Under the pieces are notes generated by a model. It ran no database searches, was not told the origin of the DNA, and saw nothing but the letters and a program-made list of their open reading frames with translations. A stretch of DNA of 64,000 bases from Vescimonas coprocola (lineage in GTDB: Bacteria; Bacillota; Clostridia; Oscillospirales; Oscillospiraceae): contig NZ_AP023418.1 in assembly GCF_018408575.1 (NCBI RefSeq), positions 1,888,415 through 1,952,414 of the forward strand, read 5' to 3'. Shown here in pieces: positions 1 to 64,000 of the stretch; positions within the stretch are counted from its first letter, which is position 1; every line of letters starts with the position of its first letter. A program made the position numbers and the translations under genes.

Positions 1-78
1 CAGGAAATCGGTGACCTGCTGACGGAGCATCGCCATACGCTGATCGGTAGTCTTACCGAGCTTACGAGTTCCGGGCAT
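1..78 (-). CDS. rplQ: 50S ribosomal protein L17, N-terminal fragment (cut by window edge)
   Basis: This is the last gene of the alpha operon. Only the first 26 codons are inside the window. The visible peptide starts MPGTRKLGKTTDQRMAMLRQ, which matches the very conserved L17 N-terminus. A GGAGG ribosome binding site lies 8 bases before the ATG, and rpoA ends about 40 bases upstream, the usual order. L17 sits near the peptide exit tunnel of the large subunit. The rest of the gene lies to the left of the window. Confidence 0.95.
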   Translation of the reverse strand, partial: MPGTRKLGKTTDQRMAMLRQQVTDFL

Positions 79-119
79 TTCTGTTTCCTCCTTGTAAGGA
101 TATTCGCACAGAGTGCGAG

Positions 120-1073
120 TTAGTTGTTCTCTTCGTCGGCCAGGGACAGACCCATCATGGCCAGCTTGTTGATGACTTCCTCCAGCGACTTGCGTCCCAG
201 ATTACGCACCTTCATCATCTCGTCCTCCGTCTTGGAGATCAGATCCTCCACGGTGTTGATGTTGGCACGCTTCAGGCAGTTAAAGCTGCGGACGGACAAA
301 TCCAGCTCCTCAATGGTCATCTCCAGCATCTTGTCCTTATCGTCCGGAGCCTTCTCCACCACCGTGGACTTATCGCCCATGGTGTCGGACAGGTCGGTGA
401 ACAGTGCGAAGTGATCGCAGAGGATCTTGGCGCCCAGAGACACGGCATCACGGGCGGTGATAGTGGAATCCGTCCAGACCTCCAGCGTCAGCTTGTCGAA
501 GTCGCTGAGGTTGCCGACACGGGTGTTCTCCACCGTGTAGTTGACCTTGTACACGGGGGTGTAGATGGAGTCGATGGGGATCACACCGATCACGCCAGCC
601 CGCAGAGCCTTGTTGCGGTCAGCGGAGACGTAGCCACGGCCGTGGCTCAGGGTGATCTCCATGCTCAGGGTGGCGCCCACATCCAGCGTTGCAATGTGCA
701 GCTCCGGATTCAGCACCTCCACCTCGCCATCGGGCTTGATGTCGCCGGCCGTCACCTCGCAGGGGCCAGCCGCCTCGATAAAGACGGTCTTGGTGCCCTC
801 GCAATGCAGCTTGGTCAGCAGGTTCTTGACGTTCAGAACGATCTCCGTCACGTCCTCTTTCACACCGGGAATGGTGGAAAACTCATGCTGCACACCGGCG
901 ATCTTGATGCTGGTCGCCGCCGTGCCAGGCAGGGAGGAGAGCAGGATGCGCCGCAGCGCATTGCCCAGAGTCGTTCCATAGCCACGCTCCAGGGGTTCGA
1001 TCACATATTTTCCATAGGAAGCATCGCCGGGCGTTTCAACACACTCGATCTGGGGCTTCTCAATTTCGATCAT
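120..1073 (-). CDS. rpoA: DNA-directed RNA polymerase subunit alpha
   Basis: The 317-residue alpha subunit dimerises to nucleate assembly of RNA polymerase and contacts UP elements and activators. The N-terminal assembly domain spans about residues 1-230 and contains the conserved [18 protein letters not shown] segment. The C-terminal domain (about 250-317) has the helix-hairpin-helix core [20 protein letters not shown]. The frame is open 15 codons further upstream, but the start is placed at [10 protein letters not shown] because a GAAGGAGG ribosome binding site sits just before that ATG and this is the usual alpha N-terminus. It lies between rpsD and rplQ as in most Firmicutes. Confidence 0.98.
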
Positions 1074-1157
1074 GCAGTACCCTCCTTCATTCTCTATGCG
1101 GCGCAGACGAGTCTGCACCTGATTTGGTTCATGCGTTTGGTGAGGGTCTCGACCCTA

Positions 1158-1760
1158 TTACTTGGAGTACAGCTCGACGATGAGATGCTCCTCGATGGGC
1201 ATATCAATGTCCTCACGGGCGGGCATACGAGACACGGTACCCTTCAGGGCGTTCTTGTCACGCTCCAGCCAAGTGGGAACGGTCACCAGCGGGGCATCCT
1301 CGGCGGTCAGGCGCTTGAAGGCGGCGGAAGAGCGGCTGCTCTCCTTGACCTCAATGACATCGCCCACACGCACCAGGTAGGAGGGGATGTTCACCTTCTG
1401 ACCGTTTACGGTGAAGTGAGCGTGGCTCACCAGCTGACGGGCCTCACGGCGGGTCGTGGCGAAGCCCAGACGATACACCACATTGTCCAGACGGCGCTCC
1501 ACCAGGGTCAGCAGGTTCTCGCCGGTCTTGCCGGGCATACGGGAAGCCTTCTCATAGTACATATGGAACTGCTTCTCCAGAATACCGTAGACGAACTTGA
1601 CCTTCTGCTTCTCGTTGAGCTGGATGGCGTACTCGCTCTTCTTCTTTCTCATCTGGCCGCCGGGGTTGCGCTTGGTCTCCTTCTTGGAGTAACCCATGAC
1701 GGTAGGAGAAATGCCCAGCGCCTTGCAGCGCTTAGCGATAGGCTGCATATTCTTAGCCAT
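1158..1760 (-). CDS. rpsD: 30S ribosomal protein S4
   Basis: This 200-residue primary 16S rRNA-binding protein nucleates assembly of the 30S body and helps fidelity at the mRNA entry channel. The S4 RNA-binding domain is visible at about residues 92-155 ([20 protein letters not shown]). The N-terminus ([19 protein letters not shown]) has a single Cys, so the zinc-binding N-terminal form of S4 is absent. Here rpsD is part of the alpha operon, between rpsK and rpoA, rather than a lone locus as in Bacillus. Confidence 0.97.
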
Positions 1761-1785
1761 ATTCTACTTATCCTCCTTGTTCCGA

Positions 1786-2187
1786 TTACACACGACGACG
1801 CTTGGGGGGGCGGCATCCGTTGTGGGGGATGGGGGTGACGTCCTTGATCATCGTCACCTCCAGGCCCACGGCCTGCAGCGCACGGATGGCAGCCTCACGG
1901 CCCTGGCCGGGGCCCTTGACAAAGACCTCCACGGTCTTCAGGCCATGCTCCATAGCGGCCTTGGCAGCCGTCTCAGCGGCACTCTGGGCAGCGAAGGGGG
2001 TAGACTTCTTGCTGCCACGGAAGCCCAGACCACCGGAGGAGGCCCAGGACAGAGCGTTGCCCTGTGCGTCGGTGACGGTGACCATGGTGTTGTTGAAGGA
2101 AGAGCGGATATGGACCTGGCCCTTCTCGACGTTCTTCTTTTCACGACGGCGGCGAATAACCTTCTTACCGGTCTTAGCGTTAGCCAT
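1786..2187 (-). CDS. rpsK: 30S ribosomal protein S11
   Basis: This 133-residue platform protein of the small subunit lies near the E site and interacts with S7 and S18. The conserved segments [19 protein letters not shown] and [16 protein letters not shown], and the basic C-terminus PPKRRRV, are all present. Its length fits the family. It is 16 bases downstream of rpsM with its own GGAGG-type ribosome binding site. Confidence 0.98.
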
Positions 2188-2203
2188 ATTCTATCTTCCC
2201 TCC

Positions 2204-2572
2204 TTACTTCTTCTTGTTGGCAATGGTCTTCTTGGGACCCTTGCGGGTGCGGGCGTTGGTCTTGCTGCGCTGACCACGAACGGGCAGCCCACGGCGATGA
2301 CGGGTACCACGGTAGCAGCCGATCTCCGTCAGACGCTTGATGTCCAGAGCCACCTGACGGCGCAGGTCGCCTTCCACGGTATAGCTCTGGTCAATGGCCT
2401 CACGAAGCTTGGCTTCCTCGGCCTCGGTCAGATCCTTCACCCGGGTGTCGGGGTTGATGCCTGTCTGCGCCAGGATGTCCTGAGCGCTCTTTCTGCCAAT
2501 ACCATAGATATAGGTCAAACCGATCTCGATTCGCTTATCCTTGGGCAGGTCAATACCGGCAATACGTGCCAT
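2204..2572 (-). CDS. rpsM: 30S ribosomal protein S13
   Basis: This 122-residue head protein of the small subunit contacts the P-site tRNA and forms the B1 intersubunit bridges. It begins [20 protein letters not shown] and shows the helix-two-turn-helix core and the [19 protein letters not shown] segment near the C-terminus. It follows rpmJ and precedes rpsK, the canonical order. Confidence 0.98.
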
Positions 2573-2598
2573 ACTCTTAAAGCACCTCCACTTTCTAC

Positions 2599-2712
2599 TT
2601 AGCCCTGTCTCTGCTTATGCTTCGGATTTTCGCAGATCACCATTACACGGCCCTTTCTGCGAATGATCTTGCACTTCTCGCACATGGGCTTCACGGACGG
2701 TCTTACTTTCAT
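2599..2712 (-). CDS. rpmJ: 50S ribosomal protein L36 (zinc-binding type)
   Basis: This is a very small gene of 37 codons encoding a peptide that starts [20 protein letters not shown]. The CxxC pair (Cys11, Cys14) with Cys27 and His32 forms the zinc site of the C+ form of L36. The protein binds near the peptidyl transferase centre. An AGGAGG ribosome binding site precedes the ATG, and infA lies just upstream, as expected. Confidence 0.96.
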
Positions 2713-2726
2713 TGTTCATAAACCTC

Positions 2727-2945
2727 CTACTTACTACGCCAGGTAATCCGGCCACGGGTCAGGTCGTAGGGTGACATTTCCACTGTCACCTTGTCGCCGG
2801 GCAGAATCCTGATGAAATTCATTCTGAGCTTTCCGGAAATATGCGCCAAAATCGTGTGTCCATTTCCAATGTCTACCTGGAATGTGGTGTTAGGCAGTGA
2901 TTCGACTACCACACCCTCCACTTCGATCATATCGGATTTTGCCAA
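2727..2945 (-). CDS. infA: Translation initiation factor IF-1
   Basis: This 72-residue OB-fold (S1-like) factor occupies the A site during initiation and modulates IF-2 and IF-3. The sequence [20 protein letters not shown] and the C-terminal [10 protein letters not shown] are typical of the family, and the length is standard. It lies between the KOW-domain gene and rpmJ. Confidence 0.98.
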
Positions 2946-2949
2946 GTCG

Positions 2950-3231
2950 TTATCCCTCCTGGTCTTGATTACCGCCGCTGAATGCGGCTAAGGCTTTACG
3001 AAGCTCACTATTGGTGATTTTTTCGCCGCTTCTGATCTTCTCGGCCACCGGGCTGTGGCTCTCCCCGTAAAGCTCCGTATGCTTCCGTCGCTTTCGCTTG
3101 GGGTCCTCCACCCGGCGCCGTTTTCCGTCAGCCAGCAGGAGGAAGTCTCCCTCCGTCGCAAGCACGAAGAAGAGATCTCCCTTGTCTCTGCCGGCCGTGG
3201 ATCTTACGATGTTGGATATGGCAATGTCCAT
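2950..3231 (-). CDS. KOW-domain RNA-binding protein (L14e/L6e/L27e-like)
   Basis: This is a 93-residue basic protein with an N-terminal KOW-type segment ([20 protein letters not shown]) followed by a lysine/arginine-rich stretch ([16 protein letters not shown]). Small KOW proteins of this kind are commonly found between map and infA in Clostridia and are thought to bind ribosomal RNA, but no function is established. The ATG lies five bases after the map stop codon with no strong ribosome binding site of its own, so translational coupling to map is likely. The stop is four bases before infA begins. Confidence 0.8.
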
Positions 3232-3236
3232 AGACT

Positions 3237-3998
3237 TTATACCAGAGACTCGCTGGCGTCCGTCAGAAGCTCCGGGTCGCCGGCGGTGATCAGGATGGTA
3301 TTCTCGTAGTGGGCCGCCTTCTTGCCGTCCGCAGTTTTTACCGTCCAGCCGTCCGGCATCTGCCGGATGGCTGCGGAGCCTGCGTTGACCATAGGCTCCA
3401 CGGCGATGGTCATGCCCCGCAGCAGGCGGGGGCCATGTCCGGGCTTGCCAAAGTTGGGTACCTCCGGCGGCTCGTGCATATGGTGACCGATGCCGTGACC
3501 CACATACTCCCGCACGATGGAATAGCCATGCGACTCGGCATACTGCTGCACAGCGGCAGAGATGTCGGACAGGCGATAGCCCTCCCTGGCGTATTTCAGC
3601 CCCTGGAAGAAGCTCTCCTGTGTCACACGGATCAGGTCCATGTCCTCGTCGGACACCTTCCCGCAGGGGTAAGTGCCGGCGCAGTCGCCATGGACGCCGC
3701 CGATGTAGGCGCCCACGTCCACGCTGACGACATCGCCCTCCTGCAATACCCGTGGACCGGGAATGCCGTGGATGATCTCGTCGTTGACGGAGACGCATAC
3801 GCTGGCGGGATAGCCATTGTAGTGCAGGAACGAGGGGGTCGCTCCATGGGAGCGGATAAAGTCAAACACTGCCTTATCGATTTGGTGGGTTGTTACGCCG
3901 GGTTTTACCATTTCCCGTGCCAGAGCACGGGCAGCCGCGGTAATTTTTCCCGCCCGGCGCATCAGTTCGATCTCGTGTGCGGATTTCAGAGTGATCAT
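3237..3998 (-). CDS. map: Methionine aminopeptidase, type I
   Basis: This 253-residue cytosolic enzyme removes the initiator methionine from nascent proteins. The five metal ligands of the pita-bread fold are visible in order: Asp in VSVDVGA, Asp in GDCAGTY, His in GIGHHMHEPP, Glu in AVEPMV and Glu in HYENTI. The His in FLHYNGYPAS is the substrate-site histidine. There is no N-terminal SH3-binding extension, so this is the short bacterial form. Its ATG overlaps the adk stop codon as ATGA. Confidence 0.97.
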   Translation of the reverse strand: MITLKSAHEIELMRRAGKITAAARALAREMVKPGVTTHQIDKAVFDFIRSHGATPSFLHYNGYPASVCVSVNDEIIHGIPGPRVLQEGDVVSVDVGAYIGGVHGDCAGTYPCGKVSDEDMDLIRVTQESFFQGLKYAREGYRLSDISAAVQQYAESHGYSIVREYVGHGIGHHMHEPPEVPNFGKPGHGPRLLRGMTIAVEPMVNAGSAAIRQMPDGWTVKTADGKKAAHYENTILITAGDPELLTDASESLV

Positions 3999-4633
3999 GC
4001 GTCAACTCCCAGCGCACGCAGGATCGCCTGCGTGGTCCCGTCCACAGTGGACTGGTCCTCCACAGTTTTCAGAATCCCACGGGCCTCGTAAAAGCCCTTC
4101 AGAGGTTCTGTCTCTCTATGATAAACCTCCAGCCGGTCACGGACCGTCTCGGGGTCATCATCCTTGCGCTGCACGAGCTTGCCGCCGCACACATCGCACA
4201 CGCCCTCCGTTTTCGGGGGGATGTTCACGATGTGGTAGCTGGCGCCGCAGTGCTCGCACACACGCCGGCCGCCCATCCGAGCAACGATCTTCTCGTCAGG
4301 GATCTCGATGGCCACCACTGCATCGAAGCTGATACCGGCCTGCTCCATGGCCTCCGCCTGGGCGATGGTGCGGGGCACCCCGTCCAGAATGTAGCCGTTG
4401 GCGCAGTCGGGCTCCTGCAGGCGGTCGTTGATGATGCCGATGATGACCTCATCCGGCACCAGCTTGCCTGCGTCCATATACTCCTTGGCCTTCAAACCTG
4501 TGGGCGTGCCGTTTTTCACGGCGGCACGCAGAATGTTGCCTGTGGAGATCGTGGGGATCTCCAGCTTCTTCTTCAGAATCTCTGCCTGAGTACCCTTACC
4601 GGCACCCGGAGCGCCCAAAAGGATCAGTTTCAT
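3995..4633 (-). CDS. adk: Adenylate kinase with zinc-binding LID
   Basis: This 212-residue enzyme interconverts ATP plus AMP with two ADP. The P-loop GAPGAGKGTQ is at residues 7-16, and the LID domain carries four cysteines (CEHC and CDVC) typical of Gram-positive zinc adenylate kinases. An in-frame codon four residues upstream is ignored because MKLILLGAPG is the usual N-terminus. adk follows secY by about a dozen bases and overlaps map by 4 bases, so the three are translated as a unit. Confidence 0.97.
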   Translation of the reverse strand: MKLILLGAPGAGKGTQAEILKKKLEIPTISTGNILRAAVKNGTPTGLKAKEYMDAGKLVPDEVIIGIINDRLQEPDCANGYILDGVPRTIAQAEAMEQAGISFDAVVAIEIPDEKIVARMGGRRVCEHCGASYHIVNIPPKTEGVCDVCGGKLVQRKDDDPETVRDRLEVYHRETEPLKGFYEARGILKTVEDQSTVDGTTQAILRALGVDA

Positions 4634-4645
4634 GTTGCACCTCAA

Positions 4646-5929
4646 TTATTCCAGGAAGCCCTTATACTGACGCATCAGCATCTGGGACTCCAGCGCCTGT
4701 ACGGTCTCCAGCGCAACGCCCACCACGATGATGACGGACGTACCGCCGATGGACAGGGAGGAGTTCCCCACGATCTTGCCGATCAGCAGGGGCAGGATCG
4801 CCACGACGCCCAGATAGATAGCGCCGAACAGGGTGACCTTGTTCAGGACCTTCTTAATGAAGTCGGTGGTCGGCTTGCCGGGACGGAAGCCGGGAATGAA
4901 GCCGCCATTCTTCTTCAGGTTGTTGGAGATCTCCACGGGGTTGAACTGAATGGTGGCATAGAAATAGCTGAAAGCAATGATCATCAGGAAGTAGAAGATC
5001 ATGTACAGCACGGACTTGGTGTCAATAGCGTTCAGGAAGCCATACCAGAAGGTACCCTCCGCCGGCTGCTTGCAGAAAGCGGCGATGGTAGAGGGGATCA
5101 TGGCGATGGACTGAGCGAAGATGATGGGCAGAACGCCGGACATATTCACCTTCATGGGGAGGGTGGATGCCTGACCGCCGTACATCTTGCGGCCCACCTG
5201 ACGTTTGGCATACTGCACCGGGATACGGCGCTCAGCGCCGTTGACCCAAGTGATCAGGACGATCAGAGCCAGGATGCCCAGCACCACCAGCACCGCTGCC
5301 CACCAGGCCAGCGTACCGGCCCGCAGTCCGCTGATCATGGAGGAGACCATGCTGGGGACACGGGACAGGATGCCGGCAAACAGGATGATGGAGATACCGT
5401 TGCCGATACCGAACTCTGTGATCTGCTCGCCCATCCACATGACGAAGGAAGAACCGGCGATGAAGGAGGCGATAATGACCAGAGCCACCCAGAAGGATTT
5501 CTCGGTCAGGATGCCGTAGTTCTTCATCAGCATATAGTAGCCCCAGCCCTGCAGGATGGCGATGGCCACCGTAGCGTAACGGGTGATGGACTGGATCTTC
5601 TTCTTGCCCTCCTCGCCGCCGTCACGAGCCAGCCGCTCCAGAGCGGGAATGGCGATGGTCAGCAGCTGGATGATGATGGAGCTGTTGATGTAGGGCTGCA
5701 CGCCCAGTGCAAAGACGGTGGCCTGAGCGAAGGCGCCGCCGGACATGACATTGTACAGGCCCAGAACGGTGGTGCTCATGCCCTCCAGATAGCTGCTCAG
5801 CAGATCCGTGTTCACATAGGGAACGGGGATGGCATTGCCGATGCGGAAGATCAGCAGGATCAGTGCGGTGAAAATGATCTTTTTGCGAAGCTCAGGAATA
5901 CCCCACGCCTTTTTGATCGTCTGAATCAC
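4646..5929 (-). CDS. secY: Protein translocase subunit SecY
   Basis: This is the 427-residue channel-forming membrane subunit of the SecYEG translocon. Ten hydrophobic spans can be counted. The plug-adjacent start (PELRKKIIFTALILLIFRIG), the TM2 region GGAFAQATVFALGVQPYINS and the cytosolic loop GFRPGKPTTDFI are characteristic. It abuts rplO with no gap (rplO stop immediately before the secY ATG) and precedes adk, the normal spc-operon order. Confidence 0.98.
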   Translation of the reverse strand: MIQTIKKAWGIPELRKKIIFTALILLIFRIGNAIPVPYVNTDLLSSYLEGMSTTVLGLYNVMSGGAFAQATVFALGVQPYINSSIIIQLLTIAIPALERLARDGGEEGKKKIQSITRYATVAIAILQGWGYYMLMKNYGILTEKSFWVALVIIASFIAGSSFVMWMGEQITEFGIGNGISIILFAGILSRVPSMVSSMISGLRAGTLAWWAAVLVVLGILALIVLITWVNGAERRIPVQYAKRQVGRKMYGGQASTLPMKVNMSGVLPIIFAQSIAMIPSTIAAFCKQPAEGTFWYGFLNAIDTKSVLYMIFYFLMIIAFSYFYATIQFNPVEISNNLKKNGGFIPGFRPGKPTTDFIKKVLNKVTLFGAIYLGVVAILPLLIGKIVGNSSLSIGGTSVIIVVGVALETVQALESQMLMRQYKGFLE

Positions 5930-6370
5930 TTAGATCACCTCTGCCTTTCCTCCGGCTGCTTCGATCGCTTCCTTAGCAGCCTGAGAGAAAGCAGCGGCCT
6001 GTACGGTCACCTTCTTGGTAACTTTGCCGTTACCCAGAACCTTGTAGCCGTATTCACACTTGCTCAAAATTCCCTTGGCAAGCAGGGCCTCTGCGGTGAC
6101 GATATCGCCATCCTCGAACTTGTCGAGGCTGGTCAGGTTGATGATTTCCAGGGGCTTTGCAAAAATGTTGTTGAAGCCACGCTTGGGGATGCGGCGGGCC
6201 AGAGGCATCTGGCCGCCCTCAAAGCCAATGCGGGTGCCGCCGCCGGAGCGGGCCTTCTGGCCCTTGTGACCACGGCCGGCAGTCTTGCCGTTGCCGGAGC
6301 CGCTGCCCCGACCCTTGCGGTAAGCTTCCTTGGTGGAGCCGGCTGCGGGAGACAGTTCATTCAGTTTCAT
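5930..6370 (-). CDS. rplO: 50S ribosomal protein L15
   Basis: This 146-residue late-assembly protein of the large subunit starts [20 protein letters not shown] and has the glycine/arginine-rich N-terminal extension ([20 protein letters not shown]) that threads into 23S rRNA. The globular C-terminal part resembles L18e. It sits between rpmD and secY. Confidence 0.98.
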
Positions 6371-6384
6371 GCTCTCGCACCTCC

Positions 6385-6567
6385 TTATTCTACTTCGGTG
6401 ACCTGCAGCAGATAGCCGATCTTGGCGATCTTGCCCTTGGTCTGGGCGTTGTCGGGCTGAACGGTGGTGTCACCGATCTTCCGCAGGCCCATGGAGTTGG
6501 CAGTGGCAATGTGCTTTTCCAGTCTGCCGTTAAGGCTCTTGACGAGCTTGATGTTCAGATTAGCCAT
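6385..6567 (-). CDS. rpmD: 50S ribosomal protein L30
   Basis: This is a 60-residue large-subunit protein. The sequence [20 protein letters not shown] followed by [20 protein letters not shown] has the short L30 architecture found in bacteria. It lies 13 bases downstream of rpsE and 14 bases before rplO in the spc operon. Confidence 0.97.
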
Positions 6568-6580
6568 TGTTCACGCCTCC

Positions 6581-7081
6581 TTAGCCCACGATCTCGTCCA
6601 CGCTCTTGCCACGGGTGCGGGCGACCTCTTCCGGGGTACGCAGAGCCTTCAGGCCCTCAAAGGTGGCGGCTACCACATTGACTGCGGTATTGGAGCGCAG
6701 GCACTTCGTACGGATATCCTTGATACCGGCAGCTTCCATGATGATACGCACGGGGCCGCCGGCGATCACGCCGGTACCGGGGGCAGCGGGCTTCATCAGC
6801 ACACGGCCTGCACCGGCCTCACCGATGATCTCGCGGGGGATGGTGCTGCCGGACAGGGACACGGTGATCATGTTCTTCTTGGCATCCTCGATGCCCTTGC
6901 GGATGGCCTCAGGGACCTCGGCGGCCTTACCAAGGCCGAAACCGACCTTGCCCTTGCCGTCGCCCACCACCATCAGAGCGGAGAACTTCATGACACGACC
7001 GCCCTTGACCGTCTTGGATACACGGTTGGTAGCAACTACTTTTTCGATATACTCGCTGGGTTCTCTTTCAAATCTTGCCAT
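6581..7081 (-). CDS. rpsE: 30S ribosomal protein S5
   Basis: This 166-residue protein lies at the mRNA entry site, where S5 mutations affect fidelity and spectinomycin response. The double-stranded RNA-binding S5 N-domain ([20 protein letters not shown]) is followed by the C-domain with [20 protein letters not shown]. The length is normal. It follows rplR in the usual spc order. Confidence 0.98.
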
Positions 7082-7100
7082 TGTCAGTTATCCTCCTCTC

Positions 7101-7460
7101 TTAGAATTCCAGGCCGCCCTCACGGGCGCCTTCGGCCAGCTCGGCCACACGGCCGTGATACAGGTAACCGCCACGGTCGAACACGACGGTGTCGATGCCC
7201 TTGGCCTTGCAGCGCTCGGCCACCAGCTTGCCCACGGCACGGGCGGCGGTCTTGTTGCCGCCGTTGCCCTCGATCTCCTTATCCAGGGAGGAGGCGGAGA
7301 CTAGGGTGTTGCCGGCCACGTCGTCGATGACCTGAGCGTAGATGTTCTTCTCGCTGCGGAACACGTTCAGACGGGGACGCTCGGTAGTGCCGAACACCTT
7401 GGCACGGACTCTCTTATGACGCTTCAGACGCTGAGCGTTGGTATTGGGTCTTTTAATCAT
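7101..7460 (-). CDS. rplR: 50S ribosomal protein L18
   Basis: This 119-residue protein binds 5S rRNA together with L5 and L25. The basic N-terminus ([20 protein letters not shown]), the core [19 protein letters not shown] and the C-terminal [12 protein letters not shown] are diagnostic. It lies between rplF and rpsE. Confidence 0.98.
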
Positions 7461-7474
7461 TACGGCACACCTCC

Positions 7475-8020
7475 TTACTTCTTGGCGCCGGTCTTACCGA
7501 CCTTGCGGCGGATGACTTCATCGACATACTTGATGCCCTTGCCCTTATAAGGCTCGGGAGGACGCTTTTCACGGACTTCCGCCGCAAACTGGCCCACCTT
7601 CTGCTTATCGGGACCGGAGATGACGATCTTGTTCTGAGCGGGGACATCAATGGTGATGCCGTCGATCTCAGGAACGATGACCTGATGAGAGTAGCCCAGG
7701 TTCATGACCAGGTTCTTGCCCTCCTTGGCGGCACGGTAACCGATACCGTTGACCTCCAACTCCTTCTTGAAGCCTTCGCTGACGCCGACGACCATGTTGT
7801 GCAGCAGCGCACGGGTCATGCCGTGCAGAGCGCAGTGCAGCTTGTCGTCGGAGGGGCGCTTGACATGGATGACGTTGCCCTCCTGCTCCAGGATCATCTC
7901 CGGACGCAGAGCCTGCGTCAGAGTACCCTTGGGGCCCTTGACGGTGACAACGTTGTTCTCCGCAATGGTGACTTCCACACCAGCGGGGACGGTAATGGGC
8001 ATTCTGCCAATTCTCGACAT
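7475..8020 (-). CDS. rplF: 50S ribosomal protein L6
   Basis: This 181-residue large-subunit protein sits near the factor-binding site. It has two duplicated L6 domains. The start [19 protein letters not shown] and the conserved C-terminal segment [20 protein letters not shown] are clear. It lies between rpsH and rplR. Confidence 0.98.
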
Positions 8021-8035
8021 TGTTCAATACCCTCC

Positions 8036-8434
8036 TTACCAAACAAACGCAAGGACTTCACCGCCGACGTGTGCTGCACGAGCAGCCTTGTCGGTCATGA
8101 CGCCCTTAGAGGTGGATACGATCGCAATACCAAGACCACGCAGCACACGGGGCAGCTCATCGGCACCCACGTACACACGCAGACCGGGCTTGGACACACG
8201 GCGCAGACCGGAGATGACCTTCTCCTTGCCGGCGTTGTACTTCAGGGTGATGTGAATGGTCCCCTGGGTACCGTCGTCCACGACCTGATAGGCCTTGATG
8301 TAGCCCTCATCCAGCAGGATCTGAGCGATGCTCTTCTTCATGTTGGAGGCAGGGACGTCAACGGTCTCATGCTTGGCATTGTTGGCGTTGCGGATACGGG
8401 TCAGCATATCGGCAACAGGATCAGTGATGTGCAT
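8036..8434 (-). CDS. rpsH: 30S ribosomal protein S8
   Basis: This 132-residue primary 16S rRNA-binding protein is, in E. coli, the translational repressor of the spc operon. The sequence starts [20 protein letters not shown] and ends with the conserved [20 protein letters not shown]. The gene has a TTAGGAGGAAAC ribosome binding site. Unlike in most bacteria, it is separated from rpsN by about 420 bases of structured non-coding DNA. Confidence 0.98.
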
Positions 8435-8855
8435 ACTTGTTTCCTCCTAATTTAGAGTTACAGGGAAAGCCCTGTTGAGGTAGCGAGGTATCACTGATAA
8501 TTTAGGCATCGTCCGATGACCAGCGATGTTTAATTACCAGTGACCTTTCGCCATCCTTTATCGCCGGAGCGCACAGCGCTCTTAGGCACTTGCTTTGCAG
8601 GGAGATAACTCCTCCCACACGGTTCCCGTCCTACCGGCAGCGCCGCCGCACCTGTGCGGCCCGCCCACCGGCAGTATATAACGGAATGGACTCTTTCGTC
8701 ATACGAGGCAGCAGGGTACCGCTGTGCTTTGCGCACAGCAAGCCATGCCAGCTCCGCATGAGATAGATCCAGGATTTTTTCGCCAGACGAGGCGGCGAGG
8801 CGGCGGCGTACTTTGTGTACGTCGAGCCGCACCAACGAAGTATGGCGGAAAAAGA
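8435..8855 (-). repeat. Structured non-coding insert between rpsN and rpsH
   Basis: These roughly 420 bases interrupt an otherwise tightly packed ribosomal operon. They contain several perfect or near-perfect hairpins: 8567-8581 (6-bp stem, loop ACA), 8645-8660 (6 bp), 8721-8739 (7 bp) and 8807-8821 (5 bp). A long-range pair TTTTTTCGCCA / TGGCGGAAAAA (one mismatch) closes the rpsN-proximal end. An open frame of 101 codons runs through it at 8530-8835 on the minus strand, but it lacks a credible ribosome binding site and domain. From memory, similar hairpin-rich blocks recur as dispersed elements in related gut Clostridia, but I could not check this. I call it a structured dispersed-repeat candidate or an intra-operon processing/regulatory RNA. 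Confidence 0.6.
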
Positions 8856-9041
8856 TTACCAGGAAGCCTTGCGGACACCGGGGATCTCGCCCTTATAAGC
8901 CAGCGTGCGGAAGCAGATACGGCAAACGCCGTAGTCACGCAGATAGGCGTGAGGGCGGCCGCACAGCTTGCAGCGGTTGTACTTACGGGTGGAGAACTTA
9001 GCGGGAGCCTGCTGCTTCAGGATCATAGACTTCTTTGCCAT
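8856..9041 (-). CDS. rpsN: 30S ribosomal protein S14, zinc-binding type
   Basis: This 61-residue protein of the 30S head is the short zinc-ribbon form, with CKLC and CRIC motifs ([20 protein letters not shown]). The N-terminus [20 protein letters not shown] and C-terminus [11 protein letters not shown] are standard. It follows rplE by 17 bases. The downstream neighbour rpsH is displaced by the structured insert at 8435-8855. Confidence 0.97.
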
Positions 9042-9058
9042 GGTGTTTCTCCTCCTAA

Positions 9059-9598
9059 TCAGCGTTCAAAGGGAGCGCCGACCAGGGTCAGCAGCTCACG
9101 GGCTTCTTCATCGGTCTGAGCGGTGGTGCAGATGACGATGTCCATACCACGGATCTTGTCGATCTTATCGTACTCGATCTCAGGGAAGATCAGCTGCTCC
9201 TTGACGCCCAGGGCATAGTTGCCACGGCCGTCGAAGGCGTTGGCGCTGATACCACGGAAGTCACGCACACGGGGCAGAGCCACGTTGAACAGACGATCCA
9301 GGAACTCCCACATCTTGTCGCCGCGCAGCGTGACCTTGGCGCCCACGGGCATACCCTCACGCAGCTTGAAGTTTGCAACGGACTTCTTGGCGATGGTGAT
9401 GATGGCCTTCTGGCCGGTGATGGCGGACAGATCCTTCACCACGGCGTCCAGGACCTTGGGGTTCTCACGAGCCTCGCCGCAGCCCACATTGACAACGATC
9501 TTCTCGATCTTGGGGATCTGCATGGTGCTCTTGTAACCGAACTTCTTGAAGAGAGCGGGAGCCACTTCTTCAGTATACTTGACTTTCAGACGTGCCAT
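9059..9598 (-). CDS. rplE: 50S ribosomal protein L5
   Basis: This 179-residue protein binds 5S rRNA and forms the B1b bridge to S13. The sequence [20 protein letters not shown], the [14 protein letters not shown] segment and [20 protein letters not shown] are diagnostic. It lies between rplX and rpsN in normal order. Confidence 0.98.
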
Positions 9599-9616
9599 TT
9601 CTTACTCTCTCCTTTC

Positions 9617-9931
9617 TCACAGCTCAGCGCCGCACTTCTTGCAGGTGCGGGCCTTCTTGCCGTCCTTGATGACGTAAGCCACACGGGTGCCCTTGCCGCA
9701 CTTGGGGCAAACGACCTGCACCTTGCTGGCGTAGATAGCAGCCTCACGCTGGGTGATGCCGCCCTCCTCGCCCTGCTTGCGGGGCTTGATGTGGCAGGTG
9801 ACCTTGTTGATGCCCTCCACCACGACCTTGGCTTCGCTGGGGATGGTGCCCAGCACCTTACCCTGCTTGCCCTTGTCCTTGCCGGACAGAACAACGACGG
9901 TGTCGTTCTTCTTGATTTTCAGACTATTCAT
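9617..9931 (-). CDS. rplX: 50S ribosomal protein L24
   Basis: This 104-residue assembly-initiator protein of the large subunit has a KOW motif near the N-terminus (VVVLSGKDKGKQGKVLGTIP). The C-terminal half contains two CxxC pairs (CPKCGKG and CKKCGAE) that could hold a zinc ion, a frequent feature in Firmicutes L24. It lies between rplN and rplE. Confidence 0.97.
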   Translation of the reverse strand: MNSLKIKKNDTVVVLSGKDKGKQGKVLGTIPSEAKVVVEGINKVTCHIKPRKQGEEGGITQREAAIYASKVQVVCPKCGKGTRVAYVIKDGKKARTCKKCGAEL

Positions 9932-9946
9932 TCTCTGGCCCCTCCA

Positions 9947-10315
9947 TCAAATAACTTCGGGAGCGAGGGACAGGATCTTCATGTAATCCTTGTCACGCAG
10001 CTCACGAGCAACGGGCCCAAAGATACGGGTACCTCTGGGGTTTTTGTCGTCCTTGATGAGGACGGCGGCATTGTCGTCAAAGCGGACATAGGTGCCGTCG
10101 GCACGACGGACGCCCTTGGCGCTGCGGACGATAACGGCCTTGACCACCTCGCCCTTCTTCACCTGACCGCCGGGAGCAGACTTACGCACAGAGGCAACGA
10201 TCACATCACCGATGTTGCCGTACTTGCGCTTGGAGCCGCCCAGGACGCGAATGCACTTGATCTCCTTGGCGCCGGTATTATCGGCAACCTTCAGATAGGA
10301 CTCTTGCTGAATCAT
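9947..10315 (-). CDS. rplN: 50S ribosomal protein L14
   Basis: This 122-residue protein contributes to bridges B5/B8 and is the docking site of the silencing factor RsfS. The sequence [20 protein letters not shown] and the segment [20 protein letters not shown] are highly conserved. It is the first gene of the classical spc segment, 14 bases after rpsQ. No separate promoter is apparent. Confidence 0.98.
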
Positions 10316-10329
10316 TCTCGGTTACCTCC

Positions 10330-10593
10330 TTACTTCGCCTTTTCAACGATCTCGACCACACGCCAACGCTTGTCCTTGGACAGGGGGCGGGTCTCCATCA
10401 CCTTCACGATATCGCCTACGCCGCAGGTGTTCTCCTCATCGTGGGCCTTCAGCTTATAGGTGCGGCCGACGATCTTCTTATACAGAGGATGGGCAACACG
10501 GTCCTCGATGGCGACCACCACGGTCTTATCCATCTTGTCGGACACGACCTTACCCACACGGGTCTTGCGGGAGGAAATTCTCTTCTCTTCCAT
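10330..10593 (-). CDS. rpsQ: 30S ribosomal protein S17
   Basis: This is an 87-residue OB-fold protein binding 16S helix 11. An upstream in-frame start is possible, but the ATG giving [20 protein letters not shown] has a GGAGGAG ribosome binding site at the proper distance and matches the family. The core [20 protein letters not shown] is diagnostic. The ATG lies one base beyond the rpmC stop codon, so translation is probably coupled. Confidence 0.97.
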
Positions 10594-10594
10594 T

Positions 10595-10786
10595 TCAGTT
10601 CTCCTCCTTTTCACGGATCACGGTCTTGATGCGGGCAATATCACGCTTGGTTTCAGCGATCTTGAGAGGATTGTCCAGCTGATTGGTGGCGTGCTGCATA
10701 CGCAGGAAGAACAGATCCTTCTTCAGGGAAGTCAGCTTCTCATTCAGCTGCTCCACGCTCATTGCACGTACTTCAGTTGCCTTCAT
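10595..10786 (-). CDS. rpmC: 50S ribosomal protein L29
   Basis: This 63-residue two-helix protein at the tunnel exit forms part of the docking platform for trigger factor and SRP. The start is set at the ATG giving [20 protein letters not shown] rather than a GTG three codons upstream. The ATG form matches the family and is spaced correctly from the AGG-rich region at the end of rplP. The rplP stop codon lies directly before this ATG. Confidence 0.95.
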
Positions 10787-10787
10787 C

Positions 10788-11222
10788 TCATTCACCTACT
10801 TCCTGAGCTTCCAGATCCTCACGCTTGACGATCTTGGTCTTGATGGGCAGCTTGTGGCTGGCCAGACGCAGAGCCTCACGTGCGACCTCTTCGGAGACAC
10901 CGGCGATCTCGAACATGACACGGCCGGGCTTAACAACGGCGACCCAATACTCGGGAGAGCCCTTACCGGAACCCATGCGGGTCTCGGCCGGCTTCTCGGT
11001 GATGGGCTTATCGGGGAAGATCTTGATCCAGACCTGACCGCCACGCTTGGTGTAACGGGTCATGGCGATACGGGCTGCTTCGATCTGATTGCTGGTGATC
11101 CATGCGGGTTCCAGCGCAACGAGGCCAAACTCACCGTAGGTGACCTTGTTGCCTCTGGTGGCCTTGCCGGTGAGGCGGCCACGGTGTACTCTGCGGTACC
11201 TAACTCTCTTGGGCAGAAGCAT
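10788..11222 (-). CDS. rplP: 50S ribosomal protein L16
   Basis: This 144-residue protein contacts the elbow of A-site tRNA and organises the peptidyl transferase surroundings. The start [20 protein letters not shown] and the motif [20 protein letters not shown] are diagnostic. Its ATG overlaps the rpsC stop codon by one base (TAATG), indicating coupled translation. Confidence 0.98.
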
Positions 11223-12067
11223 TACTGAGCGCCTCCTTCTTTCTTTTCTGCGGGCTTGCGGAAGCCGCCCTCAGGGCGGGGACCACGGTTATAGCCGCCG
11301 TTCTGGCGGTCACGGTTGAAGCCCTGACCATCACGGCGGAAGCCGCCACGGCGATCGCCATCACGGCGGCCACGGCGCTCACGGCGCTCCTGATAAGGCT
11401 TGCTGGTATCCAGGGTGCGGGGGGTGGTCCGCAGAGCCTGAGACAGGATCTCGCCCTTGTAGATCCACACCTTCACGCCGATGCGGCCGAAGGTGGTGGC
11501 GGCCTCAGCGAAGCCGTAGTCGATGTCGGCACGCAGAGTCTGCAGGGGGATGGTACCCTCGTGATAGTGCTCGGAGCCGGCGATCTCACGACCGCCCAGA
11601 CGACCGGAGCAGTTGACCTTGATGCCCTTGGCGCCGGCACGCATGGCACGGCCCATGGCATTCTTCATGGCACGGCGGTGGGAGATACGCTTCTCCAGCT
11701 GAGCGGCGATGTTCTCGGCCACCAGCTGAGCGTCCATATCGGGGTTGCGAACCTCGACGATGTTCAGCTTCACGGTCTTGCCGATAAGCTTCTCCACGCT
11801 CTTGCGGTACTCCTCGATCTGCACGCCGCCCTTGCCGATGACCACGCCGGGGCGGGCCACGTGCAGATAAACGGTGACGACCTCGTTGCTGCGCTCGATC
11901 TCGATCTTGGAGACACCGGCAGCGAACAGCAGCTTCTTCAGGTACACACGGATCTTGTGATCCTCGACCAGAAGATCGCCGACCTTCTCATTGCTGGCAT
12001 ACCAACGGGAATCCCAGTCTTTGATGACGCCCACTCTGAAGCCGTGGGGATTAACTTTCTGTCCCAT
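11222..12067 (-). CDS. rpsC: 30S ribosomal protein S3 with RG-rich C-terminal extension
   Basis: This protein has an N-terminal KH domain and helps form the mRNA entry helicase site. The conserved part ([20 protein letters not shown] up to [10 protein letters not shown]) accounts for about 215 residues. The protein is 281 residues, longer than the 210-235 usual in bacteria. The extra ~60 residues are dominated by Arg, Gly, Asp and Asn ([20 protein letters not shown]) and look disordered and RNA-binding. Length-variable basic tails on S3 are known in some Clostridia and Actinobacteria. The reading frame has no sign of a shift. Confidence 0.96.
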
Positions 12068-12084
12068 AAAACTGTCTCCCTCCC

Positions 12085-12420
12085 TTACTCTTTCTCAGCG
12101 ACGGCCAGCGTCACGTGAGAGGTTCTCTTGTTGATGCGATAGGCACGGCCCTGAGCACGGGGCATCATTCTCTTCAGAATGGGGCCGGGGGTAGCGAACA
12201 CCTGGGTGACCACCAGCTTCTCGGGGTCCATGCTGAAGTTGTTCTCCGCATTGGCGCAAGCGCTCTTCAGGAGCTTCATCAGGGGCTCGGAGGCAGCCTT
12301 GGGGGTCTGCATCAGGATCGCCATGGCAGTCTGAGCATCTTTTCCACGGATCAGATCGCACACGATCTGGATCTTACGGGGAGAGATGCGGACGTATCTC
12401 AAATAAGCTTTAGCTTCCAT
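12085..12420 (-). CDS. rplV: 50S ribosomal protein L22
   Basis: This 111-residue protein has a beta-hairpin lining the exit tunnel, the site of macrolide-resistance mutations. An earlier in-frame ATG sits directly against the GGAGG, which leaves no spacing. The start is therefore placed four codons downstream at [20 protein letters not shown], which matches the family. The hairpin segment [20 protein letters not shown] is intact. Confidence 0.96.
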
Positions 12421-12437
12421 TGTACTGTGCATCCTCC

Positions 12438-12701
12438 TTACTTAGACTTGGCGTGACCACGGAAGGTCCGGGTGGGAGCGAACTCACCCAGCTTGTGACC
12501 CACCATGTCCTCCTGGACATAGACAGGCACATGACGGCGGCCATCGTGAACGGCGATGGTGTGACCTACGAATGCGGGGAAGATGGTGGAGCTGCGGCTC
12601 CAGGTCTTCAGCACGTTCTTCTCGCCCTTCTTGTTCATTTCCTCGACCCGCTTCAGCAGCTCAGGGGCAACATACGGGCCTTTTTTGACAGATCTGCTCA
12701 T
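12438..12701 (-). CDS. rpsS: 30S ribosomal protein S19
   Basis: This 87-residue protein of the 30S head pairs with S13 near the A site. The start [20 protein letters not shown] and the core [20 protein letters not shown] are diagnostic. It lies between rplB and rplV with normal spacing. Confidence 0.98.
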
Positions 12702-12717
12702 ATTCTACTTGCCTCCC

Positions 12718-13554
12718 TTACTTCACATTGCGGCGCTTGACAATAAACTTGTCAGTAGGATTCTTGGTCTTGCGGGTCTTGTAGCCCAGAGCCGGCTTAC
12801 CCCAGGGGGTAACAGGACCGGGACGGCCCACAGGAGCCTTGCCCTCACCACCGCCGTGGGGGTGGTCGCAGGGGTTCATGACGGAACCACGGACGGTGGG
12901 ACGCCAACCCATGTGGCGCTTCCGGCCGGCCTTACCGATCTGAACGTTCTCGTGCTCCAGATTGCCCACCTGACCGATGCAGGCGGTGCAGTTGGTGCGG
13001 ATGATGCGGACCTCGCCGGAGGGCATACGGATCTGGGCGTTCTCGCCCTCCTTTGCCATCAGCTGTGCATAGGCGCCGGCGGAACGAACCAGCTGAGCGC
13101 CCTTGCCGGGGTGCATCTCCACATTGTGGATCACGGTACCCACAGGGATGTTGGCGATGGGCAGGCAGTTGCCGGGCTTGATATCTGCAGCGGCGGAGGA
13201 GACCACCTTGTCACCGGCGGTCAGACCCACGGGAGCGATGATGTAACGCTTCTCGCCGTCCTCATACTGCACCAGAGCGATGTTGGCGCTGCGGTTGGGA
13301 TCGTACTCCAGACGCAGGACAGTGGCGGGCATATCCGTCTTGTCACGCTTGAAGTCGATGACACGATACTTGCGCTTCTCGCCGCCGCCGCGATGGCGGA
13401 CGGTGATGCGGCCATAGCTGTTGCGACCAGCGCTCTTCTTCAGGACCTCGGTCAGGCCGGACTCAGGCTTGGCGTGCTTATCAATGCCGTCGAAGCCGGA
13501 GACAGTCATATGCCGGCGGGAAGGGGTGGTCGGCTTAAAAGTTTTGATAGACAT
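12718..13554 (-). CDS. rplB: 50S ribosomal protein L2
   Basis: This 278-residue protein is essential for peptidyl transferase activity and the B7b bridge. The sequence begins [20 protein letters not shown], and the C-terminal region contains the catalytic-centre segment with the conserved histidine, [20 protein letters not shown]. Length and neighbours (rplW, rpsS) are standard. Confidence 0.98.
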
Positions 13555-13574
13555 TTCTTACACTCCTTCCTTTC

Positions 13575-13871
13575 TTACACCATACCCTCGAAGAACTCGA
13601 TGGTCTTGGAGTCCTGGGTCAGCTGGACGTAAGCTTTCTTCCAGCTCTTGCGGCGGCCGGGACGGGCAGCGCCCAGGCGCTTGGCTTTGCCATCATAGTT
13701 GATGGTGTTGACCTTGGCCACCTTCACGCCGAAGATCTGCTCCACGGCGTTCTTGATCTCGATCTTACCGGCGGTGGGAGCCACTTCAAAGACGTACTTC
13801 TTGGTGCCGGTGGCCTCCATGGAGCGCTCGGTGATGATGGGACGAATAATGATGTCGTAAACGTTAGCCAT
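13575..13871 (-). CDS. rplW: 50S ribosomal protein L23
   Basis: This 98-residue protein at the tunnel exit is the main attachment site of trigger factor and SRP. The sequence MANVYDIIIRPIITERSMEA and the C-terminal RRKSWKKAYVQL are typical. The ATG overlaps the rplD stop by one base (TAATG). Confidence 0.97.
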   Translation of the reverse strand: MANVYDIIIRPIITERSMEATGTKKYVFEVAPTAGKIEIKNAVEQIFGVKVAKVNTINYDGKAKRLGAARPGRRKSWKKAYVQLTQDSKTIEFFEGMV

Positions 13872-14494
13872 TACGCAAACACCTCCTCGATTACTGCGAG
13901 GGCTTCCTTATCGAGGACCAGATACTTGGCCTTGAGAATGTCGTAGACGTTCATCAGGTTGGCCATGGTGGTCTCGACGCCGGGGATATTGCGGGCGCTC
14001 TTGACGACGATCTCGTCCTTGGCGGGAGTGACCACCAGGGACTTGCCGTCGGCCTTGACGGCGTTCAGGAACGCACGGAAGTCCTTGGTCTTGATGCTGT
14101 CGAGCTTGATGGAATCGACAACGATGATCTCGCCTGCGGCCGCCTTGGCGGACAGAGCGGACTTCATAGCCAGTCTCTTGACCTTCTTATTCAGAACGTA
14201 AGAGTAGCTGCGGGGCTTGGGAGCAAACACGATGCCGCCGTGGGTCCACTGGGGAGCACGGGTGCTGCCCTGACGGGCGTGGCCGGTACCCTTCTGACGC
14301 CAGGGCTTCTTGCCGCCGCCGGAGACCTCGGCACGGGTCAGAGCGCTCTGCGTGCCCTGACGGCAATTCGCCAGGTGGTTCTTGACCACTTCATGCACAA
14401 CAGCCTGATTGGGCTCGATGCCAAAAATGCCGTCGCACAGCTCCACGGTACCGACGGTCTCGCCGGCCATGTTCAAAACGTTGATGGTAGACAT
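13871..14494 (-). CDS. rplD: 50S ribosomal protein L4
   Basis: This 207-residue protein has a long loop lining the exit tunnel. In E. coli it represses the S10 operon. The conserved loop KPWRQKGTGHARQGSTRAPQ is present. A GTG three codons upstream is rejected because the ATG giving MSTINVLNMAGETVGTVEL sits 8 bases after GGAG. No separate regulatory hairpin was seen between rplC and rplD. Confidence 0.97.
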   Translation of the reverse strand: MSTINVLNMAGETVGTVELCDGIFGIEPNQAVVHEVVKNHLANCRQGTQSALTRAEVSGGGKKPWRQKGTGHARQGSTRAPQWTHGGIVFAPKPRSYSYVLNKKVKRLAMKSALSAKAAAGEIIVVDSIKLDSIKTKDFRAFLNAVKADGKSLVVTPAKDEIVVKSARNIPGVETTMANLMNVYDILKAKYLVLDKEALAVIEEVFA

Positions 14495-14511
14495 TACAAG
14501 CACTCCTTTCC

Positions 14512-15231
14512 TTACTTATTACGGGCGGAAGCCTTCTGGGGATTACGACCGGAAGCCTTCTGCGGGTTGTTGCTGATGCCGCTGTCAGCGTGCTTGACAC
14601 GATGGGTCTTAACGGTGCTCTTGATGAGGACCAGACCGCCCTTAGGACCGGGAACGGCGCCCCGGACGGCGATGAGGTTCAGATCTGCGTCCACCTTGAC
14701 GATGTCCAGATTCTGGATGGTGACCTGGTCAACACCCATCTGACCTGCGCCGATCTTGCCCTTGAAGATACGGGAGGGATCGGTGGTGGAGCCCATGGAA
14801 CCAGCGTGACGATGGACAGGGCCGCCGCCGTGGCTGGTGGGAGTGCGCTGTGCGCCCCAGCGCTTGATGACGCCCTGATAGCCGTGGCCCTTGCTGGTGC
14901 CGGTCACGTCCACAAAGTCGCCCTCTTTGAAGGTGTCAGCCTTGACGATGTCGCCGACGTTCAGTTCGGCGGCGTTATCCAGGTTGAACTCACGCAGGTA
15001 CTTCTTGGGGGCCACGCCAGCCTTGTTCAGGTGGCCCATTTCGGGCTTAGACAGCTTCCGCTCAGGAATGTCCTCATAGCCCAGCTGAACAGCCTCATAG
15101 CCTTCCTTATCGGAAGTTTTCTTCTGGACGACGGTGCAGGGACCCGCCTCGATGACGGTGACGGGGATGACCTTGCCGTTTTCGTCGAAGATCTGAGACA
15201 TGCCAACCTTCTTGCCGATGATTGCTTTCAT
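14512..15231 (-). CDS. rplC: 50S ribosomal protein L3 with a short repeated C-terminal tail
   Basis: This 239-residue early-assembly protein approaches the peptidyl transferase centre. The core shows MKAIIGKKVGMSQIFDENGK and the W-finger region KGHGYQGVIKRWGAQRTPTS. The protein is about 25 residues longer than typical. The tail holds a duplicated octamer, NPQKASGR then NPQKASAR, encoded by near-identical DNA at about 14523-14569. The gene is preceded by a 197-base structured spacer and a GGAGG ribosome binding site. Confidence 0.96.
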   Translation of the reverse strand: MKAIIGKKVGMSQIFDENGKVIPVTVIEAGPCTVVQKKTSDKEGYEAVQLGYEDIPERKLSKPEMGHLNKAGVAPKKYLREFNLDNAAELNVGDIVKADTFKEGDFVDVTGTSKGHGYQGVIKRWGAQRTPTSHGGGPVHRHAGSMGSTTDPSRIFKGKIGAGQMGVDQVTIQNLDIVKVDADLNLIAVRGAVPGPKGGLVLIKSTVKTHRVKHADSGISNNPQKASGRNPQKASARNK

Positions 15232-15428
15232 GTATGATCCTCCTTAAAGGTTATTGGTCGGCATAGTTCAATCTGCATTGGGTACAGATCGCTTGCTCTG
15301 CCGACGTAACCCCCGCCGGCCTCACGCAAGTCAGCCGACGGTCGGGTAGCAAGCAAATTCATTTGTTCCGGTGCCCATTGCACCGGGTGCCGTGGTTTTC
15401 CACAGCGTGTACCTATATATAAAGGTAC
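15232..15428 (-). ncRNA. Candidate structured cis-regulatory RNA between rpsJ and rplC
   Basis: This 197-base spacer inside the S10 operon is unusually long and is full of helices. The stem GTCGGCA/TGCCGAC (15257-15263 with 15299-15305) encloses an inner stem ATCTG/CAGAT (15271-15275 with 15285-15289). There are further hairpins at 15368-15386 (7 bp), 15389-15406 (7 bp with an all-A/T tetraloop) and 15410-15427 (5 bp, right after rpsJ). The element nearest rplC ends a few bases before its ribosome binding site. That position suits control of L3-L4 translation or an mRNA processing site. No match to a named leader family was recognised. Confidence 0.5.
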
Positions 15429-15737
15429 TTACAGCTTGATCTCGATCTCCACACCGGCGGGCAGATCCAGAGCCATCAGAGCCTCCACGGTCTTGGGGGT
15501 GGAGTTGGTGATGTCGATCAGGCGCTTGTGGGTGCGGCGCTCAAACTGCTCACGGCTATCCTTATACTTGTGGGTAGCGCGCAGGATGGTGACGATCTCT
15601 TTCTTGGTGGGCAGAGGGATGGGGCCGGAGACAGCAGCGCCGGTGCGCTTGGCGGTCTCGACGATCTTCTCTGCGCTCTGGTCGATGACCTGATGGTCAT
15701 AGGCCTTCAGACGAATGCGGATCATTTCTTTTGCCAT
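15429..15737 (-). CDS. rpsJ: 30S ribosomal protein S10 (NusE)
   Basis: This 102-residue protein of the 30S head also acts as NusE in antitermination. The frame stays open about 31 codons upstream. The start is set at [20 protein letters not shown] because a TGGAGGAAC ribosome binding site lies 10 bases before that ATG and the family starts here. It is the first gene of the S10-spc-alpha cluster. Confidence 0.98.
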
Positions 15738-16025
15738 TTGGTTCGTTCCTCCATTATTTCGTACGGTTTTTGATTGCGTGACCAACTGCCGTACGGTGAG
15801 AGTTCTTATACGCCGTTCCGTGCGTATCATTCCGGCTCATAAGAAACACCGGCGCAAAATCCGGCCGGTGTCCTTCTGGCGCAGCGATCTACGCTGACGT
15901 GCAGAAACTTCTCAGCCGCCCGATGATCGGACATACTCCCCGGAAGTTACCTCCTCTCGGAGCAATCTCCCGGTTCATCGCATTTGTACACGCCTCCGGG
16001 TGTGCAGCACCCTCAGCGCACGTAC
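15738..16025 (-). promoter_or_regulatory. Structured 5' leader of the S10 operon
   Basis: About 290 bases separate the predicted transcription start from rpsJ and contain no gene. On the minus strand they can form several hairpins: ACACCGGC/GCCGGTGT (15846-15853 with 15864-15871) followed by a short T-rich stretch, ATACGC/GCGTAT (15808-15813 with 15822-15827), and CGTACGG/CCGTACG (15760-15766 with 15789-15795). The first looks like a weak intrinsic terminator, so leader-based attenuation of the operon is plausible, but this is inference. Confidence 0.5.
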
Positions 16026-16031
16026 CTTGCT

Positions 16032-16060
16032 ATATTAAAGGAAAAATCCCCTTTTGTCAA
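16032..16060 (-). promoter_or_regulatory. Sigma-A promoter of the S10-spc-alpha operon
   Basis: Reading the minus strand, a perfect -35 TTGACA (16055-16060) and -10 TAATAT (16032-16037) are separated by 17 bases. This is one of the best consensus promoters in the window and fits a highly expressed ribosomal operon. Transcription should start near 16025. The -35 hexamer lies inside the loop of the terminator hairpin of the upstream gene proS. Confidence 0.88.
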
Positions 16061-16069
16061 GGGGATTTT
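16043..16069 (-). terminator. proS terminator overlapping the S10 promoter
   Basis: An inverted repeat AAAATCCCC (16043-16051) / GGGGATTTT (16061-16069) forms a 9-bp hairpin about 100 bases after the proS stop codon. On the minus strand it runs into a short T stretch. It is centred on the -35 box of the ribosomal promoter, so terminator and promoter share the same bases. Confidence 0.6.
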
Positions 16070-16165
16070 CCGCTTTTTTCATGAAATTTTTCAATATTTT
16101 TTGTGGAGCCCGCCAAACCTCGCCCCCGTCCATAAAACCGGGGCAAGACAAGGCATTTCCCGGCA

Positions 16166-17605
16166 TCAATACGCCACGCCCCAGTAGATATCGGTGGTGC
16201 ATTCCTTGCCGCACACCGGGCATTTGCCCACGGTGCCGGACTGCTTCAGGGGCATACAGCGGCTGGACACGCCGGCCTTCTCCTTCATGGCCAGCTCGCA
16301 CTCCAGGCTGCCGCACCACTTGGTGCGGGCAAAGCCGCCCTTGCCCTGGGCCATCTCCTTCACTTCCTCCCATGTGGTGAAGTCGAAGGTGTTGTCCTCC
16401 AGATTCTTCTCCGCCATGGCGTAGAGGTTGTCATGTACCTCCTTCAGCAGGGCCTGCACGGTAGCCTCCAGCTCCGTCAGCGGCACGAACACCTTTTCGC
16501 CGGTGTCACGCCGGGCGATGCAGCACTGCTGCTTCTCCATGTCCTTGGGGCCGATCTCCACCCGCAGCGGCACGCCCTTCATCTCATACTGGGCGTACTT
16601 CCAGCCGGGGGACTGCTCGCTGTCATCCATCTTCACCCGCAGCTCCAGCGCCGTCAGACGGTCCCGCAGAGCCGCCGCAGCGTCCAGCACGCCGGGCTTG
16701 TGCTGGGCCACCGGCACCACCACCACCTGAATGGGGGCAATGGCCGGCGGCAGCACCAGACCGTTGTTGTCGGAGTGGGTCATGATGCAGGCGCCGATGA
16801 GGCGGGTGGTGCTGCCCCAACTGGTCTGGAAGGGATACTGCAGCTTGTTGTCCCGGCCGGTGAAGGTCACGTCGTAGGCACGGGAGAACTTGTCCCCGAA
16901 ATAGTGGCTGGTGCCGGACTGCAGGGCCTTGTGGTCCTTCATCATGGCCTCGATGGTGTAGGTGGCCTCAGCCCCGGCAAACTTCTCCTTGTCGGTCTTG
17001 CGACCCTTCACCACCGGCATGGCCAGCGCATCCCGGCAGAAGTCGGCGTAGCAGTTCAGCTGCTGCTCCGTCTCGGCAATGGCCTCCTCCGCCGTCTCAT
17101 GGATGGTGTGGCCCTCCTGCCACCAGAACTCCCTGGAGCGCAGGAAGGGCCGGGTGGTCTTTTCCCAGCGGATGACGGAGCACCACTGGTTGTAGAGCAT
17201 GGGCAGCTCCCGGTAGCTCTGCAATACATTGTGCCAGTGGTCGCAGAACATGGTCTCTGAGGTGGGTCGGAAGGCCAGCCGTTCCTCCAGCTTCTCACTG
17301 CCGCCCATGGTGACCCACGCCACCTCCGGGGCGAAGCCCTCCACCAGCTCGCCCTCCTTCTTCAGCAGGCTCTCCGGGATCAGCACCGGCATCGCCACGT
17401 TGACGTGTCCGGTCTTTTTGAACATCCCGTCCATGATGCGCTGGATGTTCTCCCAGATGGCGTAGCCGTAGGGCCGCAGGATCATGAAGCCCTTCACGGA
17501 GGCGTAGTCCACCAGCTCCGCCTTCAGGCAGATGTCGGTGTACCACTTGGCGAAGTCCACCTCCATGGGGGTGATGGCTTCCACGTTTCTCTGATCTTTT
17601 GCCAT
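16166..17605 (-). CDS. proS: Prolyl-tRNA synthetase, archaeal/eukaryote-like type
   Basis: This 479-residue class II synthetase charges tRNA-Pro. It lacks the bacterial editing insertion and has the C-terminal extension with clustered cysteines (CPVCGKECTTD) ending in a terminal tyrosine (WGVAY), the hallmarks of the archaeal-type ProRS found in many Clostridia. Class II motif 2 (RPFLRSREFWWQEGHT) and the substrate segment LAFRPTSETMFCDHW are present. It has its own consensus promoter and a weak AAAGGA ribosome binding site. No T-box leader fits in the short 5' region. Confidence 0.97.
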   Translation of the reverse strand: MAKDQRNVEAITPMEVDFAKWYTDICLKAELVDYASVKGFMILRPYGYAIWENIQRIMDGMFKKTGHVNVAMPVLIPESLLKKEGELVEGFAPEVAWVTMGGSEKLEERLAFRPTSETMFCDHWHNVLQSYRELPMLYNQWCSVIRWEKTTRPFLRSREFWWQEGHTIHETAEEAIAETEQQLNCYADFCRDALAMPVVKGRKTDKEKFAGAEATYTIEAMMKDHKALQSGTSHYFGDKFSRAYDVTFTGRDNKLQYPFQTSWGSTTRLIGACIMTHSDNNGLVLPPAIAPIQVVVVPVAQHKPGVLDAAAALRDRLTALELRVKMDDSEQSPGWKYAQYEMKGVPLRVEIGPKDMEKQQCCIARRDTGEKVFVPLTELEATVQALLKEVHDNLYAMAEKNLEDNTFDFTTWEEVKEMAQGKGGFARTKWCGSLECELAMKEKAGVSSRCMPLKQSGTVGKCPVCGKECTTDIYWGVAY

Positions 17606-17661
17606 AATTCTCTCAATCCTTTATATTGTTATCGTTTTTCACGGATCGCTCCTGAACTTTT

Positions 17662-17690
17662 ATTGTATCTGCCGGACGCCCGCTTGTCAA
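17662..17690 (-). promoter_or_regulatory. Sigma-A promoter of proS
   Basis: On the minus strand the -35 TTGACA (17685-17690) and -10 TACAAT (17662-17667) are 17 bases apart, about 55 bases upstream of the proS start. The transcribed leader is too short for a T-box, so proS is probably not controlled by uncharged tRNA at this promoter. Confidence 0.85.
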
Positions 17691-17756
17691 GGCCTGCCTC
17701 TCCACCCCGCCGGTAAAAGCGCATCTCCGCCTTCATCTCCCGGCAGCCGGATCGCC

Positions 17757-19334
17757 CTATGCCCTTTCTTCCAAGTGAGTATCCCTCAATTCAAGGATCG
17801 TATCATACAGCGGCAGGATCTCCGGGCTCACCTTGTGTTCGATGCTGATGACGGTCAAGCCGTCCGTCCGGAGCAGCTGGGACAAAATTTTCTGGCTGCT
17901 GCCCTTGTCCATATTGGCAGTGGCTTCGTCCAGGAAGATGACACGCTTATTCTCGGCCAGCACCCGGGCCAGCGCCAGCTTTTGCCGCTCCCCACCGGAT
18001 AGATTGCCCTTCGTGTTCTGGAATACCTGGTCCAGATCATGGGACGCAAGAAAGGCGTCCATTCCCAGAGAATGCATCGCCGATACGGCCCGTTCCCGCA
18101 ATGCAGGGCGATAAAGCGTGACATTCTGGAGAAACGTATCGTCAAAGATAAACGCGTCCTGAAGCACGACGCCGATCTGGTCATAAAGAGCGGGCCACAG
18201 CCGGCGGATATCCGTTCCGTTCACCGAGATACACCCCTCATACTCTGTTTCCAGCCCGGTCAGCAGCTTGAACAGCGTGCTCTTGCCGCTTCCGTTTTCG
18301 CCTAAAATCAGGTATTTCTTCCCCGCCTCGAACCGATAATTCGCATGGGAAAGAATGACCTTTTCCTCATGTCGGAAGGACACATTGTCAAGTTCCATGT
18401 ACTCGATCGTGGGAGCTGCTGTCAACGCCGCAGCGCTGTCAGGAACAGACAGCAGCTGCCGGATCTTCTGGCGAATACCGGTGACGCTCCGCATTTCCGA
18501 TATCTGATAGGAAATGCTGTTGGTGGGGATCACCAGCATTTCCGATAATTGCAGCGCACCCACCAAAGCGCCCACGGACAGCCGTCCCTTGGAGATCTCG
18601 TAAATGCTGAATCCCACCATCACGACCTCGCCGATATAGGACAGCAGGCCGATGATCATATTCACCCGGATTTTTGTTTTCGCCTTGGCAAACTCTGCGT
18701 GGGCGGCTTTCTCGTTATCCTGTTCCAGCGTTTGCAGGTATTCCCTCTCTATGTGGTTTACCTTGATGATGGGGTACCCGTGGATCAGATTGCCGATCAT
18801 GACATTGAGCTTTTCCAGGGCCATCGTATAGAAATTGGTCCGTTTTTCCAGCGCCTTCCCCTGCACGGCGGAGGCCACAATGGGACACACGGTGGAAACG
18901 ATGATAATGATGGCCAGATAGCCGTTGATGTACAGCAATGCGATCACACAGGTGATCAGCACCAGGATGCTGTAGGCCAATTCCAAGCGGGTGACATAAT
19001 AGCTGTCCACCAGCATCTCGATCTCATTGTTCAGTGTGGTGACATAGTTCTGCCCCTGCTCCTCCCGGAACTTCCGGGGCGGCATATAGACAATATGCGC
19101 CATGACCTTCCGCTTGAGGCTGAACAGTCTGCTGTTCCGATATTTCCCCGTGCTGAGCTGCCGGGCCGTCTCAAACAGCAGGATGCCCAGGATGCTGGCC
19201 ACATAGCACAGAAACATGGTAAGTGCGCCGCCTGCCCCCACATCCACCGCATCAATGGCATTTTGGAGATAGATCGGCTTCAATGAGGTGCAAACGGCCA
19301 AAAGTACCGATGAGATCACGACAATAAAAACCAT
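17757..19334 (-). CDS. ABC transporter, fused membrane and ATP-binding domains
   Basis: This 525-residue half-transporter of the exporter type has a transmembrane domain at about residues 1-290 with around six hydrophobic spans, then a nucleotide-binding domain. Walker A is GENGSGKST, the signature is LSGGERQ, Walker B is VIFLDEAT and the switch histidine lies in ISIEHK. It should work as a dimer; the partner is not evident, so a homodimer is likely. Substrate is unknown. A GGAGG ribosome binding site supports the start. The upstream region has a TATAAT -10 (19421-19426) and a 13-bp direct repeat TCCCCGCCCTGTC at 19391 and 19438. It lies 133 bases downstream of a LysR gene on the same strand. 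Confidence 0.85.
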   Translation of the reverse strand: MVFIVVISSVLLAVCTSLKPIYLQNAIDAVDVGAGGALTMFLCYVASILGILLFETARQLSTGKYRNSRLFSLKRKVMAHIVYMPPRKFREEQGQNYVTTLNNEIEMLVDSYYVTRLELAYSILVLITCVIALLYINGYLAIIIIVSTVCPIVASAVQGKALEKRTNFYTMALEKLNVMIGNLIHGYPIIKVNHIEREYLQTLEQDNEKAAHAEFAKAKTKIRVNMIIGLLSYIGEVVMVGFSIYEISKGRLSVGALVGALQLSEMLVIPTNSISYQISEMRSVTGIRQKIRQLLSVPDSAAALTAAPTIEYMELDNVSFRHEEKVILSHANYRFEAGKKYLILGENGSGKSTLFKLLTGLETEYEGCISVNGTDIRRLWPALYDQIGVVLQDAFIFDDTFLQNVTLYRPALRERAVSAMHSLGMDAFLASHDLDQVFQNTKGNLSGGERQKLALARVLAENKRVIFLDEATANMDKGSSQKILSQLLRTDGLTVISIEHKVSPEILPLYDTILELRDTHLEERA

Positions 19335-19467
19335 GGTTTCGCCTCCTATTCTGATGAGTTACGGTTCTGGCTCCGGCAGCAAGCCTCGCCTCCCCGCCCT
19401 GTCAAAAAATCCGGGCATCTATTATATATATGGTGTATCCCCGCCCTGTCGCCGGCTGCCGTATGGC

Positions 19468-20352
19468 TCATCCGCTGTACTTCTCCAGCACCCACCGCCG
19501 CACGTGCTCCACAAAACGGTAGGTGGAGCGGGAGATGGCCCGCTTGTCCTTGACGCAGATGCCGATGTTCCGGTAAAAGGGCTTGGCGAAGGAGCAGGCC
19601 ACCACCGGGTATTCGTTCCGGTCCAGCATCAGCTCCTCCATGATGCTGATGCCCAGCCCGCAGGACACCATGGCCAAAATCACCTGATCCTGCTGCACCC
19701 GGTACTGCACATTGGGCTGCACTCCCAGCGTGTCCAGCACCTCCTGAATTTCGTAGTCGTCTCCCTCCTCCAGCAGAATGAAGGGATACTGGGTCAGTGC
19801 CTCCGGCGGAAACGGCTCCCGCCCCGCCAGCGGATGATCCCACGGCACAATGGCCTTCCACTGGTCCCGCTGCAATAGCCAGCAGTCCAGATTCGCCTCC
19901 GTGGGCAGCACCAGAAAGCCGCAGTCCGCCGTGCCGTCCTGGATCCACCGGGCGATCTCCGTGTTGTAGTTGGAGGGCAGCAGCTCAAATTCAATGTTGG
20001 GATACTGCTTCCGAAAGCTTTTCAGGATGTAGGGCATCCACTGCACCGACACGCTGGTGAACACCGCCACCCGCACCACGCCGGTCTCCAGTCCCTGCAG
20101 ATCCTTGGCCCGTTCCTCGATGCTCCGTTGCTGGCGGCAGATCTCCTGAATATAAGGCATCAGCGCCCAACCGTCCGCCGTCAGGGTCACGCCCCCCCGG
20201 CTGCGGCTCAGCAGCGTTACCCCCAGTTCCTCCTCCAGCCCACTGATGGCGTGACTGACGCCGGATTGGGTGAAGCTCAGCTGCTGGGCGGCCGCCGTAA
20301 AGCTGCCGCACTCCACGGTTTTCAGAAATACCTGATATTTGGTCAAGTCCAT
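19468..20352 (-). CDS. LysR-family transcriptional regulator
   Basis: This 294-residue regulator has an N-terminal winged helix-turn-helix (MDLTKYQVFLKTVECGSFTA, then LSFTQSGVSHAISGLEEELG) and a periplasmic-binding-like effector domain from about residue 88. The frame is open 27 codons further upstream, but the start is set after a GGAGGCGAGGAA ribosome binding site. It is divergent from a 26-residue small membrane protein. One of three shared 32-bp operator-like blocks lies between them (20411-20442), so it is a candidate regulator of that locus, as is typical for LysR proteins. The effector is unknown. Confidence 0.9.
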   Translation of the reverse strand: MDLTKYQVFLKTVECGSFTAAAQQLSFTQSGVSHAISGLEEELGVTLLSRSRGGVTLTADGWALMPYIQEICRQQRSIEERAKDLQGLETGVVRVAVFTSVSVQWMPYILKSFRKQYPNIEFELLPSNYNTEIARWIQDGTADCGFLVLPTEANLDCWLLQRDQWKAIVPWDHPLAGREPFPPEALTQYPFILLEEGDDYEIQEVLDTLGVQPNVQYRVQQDQVILAMVSCGLGISIMEELMLDRNEYPVVACSFAKPFYRNIGICVKDKRAISRSTYRFVEHVRRWVLEKYSG

Positions 20353-20410
20353 TTCCTCGCCTCCTTGCTCCCCAGCATACCACATCCCGCCCCCCGTATG
20401 CAAACTTTTC

Positions 20411-20466
20411 TTCATAAGAATGATAAAATTCATTCGCTTTACTTATTTTCCAGATCATGATATTCT
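20411..20466 (+). promoter_or_regulatory. Promoter with shared upstream block (copy C), for the 26-residue peptide
   Basis: The -35 TTTACT (20438-20443) and -10 TATTCT (20461-20466) are separated by 17 bases. The 32 bases from TTCATA to TTTAC (20411-20442) align without gaps with the equivalent positions of two downstream promoters at 20778-20809 and 21572-21603. Within this copy GAATGA and TCATTC form an inverted repeat. Further downstream, 20487-20498 is a perfect 12-bp palindrome GGTTGGCCAACC. Confidence 0.65.
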
Positions 20467-20546
20467 ATAGTTACCTTAAGAAAGCAGGTTGGCCAACCGT
20501 TTCCAAGGAACCTCGGCTCTAAAACTTTTTGAAGGAGGATCTGGTT

Positions 20547-20627
20547 ATGCTTTTGGACTGGATGTTGGCTGGATTATTCGTTCTTGAAATCGTTGTGGCG
20601 CTGGCTGTGCGTGCAGCGATCCGCTGA
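20547..20627 (+). CDS. Small membrane peptide, 26 residues
   Basis: The frame is ATG to TGA with a very good ribosome binding site (GAAGGAGGATCTGGTT) directly upstream. The peptide begins MLLDWMLAGLFVLEIVVALA and ends in basic residues, giving one predicted transmembrane helix with a positive C-terminal end. It has its own promoter (20438-20466) and is followed by a strong terminator (20728-20758), so it is a separate transcription unit. I do not recognise a family. Single-helix peptides of this size often modulate a transporter or a membrane enzyme. Confidence 0.65.
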   Translation: MLLDWMLAGLFVLEIVVALAVRAAIR

Positions 20628-20727
20628 TCCCACTGACAACGCAGTTACCGGGCCCGCTCTGCCTGCGATGTATCATTCTGTCTCCCCTGCTGATTTACCC
20701 CCCACGGCTGAACCTTTATCACCTCTG

Positions 20728-20758
20728 CCGCCTGCCCATGAAGGGCAGGCGGTATTTT
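20728..20758 (+). terminator. Intrinsic terminator of the small membrane peptide gene
   Basis: A perfect 10-bp stem CCGCCTGCCC/GGGCAGGCGG with a 5-base loop is followed by TATTTT. It lies 100 bases after the stop codon of the 26-residue peptide. Confidence 0.85.
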
Positions 20759-20777
20759 CCCTCATCTATGAAATTCT

Positions 20778-20833
20778 CTCATGCTTTTTATGAGAATCAT
20801 TCGTTTTACGTCCGCCGTCTCCTGTGGTATACT
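20778..20833 (+). promoter_or_regulatory. Promoter with shared upstream block (copy A), for the non-coding RNA
   Basis: The -35 TTTACG (20805-20810) and -10 TATACT (20828-20833) are 17 bases apart. The upstream 32 bases (20778-20809) contain CTCAT-N7-ATGAG and match copy B (21572-21603) almost base for base. The phrase CCTGTGGTA before the -10 is also shared with copy B. Confidence 0.7.
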
Positions 20834-20839
20834 AAGACC

Positions 20840-21075
20840 ATCTCAGAGGGCTTTCGGTACATATCTCTGCGTGTACCGTAAAGAGGACGATCATACAACA
20901 CCGGATCGGAAGTCCTCCGGTTGGATGATCCTGTCTGCCATGTGGTTGCGGCGGACCATGTTCCCCAGCCGTTGAGTGGGTCGAGGACGGCAGATTCTTT
21001 CTTTTCCTTCTTCATGCCGTCCGGGTCAAAAAGTGCGTCGCTGCGAATGGTCACGCAGCGACGCACTTTTTGTAT
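20840..21075 (+). ncRNA. Candidate small non-coding RNA with a CU-rich loop
   Basis: A transcription unit of about 235 bases runs between the promoter at 20805-20833 and a very strong terminator at 21028-21071, with no credible reading frame on the plus strand. It folds well: CGGTACA/TGTACCG (20855-20861 with 20872-20878) and GATCAT/ATGATC (20889-20894 with 20935-20940) enclosing ACCGGA/TCCGGT. GGACGGCA/TGCCGTCC (20985-20992 with 21015-21022) displays a 22-base pyrimidine-rich loop. Such CU-rich loops pair with Shine-Dalgarno sequences in known Gram-positive regulatory RNAs. I do not recognise 6S, SRP, RNase P or tmRNA signatures. Exact ends are estimates. Confidence 0.65.
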
Positions 21076-21076
21076 G
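21028..21076 (+). terminator. Strong intrinsic terminator of the small RNA
   Basis: A perfect 18-bp stem (21028-21045 with 21054-21071) and an 8-base loop are flanked by A5 on the left and T5 on the right. The symmetry means it can act on either strand. Confidence 0.92.
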
Positions 21077-21321
21077 CACTCTTTTGTATATTCTCCTGTC
21101 TATCTGCCGGTGATATACATTTTTACCGCATATCATCCTCTTATATTCACCCTTTGCCTGTATACCGCTCCCTCACCACATCCAGTTATTTTTTCCACAT
21201 ATTTCCTGCCCCAGCACCGCTGCTTCCATCGTTTCTTCCTGCGCAGGTCCGCCGATCCCCCCGGCTCTCCCCCCTCCATACTCCCAACGGCCCCGCTCTT
21301 CTTTCGCCAGCTATGTTCCGT

Positions 21322-21425
21322 CCCTCGCCCCGCTATACTTACAGTTGCCCTCGTCCCGCTATACTTACAGCTGCCCTCGTCCCGCTATACTTGCAGTTGC
21401 CCTCGTCCCGCTATACTTGCAGTTG
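21322..21425. repeat. Four tandem copies of a 26-bp unit
   Basis: Four contiguous 26-bp units start at 21322, 21348, 21374 and 21400. They begin CCCTCGYCCCGCTATACTTR and differ only at single positions. They lie in a pyrimidine-rich, gene-free stretch (21077-21571) between the small RNA terminator and the zinc-ribbon gene. I see no other feature in that stretch. Confidence 0.9.
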
Positions 21426-21571
21426 CCCCCTCCCCGTCCCCTCTCAGGTAGGTATGCAGTTTCCGAAAACCTCCCTTTTGAGCGCTCTTTTCGCCTTTTG
21501 TATTGTTTCGCCAACGGTCTGCCTCTGCCCGTGGATTCAGATTGTATACAATGTTTAATGTATGAAAAACT

Positions 21572-21627
21572 CTCATGTTTCAGATGAAAATGATGCGTTT
21601 TACAAATTGCATTTCCTGTGGTAAAGT
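21572..21627 (+). promoter_or_regulatory. Promoter with shared upstream block (copy B), for the zinc-ribbon gene
   Basis: The -35 TTTACA (21599-21604) and -10 TAAAGT (21622-21627) are separated by 17 bases. The 32-base block 21572-21603 matches copies A and C upstream. The transcript would start about 25 bases before the zinc-ribbon ATG, just ahead of its AAAGGAG ribosome binding site. Confidence 0.7.
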
Positions 21628-21658
21628 ATAGACAGTAAGAGAAAGGAGTTGTTTGAAT

Positions 21659-21913
21659 ATGGCACTGGTTACGAAAATGAATCGCTGCGCCGTCTGCGGC
21701 AGCAGCCAGATCTCTCTGATGGCGGATGGTAAGTACTACCACTGCGAGGCCTGCGGGGCCACCTCCAACCACACGATGCCCGCCGCCGATCTGGCCAAGG
21801 TCGATCGCATCTCCCTCATGGGCGGCAGCACGGAGGAGATCAAGGCCCTGCGTCATCGGTATCCCCGTCTGGGTCTCACCACCTGGACCAAGGAGAATCG
21901 GGTACAGCTGTAA
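21659..21913 (+). CDS. Small zinc-ribbon protein, unknown function
   Basis: This is an 84-residue protein with two CxxC knuckles near the N-terminus (CAVCGSS and CEACGAT), separated by about 15 residues, forming a zinc ribbon. The rest (ADLAKVDRISLMGGSTEEIK) is hydrophilic with no recognised domain. A TTG two codons upstream is rejected in favour of the ATG at a 10-base distance from AAAGGAG. The gene stands alone with its own promoter and a strong terminator. Shared promoter sequence suggests co-regulation with the neighbouring small RNA and small membrane peptide. Confidence 0.75.
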   Translation: MALVTKMNRCAVCGSSQISLMADGKYYHCEACGATSNHTMPAADLAKVDRISLMGGSTEEIKALRHRYPRLGLTTWTKENRVQL

Positions 21914-21967
21914 CCCTTTATTTCACCCTCTGGAGCGGCATGAGTTACCTCCTCACCGCTAAATGAT

Positions 21968-22004
21968 AAAAACAGGACGCCGATACAGGGCGTCCTGTTT
22001 TTCC
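21968..22004. terminator. Bidirectional terminator between the zinc-ribbon gene and a minus-strand micro-ORF
   Basis: A 14-bp perfect stem AAAAACAGGACGCC/GGCGTCCTGTTTTT (21968-21981 with 21989-22002) with a 7-base loop has A-tract and T-tract flanks. It can serve both the plus-strand zinc-ribbon gene and the minus-strand small ORF. Confidence 0.9.
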
Positions 22005-22008
22005 ATTT

Positions 22009-22074
22009 TCAGCGCTGACTTATCGGGCGCTCGTCCCCGAAGATCAGATCGTCGATATCGGGCTTTCGCTCCAT
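22009..22074 (-). CDS. Possible 21-residue peptide
   Basis: A short frame with the ribosome binding site GGAG eight bases before the ATG encodes an acidic peptide starting MERKPDIDDLIFGDERP. It ends just before a bidirectional terminator, which supports a real minus-strand transcript. No promoter of good quality was found and the family is unknown. It could also be the visible end of a regulatory transcript. Confidence 0.35.
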   Translation of the reverse strand: MERKPDIDDLIFGDERPISQR

Positions 22075-22205
22075 GGGCTCCACTCCTCTCTGTTTCCATA
22101 CCCTCCATTCTATGTACCGGGGTCGGAGAAAATGTCTCCCGGCATTTTTTGCAGTCTCTCCTGGACAAAAGCCTTGTCCGGCTGCCCCGTTTTCGGGCAT
22201 TTTTT

Positions 22206-22244
22206 CTGTCCAGATGCTGTCCTGTTTCTGTCCGTTTTTTGTCC
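22206..22244 (+). promoter_or_regulatory. Four direct repeats YTGTCC with 11-bp period
   Basis: CTGTCC occurs at 22206, 22217 and 22228, with TTGTCC at 22239, each exactly 11 bases apart. Another copy, in inverted arrangement GGACA-N7-TGTCC, lies at 22163-22179. One helical turn spacing of direct repeats is the pattern bound by OmpR/PhoB-type response regulators. The array is centred about 75 bases upstream of the -35 of the ferredoxin promoter. Confidence 0.55.
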
Positions 22245-22301
22245 AATTTCGCCTGATCGTCGCAAAAATCGGCAAAACAAAATTTTCCATAGGGGAAGGG
22301 G

Positions 22302-22329
22302 TTGCTTTTTTTCATTTTCATGATACAAT
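22302..22329 (+). promoter_or_regulatory. Sigma-A promoter of the ferredoxin gene
   Basis: The -35 TTGCTT (22302-22307) and -10 TACAAT (22324-22329) are 16 bases apart in an A/T-rich region. The start point would lie about 25 bases before the ferredoxin ATG. Confidence 0.6.
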
Positions 22330-22360
22330 AACAGTACAAATCTTAATGGAGGTGCTTCCC

Positions 22361-22534
22361 ATGGCTTATCAGATCGGTTCCGGCTGCGTCAGCTGCGGTG
22401 CTTGCGCAGACGTATGTCCTGTTGGTGCCATTTCTCAGGGTGACGATCATTACGTGATCGACGCTAACTCCTGCCTGGACTGCGGTACTTGCAGCGATAC
22501 CTGCCCCAATGGCGCTATCAGCCCTGCTGAATAA
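22361..22534 (+). CDS. 2[4Fe-4S] ferredoxin
   Basis: This is a 57-residue clostridial-type ferredoxin. Two complete cluster motifs CxxCxxCxxxCP are visible (CVSCGACADVCP and CLDCGTCSDTCP), each followed by an xGAIS loop. It carries low-potential electrons between enzymes such as pyruvate:ferredoxin oxidoreductase and hydrogenase. GGAGG lies 8 bases before the ATG, and the gene has its own promoter and terminator. Upstream 11-bp direct repeats suggest regulation by a response regulator. Confidence 0.96.
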   Translation: MAYQIGSGCVSCGACADVCPVGAISQGDDHYVIDANSCLDCGTCSDTCPNGAISPAE

Positions 22535-22550
22535 TTACATAGCAAGGACG

Positions 22551-22584
22551 AAAAACACCGGAGCATCTGCTCCGGTGTTTTTTT
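22551..22584 (+). terminator. Intrinsic terminator of the ferredoxin gene
   Basis: The hairpin CACCGGAG-CATCTG-CTCCGGTG, extended by A/T pairs, ends in a run of seven T residues. It starts about 16 bases after the stop codon. Confidence 0.92.
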
Positions 22585-22713
22585 GCCGTCTTGCGCCGGA
22601 GGCGCTCCCCGTGGTACAATACTATCAATGATTCCGGCAGGATACCGGCTGCCATTTTGCGGATGGTGGAGAATATCATAAGTATCTCTGCCCAGAGAAA
22701 AGGAGGGGTACAC

Positions 22714-23445
22714 ATGGAGCACTGGGACCGGCTGCGGGGCGATCAGGGCTTTTACTGGGATGACGGTCTGTTCCGCCCCTCCACGGATACCTTTCTGTTG
22801 GGGAGCTTCCCCGTCCTGCGGCGTGGGGAGCAGGTCTGTGATCTGGGGGCCGGGACGGGTCTGCTGGGGGCGCTGCTGCTGACACGGGAGCCGTCCCTCA
22901 CCGTCACCGGGCTGGAGCTGCGGGAGGACGCCTGCCGTCTGGCCCGGCGCACCGCCCAGCGCAGCAGCTGGCAGGAGCGGCTGCTGTGCCAACAGGGAGA
23001 CCTGCGGCGGCGGGAGGACCTGCCCCCGGCGGGCGGGTTCGATCTGGTGGTATCCAATCCCCCCTACTTCCCGCCGGAGACGGGGCGTGTCTCCCCGCAG
23101 GAGACACGTGGCACCGCCCGGTCGGAGATAACGTGTACATTGGAGGATGTGTGCCGGGCCGCCGGTTGGCTGCTGCGGTGGGGCGGGCGCTTCTGCGTGG
23201 TGTTCCCCACAGAGCGGCTGGCGGAGCTGATGGAGACGGCCCGCCGCTTCGGGCTGGAGCCTAAGCGGCTGCGGCTGGTGCAGCACGATGCCGTCGGGGC
23301 TCCCGGTCTGGTGCTGCTGGAATGTCGTCGGGGCGGGAAGCCGGGGCTGCGGGCAGAGCCAACACTGCTGCTCTACGGCCCCGACGGCCGGGAGACGGCG
23401 GAGCATCGCCGTGCCTATTTTCGTGAGGAGGAGCAAGCGCTATGA
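22714..23445 (+). CDS. trmN6: tRNA1(Val) adenine-37 N6-methyltransferase-like protein
   Basis: This 243-residue SAM-dependent methyltransferase of the TrmN6/YabB group methylates adenine 37 of a tRNA. Motif I is VCDLGAGTGLLGALLL and the N6-adenine catalytic motif is SNPPYFPPE. The open frame extends further upstream, but the start is set where AGGAGG precedes the ATG giving MEHWDRLRGDQG. It overlaps rsmI by 4 bases (ATGA), an arrangement common in Firmicutes. Confidence 0.88.
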   Translation: MEHWDRLRGDQGFYWDDGLFRPSTDTFLLGSFPVLRRGEQVCDLGAGTGLLGALLLTREPSLTVTGLELREDACRLARRTAQRSSWQERLLCQQGDLRRREDLPPAGGFDLVVSNPPYFPPETGRVSPQETRGTARSEITCTLEDVCRAAGWLLRWGGRFCVVFPTERLAELMETARRFGLEPKRLRLVQHDAVGAPGLVLLECRRGGKPGLRAEPTLLLYGPDGRETAEHRRAYFREEEQAL

Positions 23446-24272
23446 GCGGAACATTATATCTGGTGGCCACCCCCATCGGCAATCTGGGGGATCTGTCCCC
23501 CCGTGGGGTGCAGACCTTGCAGGAGGCAGACTTCATCGCCACCGAGGACACCCGTGTGTCCATGAAGCTGCTGAACCATTTCGACATCAAAAAGCCGCTG
23601 GTCAGCTACCACGAGCACAACCGGGCCGCCGCCGGGCAGGCCATTCTGGCCCGGCTGCTGGCCGGAGAGACGTGTGCGCTGGTGACGGACGCCGGGACCC
23701 CTGCCATCAGCGATCCCGGCGAGGATCTGGTGCGGCTGTGCGGGGAAAACGGCGTCACGGTGCAGGCCATCCCCGGCTGCTGCGCCGCCGTGTGCGCTCT
23801 GGCGGTGTCGGGGCTGCCTACCGGGCGTTTCACCTTTGAGGGATTCCTCTCTGCCAACAAAAAGGAGCGGCGGGAGGCCCTGACCCGGCTGGCGGCGGAG
23901 CAGCGCACCATGGTGTTCCACGAGGCTCCCCACAAGCTGCGGCCCACGCTGGCGGATATGCTGGAGCTGCTGGGAGATCGGCCGGTGGCTCTGTGTCGAG
24001 AGCTGACCAAACTCCACGAGGAGACCATCCGCACCACCCTGTCCGGCGCTGTGGCGCTGTACCGGGAGAAGGAGCCACGGGGGGAATACGTGCTGGTGGT
24101 GGCGGGAGCCCCCCGGCAGGAGGCCCCGGCCCTGACGCTGGCGGAGGGCGTGGCCATGGTGCAGAGCCTGCGGCAGCAGGGCCAGCGGATGAAGGACGCC
24201 GTCCGCCGGGTGGCGGAGGACACAGGTCTCTCCCGCAACGAGCTGTATCAGGCGGCACTGCAGGAGGAGTGA
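23442..24272 (+). CDS. rsmI: 16S rRNA (cytidine-1402)-2'-O-methyltransferase
   Basis: This 276-residue tetrapyrrole-methylase-fold enzyme modifies C1402 in the decoding centre with RsmH. The sequence GTLYLVATPIGNLGDLSPRG and the GTPAISDPG motif are family signatures. The C-terminal region contains the extra domain typical of RsmI. It is translationally coupled to trmN6. Confidence 0.95.
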   Translation: MSGTLYLVATPIGNLGDLSPRGVQTLQEADFIATEDTRVSMKLLNHFDIKKPLVSYHEHNRAAAGQAILARLLAGETCALVTDAGTPAISDPGEDLVRLCGENGVTVQAIPGCCAAVCALAVSGLPTGRFTFEGFLSANKKERREALTRLAAEQRTMVFHEAPHKLRPTLADMLELLGDRPVALCRELTKLHEETIRTTLSGAVALYREKEPRGEYVLVVAGAPRQEAPALTLAEGVAMVQSLRQQGQRMKDAVRRVAEDTGLSRNELYQAALQEE

Positions 24273-24305
24273 GGCAGGGCCTTTCAGCGGATGCCGGAGG
24301 TACAT

Positions 24306-24563
24306 ATGATCGACTATACCATCGACTATATAAAGGCGCACGATTTTTCCACCGGCCACCGGAAGCGGCTGTTACAGGACAGGAAATGCGGCTGCTTTTA
24401 TTGTCTGAAAATTTTCGCCCCCAAGGAGATCAGAAATTGGATCGAGGACGTGGGCGGTACGGCGATCTGCCCGTATTGCGGCATAGATTCCGTCATCGGG
24501 GAGCATAGCGGGTATCCCATCACCAGAGAATTTCTGGAGCAGATGCGCCAATATTGGTTTTGA
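24306..24563 (+). CDS. Zinc-binding hypothetical protein
   Basis: This is an 85-residue protein with two CxxC pairs (CFYC, plus a nearby CGC, and CPYC) in the pattern CFYCLKIFAP...CPYCGIDSVI, consistent with a structural zinc site. Similar short cytoplasmic proteins exist in many bacteria, but I know of no assigned function. The start is placed at MIDYTIDYIK after GGAGG; an ATG five codons upstream lacks a ribosome binding site. The gene lies 33 bases after rsmI and seems more A/T-rich than its neighbours, a possible sign of separate origin. Confidence 0.65.
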   Translation: MIDYTIDYIKAHDFSTGHRKRLLQDRKCGCFYCLKIFAPKEIRNWIEDVGGTAICPYCGIDSVIGEHSGYPITREFLEQMRQYWF

Positions 24564-24618
24564 GAGATCGCAATACCAACATATGGAAAATTTTCTATGC
24601 GGTCATCCTGTCCTGAAA

Positions 24619-24645
24619 AGCTGTCCGTGGGAGACAGCTATTTTC
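24619..24645 (+). terminator. Hairpin after the zinc-binding gene
   Basis: A 7-bp stem AGCTGTC/GACAGCT (24619-24625 with 24633-24639) is followed by ATTTTC. It is a plausible weak terminator for the plus-strand unit trmN6-rsmI-hypothetical. Confidence 0.55.
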
Positions 24646-24687
24646 AGGGCGGTGGTTTTCGTGCAGCATTTGGGTGCAGCAAATGGC

Positions 24688-24735
24688 AGGAAGAGGGAAG
24701 AGCCTTTTTAGCTCCTCCCTCTTCCTCATTTATTC
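24688..24735. terminator. Terminator between convergent transcription units
   Basis: A perfect 11-bp stem AGGAAGAGGGA/TCCCTCTTCCT (24688-24698 with 24716-24726) lies just past the recG stop codon, between the convergent zinc-binding gene and recG. The A/T-rich flank on the right favours the plus strand, but it can serve both. Confidence 0.65.
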
Positions 24736-24738
24736 TCA

Positions 24739-26790
24739 TCAGTTCATGGAGTCGGCGGTATCGTGGAACAGCTCCCGGACACGCTCCAGCAGGGGGCGGT
24801 GCTCCGGCCGGGAGAGATCCTCGTCCCGGCACAGCAGCGCTCTGGCGGCGGACTGGGCCTCCTCCAGCAGCTGCATATCGCAGGCCAGATCCGCAATTTT
24901 CAGGGTAGGCAGGCCGTGCTGGCGCTGGCCGAAGAAGTCGCCGGGGCCACGCAGGTGCAGGTCCTCCTGAGAAATTTCAAAGCCGTTGTTGGTGCGGGTC
25001 ATGACCTTCAGCCGCCGCCGGGTCTCCTCACTGGGATGCTCCGACAGCAGGATGCAGTAGCTCTTGGCCTGACCACGGCCCACCCGGCCACGCAGCTGGT
25101 GCAGCTGGGACAGGCCGAAGCGCTCGGCGTTCTCCACCACCATACAGGTGGCGTTGGGGACGTCCACGCCCACCTCCACCACGGTGGTGGACACCAGAAT
25201 ATCGCTCTCCCCGGCGGCAAAGGTCTCCATGACCTTCTCCTTTTCCTTAGGCTTCATCTTGCCGTGGAGCACCGATACCCGCAGGTCCGGGAAGGTCTCC
25301 TCCTGCAGCTTTTTGGCGTAGGCCGTGACGGCCTTCCGCTCGTCGGGGAGGGTATCACCGTCCCCCACCAGCGGGCAGACGATGAACACCTGATGCCCCT
25401 CCTGCACCTGCTTGCGCAGGAAGGCGTTGACCCGTGGGCGGTAGCTCTCCCCCAAGGCGAAGGTATCCACCTTCTGCCGTCCCGGCGGCAGCTGGTCGAT
25501 GACCGACACATCCAGATCACCGTAGATCACCAACGCCAGCGTCCGGGGAATGGGTGTGGCCGACAGCACCAGCATATGGGGAGCCTCCGCCTTCTGGCTC
25601 AGGGCCGCCCGCTGGTTGACGCCGAAGCGGTGCTGCTCGTCCGTCACCACCAGCCCCAGCCGTCCGTACTGCACGTCCCCCGTCAGTAAGGCGTGGGTGC
25701 CAATGCACAGGTCGATGGTGCCTCCGGCCAGTCCCGCCAGTGTTTCCCGCCGCTCCTTGGAACGGGTAGAGCCTGTGAGCAGGGCGCAGGTCAGGCCCAG
25801 CCGGGCCATCAGGGGCGACAGCGTTTCAAAATGCTGCCGGGCCAGGATCTCCGTAGGGGCCATCAGGGCCGACTGCCACCCGCTCTGGGCGGCGAACCAG
25901 ATGCAGGCCGCCGCCACCATGGTCTTGCCGCTGCCCACATCCCCCTGACACAGGCGGTTCATGGGGCGACCGGCGGTCATGTCACCTATGGTATCCTCCA
26001 CGGCACGGCGCTGGGCGTCCGTCAGAGTGAAGGGCAGGGCGTTATAAAAGAGATCCATGGAGACCTTGCGGCACACCGGGCCGAACACGTCCTCCCGGCG
26101 GCTCCGCAGCAGCCGGAGGCCACAGGTCAGCAGGAACAGCTCCTCGAAAGCCAGACGGCGCCGGGCTTGGGTCAGCGCCTCCGGCGAGTCGGGGAAGTGG
26201 ACGTTTTCGTAAGCATAGTTGATGTAGCACAGGCGGTGCTCCCGCCGCACCTCATCCGGCAGTACGTCCGGCAGCAGCTCCCGGCAGGCGTCCAGTCCCT
26301 GCCGCACCGCCTGAGTCAGCATCAGCTGGCTGATGCCTGCCGTCAGGGAGTAGATGGGCATGATGCGCCCTGTCAGGTGCTGGCGGCCCTCCGGCTCCAG
26401 CAGAGGGTTCACCATCTGATGACGGCGCTGGCCCTCCACCTTGCCGTAGAAGATGTAGATCTCCCCCCGGTGGAGGCTGTTTTTCCGGTACTCCTGATTG
26501 AAAAATACCACATCCAGCGTTCCCGTCTCGTCCACGGCACGGGTGCGGACGATGGGGCGGCCGCCGGGGATGCGGTGGGCGGTGGGGTCGGCGGCGATCA
26601 TGGCCCGGACGCAGACATTCTCCCCCTCCGTCAGGTCACGGATGGGGCGGGTCAGTGTCCGATCCTCGTAGGTGCGGGGGAAATAGCTGATGAGGTCACG
26701 CAGGGTGGTGATGCCCAGCTTCTCCAGAGCCTTGGCCCGTGTCTCTCCGATGCCCTTGATATACCGCACGTTGGTGGATAGCTCCGCCAT
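24739..26790 (-). CDS. recG: ATP-dependent DNA helicase RecG
   Basis: This 683-residue branch-migration helicase reverses stalled forks and processes Holliday junctions. The N-terminal wedge/OB domain covers about residues 1-230. Motor motifs include GDVGSGKT (Walker A), TDEQHRFGV (DExH-like box with Gln), LVLSATPIPRTLAL and the C-terminal motifs QLHQLRGRVGRG. Length and order are normal. It follows corA by 12 bases and is probably cotranscribed. Confidence 0.97.
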   Translation of the reverse strand: MAELSTNVRYIKGIGETRAKALEKLGITTLRDLISYFPRTYEDRTLTRPIRDLTEGENVCVRAMIAADPTAHRIPGGRPIVRTRAVDETGTLDVVFFNQEYRKNSLHRGEIYIFYGKVEGQRRHQMVNPLLEPEGRQHLTGRIMPIYSLTAGISQLMLTQAVRQGLDACRELLPDVLPDEVRREHRLCYINYAYENVHFPDSPEALTQARRRLAFEELFLLTCGLRLLRSRREDVFGPVCRKVSMDLFYNALPFTLTDAQRRAVEDTIGDMTAGRPMNRLCQGDVGSGKTMVAAACIWFAAQSGWQSALMAPTEILARQHFETLSPLMARLGLTCALLTGSTRSKERRETLAGLAGGTIDLCIGTHALLTGDVQYGRLGLVVTDEQHRFGVNQRAALSQKAEAPHMLVLSATPIPRTLALVIYGDLDVSVIDQLPPGRQKVDTFALGESYRPRVNAFLRKQVQEGHQVFIVCPLVGDGDTLPDERKAVTAYAKKLQEETFPDLRVSVLHGKMKPKEKEKVMETFAAGESDILVSTTVVEVGVDVPNATCMVVENAERFGLSQLHQLRGRVGRGQAKSYCILLSEHPSEETRRRLKVMTRTNNGFEISQEDLHLRGPGDFFGQRQHGLPTLKIADLACDMQLLEEAQSAARALLCRDEDLSRPEHRPLLERVRELFHDTADSMN

Positions 26791-26802
26791 AGGGCCGCCT
26801 CC

Positions 26803-27633
26803 TTAAAACCATTTTTTCCGTTTGAAGATCCACAGCTCCACCAGCACGCATACCACGCTGACGATGCAGATCACCAGATAGCCGTGCTCCGCCGTCAGCT
26901 CCGGCATATTTTGGAAGTTCATGCCGTACCATCCGGCAATGAGGGACAGCGGCAGAAACACTGTGGTGACAATGGTGAGGATCTTCATGATCTGGTTCTG
27001 CCGCATATCCACCTGCGTCTGGTGCATCTCCCGCAGCTGGAGGGAATACTCCTTCTCCTGCTCCGTCATGGTCAGCAGCCGCTGGGCCTTGCCGGAGAGA
27101 TGCTCCAGCAGCCGCTGGACGTGCTCCTCTGCGTCCGGGATGGCATCGGCCAGCACGGCATAGAGGTCGTCCAGCTGGGCATAGTAGCCCGCCAGCACCG
27201 ACAGCTCCCGGCGGATGCGGAACAGCTTCTTGTCGAAATCCTCCGCCTGTTGCGCCAGCAGAACTTCCTCCAATGCCGTCAGGCGCTCCTCGTAGTGCTG
27301 GAGGCTTTCCATGTCCTCCGCCGTCAGCCGGGCCAGCAGCTCCGACAGCAGCTGAGCCGGGGTCTCCCCCGGAAGGCCCGGCAGCAGGCCCTGCAAAAAA
27401 CCGCCCTTTTCCACCAGCAGCAGTTTTTTCTCCGTCAGATAGTAGCCGAAGAAGTGCTTTTCGCCGGTGGGGGCCATGCGCTGAGGCATGGCGTAGGTCC
27501 CGATGACGCCGCTCTGGAGCCGCTCCGCCTTGCAGAATATGCCCCGTCCCGGCAGGATCTGGTGCCGGGAGGTCAGCTCCGGATAGCGCTGGCCAAAGGC
27601 TTCAAAGGTCAGCAGCTCATATAATTCGCTCAT
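26803..27633 (-). CDS. CorA-family divalent cation transporter
   Basis: This is a 276-residue member of the CorA/MIT family. The C-terminal part holds two transmembrane helices, the first ending in the signature YGMNF, the second followed by a basic cytosolic tail (FKRKKWF). The long cytosolic region contains a helical coiled segment (about 110-200). The frame continues upstream into repeat sequence, but the start is fixed by GGAAGG eight bases before MSELYELLTF. It lacks the large N-terminal domain of classical CorA, so the exact substrate is uncertain; Mg2+ is likely. Confidence 0.88.
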   Translation of the reverse strand: MSELYELLTFEAFGQRYPELTSRHQILPGRGIFCKAERLQSGVIGTYAMPQRMAPTGEKHFFGYYLTEKKLLLVEKGGFLQGLLPGLPGETPAQLLSELLARLTAEDMESLQHYEERLTALEEVLLAQQAEDFDKKLFRIRRELSVLAGYYAQLDDLYAVLADAIPDAEEHVQRLLEHLSGKAQRLLTMTEQEKEYSLQLREMHQTQVDMRQNQIMKILTIVTTVFLPLSLIAGWYGMNFQNMPELTAEHGYLVICIVSVVCVLVELWIFKRKKWF

Positions 27634-27664
27634 ATCATGTACCTTCCCGAATGTGAGATGGGTT

Positions 27665-27693
27665 CGCCCAAATGGCGCAGAGCCATTTGGGCG
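27665..27693 (-). terminator. 12-bp hairpin downstream of the lepA repeat array
   Basis: A perfect 12-bp stem CGCCCAAATGGC/GCCATTTGGGCG with a 5-base loop lies between the last lepA-tail copy and corA. It looks like the original transcription stop behind lepA, although the T tract is missing. Confidence 0.5.
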
Positions 27694-27703
27694 ATGAGGG
27701 TGT

Positions 27704-28577
27704 ATCAATCGCTGTCCAGCTTGAGGACGGCCATGAAGGCCTCGGTGGGAACCTGTACGGTTCCCAGATTCCGCATCTTCTTCTTGCCTGCTCCCCACAA
27801 AAGCAAGCTTTTGTGGGGTCCCCGGATCAGATTCAAATGGCCGGAAATGAATTCCGCCCATTTCAAGGTTTTGCCTGCGGCAAAACGCTTGGACGCCGCA
27901 CTTGCGGCGGGAAGGCAAAAAGAATCAATCGCTGTCCAGCTTGAGGACGGCCATGAAGGCCTCGGTGGGAACCTGTACGGTTCCCAGGTTCCGCATCTTC
28001 TTGCCTGCTCCCCACAAAAGCAAGCTTTTGTGGGGTCCCCGGATCAGATTCAAATGGCTGGAAATGAATTCCGCCCATTTCAAGGTTTTGCCTGCGGCAA
28101 AACGCTTGGACGCCGCACTTGCGGCGGGAAGGCAAAAAGAATCAATCGCTGTCCAGCTTGAGGACGGCCATGAAGGCCTCGGTGGGAACCTGTACGGTTC
28201 CCAGATTCCGCATCTTCTTCTTGCCTGCTCCCCACAAAAGCAAGCTTTTGTGGGGTCCCCGGATCAGATTCAAATGGCCGGAAATGAATTCCGCCCATTT
28301 CAAGGTTTTGCCTGCGGCAAAACGCTTGGACGCCGCACTTGCGGCGGGAAGGCAAAAAGAATCAATCGCTGTCCAGCTTGAGGACGGCCATGAAGGCCTC
28401 GGTGGGAACCTGTACGGTTCCCAGGTTCCGCATCTTCTTGCCTGCTCCCCACAAAAGCAAGCTTTTGTGGGGTCCCCGGATCAGATTCAAATGGCTGGAA
28501 ATGAATTCCGCCCATTTCAAGGTTTTGCCTGCGGCAAAACGCTTGGACGCCGCACTTGCGGCGGGAAGGCAAAAAGA
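27704..28577 (-). repeat. Four tandem copies of the lepA 3' end plus a hairpin spacer
   Basis: Four units of 220, 217, 220 and 217 bp start at 27704, 27924, 28141 and 28361. Each begins with an exact or near-exact copy of the last 86 bp of lepA including its stop codon (compare 28578-28663), followed by a 134-bp spacer. The spacer has hairpins such as CCCCACAAAAGC/GCTTTTGTGGGG (27793-27818 in unit 1), TTTTGCC/GGCAAAA and CGCCGC/GCGGCG. Units 1 and 3 are identical, and units 2 and 4 are identical, so a 437-bp dimer was duplicated. Units 2 and 4 differ from the others by a synonymous Asn codon change, a 3-base deletion and one spacer base. Each unit can encode a 23-residue peptide starting [14 protein letters not shown]. 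Confidence 0.93.
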
Positions 28578-28578
28578 A

Positions 28579-30387
28579 TCAATCGCTGTCCAGCTTGAGG
28601 ACGGCCATGAAGGCCTCGGTGGGAACCTGTACGGTTCCCAGATTCCGCATCTTCTTCTTGCCTTCCTTCTGCTTTTCCAGCAGCTTCTTTTTACGAGTGA
28701 TATCGCCGCCGTAGCACTTGGCCAGCACGTCCTTACGCATGGCCTTCACCGTTTCACGGGCGATGATGCGCCCGCCGATGGCCGCCTGAATAGGCACCTC
28801 AAACAGCTGGCGGGGGATATTCTCCTTCAGCTTTTCGCACAGCCGCCGGGCGCGGGGATAGGCCTTATCCCGGTGGGCGATGAAGCTGAGGGCGTCCACG
28901 CCGTCGCCATTCAGGAGCAGGTCTACCTTCACCAGATCGCTGGTGCGGTAGCCGGAGAGCTCATAGTCCAGCGAGGCGTAGCCCTTGGTGTTGGCCTTCA
29001 GGGTATCGAAAAAGTCGTAGATGATCTCGTTGAGGGGCATCTGGTAGTGCAGCTCCACCAGATGGGTATCCAGATACTGCATATCCTTGAACTCGCCCCG
29101 GCGCTCCTGACACATGGGCATGATGTTGCCCACGAACTCATTGGGGGCAATGATGGAGACCTTCACATAGGGCTCCTCGGCGTGCTCGATGGTGCCGGGG
29201 TCCGGGTAGTTGTGGGGGTTATCCACCTTCACCATGGTGCCGTCGGACTTATAGACGTGGTAGATGACGCTGGGGAGGGTGGTCACAAGGTCCAGATTGA
29301 ACTCCCGCTCCAGCCGTTCCTGAATGATCTCCATGTGGAGCATCCCCAAAAAGCCGCAGCGGAAGCCGAAGCCCAGCGCCACGGAGCTCTCCGGCTCGAA
29401 GGTCAGGGAGGCGTCGTTGAGCTGAAGCTTCTCCAGCGCATCCCGCAGATCCGGGTACTTGCTGCCATCCTCGGTGTAGATGCCGCAGTAGACCATGGAT
29501 TGGGCGGGGCGGTAGCCCGGCAGGGGCTGACCGGCGGGGTCCTCCACCCCGGTGATGGTGTCGCCCACCTGCGTATCCTTGACGTTTTTGATGCTGGCGG
29601 TGAAGTAGCCCACCTCACCGGCCTGCAGGGCATCGGTAGGCTCATTGCCCAGCGGCTTCAGGTAGCCGCACTCCAGAATGGTATACTCGGCGCCGGTAGC
29701 CATCATGCGGATGGTCTGGCCCTTGCGGAGGGTCCCCTGCTTCACCCGGAAGTACACCACCACGCCCACATAGGGGTCATACTGGCTGTCGAATACCAGC
29801 GCCTGCAGGGGGGCCTTGGGGTCGCCGCTGGGGGCCGGGATATTTTGCACGATATCCTCCAGCACCGCCTGAATGTTGATCCCCTGCTTGGCGGAGATCT
29901 CCGGGGCGTCCATGGCCGGCAGGCCGATGATGTCCTCCACCTCCTGCTTGGCCTTCATGGGGTCGGCGGCGGGCAGGTCGATCTTGTTGAACACCGGCAG
30001 GATCTCCAGATCGTGCTCCATGGCCAGATAGGTATTGGCCAGCGTCTGTGCCTCCACGCCCTGCGTGGCGTCCACCACCAGCACGGCGCCCTCGCAGGCC
30101 GCCAGAGACCGGGACACCTCGTAGTTGAAGTCCACATGGCCCGGCGTGTCGATGAGGTTCAGGGCGTAGGTCTCCCCGTCCTGCGCCGTGTAAAACAGGT
30201 GGACGGCACGGGACTTGATGGTGATGCCACGCTCCCGCTCCAAGTCCATGTTGTCGAGGATCTGGTTCTCCATCTCCCGTGCCGGTACGGCGTTGCACAG
30301 CTCCAGCAGGCGGTCTGCCAGCGTGGATTTGCCGTGGTCGATGTGGGCAATGATGGAAAAGTTTCTGATATGGGATTGGTCAAACAT
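28579..30387 (-). CDS. lepA: Elongation factor 4 (LepA)
   Basis: This 602-residue translational GTPase back-translocates or remodels stalled ribosomes and aids 30S biogenesis. The G motifs are AHIDHGKST (G1), DTPGHVDF (G3) and NKIDLPAA (G4). EF-G-like domains and the LepA-specific C-terminal domain, ending [20 protein letters not shown], follow. The length is normal. GGAGG precedes the ATG. Four copies of its terminal 86 bp follow the stop codon, and an XRE regulator lies 31 bases upstream on the same strand. Confidence 0.98.
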
Positions 30388-30418
30388 ATGGAAAAGGCCT
30401 CCTTAGGTCGTTGGTTTC

Positions 30419-31078
30419 TTAATGCTGGTAGGACTTGCAGCGCTCGTCCACGCTGTGGAACACCTGCGCTGCGCTCTGGCCCACGCCGGGCTGGCCCGTC
30501 AGGCTCTCCGGCGTCAGCTCCGGCATCCCCTCCTGAGCGGCCAGCGCTTGCCGGTAGCGCAGGGCGCATAGCTGCATATCCGCCGCCACCAGTCCGCCGT
30601 CAAAGACCGAGGGGGCCACGGCGAACAGATCCTCGTTGCCGCCGCCCTGCCGGTACAGCTGCCGCAGCAGCTGATACAGGGCGTCGCCCAGATAGTCCCC
30701 GGCGGCGGTGATGGCCTCCCGGTCCCCGGTCTTGCCCAGCAGTTCAAAGAGGACCCCGGTGGTGTTCACCACCAGCTTTTTTTGCAGAGTCGCCAGAATA
30801 CTGCCCCGGAGGCTGCCCTTCTCGCCGCTGGAGTCGTACACGTCCTCCGCCTCGATGATGGAGCCGTCCCGGTTCAGAGTGCGGCCCAGCAGGAAATCCG
30901 CCGACACGTGGTAGTAGGTGCAGGCCTTCACCACAAAGGCAAGGCCCGGCTCCCGGATGCCGTTTTCATAGTGGCTTAGCAGGGCCTGGCTGATGCCCAG
31001 CTCCCCGGCCGCCTTCCGCTGGGAGACGCCCTTCTCCTGCCGCAGCAGGCTCAATGTGCGGGAAAAATCAGTCGCCAT
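30419..31078 (-). CDS. XRE-family helix-turn-helix regulator
   Basis: This 219-residue protein has an N-terminal Cro/CI-type helix-turn-helix (FSRTLSLLRQEKGVSQRKAA, then SQALLSHYENGIREPGLAFV) at about residues 5-65 and a mostly alpha-helical C-terminal part of unknown ligand specificity. It has a good promoter and precedes lepA, and it is divergent from the ctsR operon. A 13-bp inverted repeat at 31161-31193 between the two promoters is a plausible operator. Its targets are unknown. Confidence 0.88.
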   Translation of the reverse strand: MATDFSRTLSLLRQEKGVSQRKAAGELGISQALLSHYENGIREPGLAFVVKACTYYHVSADFLLGRTLNRDGSIIEAEDVYDSSGEKGSLRGSILATLQKKLVVNTTGVLFELLGKTGDREAITAAGDYLGDALYQLLRQLYRQGGGNEDLFAVAPSVFDGGLVAADMQLCALRYRQALAAQEGMPELTPESLTGQPGVGQSAAQVFHSVDERCKSYQH

Positions 31079-31118
31079 TCTCTCTCACCCGTTCTCTTTC
31101 TGTTTATACGTTCAGTAA

Positions 31119-31147
31119 ATTATATCTTCTTTATTACCCGATGTAAA
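31119..31147 (-). promoter_or_regulatory. Sigma-A promoter of the XRE regulator and lepA
   Basis: On the minus strand the -35 TTTACA (31142-31147) and -10 TATAAT (31119-31124) are 17 bases apart, about 40 bases upstream of the regulator start. Confidence 0.75.
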
Positions 31148-31160
31148 TAAAAATCTCGCC

Positions 31161-31193
31161 GGGGCGGCAAACTTTTGTGGAGTTTACCGCCCC
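31161..31193. promoter_or_regulatory. Inverted repeat between divergent XRE and ctsR promoters
   Basis: GGGGCGGCAAACT and AGTTTACCGCCCC form a 13-bp inverted repeat (one G-T pair) with a 7-base centre. Its placement just upstream of both -35 regions suggests an operator, perhaps for the XRE protein. A short hairpin in a transcript is the alternative. Confidence 0.5.
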
Positions 31194-31247
31194 ATCCCAT
31201 TCACAAATTGTTTACAGAATAAATATCAAAAAAGGTCAAATAGCCTA

Positions 31248-31301
31248 TTGACATTTCCTACCGGCGTGGTATACTATGGGCAAAGGTCAAGGAAAGGCAA
31301 T
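31248..31301 (+). promoter_or_regulatory. Sigma-A promoter of ctsR with degenerate CtsR-like heptads
   Basis: The -35 TTGACA (31248-31253) and -10 TATACT (31270-31275) have a 16-base spacer. A GGTCAAA heptad lies just upstream (31234-31240). A pair GGTCAAG-GAA-AGGCAAT (31285-31301) follows the start site, resembling the CtsR box GGTCAAA-NAN-GGTCAAA with mismatches. Autoregulation by CtsR is expected from the family; the operator assignment is tentative. Confidence 0.6.
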
Positions 31302-31324
31302 ATCAAAATCAGGAGGGGAACGAT

Positions 31325-31774
31325 ATGGGAATCACAGATATGATCGCCGGGTTCATTCAGGAGGCGCTGGACGATGCAGGCGGTGTTTTGGAGATGCAGC
31401 GGGGGGATCTGGCCCAGCGATTTGGGTGCGTACCCAGCCAAATCAACTATGTCATGTCCACCCGGTTCTCTCCGGAGCACGGCTACATCGTGGAATCCCG
31501 GCGGGGCGGCGGCGGCTACATCCGCATCACCCGTGTCCATGTGGACCGGCAAACGCTGATGATGCACGTCATCAACTCCATCGGGTCGGAGATCGATCCG
31601 GCCAGCGCCAGAGCCATCCTCTCCAATCTGGTGCAGTCGGAGGCCATCCCCGCCCAGACGGGAAAGCTGCTGGTGAGCCTTTTGTCGGACACCGCTCTGC
31701 GATCCGTTCCCAAGGATCAGCGCAGCGTCCTGCGGGCCGACCTGCTGAAGCAGGCCCTCATCCATCTGGTATAG
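31325..31774 (+). CDS. ctsR: Transcriptional repressor CtsR
   Basis: This 149-residue class III heat-shock repressor has a winged helix-turn-helix N-terminal half with the glycine-rich wing tip RRGGGGYIRI that acts as a thermosensor and DNA contact, and a C-terminal dimerisation domain. The start has AGGAGGGG upstream. As in other Firmicutes it heads the operon with mcsA and clpC and should repress it. Confidence 0.95.
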   Translation: MGITDMIAGFIQEALDDAGGVLEMQRGDLAQRFGCVPSQINYVMSTRFSPEHGYIVESRRGGGGYIRITRVHVDRQTLMMHVINSIGSEIDPASARAILSNLVQSEAIPAQTGKLLVSLLSDTALRSVPKDQRSVLRADLLKQALIHLV

Positions 31775-31827
31775 CGTCGGATCGGTACAGTTGACCGGTT
31801 TGATTTTTCGATAAGGAGGAAATCATT

Positions 31828-32262
31828 ATGAAATGTCAGAATTGCGGAAGAAATGAAGCGACTTACTACTATAAGAGCAGTATCAACGGACGGGTCACGG
31901 AGACGCACCTGTGCGCCGACTGCGCCCGGAAGCTGGGCTATGTGCAGCGGATGCAGCCGGACAGCTTCTTCGGCGACGACTTCTTTTCCCATCCCTTCCG
32001 GCTCTTCGAGCCGCTGCTGGGCGGGTTTGGCAATCGCCTGCTGACGGAGTTCCCGGAGCCGGTGGATGTGACCCGGCAGGCCCAACAGGCCGTGGCGGAA
32101 GCCCCGGAGGATGCGCTGGTGGACAAGGCGGAGCAGGAGCGCTTCTCCCTGCAGCGCCAGCGCAACGCCCTGCAGACGCAGCTGCGTCACGCCGTAGAGG
32201 CCGAGGACTTCGAGTCCGCCGCCAGACTGCGGGATCAGCTGAAGGCACTGCCTCAGCAATAA
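31828..32262 (+). CDS. mcsA: McsA-like zinc-finger/UVR-motif protein
   Basis: This 144-residue protein has an N-terminal zinc finger from two CxxC pairs (CQNCGRN and CADCARK) and a C-terminal UVR motif (HAVEAEDFESAARLRDQL) that is expected to contact the Clp ATPase. In Bacillus, McsA activates the arginine kinase McsB. Here mcsB is missing from the operon and clpC follows directly. The protein may therefore act as a ClpC adaptor only, or with a kinase encoded elsewhere. Confidence 0.85.
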   Translation: MKCQNCGRNEATYYYKSSINGRVTETHLCADCARKLGYVQRMQPDSFFGDDFFSHPFRLFEPLLGGFGNRLLTEFPEPVDVTRQAQQAVAEAPEDALVDKAEQERFSLQRQRNALQTQLRHAVEAEDFESAARLRDQLKALPQQ

Positions 32263-32318
32263 TGCCCCGGCAATAATTTTGGTAGATCACCACACCTTTT
32301 GAAAGGAAGTGTTTCTTT

Positions 32319-34775
32319 ATGATGGAAAATAAATTCACCCCTCGTGCAGAGGAGGCTCTGCGTCTGGCCCAGGAGGCCGCTGAGGATATGGGACATGGCT
32401 ATGTGGGCTCCGAGCACCTGCTGCTGGGCCTGCTGCGGGAGGAGGAGGGCATTGCCCACCGTGTGCTGGAGGAGAACGGACTCACCGACGAGATGGTCTG
32501 CGACATCCTGCACCGCAGCGTAGGCACCGGCGTCTCCGGCGCCGCACCCTCTCAGGGGCTGACGCCCCGTGCCAAGAGCGCCGTGGAGTTGGCCGTTTCC
32601 GAGGCCGCCCGCACCGGCGCCGGCTACATCGGCACCGAGCATCTGCTGATGGGGCTGCTGCGGGAGGGCAACAACATGGCCCTGCGCATCCTCCGCACCG
32701 TGGGCATCGACCCCAAGAAGCTGTACAGCGCCGTGGTGAAGAAGCTCAATGAGGCGCCCCGCACCGCCGCCGTGTCCGGCAGCGCTTCCGCCCCCGCACA
32801 GGAGGGCGGCAAGAAGGGCGCTCTGGAGGAGTATACCCGTGACCTGACGGAGGCGGCCCGCAGCGGCAAGCTGGACCCCGTCATTGGCCGTGAAAAGGAG
32901 ATCCAGCGGGTCATCCAGATCCTGTCCCGCCGCACCAAGAATAACCCCGTGCTCATCGGTGAGCCCGGCGTAGGCAAGACCGCCATCGCAGAGGGTCTGG
33001 CCCAGCGCATCGCCGCCGCCGACGTGCCGGAGGAACTGCTGGACAAGCGGGTCCTGTCGCTGGATCTGTCCGGCATGGTGGCTGGCACCAAGTACCGGGG
33101 CGAGTTTGAAGAGCGCATCAAGAACGCCATCGATGAGGTGAAGAAGGCCGGCAATGTCATCCTCTTCATCGACGAGCTGCACACCATCGTGGGCGCCGGC
33201 TCCGCCGAGGGTGCCGTGGACGCCGCCAACATTCTCAAGCCCGCTCTGTCCCGCGGCGAGATCCGTGTGGTGGGCGCCACCACCCTCAACGAGTACCGCA
33301 AGTACATCGAGAAGGACGCCGCTCTGGAGCGCCGGTTCCAGCCCGTCACCGTGGGAGAACCCTCCCCGGAGGCTACGCTGGAGATCCTGAAGGGACTGCG
33401 GGATAAGTACGAGGCTCACCACCGTCTGACCATCACCGATGGGGCGCTGGAGGCCGCCGTGGCGCTGTCCCGCCGGTACATCAACGACCGGTTCCTGCCG
33501 GATAAGGCCATCGATCTGATGGACGAGGCCGCCAGTCAGGTGCGTATGGCCGCCGAATCCGCCTCCCCCGATCTGAAGGATCTGGAGGAGAAGATCGCCG
33601 CCCTGCACCGGGAGAAGGAGGAGGCTGTCGCCGCTCAGGACTTCGAGAAGGCCGCTCAGCTGCGGGATATCGAGAAGAATTATCAGGAGCAGGTGGAGAT
33701 CGAGCGGGATAAGTGGCATAAGCAGATGTCCGTGAGCCGCGGCACCGTCACCGAGGACGACATCGCCAAGGTGGTAGCCGGTTGGACCGGTATCCCCGTC
33801 ACCCGTCTCACCGAGGACGAGAGCCAGCGCCTGCTGAAGCTGGAGGAGACTCTGCATCAGCGGGTGGTGGGTCAGGACGAGGCTGTGGCCGCCGTGGCCA
33901 AGGCCATCCGCCGCAGCCGTGTAGGTCTGAAGGACCCCAAGCGGCCCATCGGCTCCTTCCTGTTCCTCGGCCCCACCGGCGTGGGCAAGACGGAGCTGTG
34001 CAAGACGCTGGCCGAGTCCATGTTCGGGGATGAGAACGCCATGATCCGGATCGATATGTCCGAATACATGGAGAAGCACACGGTGTCCCGGCTGGTGGGC
34101 TCGCCTCCCGGCTATGTGGGTCACGAGGAGGGCGGTCAGCTCACCGAAAAGGTGCGCCGTCACCCCTACTCCGTGGTGCTGTTCGATGAGATCGAGAAGG
34201 CCCACCCCGATGTGTGGAACATTCTGCTGCAGATCCTGGAGGACGGTATCGTCACCGACTCTCAGGGCCGCCGGGTGGACTTCAAGAACACCATCATCGT
34301 CATGACCTCCAACGTGGGCGCCAAGAACATCACCGCCGCCGAGAAGCCGCTGGGCTTTGACGGCAGCGATCCCGACGCCCAGAAGGACGAGGCCCAGCGC
34401 TTCGCCCGTATCCGGGAGGCCGTTATGACGGAGCTGCGCCAGACCTTCCGGCCGGAGTTCCTGAACCGTATCGACGAGATCATCGTGTTCCGCCAGCTGA
34501 CGGAGGAGAACATCCGCAGCATCGCCCGCCGGATGCTGGACATCATCGGCGGCCGCATGGCCCAGCAGGGCATCACCCTGCAGGCCGACGACGACGCCGT
34601 GGCCGCACTGGCCAAGGACGGCTTTGACGCCCGCTACGGCGCCCGTCCCCTGCGCCGCACCCTCCAGACGGAGGTGGAGGATGCAGTGGCCGAGCAGATG
34701 CTGGAGGGCAAGCTCCAGTCCGGCGACACCGCTCATGTGTGCCTGAAGGACGGCAAGGTGGTCATCGAGAAGTAA
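32319..34775 (+). CDS. clpC: ATP-dependent Clp protease ATP-binding subunit ClpC
   Basis: This 818-residue HSP100 unfoldase delivers substrates to ClpP. Two N-terminal Clp-N repeats (residues about 1-145) are followed by AAA1 with Walker [12 protein letters not shown], a middle domain containing a UVR-like segment ([16 protein letters not shown]) and AAA2 with [10 protein letters not shown]. Two consecutive ATG codons lie at the start; the first is better spaced from GGAAG. It is the last gene of the ctsR operon and is followed by a strong terminator. Confidence 0.97.
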
Positions 34776-34811
34776 AAACCGCAAGGCCCGGAGGTCTTGC
34801 AGTCAGGCCAA

Positions 34812-34845
34812 GGGGCCGCAGGCATTTGCCTGCGGCCCCTTTTTT
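34812..34845 (+). terminator. Intrinsic terminator of the ctsR-clpC operon
   Basis: A perfect 13-bp stem GGGGCCGCAGGCA/TGCCTGCGGCCCC with a TT loop is followed by six T residues. Confidence 0.95.
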
Positions 34846-34897
34846 CATACAGGCACCGGCACTTACCGGCTGTGGCGGCGGAGACAGGTGAGATGCA

Positions 34898-34938
34898 AAG
34901 AGGGGAGCAAGCGAAGGCTTGCTCCCCTCTTGATTTTT
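34898..34938. terminator. Terminator downstream of pyk
   Basis: A 15-bp perfect stem (34898-34912 with 34917-34931) has a GAAG loop. It lies just past the pyk stop on the minus strand. It also faces plus-strand read-through from clpC and is followed on that strand by TGATTTTT, so it can act in both directions. Confidence 0.85.
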
Positions 34939-34943
34939 CTCTC

Positions 34944-36683
34944 TTACTGGGGCATGGTCTGCACCACGCCACGGGCGCAATCCACCGACACCCGGACGCC
35001 GTCCTCCAGACGGCGGGTGGCATCGCCCGCTCCCACCAGCACGGGCTTGCTCAGCAGCAGGCCCACCGTGGCGGCGTGGCACTCCGTGCTGCCCTCCTCG
35101 CAGATGATGGCGGCGGCATCCCGCAGATACGGCAGCAGTTCATTGGTGGTATATGGCACCACCAGCACGTCGCCGGCGTGGAACTTCTCCGCCACCTCCT
35201 CCACGCTGCGGCACACGCACAGCGGGCCGGAGGCCGTCCGGCTGCCTATGCCCACTGCATTCAGCAGCGACCCGCCCACCTGCTGGATACGGATCATGTT
35301 GGTGGTGCCGGAGATGCCCACCGGCACACCGGCGGTGATGACCACCAGATCGCCGTGGCGGATGAGGCCCGCCTTCTCTGCCGACTGCACCGCCAGTTCC
35401 ACCAGCTCGTCGGTGTTCTCGGCACGGGGCATGGTGATGGGCTCCACGCCCCAATACAGGGCCATCTGGCGCTGCACCTGCTCCTCCAGCAGCAGGGCCA
35501 CCACCGTGGTCTCCGGACGGAAGGAGCTGACCATCTGGGCGGTGATACCCGCCTGACTCACCGTCAGGATGGCATCGGCGCCAATGTCCTTGGCGGTGGT
35601 GCAGGCGGCATGAGCCGTGGCGGCGGTGATGTTCATGCGGTTGCGGCACCGCAGCCCCAGCAGCTTGGCATCGTCGATGTGGGATTCGGTTTTCCGGGCG
35701 ATGGCATCCATGGTCCGCACCGCCTCCACCGGATACCGGCCCGCCGCCGTCTCGCCGGAGAGCATGATGGCGCTGGTGCCGTCGTAGATGGCGTTGGCCA
35801 CGTCGGTGATCTCGGCACGGGTGGGCCGGGGGTTCTCGATCATGGAGTCCAGCATCTGGGTGGCAGTAATTACCGGCTTCCCGGCGGCCACGCACTGGGC
35901 GATCATATTCTTCTGGATGGCGGGGATCTCCGTGAAGTCGATCTCCACGCCCATGTCGCCCCGTGCCACCATGATGCCGTCCGCCGCCGCCAGGATCTCC
36001 GTCAGGTTATTGATGCCCTCCTGATTCTCGATCTTGGCGATGATGCGGATGCGGGACTTGCGGCTCTCCAGCAGCTTGCGGAGCTCCCGCACGTCGGCGG
36101 CGGAGCGGACAAAGCTGGCAGCGATGAAGTCAAAGCCCTCCTCCATGCCGAAGAGGATATCCTCACGATCCTGCTGGCTCATATAGGGCATGGACAGGGA
36201 CACGCCGGGGACGTTGACCCCCTTGTGATCCTTCATGACGCCGCCGTTTTCCACCCGGCAGCGGATGGCGGAGGCGGTGGTGGAGAGCACCGTCAGCCGA
36301 ACCAGACCGTCATCTAACAGGATGGTGTCCCCGGCCTTGACGTCCTGCGGCAGCTCGGCGTAGGTAACAGCGCAGCGGGTGGCGTCACCCTCCACGTCCT
36401 CCACCGTCAGGGTGAACTCCTGCCCCTCCTGCAGGGTCACGGAGCCGCCGGCAAAGTTCTTCAGCCGCACCTCCGGGCCTTTGGTATCCAGCATAGCCGC
36501 CACCGGCAGGCCTAACTCCTTCCGCAGGGCCTTCACCTGCTCCAGCCGGGCCTTGTGCTCCGGGTGGGTGCCGTGGGAGAAGTTGAAGCGGGCCACGTTC
36601 ATGCCCGCCAGCATCATCTCCCGCAGCACGCCCTCGCCGTCGGTGGCGGGGCCCAGTGTGCAGACGATTTTTGTCTTTCTCAT
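34944..36683 (-). CDS. pyk: Pyruvate kinase with C-terminal PEP-utiliser-like domain
   Basis: This 579-residue glycolytic enzyme converts phosphoenolpyruvate and ADP to pyruvate and ATP. The catalytic barrel shows MRKTKIVCTLGPATDGEGVL, NFSHGTHPEH, the lysine/metal segment IRIIAKIENQEGINN and the signature ARGDMGVEI. The last ~100 residues form the extra domain known in Geobacillus and Bacillus pyruvate kinases, with a STECHAATVG motif like the phosphohistidine loop of PEP synthases. It is monocistronic with its own promoter. Confidence 0.97.
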   Translation of the reverse strand: MRKTKIVCTLGPATDGEGVLREMMLAGMNVARFNFSHGTHPEHKARLEQVKALRKELGLPVAAMLDTKGPEVRLKNFAGGSVTLQEGQEFTLTVEDVEGDATRCAVTYAELPQDVKAGDTILLDDGLVRLTVLSTTASAIRCRVENGGVMKDHKGVNVPGVSLSMPYMSQQDREDILFGMEEGFDFIAASFVRSAADVRELRKLLESRKSRIRIIAKIENQEGINNLTEILAAADGIMVARGDMGVEIDFTEIPAIQKNMIAQCVAAGKPVITATQMLDSMIENPRPTRAEITDVANAIYDGTSAIMLSGETAAGRYPVEAVRTMDAIARKTESHIDDAKLLGLRCRNRMNITAATAHAACTTAKDIGADAILTVSQAGITAQMVSSFRPETTVVALLLEEQVQRQMALYWGVEPITMPRAENTDELVELAVQSAEKAGLIRHGDLVVITAGVPVGISGTTNMIRIQQVGGSLLNAVGIGSRTASGPLCVCRSVEEVAEKFHAGDVLVVPYTTNELLPYLRDAAAIICEEGSTECHAATVGLLLSKPVLVGAGDATRRLEDGVRVSVDCARGVVQTMPQ

Positions 36684-36731
36684 GATATATCCTCCTCTCC
36701 GGGGCCGTGGCTCCGGTTTCTCTTCGGGCCT

Positions 36732-36760
36732 ATTCTACCAAACTTTTCCGCCGGGAACAA
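36732..36760 (-). promoter_or_regulatory. Sigma-A promoter of pyk
   Basis: On the minus strand the -35 TTGTTC (36755-36760) and -10 TAGAAT (36732-36737) are 17 bases apart, with a TGG extension before the -10. It lies about 50 bases upstream of the pyk ATG. Confidence 0.65.
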
Positions 36761-36867
36761 GGCTGCCGGGTTGGGACAGCGCATACTTTAAGGAAACTTT
36801 TCGGCATTTTTAGCTCTCTTGACGATATCTACATGAAAATTTATTCCGCATTTTGTGAATAAAAGCA

Positions 36868-36897
36868 TTGACATATGGTCGTCTGCTGTGCTAAAGT
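36868..36897 (+). promoter_or_regulatory. Sigma-A promoter of the aromatic leader peptide/ABC transporter unit
   Basis: The -35 TTGACA (36868-36873) and -10 TAAAGT (36892-36897) have an 18-base spacer. An inverted repeat TTTATTC-N10-GAATAAA (36840-36863) lies immediately upstream and could be an operator. Confidence 0.75.
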
Positions 36898-36931
36898 ACA
36901 GACAAGATTTTTGAAAGGAGCAAAATCGGGT

Positions 36932-37039
36932 ATGAAGTTCGCCGCATCTGCAAATCTGTATTTTGGATATTCCTACTTTTACTTTTATTTTGCAAAAGTA
37001 AAAGCGATTTGTGATGCCCAGCAGCGAAAAAGTGCTTGA
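36932..37039 (+). CDS. Tyr/Phe-rich leader peptide (putative attenuator peptide)
   Basis: This 35-codon frame has AGGAG 11 bases before its ATG. Residues 10-20 read YFGYSYFYFYF, that is five tyrosines and four phenylalanines in eleven codons, far above chance and like the leader peptides of phe and trp operons. The Tyr/Phe codons overlap the 5' arm of a perfect 11-bp hairpin (36976-36986 with 36994-37004). An intrinsic terminator follows 40 bases after the stop codon and the transporter genes come next. The peptide probably has no function beyond sensing charged tRNA-Tyr and tRNA-Phe. Confidence 0.75.
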   Translation: MKFAASANLYFGYSYFYFYFAKVKAICDAQQRKSA

Positions 37040-37079
37040 TACCGATTTTCTACTTTTGAAAACAAACCGTATCGAGAGA

Positions 37080-37118
37080 CGCCGTTCGGATCACATATCC
37101 GGGCGGCGATTTTATTTT
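37080..37118 (+). terminator. Conditional terminator (attenuator) upstream of the ABC transporter operon
   Basis: A 12-bp stem with two G-U pairs (37080-37091 with 37097-37108) and a 5-base loop is followed by ATTTTATTTT. It lies between the leader peptide and the substrate-binding protein gene, so transcription must pass it to express the transporter. Upstream, AAAAGTA (36994-37000) can alternatively pair with TACTTTT (37051-37057), and CTTGATAC (37035-37042) with GTATCGAG (37069-37076). The exact switching pair is not resolved. Confidence 0.75.
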
Positions 37119-37168
37119 CCGTCCGGGCCGGAGGAATCTCCCACATCCAGATTCAGGAGGAATTTGTC

Positions 37169-38170
37169 ATGAAAAAGAAACGTTCTCTTTGCGCCGCCCT
37201 GCTGGCGGGACTGATGGTGACGGCGGTATGCCTCACCGGCTGCGGTAAAAAAGCCGACGACAACGCCGGCGGAGGCAGCAGCGATCCCGACAAGGTCTAT
37301 CAGGTGGGCGTGTGCCAGCTGACCCAGCACGATGCGCTGGACGCCGCTACACAGGGCTTCGTGGATGCCCTGAATACCATTCTCGGAAGTGAGCACGTCA
37401 ACATCGACGTGCAGGTGGCCTCCGGCGACAGCACCACCTGCACCCCCATCGTCAACTCCTTCGTCAACAAGAAGGTAGACCTCATCATGGCCAACGCCAC
37501 CCCGGCCCTGCAGGCAGCCTATAACGCCACCACCTCCATTCCCATTCTCGGCACCTCCGTTACGGAGTACGGCGTGGCACTGGGGCTCTCCGACTTCAGC
37601 GGCACCGTGGGCGGCAACATCAGCGGCACCTCCGATCTGGCGCCCCTGACGGAGCAGGCGGACATGATCCTGGAGCTGGTGCCGCAGGCCAAGACTGTGG
37701 GACTGCTATACTGCTCCGCCGAGCCCAACTCCGAATATCAGGTGAAGGTGGTGGAGGACTACCTCTCCAATAAGGGCCTCGCCTGCACCCGCTACTCCTT
37801 CAGCGACAGCAATGACGTGGCCGCCGTCACCACCAAGGCCGCCGCAGACAGCGACGTCATCTACATCCCCACCGACAACACCGCCGCCTCCTGCACTGAG
37901 ACCATCGGCAGCATCGTCCGCTCCGCCAAGACCCCCGTTGTGGCCGGCGAGCAGGGTATCTGCGCCGGCTGCGGCATTGCCACCCTCTCCATCAGCTACT
38001 ACGATCTGGGCTACAAGACCGGCGAAATGGCCGCTCAGATCCTCAAGGGCGAGGCGGATATCTCCCAGATGCCCATTGAATACGCCAATGCCTCCAAGCT
38101 CTACAACCCCACTATGTGCCAGGAGCTGGGCATCACCGTGCCGGAGGGCTACACCGCTCTGGAGGGCTGA
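37169..38170 (+). CDS. ABC transporter substrate-binding lipoprotein, TrpX-like
   Basis: This is a 333-residue extracytoplasmic binding protein. A lipoprotein signal peptide ends at the lipobox LTGC with the lipidated Cys25. The body (VYQVGVCQLTQHDALDAATQ onward) belongs to the ABC-substrate-binding family used by the trpXYZ-type transporters of streptococci and clostridia, which carry tryptophan or other aromatic amino acids. The Tyr/Phe leader upstream suggests tyrosine and/or phenylalanine as substrate here (inference). AGGAGG precedes the ATG. Confidence 0.85.
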   Translation: MKKKRSLCAALLAGLMVTAVCLTGCGKKADDNAGGGSSDPDKVYQVGVCQLTQHDALDAATQGFVDALNTILGSEHVNIDVQVASGDSTTCTPIVNSFVNKKVDLIMANATPALQAAYNATTSIPILGTSVTEYGVALGLSDFSGTVGGNISGTSDLAPLTEQADMILELVPQAKTVGLLYCSAEPNSEYQVKVVEDYLSNKGLACTRYSFSDSNDVAAVTTKAAADSDVIYIPTDNTAASCTETIGSIVRSAKTPVVAGEQGICAGCGIATLSISYYDLGYKTGEMAAQILKGEADISQMPIEYANASKLYNPTMCQELGITVPEGYTALEG

Positions 38171-38217
38171 AGCACTCCCTGAGAAAACAGGAATCGGAAA
38201 AGGAAGGAAATATAAAT

Positions 38218-39120
38218 ATGATCGATCTGCTGAGTTCCCTGCCGGGTGCCGTAGCCCAAGGCCTCATCTGGGGCATAATGGCGGTGGGCGTTTACATCAC
38301 CTACAAGCTGCTGGACATCGCCGATCTGACGGTGGACGGCTCCATCTGTACCGGTGCGGCGGTCTGCACCATGATGCTGCTGAGCGGCCGGAGCCTGTGG
38401 CTGGCGGTGCTGTGCGCCGTGGCGGCGGGCCTGCTGGCCGGGGTCGTGACAGGCCTGCTGCATATCTGGCTGGGCATCCCCCCCATTCTGGCAGGCATCC
38501 TGACCCAGATGACCCTGTGGTCCGTGAACCTGAAGATCATGGGCAAGGCCAATCAGGGCCTGTCCGTCCGGGACAACCACGTCCTTCTCAGCCAGATGGA
38601 CGTCCCCGGTGCGCTGGTGGTGCTGGCCATTGCCGCCGTGCTGGTGGTGGCGGTGCTGTACCTGTTCTTCGGCACGGAGCTGGGCTGCGGCATCCGGGCC
38701 ACCGGCTGCAACCCCGTCATGAGCCGGGCGCAGGGCATCAACACCGATCTCAGCAAGGTCATCGGGCTGTCCCTCTCCAACGGGCTGGTGGCCCTGTCCG
38801 GGGCGCTGCTGTGCCAGTATCAGGGCTATGCCGATATCAATATGGGCCGGGGCGCCGTGGTCATCGGTCTGGCGGCAGTGGTCATCGGGGAGGCGGTGGT
38901 CAAGCACATTTCCCCCAACTTCGCTGTCCGGCTCACCGGCGTACTGGTGGGCGCCGTTATCTACTATCTGGTGTATCAGGTCATCATCTTCGTGGGCTTC
39001 GACACCGATCTGCTGAAAATGTTCTCGGCGCTGGTGGTGGCCGCCTTTTTGGGCGTGCCGTATGTGAAGAAGCAGCTGGCCCGGAAACACCATGTCAAAG
39101 GAGGGATCCGTCATGCTTGA
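38218..39120 (+). CDS. ABC transporter permease, TrpY-like
   Basis: This 300-residue integral membrane protein of the branched-chain-type permease family has about eight hydrophobic helices. The start at MIDLLSSLPGAVAQGLIWGI follows GGAAGG. It contains the family segments GVYITYKLLDIADLTVDGS and FGTELGCGIRATGCNPVMSR. It overlaps the ATPase gene by 8 bases. Confidence 0.88.
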   Translation: MIDLLSSLPGAVAQGLIWGIMAVGVYITYKLLDIADLTVDGSICTGAAVCTMMLLSGRSLWLAVLCAVAAGLLAGVVTGLLHIWLGIPPILAGILTQMTLWSVNLKIMGKANQGLSVRDNHVLLSQMDVPGALVVLAIAAVLVVAVLYLFFGTELGCGIRATGCNPVMSRAQGINTDLSKVIGLSLSNGLVALSGALLCQYQGYADINMGRGAVVIGLAAVVIGEAVVKHISPNFAVRLTGVLVGAVIYYLVYQVIIFVGFDTDLLKMFSALVVAAFLGVPYVKKQLARKHHVKGGIRHA

Positions 39121-39907
39121 AATGCGCCATGTGACCAAGATCTTCAATCCCGGTACCGTGGACGAAAAAATTGCTCTTAATGACCTGTCCTTCACCCTCA
39201 ACGACGGGGACTTCGTCACCGTCATCGGCGGCAACGGCGCCGGGAAGAGCACCATGCAGAACGCCATCTGCGGCACGTGGCTGCCGGATGCGGGGGAGAT
39301 CCTTCTGGATGGGATCGACCTCTCCTCCCTGTCGGAGCATCAGCGGGCCAAGTATCTAGGCCGGGTGTATCAGGACCCCATGACCGGCACCGCCGCCGGG
39401 ATGCAGATCGAGGAGAATCTGGCTTTGGCGGCCCGCCGCGGCCTGCGGCGCACCCTGCGGCCCGGCATCCGCAAAGCGGAACGGGAGGAGTACCGGCAGC
39501 GGCTTCAGGAGCTGGGGCTGGGGCTGGACACCCGTCTTTCGGCCAAGGTAGGCACCCTCTCCGGCGGCCAGCGGCAGGCGCTGACGCTGCTGATGGCCAC
39601 CCTCCGTAAGCCGAAACTGCTGCTGCTGGACGAGCATACGGCGGCGCTGGACCCCAAGACCGCCGCCAAGGTCATGGAGCTGACGGAGCGGATGGTGACG
39701 GAGGAGAAGCTCTCCACCCTGATGATCACCCACAATATGCGGGACGCCATCCGCTACGGAAACCGCCTTATCATGCTCCACGCCGGGCGCATCATTCTGG
39801 ATATCTCCGGTCAGGAGAAGAAGGATCTCACCGTGCCGGAGCTGCTGGAGATGTTCGCCCGTGCCAGCGGCAACGAGTTCTCCGGCGACCGGGCCATTCT
39901 GGCGTAA
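39113..39907 (+). CDS. ABC transporter ATP-binding protein, TrpZ-like
   Basis: This is a 264-residue nucleotide-binding subunit. Walker A is GGNGAGKST, the signature is LSGGQRQALTLLMA, Walker B is LLLLDEHTAALD and the switch His lies in MITHNMRDA. The first in-frame start lies inside the permease gene; the ATG giving MLEMRHVTKIFN has AAAGGAGG upstream. It completes a three-gene importer. Confidence 0.92.
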   Translation: MLEMRHVTKIFNPGTVDEKIALNDLSFTLNDGDFVTVIGGNGAGKSTMQNAICGTWLPDAGEILLDGIDLSSLSEHQRAKYLGRVYQDPMTGTAAGMQIEENLALAARRGLRRTLRPGIRKAEREEYRQRLQELGLGLDTRLSAKVGTLSGGQRQALTLLMATLRKPKLLLLDEHTAALDPKTAAKVMELTERMVTEEKLSTLMITHNMRDAIRYGNRLIMLHAGRIILDISGQEKKDLTVPELLEMFARASGNEFSGDRAILA

Positions 39908-39967
39908 AGCCGCTTTCCTCACCCTCTACTTCTTCCGGCACTGCCGGGAGACTTCCTTCCTTTATTA

Positions 39968-40012
39968 CCCAGCAAGGCCCCGCCGAAAAGGCGGGGCCTT
40001 GCTGGGTATTTT
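39968..40012 (+). terminator. Terminator of the ABC transporter operon
   Basis: A perfect 17-bp stem (39968-39984 with 39990-40006), with a GAAAA loop and TATTTT tail, ends the operon. Confidence 0.95.
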
Positions 40013-40048
40013 CGTATATTCGTATATGTATATGGAATGTATGTGTAG

Positions 40049-40091
40049 AATATAGAAAGGGCGAGGGCGTGGTCAGGCCACATCCTCGCCC
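40049..40091 (-). terminator. Terminator downstream of rluD
   Basis: On the minus strand, GGGCGAGG and CCTCGCCC (40059-40091) enclose an inner GTGG/CCAC stem and are followed by TTTCTATATT. Confidence 0.75.
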
Positions 40092-40104
40092 GGCGTGCTT
40101 GCTC

Positions 40105-41022
40105 TCAGGTGCGCTTTTGCAGCTTTACCAGCATCCGCTCAAACTCCTCCGGCCGGGGGCAGGTGAGCTCCACTGGGCAGCCGGTATGGGGATGGAGAAA
40201 GCGCAGGCCCGTGGCGTGGAGACACTGGCCCGTCAGACCCGGCACGGGCTTCTTATTGCCGTACACGGTGTCCCCCAGAATGGGATGGCCGATATAAGCC
40301 AAATGGACCCGGATCTGGTGGGTACGGCCCGTCTCCAGCCGGCAGCGCAGGTGGGTGACACCGGGATACCGGGCCAGCACCTCCCAATGGGTGACGGCGG
40401 GACGTCCGCCGGCCACCACCGCCATCTTCTTGCGGTCGCTGCGGCTGCGGCCGATAGGGGCGTTTACGGTGCCGCTGTCCTGCCGGAAGTTCCCCACCGC
40501 CAAACACTCATAGGTACGGGCCAGCGTATGATCCGCCAGCTGGGCCGCCAGTGCCAGATGGGCGGCGTCGTTTTTGGCGGCGATGATCAGGCCGCTGGTG
40601 TCCCGGTCGATGCGGTGGACGATGCCGGGACGCTTCTCGCCGCCGATACCGGAGAGGGAGTCCCCGCAGTGGTGCAGCAGGGCGTTGACCAGCGTGCCGT
40701 CCGGATGGCCCGGCGCCGGATGCACCACCATGCCTACGGGCTTATTCACCACGATGACGTCCTCGTCCTCGTAGACCACGTCCAGCGGGATATCCTGCGG
40801 GACGGCCTCCGGCTCCTCTGCCTCCGGCAGCGTCACGCACAGCTCCTCCCCACCGGCGATGCGGTAGCTTTTGCCGGGGACGGCGCCATCACAGGTGACG
40901 CAGCCCTCCGCCAGCAGCCTTGCGGCGGCGGAGCGGGTCAGGCCCTCCACCCGCCGGGACAGGAAGCTGTCCAGTCGGGTGCCGGTATCCTCCTCAAGAG
41001 GGGTCAGACGGATCGTGTGCAT
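40105..41022 (-). CDS. RluA-family pseudouridine synthase (RluD-like)
   Basis: This 305-residue enzyme isomerises uridines in 23S rRNA. The N-terminal S4 domain (LDSFLSRRVEGLTRSAAARL) is followed by the catalytic domain with the active-site aspartate in HRIDRDTSGLIIAAKN and the C-terminal GRTHQIRVHLAYIGHPILGD. The S4 domain indicates the RluD/YlyB group; the exact target is not determined. It overlaps lspA by 29 bases and has its own AAGGAG. Confidence 0.93.
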   Translation of the reverse strand: MHTIRLTPLEEDTGTRLDSFLSRRVEGLTRSAAARLLAEGCVTCDGAVPGKSYRIAGGEELCVTLPEAEEPEAVPQDIPLDVVYEDEDVIVVNKPVGMVVHPAPGHPDGTLVNALLHHCGDSLSGIGGEKRPGIVHRIDRDTSGLIIAAKNDAAHLALAAQLADHTLARTYECLAVGNFRQDSGTVNAPIGRSRSDRKKMAVVAGGRPAVTHWEVLARYPGVTHLRCRLETGRTHQIRVHLAYIGHPILGDTVYGNKKPVPGLTGQCLHATGLRFLHPHTGCPVELTCPRPEEFERMLVKLQKRT

Positions 41023-41491
41023 GGTCAGACTCCTTCTTTTTCTTGTCGTATTTTTCGTAGAGGAACAGGTAGTATATCCCGCCCAGAATGGCTCCCACCA
41101 CCACGCAGCAGTCCGCCAGATTGAACACCGGGTAGCTGAACAGCTGCAAGTCGAACATATCCACCACGTAGCCGTGGACGATGCGGTCGATGATGTTGCC
41201 GATGCCCCCTGACAGGATCAGGGTGCAGGCGGTGACGCCCGTCCAGTGACGCACCACCTTTTTGATGAGCAGCAGCGCCACCACCGCCAGCAGCACCGCC
41301 GTGAACACCACCAGCAGCACCGTCCGGCCGGAGAAGCTGGACCATGCCGCCCCGTAGTTATGCAGCCGGGTCAGCTGCATGAAGCCCGGCAGGAACGGCG
41401 CCGACTCCCCCACGGCCAAGTGGGTCACCACCCAATATTTCAGTATCTGGTCGCCGGCCAGCAGCACGGCGCCAAGGATCGCATACCACAT
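40994..41491 (-). CDS. lspA: Lipoprotein signal peptidase (signal peptidase II)
   Basis: This 165-residue membrane aspartyl protease cleaves prolipoproteins after lipidation. Four hydrophobic spans are visible. The catalytic aspartates lie in GGIGNIIDRIVHGYVVDMF and FNLADCCVVVG. The start is at MWYAILGAVLLAGDQ with AAGGAG upstream, although the frame extends further. The C-terminal end overlaps the start of the pseudouridine synthase, and this pair order is common in Firmicutes. The charged tail is longer than usual. Confidence 0.94.
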   Translation of the reverse strand: MWYAILGAVLLAGDQILKYWVVTHLAVGESAPFLPGFMQLTRLHNYGAAWSSFSGRTVLLVVFTAVLLAVVALLLIKKVVRHWTGVTACTLILSGGIGNIIDRIVHGYVVDMFDLQLFSYPVFNLADCCVVVGAILGGIYYLFLYEKYDKKKKESDHAHDPSDPS

Positions 41492-41530
41492 AATGTACTC
41501 CTTCTGCACATGGATTTTGGCTATGGGTTT

Positions 41531-41559
41531 ATTGTACCCTATCGGCGGCGGGTTTGCAA
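41531..41559 (-). promoter_or_regulatory. Sigma-A promoter of lspA-rluD
   Basis: On the minus strand the -35 TTGCAA (41554-41559) and -10 TACAAT (41531-41536) are 17 bases apart. The -35 box lies within a GC-rich inverted repeat (CGGCGG.../...CCGCCG). Confidence 0.65.
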
Positions 41560-41632
41560 CCGCCGACTTGTAAACACTATGCAGGAGATGCCACTGATTT
41601 TTAACCGCACTGTCACCGGTTTGTAAATGTTT

Positions 41633-41651
41633 TTCATCATTTCGTGATGAA
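41633..41651 (+). promoter_or_regulatory. Palindrome upstream of the lipoprotein gene
   Basis: TTCATCA-N5-TGATGAA is a perfect 7-bp inverted repeat, 70 bases upstream of the lipoprotein start, next to an A/T-rich TATGAT that may be a -10. It is a possible operator; no regulator is identified. Confidence 0.4.
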
Positions 41652-41721
41652 TCTGTCCAGAAAATTCGGTATGATAAAATCGTAAAGCAAACCAATGTGC
41701 ATCCGGAAGAAAGGAGCTGCC

Positions 41722-42396
41722 ATGAAAAGGCTTTGTGCGATCCTGCTGGGACTGATGATGCTGGCGGGCCTGTGTGCCTGCGGACGGAGAACCTCTCCCG
41801 CACCTGCTCCCAAAACGCCGGAGCCTGTCACGGTCATCACTCCGGCGCAGCCCACCCCTTCGGAGGCGGAGGTGGTTCCCGTTTCCTCCCCCGATGGCAC
41901 CACACCGCTGACGGCGGAGGAGCTGAACTGGTTCGGCCGGTGCTTCTTCAACGTGGTCCCCGGCTGGGGCCCCAACCGGTTTCTGAGCTGCGCCTATGCC
42001 CGGCCGGAGGATATGGATCTGGCGGCGGTGCTGGCCTGCGGGCCGGAGGGCGGCTGGAACGTCACCTCTCAGGAGCGGGACATGATCGCCGCCGGGGGGA
42101 CGGACAGCGTGGTCCGCATCCCGCTGGAGCAGGCGCAGGAGCTGATGCTGCGCTACACGGGGCTGGCCCTGTCCGACACCCAGGGCGTGGGGCTGGACAG
42201 CCTGCGCTACCTCTCGGAATACAATGCCTACTACCGGGTGGGCAGCGAGGCGGAGGCTGCCTACTGCCGCATCCTCTCCGGATGGCACACGGCGGACGGG
42301 CTGACGGTATTGCAGTATGACGGCGGCACCGTGACCCTGCGGCAGCTGGATGGCCGGTGGGTGTTCGTATCCAACGTGCCGGGCCGCAGCGCATAA
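41722..42396 (+). CDS. Putative lipoprotein, unknown function
   Basis: This 224-residue protein has a lipoprotein signal peptide (MKRLCAILLGLMMLAGLCAC, Cys20 the probable lipidation site). A proline/threonine-rich linker (about 25-60) is followed by a folded domain (LTAEELNWFGRCFFNVVPGW to QLDGRWVFVSN). No family is recognised. AAAGGAG precedes the ATG chosen; nine upstream codons are in frame without a ribosome binding site. It stands alone, with a strong terminator behind it. Confidence 0.7.
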   Translation: MKRLCAILLGLMMLAGLCACGRRTSPAPAPKTPEPVTVITPAQPTPSEAEVVPVSSPDGTTPLTAEELNWFGRCFFNVVPGWGPNRFLSCAYARPEDMDLAAVLACGPEGGWNVTSQERDMIAAGGTDSVVRIPLEQAQELMLRYTGLALSDTQGVGLDSLRYLSEYNAYYRVGSEAEAAYCRILSGWHTADGLTVLQYDGGTVTLRQLDGRWVFVSNVPGRSA

Positions 42397-42432
42397 AAAG
42401 GTCTTACTCTTCCCTCTCATTCTCTCATAGGC

Positions 42433-42477
42433 GGAAGCAGCTGGACGGGTTCCCGTCCGGCTGCTTCCGTTATTTTT
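42433..42477 (+). terminator. Terminator after the lipoprotein gene
   Basis: A 17-bp stem with one G-T pair (42433-42449 with 42452-42468) is followed by GTTATTTTT. Confidence 0.9.
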
Positions 42478-42586
42478 GCTATTCCCCGGCTCCGTTTATT
42501 TTTTCTGCTCCCCGGCCTCGCAGTAAAACAGGATCTCCGCCCTCTGCAAGGAGCGGCAGTTTTTTGGATTTTTTCGTCGGGATTTC

Positions 42587-42615
42587 TTGTGCCGGGGGGA
42601 GAAATATGGTATACT
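42587..42615 (+). promoter_or_regulatory. Sigma-A promoter of miaB
   Basis: The -35 TTGTGC (42587-42592) and -10 TATACT (42610-42615) are 17 bases apart, about 58 bases upstream of the miaB start. Confidence 0.65.
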
Positions 42616-42673
42616 AACGTGATAAATATGGAAGATAGCGCCCCGATATCCCACCGGGGCGGGGAGGTACCCA

Positions 42674-44086
42674 TTGGATAGAAAAACAGTTCTTCTGGAC
42701 GAAGCGCAGCTGGAGCGGCAGCGGGAGTATACCCGCCAGCTGGCGGCCCTCCATCAGCAGCGGGGCAAGCCCGTCTATGCGCTGGTGGACACCTTCGGCT
42801 GCCAGCAGAATGTGGCCGACAGCCAGCACATTCTGGGTATGCTGCGGGACATGGGCTGCCAGTTCACCGACGACGCCGCTCAGGCGGATATCGTGGTGCT
42901 GAATACCTGCGCCATCCGGGATCACGCCGAAAAGCGGGTCTACGGCAATCTGGGGGCGTTGACCCACACGAAAAAGCAGAACCCGGAGCAGGTCATCTGC
43001 CTGTGCGGATGCATGGCCCAGCGGCCGGAGGTGGCGGAGAAGGTGCGCCAGAGCTATCGCCACGTGGATCTGGTGTTCGGGCCGCAGGCGCTGTGGAAGT
43101 TCCCGGAGCTTCTGTACCGGGTCTATACCCGGCGGGGGCGTGTGTTCTCCGTGGAGGATGAACACGGCACCATCGCCGAGGGGATGCCCGTGGTGCGGGA
43201 AGGCAATGTCCGGGCTTGGGTGTCCATCATGTACGGGTGCAACAACTTCTGCTCATACTGCATCGTCCCCTACGTCCGGGGCCGGGAGCGCAGCCGTGAG
43301 CCCCAGTGCATCATCGATGACGTGCGGCAGCTGGCCGCCGAGGGGTATAAGGAAATCACTCTGCTGGGGCAGAACGTCAACTCCTACGGCAAGGATCTGG
43401 AGACGCCGTGGGACTTTGCCGACCTCCTGCGGGAGCTGGACAAAATCGAGGGGGACTATCTGATCCGGTTCATGTCCTCCCAGCCCAAGGACGCCACCCC
43501 CAAGCTGTTTGACACCATGGCCCGGAGCAGGCACGTGGCCCACCAGCTGCACCTGCCGGTGCAGTCCGGCTGCGACCGGGTGCTGCGGGCCATGAACCGG
43601 CCCTATGACCGGGCCAAGTATCTGGAGCTCATCACCTATGCCCGGAAGGTCATGCCCGATCTGGTGCTGACCTCGGATGTCATCATCGGCTTCCCCGGCG
43701 AGACGGAGGCGGAGGCTATGGAGACGGTGGAGCTGGTGCGGCAGGTGGAATTCGACGCCCTGTTCACCTTCATCTTCTCTCCCCGGCCCGGTACGCCGGC
43801 GGCCAAAATGGACGATCCCGTCCCCCGCAGCGAGAAGCAGAAGTGGTTCGACACTCTCTGCGCCGTGCAGAACGATATCTCCGCCCGGCTCCACGCCCGA
43901 TATGTGGGCCAGACCCTGCGTGTGCTGGTGGACGGCCGCACCGACGACGCGCGCTGGCCCCTATCCGCCCGGACGGCGGGAGGACGGCTGGTACATCTGG
44001 TGGGCGACGAGGACGCTCTGGGCCAGTACCGGCAGGTACGCATCACCGACAGCAACACCTGGGCGCTGTTCGGGGAGATGGTATGA
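42674..44086 (+). CDS. miaB: tRNA-2-methylthio-N6-dimethylallyladenosine synthase
   Basis: This 470-residue radical-SAM methylthiotransferase adds the 2-methylthio group to i6A37. Three N-terminal cysteines for the second cluster are visible (DTFGCQQN, NTCAIRDHA, CLCGCMAQ). The radical-SAM motif is CNNFCSYC, and a C-terminal TRAM domain is present. The start codon is TTG, six bases after GGAGG. The substrate is made by MiaA, encoded four genes downstream, so the two steps of the pathway are clustered with mutSL and hfq. Confidence 0.95.
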   Translation: MDRKTVLLDEAQLERQREYTRQLAALHQQRGKPVYALVDTFGCQQNVADSQHILGMLRDMGCQFTDDAAQADIVVLNTCAIRDHAEKRVYGNLGALTHTKKQNPEQVICLCGCMAQRPEVAEKVRQSYRHVDLVFGPQALWKFPELLYRVYTRRGRVFSVEDEHGTIAEGMPVVREGNVRAWVSIMYGCNNFCSYCIVPYVRGRERSREPQCIIDDVRQLAAEGYKEITLLGQNVNSYGKDLETPWDFADLLRELDKIEGDYLIRFMSSQPKDATPKLFDTMARSRHVAHQLHLPVQSGCDRVLRAMNRPYDRAKYLELITYARKVMPDLVLTSDVIIGFPGETEAEAMETVELVRQVEFDALFTFIFSPRPGTPAAKMDDPVPRSEKQKWFDTLCAVQNDISARLHARYVGQTLRVLVDGRTDDARWPLSARTAGGRLVHLVGDEDALGQYRQVRITDSNTWALFGEMV

Positions 44087-44215
44087 CCCTCCCTCAGTAA
44101 ATGGGCTGGTGGAAGAGTTTTCCACCTGTCAGCCCGGTGTTTTGCACTTTTCAACAGGTTTTTCCACCAAATTCGATCGCTTTCACTTATTTCTGGCAGA
44201 AAGAGGTATGAGGGT

Positions 44216-46819
44216 ATGGCAGAAATGACGCCCATGATGCGCCAATATATGGAAATCAAGGAGCAAAACAAGGACTCCATCCTGTTCTTTCGGCTGGGGG
44301 ATTTTTACGAGATGTTCGGGGACGACGCCCGGAAGGCGTCCCGTGAGCTGGATCTGACCCTTACCACACGGGATAAGGACAAGAACAAGTCCTTCGAGGA
44401 GAAGATCCCCATGTGCGGCATCCCGTACCACGCCTCCGACGCCTACATCGCCCGGCTCATCGCCAAGGGCTACAAGGTGGCCATCTGCGAGCAGACGGAG
44501 GATCCTGCCGCCGCCAAGGGGCTGGTGGAGCGGGACATCGTCCGCATTGTGACGCCGGGTACCGTCATCGACTCCGCCTGTCTGGAGGAGGGGCGCAGCA
44601 ACTTCTGCGCCGGAATCTATCTGGACGGCGACTACGCCGGGTTCAGCGTGTGCGATATCTCCACGGGGCAGACCCATGTGACGGCCTTCTCCGGGCCGGA
44701 TCGGGAGGCCCACCTGCAAAATGAGCTGGGGCGCTTCGCCCCGGCGGAGGCGGTGCTGAATCCCGGCGCCGCCGAGGATACGGCCCTGCGGGCGCTGCTG
44801 GAGGACAAGCTCCGGTGCCACGTGGAGCGCCTGCCCGCCGGGCGATTCCAGCTGCCCGCCGCCGAAAAGCGCATCCGCCAGCAGTTCGGGGACGATGCCG
44901 CCCAGCGGCTGCCCCGTGACAATCCGGCGGCTATGCTGGCGCTGGGTGCTCTGCTGGACTATCTGCACGATACCCAGAAAACGGACCTGAACCATGTAGA
45001 CCGGCTGGACTACTACCGGCAGGGACAGTTCATGGAGCTGGATCTGACGGCCCGGCGGAATCTGGAGCTGACGGAAACTCTGCGGGGCAAGGAGAAAAAG
45101 GGCAGCCTTCTGTGGGTGCTGGACAAGACCAAGACCGCCATGGGCGCACGGCTGCTGCGAAGCTGGCTGGAGCGGCCCCTGCTGTCCGTCTCCGCCATCG
45201 CACGGCGCAACGACGCCGTGGCGGCGCTGGTGAAGCACACCGTGCAGCGGGAGGAGCTGATCCTGGCCCTCACCGGCATCGGGGACATGGAGCGGCTCAT
45301 GGGCCGCATCGTCTACGGCAGTGCCGGAGGCCGGGACATGGTGTCCCTGAAAAACGCCATGGATCATCTGCCTGCCATCCGGCAGCAGCTGGCCGCCTTC
45401 GAGGGCGGACACCTGCGGGAGCTGGGCGCACGGCTGGACCCGCTGGAGGATCTGGCGGAGGTCATCGGCAGGACTTTGCAGGACGATCCCCCCTTCTCCG
45501 TGCGGGAGGGTGAGTTCATCCGGGACGGCTTTGACCCGGAAGTGGACCGGCTGCGGGGCATCCTCCACGGCGGCAAGGGCATCATCGCCTCCATGGAGGC
45601 TGCCGAGAAGGAAAAGACCGGCATCCGCACCCTGAAGATCGGCTATAACAAGGTATTCGGCTACTACATCGAGGTCTCCAACTCCTTTAAGGAGCTGGTG
45701 CCGGAGACATACATCCGCAAGCAGACGCTGGTCAACGGCGAGCGCTACATCACACAGGAGCTGAAGGATCTGGAGCACGATATTCTCTCTGCCTCCGACC
45801 GGGATGCGGCGCTGGAATATGAGCTGTTCACCCGGCTGCGCCAGACCCTGTGCGACGCCGTGACCCGGGTACAGGGGGCCGCCGCCGTAGTGGCGGAGCT
45901 GGACTGCCTGTGCTCGCTGGCGGCGGTGGCGGTGAAGAACAACTACTGCTGCCCGGTGGTAGATGAGTCCGGGGTCATTGAAATTCACGACGGCCGCCAC
46001 CCGGTAGTGGAGTGTATGCGCCCCGACGCCATGTTCGTCCCCAACGACACCTACATGGGGGAGAAAGAGAACCGGGCCGCCATCATCACCGGCCCCAACA
46101 TGGCGGGTAAGTCCACCTATATGCGGCAGGCGGCCCTGATGGTGCTCATGGCTCAGATCGGCTCCTTCGTGCCGGCCAAGGCCGCCCGCATCGGCATCGT
46201 GGACCGCATTTTCACCCGCATCGGCGCCTCCGACGACCTGTCGGCGGGGCAGTCCACCTTTATGGTGGAGATGACGGAGGTCAGCGATATCCTCCGCTGC
46301 GCCACCTCCCGAAGTCTTTTGATCTTAGATGAAATTGGGCGGGGCACCTCTACCTTTGACGGCATGAGCATCGCACGGGCGGTGCTGGAATACTGCGCCG
46401 ACCCCAAAAAGCTGGGGGCCAAGACCCTGTTCGCCACCCACTATCACGAGCTGACCGCCATGGAGGGGACCCTCCCCGGCGTGAAGAACTATAACATCGC
46501 CGTCAAGACCCGTGGGGAGGATATCATCTTCCTACGGAAGATCATCCCCGGCGGCGCAGACCGCAGCTACGGCATCGAGGTGGCTCGTCTGGCGGGCCTG
46601 CCGTCCACGGTAGTCAATCGAGCCAAGAAGATCCTCCGCCAACTGGAGGAAGAAGCCGGACGACCCGCCCCGGCGGTGCAGGCACAGGAGGATCAGGTAT
46701 CCCTGACGGCCCTGTCGGAGGGGGAGGTCATCGACCAGCTGCGCCGGGCGCAGGTGGATACCCTCAGCCCGCTGGAGGCTCTGAATCTGCTGTACGAGCT
46801 GAAAAAGAAGCTGAACTGA
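44216..46819 (+). CDS. mutS: DNA mismatch repair protein MutS
   Basis: This 867-residue mismatch sensor carries the Phe-x-Glu mismatch-wedge motif in GDFYEMFGDD, clamp and lever domains in the middle, the ATPase Walker A GPNMAGKST and Walker B LLILDEIGRGTS, and a C-terminal helix-turn-helix. The length is normal and the frame intact, in contrast to mutL next to it. The 129-base gap before it has a GGTGGAA/TTCCACC inverted repeat at about 44109-44128. Confidence 0.97.
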   Translation: MAEMTPMMRQYMEIKEQNKDSILFFRLGDFYEMFGDDARKASRELDLTLTTRDKDKNKSFEEKIPMCGIPYHASDAYIARLIAKGYKVAICEQTEDPAAAKGLVERDIVRIVTPGTVIDSACLEEGRSNFCAGIYLDGDYAGFSVCDISTGQTHVTAFSGPDREAHLQNELGRFAPAEAVLNPGAAEDTALRALLEDKLRCHVERLPAGRFQLPAAEKRIRQQFGDDAAQRLPRDNPAAMLALGALLDYLHDTQKTDLNHVDRLDYYRQGQFMELDLTARRNLELTETLRGKEKKGSLLWVLDKTKTAMGARLLRSWLERPLLSVSAIARRNDAVAALVKHTVQREELILALTGIGDMERLMGRIVYGSAGGRDMVSLKNAMDHLPAIRQQLAAFEGGHLRELGARLDPLEDLAEVIGRTLQDDPPFSVREGEFIRDGFDPEVDRLRGILHGGKGIIASMEAAEKEKTGIRTLKIGYNKVFGYYIEVSNSFKELVPETYIRKQTLVNGERYITQELKDLEHDILSASDRDAALEYELFTRLRQTLCDAVTRVQGAAAVVAELDCLCSLAAVAVKNNYCCPVVDESGVIEIHDGRHPVVECMRPDAMFVPNDTYMGEKENRAAIITGPNMAGKSTYMRQAALMVLMAQIGSFVPAKAARIGIVDRIFTRIGASDDLSAGQSTFMVEMTEVSDILRCATSRSLLILDEIGRGTSTFDGMSIARAVLEYCADPKKLGAKTLFATHYHELTAMEGTLPGVKNYNIAVKTRGEDIIFLRKIIPGGADRSYGIEVARLAGLPSTVVNRAKKILRQLEEEAGRPAPAVQAQEDQVSLTALSEGEVIDQLRRAQVDTLSPLEALNLLYELKKKLN

Positions 46820-46863
46820 CGGGAGTTTATCCCGTCCACGAACCTCTGTGAAAGGAGCGCTCT

Positions 46864-48800
46864 ATGCCTGATATTCAATGCCTGCCCAGCCACGTGGCGG
46901 ACCTCATCGCCGCCGGCGAGGTGGTGGAGCGGCCCGCCAGCGTGGCCAAGGAGCTGCTGGAGAACGCCATCGACGCTGGGGCCTCTGCCATTGTGGTGGA
47001 GATCCAGCACGGCGGACTGACCTATCTGCGGATCGCTGACAACGGCTGCGGCATCGACGCCGAGCAGCTGCCCACGGCCTTCCTGCGCCATGCCACCAGC
47101 AAGCTGCGGACGGCGGCAGATCTGGCCGCCATCGGTACGCTGGGCTTCCGGGGCGAGGCGCTGGCCGCCATCTCCGCCGTGTCACGGGTGGATATCTTCT
47201 CCCGGCGGACGGGGGCGGAGACGGGGGCCTCCCTGCATCTGGAGGGGGGCGTCCCCGGTCAGGTGGAGGAGGTGGGCTGCCCGGATGGTACCACCATCTG
47301 CGTCCGGGACCTGTTTTACAACACCCCCGCCCGAATGAAATTTATGAAGAAGGATTCTGCCGAGGGGCCGCCGTCAGCGGTATCGTGCAGCATCTGGCCC
47401 TGAGCCACCCGGAGATCTCCTTCAAGCTCATCCGGGATGGTATGGAACTGCTGCACACCCCCGGCGACGGAGATCTGCAGTCGGCGGTATACGCCGCCAT
47501 GGGGCGGGATTTCGCCATGGGACTGCTGCCCATCAGCGGATGCAGCGGCGATATCTCCGTGGAGGGATTTGTCACCAAGCCCCTCAACGGCCACGGCACC
47601 CGTGGCCGCCAGCTGTTCTTCGTCAACGGCCGGTTCATCAAGAGCCAACTGCTGACAGCGGCGCTGGAGGAGGCCTACCGCAACCAACTGCTGAAGGGAA
47701 AGTTCCCCGGCTGCGTGCTGCGGCTCACCATGCCCGCCGACCGGTTGGATGTCAATGTCCACCCCGCCAAGACGGTGGTGAAATTCGTCAACGACAAGGA
47801 GGCCTTCAACGCCGTGTATTACACGGTGCTGGACGCCCTGAATACACCGACTCCGCAGCCCCAAAAGCCCCGGCAGGAGTCCTTTTACCAGACCATGACG
47901 GTGCAGCAGTACCGGGAGCGGGCGCCGCAGCCGGAGGAGAAGAAGCCTCTGGGCTCCTACACCGTCCGGCCCGCCGCACCGGCCTCCCAGCCGCTGGAGG
48001 TCCACGACGTGGCCCCCCGAAGGGGGGAGAGCTTCACCGTCACCTCCTCCGGCGTCAGCTATCGCATCACGCCCCCCGCCGTGCAGAAGGAACCATCGGC
48101 CCCGGCGGCATCCGTGCCGGAGGAGACCGTTCCCGTCCCGGCGGAGCCGGTGCAGGAGACGAGCGTTCCGTCCCCCGCAGAGGAGAAAGCCGTCCCGCAA
48201 AGTGCAGCACAGCAGACGGTGGAGCCGGTGTGCCAGACCCCATGGCGGGTGGTCGGCGAGGTACTGCGGACGTACATCATCTGCGAGGACGACCAGGAGA
48301 ATGTATGGCTCATCGACAAGCACGCCGCCCATGAGCGGGTGCGGTTCGATGCCCTGAAAAATCATACCCAGCCGGTGATGTCCCAGCAGCTTCTGTCGCC
48401 GCTGGCGGTGGAGCTGTCGGCGGAGGATGCCGCCTCCCTGCTGGAGCAGCTGCCGCTGCTGGAGGAATTCGGCTTTGTGTGCGAGGACTTCGGAGACGGC
48501 ACGGTGCTGGTGCGGCAGGTGCCGTCGGATCTGGAGGTGGGGGATGTCCCCGCCGCTCTGGAGGAGCTGGCAGAGGATCTGCGGCTGAACCGGGCCGATC
48601 CCACCGCCGCACGGGACAGTCTGCTCCAGACCATGGCCTGCAAATCCGCCATCAAGGCGGGGATGTGGTCCGATCCCTCGGAGCTTCAGGCGCTGGCGGA
48701 TAAGGTGCAGAGCGGTGAGATCCGCTACTGCCCCCATGGCCGCCCGGTGGCGGTAAAGCTCAGTAAGTACGAAATGGAGAAGATGTTCAAAAGGGCGTAA
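46864..48800 (+). pseudogene. mutL: DNA mismatch repair protein MutL, frameshifted
   Basis: The N-terminal GHKL ATPase part (residues 1-167) is intact with ENAIDAGA, DNGCGID and GTLGFRGEALAAIS, and runs in one frame to about 47367. There the sequence GAGGGGCCGCC shifts the reading and a stop follows at 47401-47403. The second part, in the -1 frame from about 47367 to 48800, carries the transducer domain (HPEISFKLIRDGMELLHTP), the NGRFIKSQL segment and the complete C-terminal dimerisation domain. Restoring one G in the run at 47364-47367 would give the normal AEGAAVSGIVQHLAL. The damage is therefore one base: a real inactivation, a sequencing error, or slippage-tolerated recoding. A normal MutL would be about 645 residues. 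Confidence 0.9.
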
Positions 48801-48807
48801 GTGCTTC

Positions 48808-48864
48808 TTTGCCTCCGGCGACCCACTTTCCTCAGCAGCCGGGAAAGCGCCCGCCGGCGGCAAA
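48808..48864. repeat. Palindromic intergenic element between mutL and miaA
   Basis: TTTGCCTCCGGCG (48808-48820) pairs with CGCCGGCGGCAAA (48852-48864) with one mismatch, and an inner stem CTTTCC/GGAAAG extends the hairpin. The motif TTTGCCTCCGGCG recurs at 57460-57475 and 57487-57502, suggesting a dispersed REP-like family. Confidence 0.6.
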
Positions 48865-48896
48865 AAAGAAAGAACCATCGGGAAAGGAGTCTCCCT

Positions 48897-49841
48897 ATGA
48901 TCCCACAGATCATCTGCGTGGTGGGTCCCACCGCCACGGGAAAAACGAAAATGGGCGTGGCGCTGGCCCACCGCTTCGGCGGCGAGGTGGTGTCCGTGGA
49001 CTCCATGCAGATCTATCGGGGCATGGCCATCGGCACCGCCGCCCCCACTCCGGAGGAGATGGAGGGCATCCCCCACCACATGGTGGGCGTGGCCGATCCC
49101 GCCGAGAGCTGGTCCGTGGCCCGGTTCGTATCGGAGGCCGATATCTGTGTGCAGGATATCCTCCGCCGGGGCCGCCGCCCTATTCTGGTGGGCGGCACGG
49201 GACTGTATCTGGAGTCCCTGATCCGTGGCACGGACTTTGCCGCCGGAAGCGCCGACGGCGAGACCCGGCAGCGTTTGCAGCAGCGGCTGGAGCAGGAGGG
49301 CGTCGGCCCGCTGCTGGCGGAATTGCGGGCCATCGACCCGGGCAGCGCCGCAAGGCTCCATCCCAGCGACGAAAAACGCATCCTCCGGGCGCTGGAGGTG
49401 TGGTATGAGACCGGCGAGACCATCACCCAGCACGACCGTCGCACCCGGCAGCAGCCGCCCCGCTATCAGGCCGCTTACATCGGCCTGAGCTTTCAGGATC
49501 GGGCGCAGCTGCGCCGCCGCATCGACCTGCGGGTGGATGAGATGGTGCGGCAGGGGCTGCTGGAGGAGGTGCAGGCCCTGCTGGCAGCGGGGCTGCCTCC
49601 CACCGCTACGGCGTGGCAGGCCATCGGCTACAAGCAGTTTCTGGCGGCGGCAGACGGCCGCTGCACCGTAACCGAGGCCATCGAGGAGGTCAAACTCCGC
49701 TCCCGGCAGTACGCCAAGCGGCAGCTGACATGGCTGCGGCGCAACCCGGACATTCACTGGATCCTGTGGGGAGAGGAGCCGAATTTTCCCCAGGGCCTGC
49801 AAAATGCGACAGAATATCTCACCGCTCTTGGCTTACGATAA
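48897..49841 (+). CDS. miaA: tRNA dimethylallyltransferase
   Basis: This 314-residue enzyme prenylates A37 of tRNAs reading UNN codons, making i6A. The P-loop [11 protein letters not shown], the catalytic-aspartate segment [12 protein letters not shown] and the motif [13 protein letters not shown] are diagnostic. The start is at MIPQIICVV with AAAGGAG upstream. It feeds MiaB, and hfq follows 52 bases downstream. Confidence 0.96.
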
Positions 49842-49893
49842 GCCCAAGAGCGGACGGCACATCGTCCGCCAACAGAGAAAAGGAGCAGACGAT

Positions 49894-50139
49894 ATGCAAA
49901 AGAGCAACAACCTTCAGGAAATTTTCCTCACTAAGGCCCGCAAGCAGAGTATTCCCCTGACCATCTTTCTGATGAACGGCTTTCAACTGCGGGGCGTGGT
50001 GACGGGCTTTGACTGCTTCACCGTGGTGCTGGACACCGACGGCAAGCAGCAGATCATCTATAAGCACGCTATTTCCACCATCGTTCCCATTCACCCCGTC
50101 TCGCTGCAGGAGGAGCCCTGCTTGCCGTCGAACGAGTGA
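49894..50139 (+). CDS. hfq: RNA chaperone Hfq
   Basis: This is an 81-residue Sm-fold protein forming a hexameric ring that helps small RNAs pair with mRNAs. Sm1 ([20 protein letters not shown]) and Sm2 with the proximal-face motif YKHAIS are intact. The ATG with AAAAGGAG upstream is chosen over longer in-frame options. It follows miaA as in most bacteria. Its presence is consistent with trans-acting RNAs such as the candidate at 20840-21075. Confidence 0.96.
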
Positions 50140-50169
50140 GGCGTCCCAACATTCCACCAAGGAGGAGCC

Positions 50170-51381
50170 ATGAACAACACCCGTGTTTTCCGCTTTCTCA
50201 GCATCGCCCTGCTGGCGGCCATTGCGCTGTACTTCGCCGCACAGGGCTATTTTGCCCTGACGGACCCCTTCACCACCACGCTGGTCTATCAGAGCTCCGC
50301 CGAGGACACCATCGACGTCAGCGGCTGGCTGGTCCGGGACGAGGAGGTCCTCTCCGGTGAAAGCGGCACCGTGCGCCATGAGGTCAGCGAGGGCGAACGG
50401 GTGGGCAAGGGCCAGACGGTGGCCACGGTATACAGCGGCAGCGATGCGCTGGACACCGTGCAGCAGATCGAGGCCAAGGAACTGCAGCTGCAGCAGCTGC
50501 AATTCGCCCTGTCCTCCTATCTGAACCCCGACGCCACCCTGAAGCTGGACGGCTCCATCACCGAGAACCTGCTGAACATCCGCCGTTCCCTCTCCGGCGG
50601 TGACTACGGCGATGCGGCGGACCAGACGGCCCAGCTGAAGGCCGCCATCCTCAAGCGCAGCCACACCTACTCCTCCGGCGAGGAGATCGAGGCGGACATC
50701 GCCACGGTGCAAGGAGAGCTGTCCGCTCTGCGAAGCTCCCTCTCCGGGGCCCGGACGGTGACGGCAGAGCACTCCGGCACCTATTCCGCCGCCTGCGACG
50801 GCTATGAATCCCTGCTGACGCCGGATTTTTTGCAGTCCGTGACCCCCTCCCAGCTGGAGGGACTGCCCTCCGGCCAGACCGGCGGCAGCTCTCTGGGAAA
50901 GCTCATCATCGGGGAGAAGTGGTACTACACCGCCGTGATCACTGCGGAGCAGGCCCAGCAGCTGGAGAAGGGTGACTGGCTGACCCTGCGGTTTTCCAAG
51001 GGTGCTCAGCAGGATATCGACGCCCAGGTCACCTATCTCAGTGCCGCCGAGGACGGCAAGCAGGCGGTGGTGCTGACCTGCCGGGAGTATCTGGCCCAGA
51101 CCACCCAGCTGCGCCATCAGGCGGCTCAGCTGGTGCTGCGGTCCTATGAGGGACTGCGGATCCCCACCAACGCCCTGCGGATGAGCGAGGACAACCATCT
51201 GGGGGTCTACTGCGTGGTGGGCAAGGTGGCCAGCTTCAAGCCGGTGTCCATGGTCTATCGGGGCGACGGATACAGTCTGGTGCAGGCCGCCAGCCCGAGT
51301 CAGGACGTTTCCGTCCTGCGGCCGGGGGACGAGGTCATCGTCACCTCCAGTAAGCTCTCCGGCGGACAGATCGTGCAGTAG
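50170..51381 (+). CDS. HlyD-like membrane-anchored protein
   Basis: This 403-residue protein has one N-terminal transmembrane helix (FLSIALLAAIALYFAAQGYF) and an extracytoplasmic part. That part contains a biotinyl-lipoyl-like segment (GTVRHEVSEGERVGKGQTVA), a helical coiled region (about 95-135) and a beta-barrel C-terminus, as in membrane-fusion/HlyD proteins. No transporter partner is next to it. Its place just before yggS-sepF-divIVA is recurrent in Clostridia and suggests a cell-envelope or division link, but the function is unknown. AAGGAGG precedes the ATG. Confidence 0.75.
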   Translation: MNNTRVFRFLSIALLAAIALYFAAQGYFALTDPFTTTLVYQSSAEDTIDVSGWLVRDEEVLSGESGTVRHEVSEGERVGKGQTVATVYSGSDALDTVQQIEAKELQLQQLQFALSSYLNPDATLKLDGSITENLLNIRRSLSGGDYGDAADQTAQLKAAILKRSHTYSSGEEIEADIATVQGELSALRSSLSGARTVTAEHSGTYSAACDGYESLLTPDFLQSVTPSQLEGLPSGQTGGSSLGKLIIGEKWYYTAVITAEQAQQLEKGDWLTLRFSKGAQQDIDAQVTYLSAAEDGKQAVVLTCREYLAQTTQLRHQAAQLVLRSYEGLRIPTNALRMSEDNHLGVYCVVGKVASFKPVSMVYRGDGYSLVQAASPSQDVSVLRPGDEVIVTSSKLSGGQIVQ

Positions 51382-51456
51382 CAGCCGCCCAGCAGATGCC
51401 ATCGGCCAATAAGTGCAGCCACATAAATAGATTCCATCGGGAAAGGAAAGATCTGT

Positions 51457-52152
51457 ATGACCATTACGGAACACATTGCCGCCGTGCGGCGGGAGATGGC
51501 GGAGGCCGCCCGAGAAAGCGGCCGCAGCGAGCGGGACATTTTTCTGGTGGGCGCCAGCAAGATGAACGACGCCGCCGCCTGTCAGGAGGCCATCGCCGCC
51601 GGAGTGAACGCTCTGGGGGAGAACCGGGTGCAGGAGATGACCGCCAAGCTGGCTCAGAACGCCTATGACGGAGCGCCCCTGCACTTCATCGGCCATCTGC
51701 AGCGCAACAAGGTGCGGCAGGTGGTGGGCAAGGCCGCTCTCATCCAATCCATCGGCTCCGAGGCCCTGCTGCGGGAGGTGGAGAAGGAGGCTGCCCGGCA
51801 GCAGCTGGTGCAGGATATCCTGCTGGAGGTGAACATCGGCGGCGAGGAGGCCAAGAGCGGCTTTGCCCCGGAGGAGACGGAGGCGGCGGCCGTTCTGGCC
51901 CGTGAGCTGCCCCATGTCCGGGTCCGGGGACTGATGACCATCCCGCCGGTGGAGACGGTCCCCCACGGCAATCTGGTATATTTCGAGAAAATGCACCGTC
52001 TTTATGTTGACATAAACGGGAAAATATACGATAATAAATTAGAATACATCTCCATGGGCATGAGCGGCGACTTTGCCGATGCCATCCGGGCCGGCAGCAA
52101 TATGGTCCGGGTGGGGACTGCTATTTTCGGTGCCAGGGATTATACCAAATAA
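51457..52152 (+). CDS. PLP-binding homeostasis protein, YggS family
   Basis: This 231-residue single-domain PLP-binding barrel protein buffers pyridoxal phosphate and affects amino-acid pools; no enzyme activity is firmly known. The PLP lysine is in LVGASKMND (about residue 35), and the phosphate-binding C-terminal part GMSGDFADAIRAGSNMVRVG is clear. It heads a yggS-sepF-divIVA cluster, corresponding to the ylmE-sepF-divIVA locus of Bacillus. Confidence 0.93.
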   Translation: MTITEHIAAVRREMAEAARESGRSERDIFLVGASKMNDAAACQEAIAAGVNALGENRVQEMTAKLAQNAYDGAPLHFIGHLQRNKVRQVVGKAALIQSIGSEALLREVEKEAARQQLVQDILLEVNIGGEEAKSGFAPEETEAAAVLARELPHVRVRGLMTIPPVETVPHGNLVYFEKMHRLYVDINGKIYDNKLEYISMGMSGDFADAIRAGSNMVRVGTAIFGARDYTK

Positions 52153-52172
52153 AGAAACAGGAGGGTCTTTCC

Positions 52173-52637
52173 ATGAGCCTGATGGACGAATTTAAGAAGA
52201 TCATTCATCCCTATGACGATGAGGATGACGATTACGAGGAGGATGTGGGCCGTGACAGCGAGCCGACCTACTTCGAGCCCCGTGAACCCCGTGAGTCCTC
52301 CCGCCGCAAGGAGGTCCCTGCGGAGGAGCGGCGCAACAAGGTGGTGAACATCCACGCCACCACCCAGCTGAAGGTGGTGCTGGTAAAGCCGGAGCGCTTT
52401 GAAAACGCCTCGGAGATCGCTGACCATCTGCGGGAAAAGCGCACGGTGGTGCTGAATCTGGAGGGTACCAACAAGGATGTGGCCCGGCGGCTGGTGGATT
52501 TCCTCTCCGGCGTGGCCTACGCCGGTGACGGGAAGATCAAGAAGGTCTCCACCAATACCTATATCATCACGCCCTATTCCGTGGATCTCATGGGCGACCT
52601 GATCGACGAGCTGGAGAACAACGGCCTGTACCTGTAA
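52173..52637 (+). CDS. sepF: Cell division protein SepF
   Basis: This 154-residue membrane-associated protein bundles FtsZ and tethers it to the membrane. A short amphipathic N-terminal helix (MSLMDEFKKIIHPY), an acidic linker with aspartate/glutamate runs and the C-terminal SepF domain (VVLVKPERFENASEIADHLR to GKIKKVSTNTYIITPYSVDL) are all present. AGGAGG precedes the ATG. It follows yggS by 20 bases. Confidence 0.94.
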   Translation: MSLMDEFKKIIHPYDDEDDDYEEDVGRDSEPTYFEPREPRESSRRKEVPAEERRNKVVNIHATTQLKVVLVKPERFENASEIADHLREKRTVVLNLEGTNKDVARRLVDFLSGVAYAGDGKIKKVSTNTYIITPYSVDLMGDLIDELENNGLYL

Positions 52638-52672
52638 GGGCCGGATAGAGATGTAAATCGGAGGGATAGATC

Positions 52673-53374
52673 ATGTTTACACCGCAGGAAGTTTCCGAAA
52701 AGACGTTCCCCAAGGCATCCGGCTTCAACAATGGCTACGGCATGGCCGCCGTGGACGAGTTTCTGGATGCGCTGACGGAGGATTATACCGCCCTGTATAA
52801 GGACAACGCCGCCCTGAAGGCCAAGCTGAAGGTGCTGGCGGAGAAGGTGGAGGAGTATCGGGCCACCGAGGACGCCATGCGCTCCACCCTGCTGTCGGCC
52901 CAGCGGATGGCGGCCCAGATGGTCTCCGACGCACAGGCCCAGCGGGACAAGATGCTCTCGGACGCTCAGGAGGAGGCCAACCGGCAGGTGGCCCAGCTGG
53001 AGCAGCAGGTGGCGCAGGCCCAGCACAAGCTGACCATGGCCCAGGCCAGCCTGTCCGATTTCCTGCGCCGCAGCGCAGACCTCTGCGCCCAGCAGGTGAG
53101 CTTCCTGCGCTCTCTGCCGGAGGCAGAGGTGGAGGAGGGCCAGCCTGTGACCCTGCCCGCCCCGGAGGAGGGCCGTGTCCCCGTGGCAGACGCTGCGGAG
53201 GAGCCCGCCGCACCGGTGGAGGAGGCTCCCGCAGAGGAAGCCGAGGCTCCGGCAGAAGAACCCACCCCGCAGGAGGCCCCGGCGGAGGAGCCCGCCAAGA
53301 CGGAGTCCCCCTTCTCGGCGGACTTCAATTTAGACGACCTGAAGTTCGGGCGCAACTATAACAGCGAACACTAA
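52673..53374 (+). CDS. divIVA: DivIVA-family protein
   Basis: This 233-residue coiled-coil protein localises to curved membrane at septa and poles. The N-terminal lipid-binding domain (MFTPQEVSEKTFPKASGFNN, then MAAVDEFLDAL) is followed by a coiled coil (about 40-140) and a long proline/alanine/glutamate-rich tail (about 150-215). It lies directly after sepF; ylmG and ylmH, which sit between them in Bacillus, are absent here. Confidence 0.9.
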   Translation: MFTPQEVSEKTFPKASGFNNGYGMAAVDEFLDALTEDYTALYKDNAALKAKLKVLAEKVEEYRATEDAMRSTLLSAQRMAAQMVSDAQAQRDKMLSDAQEEANRQVAQLEQQVAQAQHKLTMAQASLSDFLRRSADLCAQQVSFLRSLPEAEVEEGQPVTLPAPEEGRVPVADAAEEPAAPVEEAPAEEAEAPAEEPTPQEAPAEEPAKTESPFSADFNLDDLKFGRNYNSEH

Positions 53375-53381
53375 ATACCGT

Positions 53382-53405
53382 GGGGCGGCTCCTGTGAGCC
53401 GCCCC
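53382..53405 (+). terminator. Hairpin after divIVA
   Basis: A perfect 10-bp stem GGGGCGGCTC/GAGCCGCCCC with a CTGT loop lies shortly after the divIVA stop. There is no clear T tract, so it may be a weak terminator or mRNA stabiliser. Confidence 0.5.
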
Positions 53406-53446
53406 TGCTTGCTATCTGCTATCCAACCCATCAAAGGAGTGACACT

Positions 53447-54331
53447 ATGGCCCGCCCCATCATCGCCCTGTTGTACGATTTTGACAAGACCCTGTGTACC
53501 ACGGACATGGAGAATTACACCTTCATCCCGGAGCTGGGGTATACCCCGGCCCAGTTCTGGCAGAAGGCCAACGGCTTTGGCCGGGATAACCACATGGATG
53601 GCCTGCTGGCCTATATGTACACCATGATCCATGAGTGCCGGGAGCAGAACCGGCGGCTGGAGCGGGACTTTCTGGTGCGCTGCGGCCGGGACATGGTACT
53701 CTTTCCCGGCGTGCGGGAGTGGTTCCGCCGCATCAACGCCTTCGGCCAGCAGCTGGGGGTGGAGATCGAGCACTACGTCATCTCCTCCGGTCTGCGGGAG
53801 ATCATCGAGGGCAGCGGCATCGCCCATGAGTTCCGGGAGATCTACGCCTGCGAGTTCTTCTACAACGAGGAGGGGCTGGCCTGCTGGCCCAAGCTGGACG
53901 TGAATTTCACCAACAAGACCCAGTTCGTCTACCGTATCAATAAGGGTGTGCTGGATGTGTCCGACGACAAGACCCTCAACGACTCCATGCCCGACGACAG
54001 CAAGCGCATCCCCTTCACCAACATGATCTATGTGGGGGACGGCCTGTCGGACGTGCCGTGCATGAAGATGATGCGGGCCTACGGCGGGCAGGCCATCGCC
54101 GTGTATCAGGAGGAGAACCGTCAGGGGGTGGAGGATCTGCTGAGCAAGGGCCGGGTGGACTTCATCTTCCCCGCCGACTATCGGGAGGGGACGACGCTGG
54201 ACAGCACCGTGAAAAATATCATCCGGAAAATGGCCATCTGCGATACTCTGGCGGAGGAAAACGCCGCCCAGTTCCGTCAGATCGGGCGCTCCCCCCTGCC
54301 CTATCAGGCCAGTCTCTTCGAGGAGACGTAA
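53447..54331 (+). CDS. HAD-superfamily hydrolase
   Basis: This 294-residue protein has the haloacid dehalogenase motif I YDFDKTLCTTD near the N-terminus and motif IV YVGDGLSDVPCMKMM, with Ser in motif II (HYVISSGLREII). It probably acts as a phosphatase. The segment between motifs I and II holds a helical cap. The substrate is not predicted. It stands alone between divIVA and a convergent membrane-protein gene, with AAAGGAG upstream and a strong terminator downstream. Confidence 0.87.
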   Translation: MARPIIALLYDFDKTLCTTDMENYTFIPELGYTPAQFWQKANGFGRDNHMDGLLAYMYTMIHECREQNRRLERDFLVRCGRDMVLFPGVREWFRRINAFGQQLGVEIEHYVISSGLREIIEGSGIAHEFREIYACEFFYNEEGLACWPKLDVNFTNKTQFVYRINKGVLDVSDDKTLNDSMPDDSKRIPFTNMIYVGDGLSDVPCMKMMRAYGGQAIAVYQEENRQGVEDLLSKGRVDFIFPADYREGTTLDSTVKNIIRKMAICDTLAEENAAQFRQIGRSPLPYQASLFEET

Positions 54332-54414
54332 GAGGCCCCTTTCCAATGCGGAAAATTCTCTGCGTGTATAACGAGGTGCCATCGGGCGCTGCAAGTATCC
54401 ATCAACGCCGAAAG

Positions 54415-54458
54415 AACAAGGCTGGCAGGTCATTGACCTGCCAGCCTTGTTCTTTATT
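54415..54458. terminator. Terminator between the HAD gene and the convergent DUF3592 gene
   Basis: A perfect 17-bp stem (54415-54431 with 54435-54451) is followed by CTTTATT on the plus strand. It lies between convergent genes and may work in both directions. Confidence 0.92.
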
Positions 54459-54492
54459 CCCTTGGCATCCCGTATATGGGATTTTCGTCCTC

Positions 54493-55512
54493 TTATTCGC
54501 TCCACCAGCCCGCAGCTTCCAGAAACGCAAGCACATCGGCCTTGCCCTCCTGCGTGGTATACACATAGAGCATTATCTGTCCACTGCGGATCTTTGCTGC
54601 GAAATTCGTGGGGCTGTCCACGGCATAGACCTGACCAGTAAAGGTATTGCTCTCCGTCACCTCACCGGTGATGGGGAGGGTCGCAGCGGCATAGAAACGG
54701 TAGCAGGCATCTGCGGAATCCAGCCTGCAGTAGTCCAACCGCAGAGAGTCCTCATGCACGGAAACAGAGCGGATCAGCATGGAACCGACGCCCCAGCTCT
54801 GGCGGATATCCTCCGTAGAGTCCACGGCAGTATAGCCGGCTGCCGCTGCGGCCTTGCGGAACTTATCCAAGTCCGAAGTTCCCGACGTGAGGAAGAATTT
54901 CACGAAAAGGACGAGGGCGACGAACGCAAGAAGCCAAGCCGCAAGTCGGGGGACCCACTGCTTCGCCGGGATTTTTGCAATGGCCGTTGAATCAAATCCC
55001 GTGTCTGTCTCCGGAACCGATTTCTTCAGCTCCTCTGTGTGCGTCCTTCGCAGAAGGCTGCGAAGTAGCTCCAGCACCCCAGAGAGGGAAAAGCCCACCA
55101 CTGCGATGGCCGTTCCCAAAATCAAAAGGACCAGCAGATTGTGGGTATTGGGAGAGAGAATCGCCGTATTCTCTTCCGGCATTTCCGGGTCATATTTCAC
55201 GGTAATGACAGTACCAATCAGACGGGGCGATGACATACGCCCTGTGCGGCCCGTATAGGTTTCACCGTCCACGGCATACTCATATGCCATAATGTAGTAG
55301 GTACTGCTGTTGCTACCATGCCTTCCGGGCGAAGAGCTGACTACCTCGCTGGAGACATCCGTGACCGTTGCCTGCGTGGTGAGCCAGTCCTTCTGGCGGG
55401 ATTGCTCTGCATAGTCCTTGATCCCGTTTACGATCAGGTAGATGCCCACAATCATCATCACATAGCCCATGAATCGGAAGTAGGCGAATAATGATCGATT
55501 CTGCTTCCACAT
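54493..55512 (-). CDS. DUF3592-type membrane protein
   Basis: This 339-residue protein has a first transmembrane helix near residues 14-30, an extracytoplasmic domain (ATVTDVSSEV... TVITVKYDPEMPEEN) that resembles the DUF3592 fold, and a second helix (LLVLLILGTAIAVVGFSLSG). A third helix lies around 190-210, followed by a C-terminal domain with no recognised family. GGAGG lies 8 bases before the ATG. Base composition appears somewhat lower in GC than its neighbours. Function unknown. Confidence 0.7.
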   Translation of the reverse strand: MWKQNRSLFAYFRFMGYVMMIVGIYLIVNGIKDYAEQSRQKDWLTTQATVTDVSSEVVSSSPGRHGSNSSTYYIMAYEYAVDGETYTGRTGRMSSPRLIGTVITVKYDPEMPEENTAILSPNTHNLLVLLILGTAIAVVGFSLSGVLELLRSLLRRTHTEELKKSVPETDTGFDSTAIAKIPAKQWVPRLAAWLLAFVALVLFVKFFLTSGTSDLDKFRKAAAAAGYTAVDSTEDIRQSWGVGSMLIRSVSVHEDSLRLDYCRLDSADACYRFYAAATLPITGEVTESNTFTGQVYAVDSPTNFAAKIRSGQIMLYVYTTQEGKADVLAFLEAAGWWSE

Positions 55513-55567
55513 CTCGATGCCCTCCTTGCTCCGCCAGCCCCACAGGGAGTTTTATGCCCTTGTCCCC

Positions 55568-56344
55568 TTACTGCTCCTTCTGGAACCGATCGGCGGCGAT
55601 AAGGCGCTTCAGGGCCTCCACGCCCACCTGCACGGCGGAGGTGGTGTCCTCGCTCATGTCCTGATCCAGACCGGCGGCCTCCCGCTCCTGATTCCAGATC
55701 ACATGGAAGCAGGAGCCGCAGCGGCAGCCCAGCGCATCCGCCACCACGAACAGGGCAGCGGACTCCATCTCGCTGGCCTTGACGCCCAGACGCTTCCACG
55801 CCTCCCACTTGTTCAGCAGCTCATAGGACACCGGCATCCTGGCGGGGCTGTGCTGACCGTAGAAGGCGTCCTTGCACTGCACCACGCCCACCTGCGTCCG
55901 CTTGCCCAGCGCACGAGACGCCTCCACCAGCGCTGTGGTCACCTCGAAGTTGGCCACGGCGGGGTACTCGATGGGCGCATACTCCCGGCTGGTATGCTCG
56001 AAGCGGATGGCGCCGGTGGCCACCACCACGTCGCCGGAGCGGACATCCAGATCGATGCCGCCGCAGGTACCCACCCGGATAAAGGTGTCGGCGCCGATAT
56101 TGTGCAGCTCCTCCATGGCGATGGCGGCCGAAGGGCCGCCGATGCCGGTGGAGCAGACGGAGACCTTCTCCCCCAGCAGGGTGCCGGTGTAAATGGTGTA
56201 CTCCCGATTCTGGGCCACGAAGTGTGCGTTGTCAAACAGGGCGGCGATTTTTTCGCAGCGGCCGGGGTCGCCGGGCAGGATCACATACCGGCCCACGTCG
56301 CCCTCCACACAGTGGATGTGAAATTGTTTCTCCAGTTTTTGCAT
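55568..56344 (-). CDS. Nucleoside phosphorylase, uridine phosphorylase-like
   Basis: This 258-residue enzyme splits a nucleoside with phosphate to base and (deoxy)ribose-1-phosphate. Phosphate-site motifs are visible: [10 protein letters not shown] and [13 protein letters not shown]. The ribose-binding EMESAALF follows, which is characteristic of the hexameric udp/deoD family. The spacing around [11 protein letters not shown] and the QCKDAFYGQ segment favours a uridine phosphorylase, but the base specificity is uncertain. It has its own consensus-like promoter. Confidence 0.88.
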
Positions 56345-56384
56345 GAGAAATGCCTCCTGTCATTTTTTCATGGAATGCTCTTTG

Positions 56385-56413
56385 ATTATACTTCATTCTG
56401 CGGCACGGCGCAA
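56385..56413 (-). promoter_or_regulatory. Sigma-A promoter of the nucleoside phosphorylase
   Basis: On the minus strand the -35 TTGCGC (56408-56413) and -10 TATAAT (56385-56390) are 17 bases apart, about 40 bases before the ATG. Confidence 0.75.
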
Positions 56414-56439
56414 CCGTTTTGTCCGTAGGAGGGGAACAG

Positions 56440-57312
56440 TCACCACACCTCCACGGTGTACTTCTTCAGCTGCGTCACCGGGTGCAGATCCCGCTTGGCC
56501 TTCCGCAGGCCCAGATCCCCCATGTCCTCCTCCCGGTTCACATACGCAAGACCGTCGGCATAGGCGGTGCAGAACTGGCGGCACAGCATCTGATAGGCGC
56601 CGGGGTAGTCCCGGTCCGCCTTCTCAATGTGGATGTACAGGGTGTCCCGCAGCACCTCCCCCAGTGTGAAGCCCACGATGGCCCCGTCGGCCCGGAGAAC
56701 GCCGCCCACCAGACCGTACTGATCCAGATGCTCCAGCACCTCCTGCACCTTGTGGTTTTCCTCCGCCGCCTCTCCGGGGGCGTAGTTGAGCTTCTTGTTC
56801 AGGGTGTGAAAAAAGGCCTCCACCTCCGCTGCGTCGGTGCTGTCCAGCGGCTCGAAGCTCCAGCTCTGGCAGGTACGGAGGAAACGGCTGATGTGGTTGC
56901 GCTGGCCGCTGAACTTCTTGCCGGACAGCTGGATCATCTCCTCAGCGGAGTACAGATAGTCGGCAAAATTCTCCTCCTCCGTGATCTCCACCCGGCCCGG
57001 CAGCTCCCGGAACAGGGGCAGATCCGCCTCCGGGATGGTGCAGAACCGCACCGGCCGCTCCGGGTGGCGGGCCAGACACTGCCGCAGTCCGGCGGGGATG
57101 TCCTCCCCCAATGGCAGGTTGTAGTAGAGATTTCCGTCCTCACCGGTGAGGGTGGAGTACAGCACGCCGTCCTTCACCTGCCACGCCATGTGGAAGTAGT
57201 CCCGCCACATGAACATCCCGCCCACGGTGAAATCGCAGGTGTTGGTGGTGACGAAGCGGAAATATGGGGCGATCACCGGGATATCATCGATGGTCATTTT
57301 CTGAAAAGGCAT
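56440..57312 (-). CDS. DUF2156-type GNAT-like protein
   Basis: This 290-residue protein resembles the DUF2156 family, related to the aminoacyl-transferase half of lysylphosphatidylglycerol synthases with an acetyltransferase-like fold. Typical segments are SGQRNHISRF and the C-terminal VNREEDMGDLGLRKAKRDLH followed by PVTQLKKYTV. There are no transmembrane helices. It may transfer an acyl or aminoacyl group, but the substrate is unknown. It lies upstream of the nucleoside phosphorylase on the same strand with a separate promoter between them. Confidence 0.8.
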   Translation of the reverse strand: MPFQKMTIDDIPVIAPYFRFVTTNTCDFTVGGMFMWRDYFHMAWQVKDGVLYSTLTGEDGNLYYNLPLGEDIPAGLRQCLARHPERPVRFCTIPEADLPLFRELPGRVEITEEENFADYLYSAEEMIQLSGKKFSGQRNHISRFLRTCQSWSFEPLDSTDAAEVEAFFHTLNKKLNYAPGEAAEENHKVQEVLEHLDQYGLVGGVLRADGAIVGFTLGEVLRDTLYIHIEKADRDYPGAYQMLCRQFCTAYADGLAYVNREEDMGDLGLRKAKRDLHPVTQLKKYTVEVW

Positions 57313-57902
57313 ATGGTATCACTCGCTTTCTGACCTCTCCGCCGGGGAAAAATCCCAAATATTATATCAGACCCCGCCGCCGGAATCAAGGGGAAGCCCC
57401 TGCCGTGGCTGCGGCTCATTCTTCCGTCATTACAAGGCCGCTTTGCAAATGTGTCGTATTTTGCCTCCGGCGGGTGGCTTTTTCTTTTTGCCTCCGGCGG
57501 GTAACTTTCTGCCAATAGCAGCAGAAAGTTACCAAAGAATGCCGCTTGAAACCTTAGGTTTCAAGACTTCCTCTTTTCTGTGCAAGAGTTACTTCCTAAA
57601 TCCCGCCAAAACAGGGAATCGCCTTTCTCCTACTCACGCTGCCGCTTTATTGGGTGGTTGAAGAAGCTTGCTGCTCTACCGTGGGGGACGGATCGCCACA
57701 GCCAGTGTGCGCACTGGCTTGGCAATGACGCAACAAGAAACCGGATGACACGACGGTGCAGGCTTTCTGCTGCGATCAGGGGAAAGCTATACCCGCCGGA
57801 GGTAACCAACCACTTCTGGCAAAGCATCTGCCTTCGGAGTAGCCCCCACAAGTACTCCCCCATACGTCAATTTTTTACAATTTCTTCATATTTCTCCGGA
57901 TT
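57313..57902. repeat. Gene-free region with nested palindromes and a shared short repeat
   Basis: No credible gene is present. CCTCCGGCGGGT occurs at 57464-57475 and 57491-57502, and its inverse ACCCGCCGGAGG at 57791-57802, so about 300 bases are bracketed by an inverted repeat. Inside are perfect hairpins AACTTTCTGC/GCAGAAAGTT (57503-57530), CTTGAAACC/GGTTTCAAG (57545-57565) and GCCAGTG/CACTGGC (57701-57718). This looks like the remains of non-coding mobile or REP-like elements related to the hairpin at 48808-48864. Confidence 0.6.
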
Positions 57903-57920
57903 TGTCAAATTCTCTTGACA
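57903..57920 (+). promoter_or_regulatory. Candidate enhancer (activator) palindrome for the sigma-54 promoter
   Basis: TGTCAA-N6-TTGACA is a perfect inverted repeat centred about 138 bases upstream of the predicted start. This matches the usual place of sigma-54 enhancer-binding protein sites. A possible second half-site TTGACA lies at about 57957-57962. A sigma-A -35 reading of TTGACA is possible, but no good -10 follows. Confidence 0.55.
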
Positions 57921-58023
57921 GAAAACACCAGTATCCGGATGCAAAATCAAATATTTTTGACAAAATGGAACTCATTGCTTTTACCGTCCCCCAAAATCCC
58001 CGAAAAATCGCCGTTTCTCAGAC

Positions 58024-58039
58024 TGGCACGTCACTTGCT
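58024..58039 (+). promoter_or_regulatory. Sigma-54 promoter upstream of the NhaC antiporter operon
   Basis: TGGCACG-N4-TTGCT places GG and GC exactly 10 bases apart and matches the sigma-54 -24/-12 consensus fully. The start would be near 58050, about 60 bases before the ATG. rpoN itself lies at the other end of this small operon. Confidence 0.85.
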
Positions 58040-58110
58040 ATTACTATGGGCAGACGGTCCACGGACCGCAGAATTTATGTTTCACTCTTCGAGTGAGGAA
58101 AGGACGACAT

Positions 58111-59673
58111 ATGGAGTTTTCACCTACCCTATTGGCCATCGTTCCCCCTCTGCTGGCCATTGTCCTGGCGGTCATCACACGCCAGGTCGTGCTGTCCCTG
58201 TTCATTGCCGTGTTCGTCGGTGCCGTGATGCTGTGCGGCGGTAATCTGTGGGAGGGCTTTTACAGCACCTTCTTCGATTACATCCTCCCCGGCTTCGAGG
58301 ATACCGACCACCAGCGCATCCTGGCGCTGACCACCTTCTGCGGCGGTTTGTCGCTGCTGCTGGAAAAGAACGGAGGCGCCCAAGCCTTCGCCAATGCCGT
58401 CAGCCGCGGCGCAGGCAAGACCCGCCGGGGCGCTCAGGTGCTGACTTGGCTGGGCGGCGTGTTCGTCTGGTTCTCCGATTCCACCAACCCCGTGCTGGTA
58501 GGCCCCATCTGCCGCAGCTTTACCGATAAGGTAAAGGTCTCCCGTGAGAAGCTGGCCTACATCGTGGACTCCACCACGGCGGCCGTCCCCACTCTGTTCC
58601 CCATCTCCGCCTGGGGCGCTTACATCATCGGCCTCATCGCCACCTTCTACACCTCCACCGGCTATACCGGCAATCCTCAGACAGACTTCGTGGCCGGTAT
58701 CCCCTATCAGTACTACACCATCGGCTCCATCCTCATGGTGCTCATCATCGCCGTCACCGGCTGGGACTACGGCCCCATGAAGAAGGCCGAGGACCGTGCG
58801 CTGCTCACCGGCAAGCTGTTCCGTGACGGCGCCGAGATCCGCCGTGAGGTCGAGCAGGAGGAGCTTCCGGAAGGTGCCAAGCCCTCCATCTGGAATATGC
58901 TGGTTCCCGTCATCGTGCTGCTGGTGTTCATCTTCGTGGGCCTGTTCTACACCGGTGACATCAAGACCAATGGCATCTTTGGTGCGCTGGCCAACGGCAG
59001 CTCCCTGCGGGCGCTGGATACCGCCTTCATTCTGGCCTCCATCTCCGCCATCATCATGGGCATGATCACCAAGGTCTGGAACTTCAAGAAGGCCCTGAGC
59101 ACCTTCATCGAGGGCTGCACGGGCATGATGGAGGTCCTGATGATCCTCATGCTGGCCTGGGGCATCGGCAGCATCTGCTCCGCCTGCGGCACTTCCACTT
59201 GGATCGTCAGCACCTGCGAGAGCTTCCTGACCCCCACCTCTATGTGCGCTATCATCTTCATCGCTGCCTGCCTGACCTCCTTCTCCACCGGCAGTTCCTG
59301 GAGCGTATTCGCCATCTTCATCCCCATCGCCGTGTCCCTGGCCATCTCCATCGGCGCCCCCGTAGGCATGGCCATCGGCGTGGTGCTGTCCGGCGGTATC
59401 TTCGGCGACCACTGCTCCCCCATCTCCGACACCACCGTCATGTCCTCCATGGGCTCCTCCTGCGACCACATCGACCACGTGCGCACGCAGCTGCCCTACG
59501 CCCTGACGGTAGCCGGCTCGTCTCTGGTAGGCTATATCGTCAGCGGCCTGATGAAAGGCGGTGCCTTCGTGGGGCTTGCCATCACGCTGGTGCTCATCTG
59601 CCTGGTGTCCTTCCTGCTGAACAAGCACGTGGGCCGTGGCAAGGATGCCAAGGCCTCTCAGGATGCCGCCTGA
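58111..59673 (+). CDS. Na+/H+ antiporter, NhaC family
   Basis: This 520-residue integral membrane protein has about 11-12 hydrophobic helices. The family pattern is visible in WFSDSTNPVLVGPICRSF, STTAAVPTLFPISAWGAYI and FGDHCSPISDTTVMSSMGSS, a repeat feature of the NhaC/ArsB-like fold. It exchanges cytosolic Na+ for protons or, in some clostridial relatives, a carboxylate or amino acid. AAAGGA lies before the chosen ATG. It is cotranscribed with a sugar-acid dehydratase-like gene, which suggests organic-acid-linked transport (inference). Confidence 0.9.
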   Translation: MEFSPTLLAIVPPLLAIVLAVITRQVVLSLFIAVFVGAVMLCGGNLWEGFYSTFFDYILPGFEDTDHQRILALTTFCGGLSLLLEKNGGAQAFANAVSRGAGKTRRGAQVLTWLGGVFVWFSDSTNPVLVGPICRSFTDKVKVSREKLAYIVDSTTAAVPTLFPISAWGAYIIGLIATFYTSTGYTGNPQTDFVAGIPYQYYTIGSILMVLIIAVTGWDYGPMKKAEDRALLTGKLFRDGAEIRREVEQEELPEGAKPSIWNMLVPVIVLLVFIFVGLFYTGDIKTNGIFGALANGSSLRALDTAFILASISAIIMGMITKVWNFKKALSTFIEGCTGMMEVLMILMLAWGIGSICSACGTSTWIVSTCESFLTPTSMCAIIFIAACLTSFSTGSSWSVFAIFIPIAVSLAISIGAPVGMAIGVVLSGGIFGDHCSPISDTTVMSSMGSSCDHIDHVRTQLPYALTVAGSSLVGYIVSGLMKGGAFVGLAITLVLICLVSFLLNKHVGRGKDAKASQDAA

Positions 59674-59712
59674 TCCCATCCAAATTTTGGACACGAATAG
59701 GAGGATATAACC

Positions 59713-60852
59713 GTGAAAATTATCGACGCGAAGCTGCAGGTGGTGGAAGTCCCCCTGCCCCATCCCTTCCCCTCCACCTGGAACCCCGGCAATCCGGAGA
59801 CCAAGCTGTTCGTTACCATCGCTGAGATCATCACCGATGACGGTATCCACGGCTACGGTGCCGCCTGCGACTCCTCCCAGCTGCTGGCGGGTATCTGGGA
59901 CACCCACATCCGCCCGCTGGTCATCGGCAAGGAGATCACGCAGGTGGAGGCCATCAACACCGGCCTCGTCAACGCCTCCCTGTACGCCTACCGCCCCTGG
60001 TGCGTGGAGGTAGCCGTGTGGGATGCACTGGGCAAATACGCCAACCTCCCCATCTACAAGATGCTGGGCGGCGTGCAGGATAAGGTTCTGGCCTACGCCA
60101 GCACCGGCTCCCTGAAGTCCGTGGAGGAGCGTGTGGAGGACGCTGAGCGGTATATTGCCGAGGGCTTCAAGATGATGAAGCTCCGTGCTCACCACGACGA
60201 TCCCTTCGAGGACGTCCGTATCATCGCCGAGATCAAAAAGCGGGTAGGCGACAAGCTGAAGATCGCCGTGGACGCCAATCAGGGCTGGTTCTTCACCGGC
60301 AAGCGGTCCGTGGCCAAGTGGGATCTGAAGAAGGCTCTGAACGTGTGCCGTGCCTTCGAGGAGATCGGCATCGAGTGGATCGAGGAGCCCCTGTACGGCT
60401 ACGACTTCGAGGGTCTGGCAGAGCTGCGCAAGCGCACCACCCTCCATGTGGCCGGCGGCGAGCTGAACGCTCAGGTCCACGAGTACCGTGACCTCATCAA
60501 GCACAACTGCTTCGACATCTATCAGATGGACGTGGTGCTCTCCGGCGGCTTCGTGCAGAACCGGAAGGTGGCGGCCATGGCGGAAGCGGAGAACAAGATC
60601 TACACCCCCCACACCTGGACTCACGGCATGGGTATGGCCGCCGCCCTGCATATGGCGGGTGCCGTCAGCAACTGCCCCTTCATCGAGTACTGCTACGATC
60701 CTCCCTACTGGCCCTACGAGGTGCGTGACATGATGCTCACGGAGCCTCTGGTGGTGGATAAGGACGGCTATATTGCCGTGCCCCAGAAGCCGGGCCTTGG
60801 CGTGGAGATCAACCACGAGCTTATGGACAAGTACACCGTGCTGCGGAAGTGA
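59713..60852 (+). CDS. Mandelate racemase/muconate lactonizing enzyme family protein
   Basis: This 379-residue member of the enolase superfamily has a capping domain at about residues 1-125 and a barrel. Metal ligands are Asp in IAVDANQGW, Glu in WIEEPL and Glu in HVAGGELN. The catalytic pair is His in TPHTWTHGMG, with Lys-x-Arg (MMKLRAHH) in place of the more common Lys-x-Lys. This pattern fits acid-sugar dehydratases of the mandelate racemase subgroup; the substrate is unknown. It starts with GTG, eight bases after GGAGG, and follows the antiporter by 39 bases under sigma-54 control. Confidence 0.87.
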   Translation: MKIIDAKLQVVEVPLPHPFPSTWNPGNPETKLFVTIAEIITDDGIHGYGAACDSSQLLAGIWDTHIRPLVIGKEITQVEAINTGLVNASLYAYRPWCVEVAVWDALGKYANLPIYKMLGGVQDKVLAYASTGSLKSVEERVEDAERYIAEGFKMMKLRAHHDDPFEDVRIIAEIKKRVGDKLKIAVDANQGWFFTGKRSVAKWDLKKALNVCRAFEEIGIEWIEEPLYGYDFEGLAELRKRTTLHVAGGELNAQVHEYRDLIKHNCFDIYQMDVVLSGGFVQNRKVAAMAEAENKIYTPHTWTHGMGMAAALHMAGAVSNCPFIEYCYDPPYWPYEVRDMMLTEPLVVDKDGYIAVPQKPGLGVEINHELMDKYTVLRK

Positions 60853-60875
60853 TCCAATCCCACTCCCACAGGTGA

Positions 60876-60915
60876 AAGCAGCAGCGGGGAGCCATTCGGC
60901 TCCCCGCTGCTGCTT
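60876..60915. terminator. Strong hairpin between the dehydratase gene and rpoN
   Basis: A perfect 18-bp stem (60876-60893 with 60898-60915), with an ATTC loop, separates two convergent genes. T tracts are weak on both sides, so efficiency is uncertain. Confidence 0.75.
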
Positions 60916-60935
60916 GAAAAAATAAGCTTATGCTG

Positions 60936-62288
60936 TTACTCCCGGCGGCCCGCCGTGCCGGGGATGCCCAGCTCCTCCCGGTACTTGGCCACGGTGCGCC
61001 GGGACAAAACACAGCCCTTCTGCTCCAGCAGGCACCGCAGCTTTTCATCCGACAGGGGATGAGCCTTGTCCTCCCCGTCGATCAGCTCCCGCAGCCGCAG
61101 CAGCACCGCCCGGCGGCTGACATCGCTGCCGTCCGGGGCTGGAGCGGAGAAAAAGTAGCTCAGGGGGAACACCCCCTGCCGGCACTGGAGGTACTTGTCC
61201 TTCACCGCACGGCTGACGGTGGACAGATGCACGTCCAGCGCCTGTGCCGCCTCCGTCATGTACATGGGCCGCAAGGCACGGGGTCCATCCCGGAAGAATG
61301 CCTGCTGCCCCGCCGCCACGAACCGGGCGCAGCGCAGCATGGTGCTCTCCCGCTGCCGCAGGGCAAACAACACGTTCTCCGCCTGCACCAGCTTCTCCGC
61401 CAGATACTTTTTGACCTCCGGATCATCCGTCTGGCGGTACAGATCCTGATAATACCGGTTCAGGTGCAGCATGGGGGCCGGACGCCGGTGGTCATCGCAG
61501 ACGAACTCCCCCTCCTGCTCCACCACAAACACATCCGGGTACACCATGGGGGCCGGCTCCGGCGGGCTGAACTGTCGCCCCGGCCGGGGATCCAGCTGCC
61601 GGATGCGCTGCTGGGCCCGGCGCACCTCCTCCTGCGAGATATGCAGGGTCTGTGCGATCTGGTGATAGCGGTTCCTGGCCAGCGCCTCCAGATGATGCAG
61701 CACGATCTGGGTGGCGGGGCCGTCGTCTCCGATGCGCTGCAGCTGCAGGTACAGGCACTGGCTCAGATCCGCAGCCCCCACTCCCGCCGGCTCCAGCGTC
61801 TGCAGCCGTGCGATGCCGCGGCGCAACTCCTCCTCCGGCACACCAGCCCCGGCGGCCAGCTCCTCCGTCGGCACGGTGAGGTACCCGCTGTCCTCCAGAC
61901 AGCCCACCAGATAGTAAAGCAGCTGCCGCTGCCTCTCCGGCACCTCCAGTCCGGCGATCTGGCGGCACAGAAAGCTCTCCAACGTCTCCGCCAGACCGCC
62001 ATCGGTGCCGATACGGTTCATGGGGGAGTCCTCTTCCTCCTGATTGGGCCGCTCATAGTAGCTGTTCTGGCGGTCGTTTTCCTCCAGCCAGCGCCAGCGG
62101 TCCAGCCAGCGCTCGGCCCGCCGGGTCAGAGGCTCCTCCTCGTGGGGCAGCTCCAGCTCCACCGTGGGGTTTTCCTGCGCCACGCTCTCCAGATACTCCC
62201 GTATCTCCAGCCGCCCCATTTGCAGCAGCCGCAGACTATGCAGCTGCCGCATGGACAGCTGTTGTTCCTGCCTCAGCTCCAGTTCCAC
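60936..62288 (-). CDS. rpoN: RNA polymerase sigma-54 factor
   Basis: This 450-residue alternative sigma factor needs an ATP-driven activator to melt DNA. Region I at the N-terminus (QEQQLSMRQLHSLRLLQMGR) is present. An acidic region II follows (DSPMNRIG vicinity), then the core-binding domain, the helix-turn-helix (YMTEAAQALDVHLSTVSRAV) and the C-terminal RpoN box (LSRRTVAKYREELGIP), which reads the -24 element. The start is GTG with GGAGG eight bases upstream. Its own promoter is sigma-A type. No activator gene lies inside the window. Confidence 0.97.
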   Translation of the reverse strand: MELELRQEQQLSMRQLHSLRLLQMGRLEIREYLESVAQENPTVELELPHEEEPLTRRAERWLDRWRWLEENDRQNSYYERPNQEEEDSPMNRIGTDGGLAETLESFLCRQIAGLEVPERQRQLLYYLVGCLEDSGYLTVPTEELAAGAGVPEEELRRGIARLQTLEPAGVGAADLSQCLYLQLQRIGDDGPATQIVLHHLEALARNRYHQIAQTLHISQEEVRRAQQRIRQLDPRPGRQFSPPEPAPMVYPDVFVVEQEGEFVCDDHRRPAPMLHLNRYYQDLYRQTDDPEVKKYLAEKLVQAENVLFALRQRESTMLRCARFVAAGQQAFFRDGPRALRPMYMTEAAQALDVHLSTVSRAVKDKYLQCRQGVFPLSYFFSAPAPDGSDVSRRAVLLRLRELIDGEDKAHPLSDEKLRCLLEQKGCVLSRRTVAKYREELGIPGTAGRRE

Positions 62289-62348
62289 TGTGCTTCCCTC
62301 CCGGATCTCCCTGCACGGGATTTTTTTGTTATCATATTATCATAGTTT

Positions 62349-62377
62349 ATTATAGTGCATCCACCGCCCCGGCGCAA
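62349..62377 (-). promoter_or_regulatory. Sigma-A promoter of rpoN
   Basis: On the minus strand the -35 TTGCGC (62372-62377) and -10 TATAAT (62349-62354) are 17 bases apart, about 60 bases upstream of the GTG start. Confidence 0.75.
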
Positions 62378-62392
62378 GCCGTTTTTTCGCAG

Positions 62393-62435
62393 GGAGACCG
62401 CAGCGCCGCCGTGTTCTGCGTCCGCTGCGGTCTCC
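62393..62435. terminator. Hairpin between the enolase-like gene and the rpoN promoter
   Basis: A 13-bp perfect stem GGAGACCGCAGCG/CGCTGCGGTCTCC with a 17-base loop lies upstream of rpoN. It may end read-through from the enolase-like gene. A T tract is missing on the minus strand. Confidence 0.5.
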
Positions 62436-62463
62436 TACTTGAGGGGGTGTAGAGATCAAATTG

Positions 62464-62479
62464 GTAAAAATATTTTTAC
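62464..62479. promoter_or_regulatory. Perfect 16-bp A/T palindrome
   Basis: GTAAAAATATTTTTAC is an exact palindrome in the roughly 270-base gap between rpoN and the enolase-like gene. It may be an operator or a simple A/T cruciform. No regulator is identified. Confidence 0.4.
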
Positions 62480-62558
62480 GTCGTATCCGATTTCATTAAC
62501 TATTTTGTAAAAAATCTTGTATTTTCCCTTAGTATCTCTTACAATAGGGGCAAGTACC

Positions 62559-63830
62559 TCAGAACTTCACGAAGGGCGAGAAGTCGAAGGGCTTGGCTGC
62601 CGGCAGCTCCGTCTCCGCCCGCAGCAGAGAGTTGACGATGTGAATGGCGTGACCGAATTTGGGCGGGCCCAGCTTCACCGCCGCCGCTCCGCCGGCGATG
62701 CCCATGTCCGCCACAGGGTCGTCGCTGACGCCGCCCGCCCGGATGGAGGGGATGGAGAACATTCCGTGCTCCACGGCATAGCGCTGGGCTTCCATAGCCT
62801 CCGTAACGGTCCCCACCTGATTGGGCTTAAAGACGAAGGCCCCGCAGGCCCCCATGTCCAGTGCCTTGCGAAGATAGTCGATGTTGGTGACGGTGAGGTC
62901 GTCGCCGCAGAGGGTGGTACGATCCAGCGCCTTGGCGGCCTTCACCCAGCCCTCCCAGTCGTTCTCGTCCACCGGATCCTCGATGTAGAGGAAGTTGTAC
63001 TTCTCCGTGGCCTGCTTCAGGATGCCGATGATCTCGTCCAGATCCACCTCCCGGCCGCAGTAGTGATAGGTACCCCGCTTGGCGTCGTAGATCTCGCTGA
63101 AAGCGCAGTCCATATGGAAGGCGATCTTCTCCTCGCAGTGGCAGCGCTTGGCCGTCTCATAGAGGATATCCAGACAGTCCATGAAATCGGTGCTGGGGGC
63201 CATATACTCCGACATGGCGCCGATCTCCGGACGGCGGCCCCCCTGAAACTCCCGGATGACCTCCGGCAGCTTCTTATAGACCTTGCAGAGGATCTCCGTA
63301 GCCTCAGCGATGGAGGATGCCTTATAGGGAACAATGGTGGTCTCCTGCACCGGCATGGTGTCGTCCTCATAGCTGCCTCCGGCGAACATATCCGAGGTGG
63401 GCAGGGGGATGGTGCGAATGTCACCGGGGTTCAGATAGCGGTACTGGGACACATGGCGCAGCTGGCATCCGGCCCGCATGACCGCCAGCGACGTGCTGTA
63501 CGTGACATTGCCCCCCAGACGGGACTTGTTGGGGGTGCCGTCCAGCTCCATGAGACGGCGGTCCAGCGCCTGCTGGTCCAGCACGTCCATGCCCCGGATG
63601 GCAGGCAGGACCACCTTCTCCGCCATCTCCACGGCCTTGCGGACGCCGTTGCCGTCATAACGGCTCCGGTCACCGTCCCGCAGCACCATAGCCTCGTGTT
63701 CCCCGGCGGAGATACCGGAGGGGGACGCTGCCCGGCCCATGGTGCCATCCTCGGTGATGATATCCACCTCCAGCAGGGGCTTTCCCTTGCAGTCGATGAT
63801 CTCTCTGGCCCGCAAATCCTGAATTTTCAT
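62559..63830 (-). CDS. Divergent enolase-family protein
   Basis: This 423-residue protein aligns with enolase over its full length: MKIQDLRAREIIDCKGKPLL, SPSGISAGEHEAMVLRDGD, LMELDGTPNKSRLGGNVTYS, FLYIEDPVDENDW, CGDDLTVTN and FKPNQVGT. The base lysine in FKPNQVGT and one in AAVKLGPPK are kept. The loop SHRSGET, which carries the catalytic histidine of glycolytic enolases, reads SIRAGGV here, and the GDEGGFAP motif is replaced by GAMSEYMAP. It may still process 2-phosphoglycerate, because the upstream neighbour is a glycerate 2-kinase, or it may act on a related substrate. The start has TAAGGAGG upstream. Confidence 0.85.
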   Translation of the reverse strand: MKIQDLRAREIIDCKGKPLLEVDIITEDGTMGRAASPSGISAGEHEAMVLRDGDRSRYDGNGVRKAVEMAEKVVLPAIRGMDVLDQQALDRRLMELDGTPNKSRLGGNVTYSTSLAVMRAGCQLRHVSQYRYLNPGDIRTIPLPTSDMFAGGSYEDDTMPVQETTIVPYKASSIAEATEILCKVYKKLPEVIREFQGGRRPEIGAMSEYMAPSTDFMDCLDILYETAKRCHCEEKIAFHMDCAFSEIYDAKRGTYHYCGREVDLDEIIGILKQATEKYNFLYIEDPVDENDWEGWVKAAKALDRTTLCGDDLTVTNIDYLRKALDMGACGAFVFKPNQVGTVTEAMEAQRYAVEHGMFSIPSIRAGGVSDDPVADMGIAGGAAAVKLGPPKFGHAIHIVNSLLRAETELPAAKPFDFSPFVKF

Positions 63831-63842
63831 AATAGTTCCTCC

Positions 63843-64000
63843 TTACTCCTGTGTACCGATGTACAGCACATTAAAATCGCACAAATTGGTTCCCGTGTTC
63901 CCGGTGAGCACCGTATCCCCCAGCGGCTCCAGCGCCTCATAGGCGGCGTGCTCCCGCAGCGCCTTCCGCAGGTCGATGCCCCGCTCTGCGGCAGCAGTCC
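63843..64000 (-). CDS. Glycerate 2-kinase (MOFRL family), C-terminal fragment
   Basis: Only the last ~51 codons are inside the window. They end LTGNTGTNLCDFNVLYIGTQ, close to the TGPTGTNVNDL signature that terminates MOFRL-type glycerate kinases. The enzyme phosphorylates glycerate to 2-phosphoglycerate. The stop codon lies 12 bases before the enolase-like ATG and overlaps its ribosome binding site, so the two genes form an operon whose products could work in sequence. The N-terminal part lies beyond the right edge. Confidence 0.75.
   Translation of the reverse strand, partial: TAAAERGIDLRKALREHAAYEALEPLGDTVLTGNTGTNLCDFNVLYIGTQE

Follow-up and report, generated by a model that had tools for sequence, protein, structure and literature searches.

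A candidate tyrosine/phenylalanine leader-peptide attenuator upstream of a TrpX-like transporter operon in Vescimonas coprocola

Introduction

In the genome of Vescimonas coprocola, a short reading frame crowded with tyrosine and phenylalanine codons lies directly upstream of an operon for an ABC transporter. Does this leader control the transporter and, if so, which amino acids does it sense? We addressed this question in a stretch of 64,000 nucleotides (the window; contig NZ_AP023418.1 of assembly GCF_018408575.1, forward strand), to which all positions below refer. An earlier note, made from the letters alone, had proposed ribosome-mediated attenuation with mixed Tyr and Phe sensing.

Results and Discussion

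Anatomy of the leader

The features of the locus are collected in Table 1. The 35-codon leader ORF with its ribosome binding site, the aromatic run, the perfect 11-bp hairpin over the Tyr/Phe codons and the 12-bp intrinsic terminator with T tract between leader and operon, all of which the earlier note had named, are present in the sequence. Tyr/Phe codons occupy positions 3 (Phe), 10, 11, 13, and 15–20 of the ORF, and residues 10–20 (YFGYSYFYFYF) comprise nine aromatics in 11 residues. When stop-free stretches of at least 20 residues were scanned in all six frames of the 64 kb (99,003 eleven-residue windows), no other cluster had eight or more aromatics per window; the run itself accounts for three overlapping windows. 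Hairpin 1:2 has a 5' arm that extends from the third base of codon 15 through the first base of codon 19. A longer in-frame version of the leader ORF, starting at 36875, is also in the ORF list; that start lacks a clear ribosome binding site. The terminator hairpin (37080–37108) is followed by ATTTTATTTT, and the RNA from 36900 to 37125 is more stable than all of 200 dinucleotide shuffles (z -4.25). Two elements of an attenuator, a leader ORF with clustered codons and a terminator before the first gene, are thus found in the sequence itself.

Table 1. Features of the leader and the transporter operon (positions in the window)
Feature	Position	Strand	Details
Sigma-70-like promoter of the leader	36868..36897	+	TTGACA, 18 nt, TAAAGT; TG before second hexamer; 10/12 consensus matches
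Shine-Dalgarno AAAGGAG of the leader ORF	36914..36920	+	11 nt before ATG; from sequence
Leader ORF, 35 aa, MKFAASANLYFGYSYFYFYFAKVKAICDAQQRKSA	36932..37039	+	ATG at 36932; stop ends at 37039
Hairpin 1:2, 11 bp	36976..37004	+	perfect pairing of 36976–36986 with 36994–37004; -7.4 kcal/mol; covariation in relatives
Antiterminator 5' strand (segment 2)	37004..37026	+	pairs with 37080–37100; duplex -18.6 kcal/mol
Conserved box CGATTTGTGATGCCC, core of segment 2	37005..37019	+	family consensus AGYGAUUUGUGAUGC
Hairpin between leader stop and terminator	37035..37076	+	joins the antiterminator strands; from folding
Intrinsic terminator 3:4 and T tract	37080..37118	+	12 bp, loop CACAT; -20.6 kcal/mol
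Substrate-binding protein, TrpX-like	37169..38170	+	PF04392; NF041285 below cut-off
Permease	38212..39120	+	PF02653
ABC ATPase	39092..39907	+	PF00005

The 50 bases that separate the T tract from the transporter gene favor a reading in which the leader transcript simply ends at the terminator and the transporter is expressed from a promoter of its own, the leader acting in trans or being inert. We regard this as very improbable: the sole promoter-like site between 36500 and 37400 is the one 5' of the leader (judged by consensus match alone, with 0.5 such sites expected by chance), and in the relatives described below, DAHP synthase genes, pheA, and transporters are preceded by the same layout.

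Covariation and alternative folds

Hairpin 1:2 covaries in relatives, as the check suggested in the earlier note had envisaged. Across 32 distinct sequences, in an alignment fitted to the structure model, 98.6% of the cells were paired and six of the 11 pairs showed two-sided changes; none of 500 shuffles had covariation as high, and the hairpin scored above all slid versions of itself. The attenuation layout is further supported by an antiterminator that the earlier note had not named, formed by segment 2 and the 3' partner given in Table 1. In the window, it takes up the whole 5' arm and the loop of the terminator. For RNA from 37004 to 37098 or 37102, the antiterminator is the minimum-energy fold; once the box is free and the full terminator has been made, the terminator is the minimum-energy fold (-32.9 kcal/mol). 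Because the complete terminator wins energetically, the model depends on folding during transcription. When no ribosome is present, the fold buries the box.

Pairing between the box and the terminator apex was evaluated in 55 members of the leader family. The mean energy with a member's own terminator was -18.0 kcal/mol, compared with -13.9 for permuted partners, and none of 5000 permutations was as low. When the own box was shuffled, 48 of the 55 members reached 5% or better. The window lies at 9.7%, this being the share of shuffles that pair equally well (15% in another such test), and of 32 foreign terminators, from a set of 33, 12 match or exceed its own in pairing with its box. By a cruder count of ungapped pairs over 13 positions, own combinations had 10.3, foreign 9.7, and shuffled 8.7, and at least nine such pairs were present in 51 of the 55 own combinations, 78% of the foreign, and 55% of the shuffled ones; like the covariation test, all of these pairing tests ignore the relatedness of the members. 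Joint changes in box and terminator include GUGAUUU with AAAUCAC, GCGAUUU with AAAUCGC, and GUAAUUU with GGUUAU or GAUUAC. Folding and the 55-member permutation thus argue for a mutually exclusive antiterminator, with weak support from the shuffles of the window itself.

An ORF with a ribosome binding site followed by a terminator would suffice for a separate small gene, encoding a functional aromatic-rich protein and ending in an ordinary terminator that takes no part in alternative-fold regulation. With box and terminator apex matched across members and hairpin 1:2 covarying, we find this reading extremely improbable. The position of the stop codon speaks against it as well: it precedes the box in 20 of the 55 members, lies within it in five and follows it in 30, so that the box is conserved as RNA. 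The same observation bears on a different possibility, that the leader is an arrest peptide and free Tyr, Phe, or Trp, acting as a cofactor of the nascent chain, stalls the ribosome, charged tRNA not being the signal. TnaC is the known likeness. The conserved aromatic cluster is compatible with this, and the stall would fall at the same place. However, among the 55 members Tyr and Phe interchange, peptide length, ends, and flanks vary, and no fixed arrest motif was seen by eye, whereas the RNA box is fixed even where it lies outside the ORF. We therefore consider an arrest peptide improbable.

The region of the leader ribosome binding site (36914–36935) can pair with approximately 37034–37056, 3' of the leader stop. 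Sequestration of this site was considered as a feature of the family and rejected because just nine of the 55 members reached 5%, despite 0 of 300 shuffles in the window and a strong case in L022.

Proposed mechanism and known attenuators

From the computed anatomy, conservation, covariation, genomic context, and alternative folds, we propose with high confidence that the leader acts by ribosome-mediated transcription attenuation: it would sense charged tRNA-Tyr and tRNA-Phe and control an importer whose substrates are probably tyrosine and phenylalanine. When both amino acids are plentiful, the ribosome would clear the Tyr/Phe codons; hairpin 1:2 would then re-form behind it, or the box would be covered, and the terminator would stop transcription. 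When Tyr or Phe is scarce, we infer that the ribosome would stall around codons 13–20, over the 5' arm of hairpin 1:2, and leave the box free. In a kinetic choice between folds, the free box would pair with the 5' arm and loop of the terminator once these are made, and RNA polymerase would read into the transporter genes. If the leader is not translated, a long fold would bury the box and leave the terminator to form. In some bacteria, RNA polymerase runs ahead of the ribosomes, as studied in B. subtilis (PMC13323073); the attenuation mechanism would be weaker if this applied here. The locus makes transcription-translation coupling testable in these bacteria.

The mechanism itself would be classical. 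The trp, his, and pheA leaders are the classical attenuators of the Proteobacteria, and the leader in the window shares with them a leader peptide enriched in the amino acids to be sensed, the 1:2, 2:3, and 3:4 folds, and the intrinsic terminator. It differs from them in that two amino acids would be sensed, in its occurrence in Clostridia and also on a transporter, and in having no Rfam match at the gathering score. Regulation of this kind is known; the sequence family looks new, as does its exchange with T-boxes.

For Firmicutes, leader-peptide attenuators are described for histidine in the cited parts of Naville and Gautheret (2010; PMC2965389) and Rodionov et al. (2022; PMC9413887); these likewise use leader peptides but differ in the amino acid, the genes, and the small sets of species. 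The former also notes leader peptides that replace T-boxes (PMC2965389). The ilv-leu operon of Staphylococcus aureus has, according to the cited text, a Leu-rich attenuator with experimental support (PMC5794164), again a Firmicute leader peptide, differing in leucine, the biosynthesis operon, and the lineage. The candidate uORFC-13-1 precedes aroF and has a U run coding for Phe, followed by a terminator; its 24 representatives stem, by the same description, only from Acholeplasma and environmental sequences (PMC8632094). Compared by description only, its uORF/terminator/aroF layout is like that of the leader family in the window. A comparative study of attenuation from 2010 is cited in PMC4833913. 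The trpX transporter of Streptococcus suis is reported, in the cited portion, to be under T-box control (PMC9382623); it is a transporter of the same kind under tRNA-sensing control but differs in using a T-box, in responding to Trp, and in having no leader peptide.

A leader family found mostly on DAHP synthase-tyrA operons

Beyond what the earlier note could see, the leader belongs to an RNA family that in related Clostridia stands mostly on DAHP synthase-tyrA operons, whose genes serve the synthesis of tyrosine and phenylalanine. Two covariance models were used, R1 (codon hairpin and box, four sequences) and R2 (33 members). In the order, R1 had matches in 35 of 394 genomes, one of which (L148) was partial and dropped. 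For R2, the genus gave matches in 7 of 32 genomes, the family sample in 117 of 400, the class sample in 13 of 391, and the phylum sample in 4 of 398; every R1 and R2 count includes the own genome, and the genome samples overlap. Most of the 30 R1 loci that were read precede a DAHP synthase gene followed by a TyrA-like gene and have a Y/F-rich ORF and usually a terminator. Assigned by sequence signatures, the genes downstream of 79 loci are DAHP synthase in 70 (67 also with tyrA), a transporter in six, and others in three. The 55 members contribute 45 loci with DAHP synthase and tyrA, one with DAHP synthase alone, all six transporters, and the three others; a further 24 loci, those of the best 30 R2 matches in the family sample that were not already included, contribute 22 with both genes and two with DAHP synthase. 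Pfam confirmed DAHP synthase for L126 and L158 and PDH_N for L126, and the identities at loci beyond those checked by Pfam rest on the signatures.

The ORF picked in each member has at least six Tyr/Phe residues in 54 of the 55, the exception being L140 with two Trp, and the ATG ORF picked by the script is not Y/F-rich in three of the 24 further loci (L181, L185, and L191). L148, L164, and L172 were left out of the members as partial or non-aromatic; L146, which has a Y/F leader for which the script found no terminator, stands outside the 55, and L163, L167, and L170 were kept in the counts though the terminator hairpin given by the script is probably wrong. At L140 (around 1464–1540), the two Trp codons are adjacent (FIWWRF), the same box is present and a PLP enzyme by Pfam, TrpB-like by NCBIfam, follows; this leader is possibly a Trp-sensing version of the family. 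The same leader family also precedes pheA at L155 (1460–1600; chorismate mutase-prephenate dehydratase by Pfam) and an AMP-binding enzyme at L163 (1463–1640; Pfam). Near the DAHP synthase-tyrA locus of L135, FMN and SAM riboswitches lie at 1699–1834 and 2578–2677 (+).

A T-box (RF00230) or other known RNA was rejected for the leader in the window, where Rfam 15 gave no family at the gathering score; up to E 1 the one match was malK-II (21.6 bits, 52.9 needed, E 0.2). The RF00230 model does match the leader of a paralogue in the same genome. Rfam searches with the leaders of 20 loci and of 14 loci, the latter up to E 1, also gave none at the gathering score, and in a search of the open-access literature we found no report of this Tyr/Phe leader family or of its use on a transporter. 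Found neither in Rfam nor in the open-access papers searched, the leader RNA is apparently an undescribed family, and it provides a family model with which aromatic amino acid control in Clostridia can be searched for. Elsewhere in the window, at 15916–15986 (-), lies an S10-Clostridia ribosomal protein leader (40.9 bits).

The transporter and the aromatic pathway of the host

The TrpXYZ-like operon announced in the earlier note is recognizable by the families of its three products (Table 1). The binding protein scored 232.7 bits against NCBIfam TrpX (NF041285), under the curated cut-off of 390, and is by its sequence TrpX-like, short of an assignment as the tryptophan-binding TrpX. Trp sensing by the leader was rejected as the leader has zero Trp codons; the Trp T-box belongs to a paralogue of the binding protein in the same genome (L002), which is 29% identical, has the T-box directly upstream, and has a specifier read as UGG (Trp). 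The transported amino acids are probably tyrosine and phenylalanine, and the leader thus hints at the cargo of a poorly annotated ABC importer.

The own genome (two contigs, rated 100% complete) encodes a DAHP synthase, which has no R2 match and, by eye, no such leader in its upstream sequence; the transporter leader is the sole R2 match in this genome. A profile search of the genome for prephenate dehydratase (PDT) gave no match, and the search for TyrA (PDH_N) gave nothing above the cut-off and one sub-threshold match, in an ORF that we take by eye to resemble glycerol-3-phosphate dehydrogenase. Because of these two results, the host is predicted, as judged by these two families, to be a Tyr and Phe auxotroph. 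Our best reading of the locus is a Tyr/Phe attenuator on the importer of a predicted auxotroph.

Exchange between leaders and T-boxes at orthologous transporters

Relatives of the transporter were matched in 25 of 60 genomes, the own genome counted, and a wider search was followed through its best 80 of at least 597 candidates, all in named contigs. Among these 80 and the loci of the genus, leaders of the window type also precede the transporters L022, L040, L042, L044, and L047; the leader ORF ends before the conserved box in L047 and within it in L040. The remark in the earlier note that such transporters are often T-box controlled fits the orthologues: L043, L053, L055, L016, and L085 bear Tyr T-boxes (specifier UAC; the flank is degenerate in L085). 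The T-boxes of L002, L024, L028, and L031 have the specifier UGG (Trp). A T-box match adjoins the binding-protein gene in nine of the ten loci given, L097 being the one without. The T-box pattern was a widened version that takes in five Trp T-boxes missed by a narrower one. L050, L070, and L101, called as leaders by pattern, were scored as none because they resemble parts of neighboring genes, and L020 was scored as a leader by eye.

In a tree of 110 binding proteins, built by a quick method with SH-aLRT supports, the six window-leader members fall into one clade of nine (SH-aLRT 91), together with two T-box members (L057 and L085) and one member with neither (L041). All six leaders lie in a wider clade of 27 (SH-aLRT 92), which also takes in five Tyr T-boxes, assigned by pattern, and L057, where the pattern did not read the specifier; the Tyr T-box orthologue L016 falls outside this clade. 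The Trp T-box paralogues sit apart from the clade in this quick tree, on long branches. Upstream of a 46%-identical binding protein (L027), whose frame has one internal stop, lies a T-box with the specifier UUC (Phe), read by pattern only; the same genome carries the Tyr T-box orthologue L016.

Within the genus, 14 of 32 genomes have a transporter orthologue (at least 50% identity), the copy of G011 being cut by the contig end. The earlier note implied that the leader should recur in relatives, and Y/F leaders do precede ten of these 14 orthologues, as they do genes across the wider RNA family. Two of the ten belong to the family of the window and eight are of another kind; in the other four, no Y/F leader was seen. 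A prephenate dehydratase match was found in none of the ten genomes with a Y/F-led transporter, compared with two of the four without a leader. All of the five genus genomes with an R2 leader before DAHP synthase have a prephenate dehydratase match, and none of them has the transporter orthologue. This link between leader placement and the Tyr/Phe pathway is suggestive only, since many of the genomes are incomplete drafts and all are related. The eight leaders of the other kind (L006, L007, L008, L010, L013, L015, L017, and L020; RGYYYGFMARYFAGYF, RGFYYAYEARYAGYAY, and others) have a strong hairpin and a T tract after the ORF, and none of them matches R2.

We lean slightly toward one homologous Tyr/Phe leader family, widespread in this family of Clostridia, that would regulate DAHP synthase-tyrA in prototrophs and would have moved to a Tyr/Phe importer in lineages where the pathway was lost, orthologous importers elsewhere using Tyr T-boxes. 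Under this reading, ribosomes in these Clostridia would follow RNA polymerase closely enough to make ribosome-mediated attenuation a main regulatory route. The breadth of the leader family and its exchange with Tyr T-boxes are to us the most interesting aspects of the locus, which would offer a natural case of two tRNA-sensing mechanisms, T-box and leader peptide, being exchanged at orthologous genes. A search of plasmids at the DNA level gave no match. A Y/F-rich leader (SYAFFYFTSLFCFGFF) with a terminator also lies before a transporter at L088 (2530–2670), on a contig labelled Spirochaetaceae.
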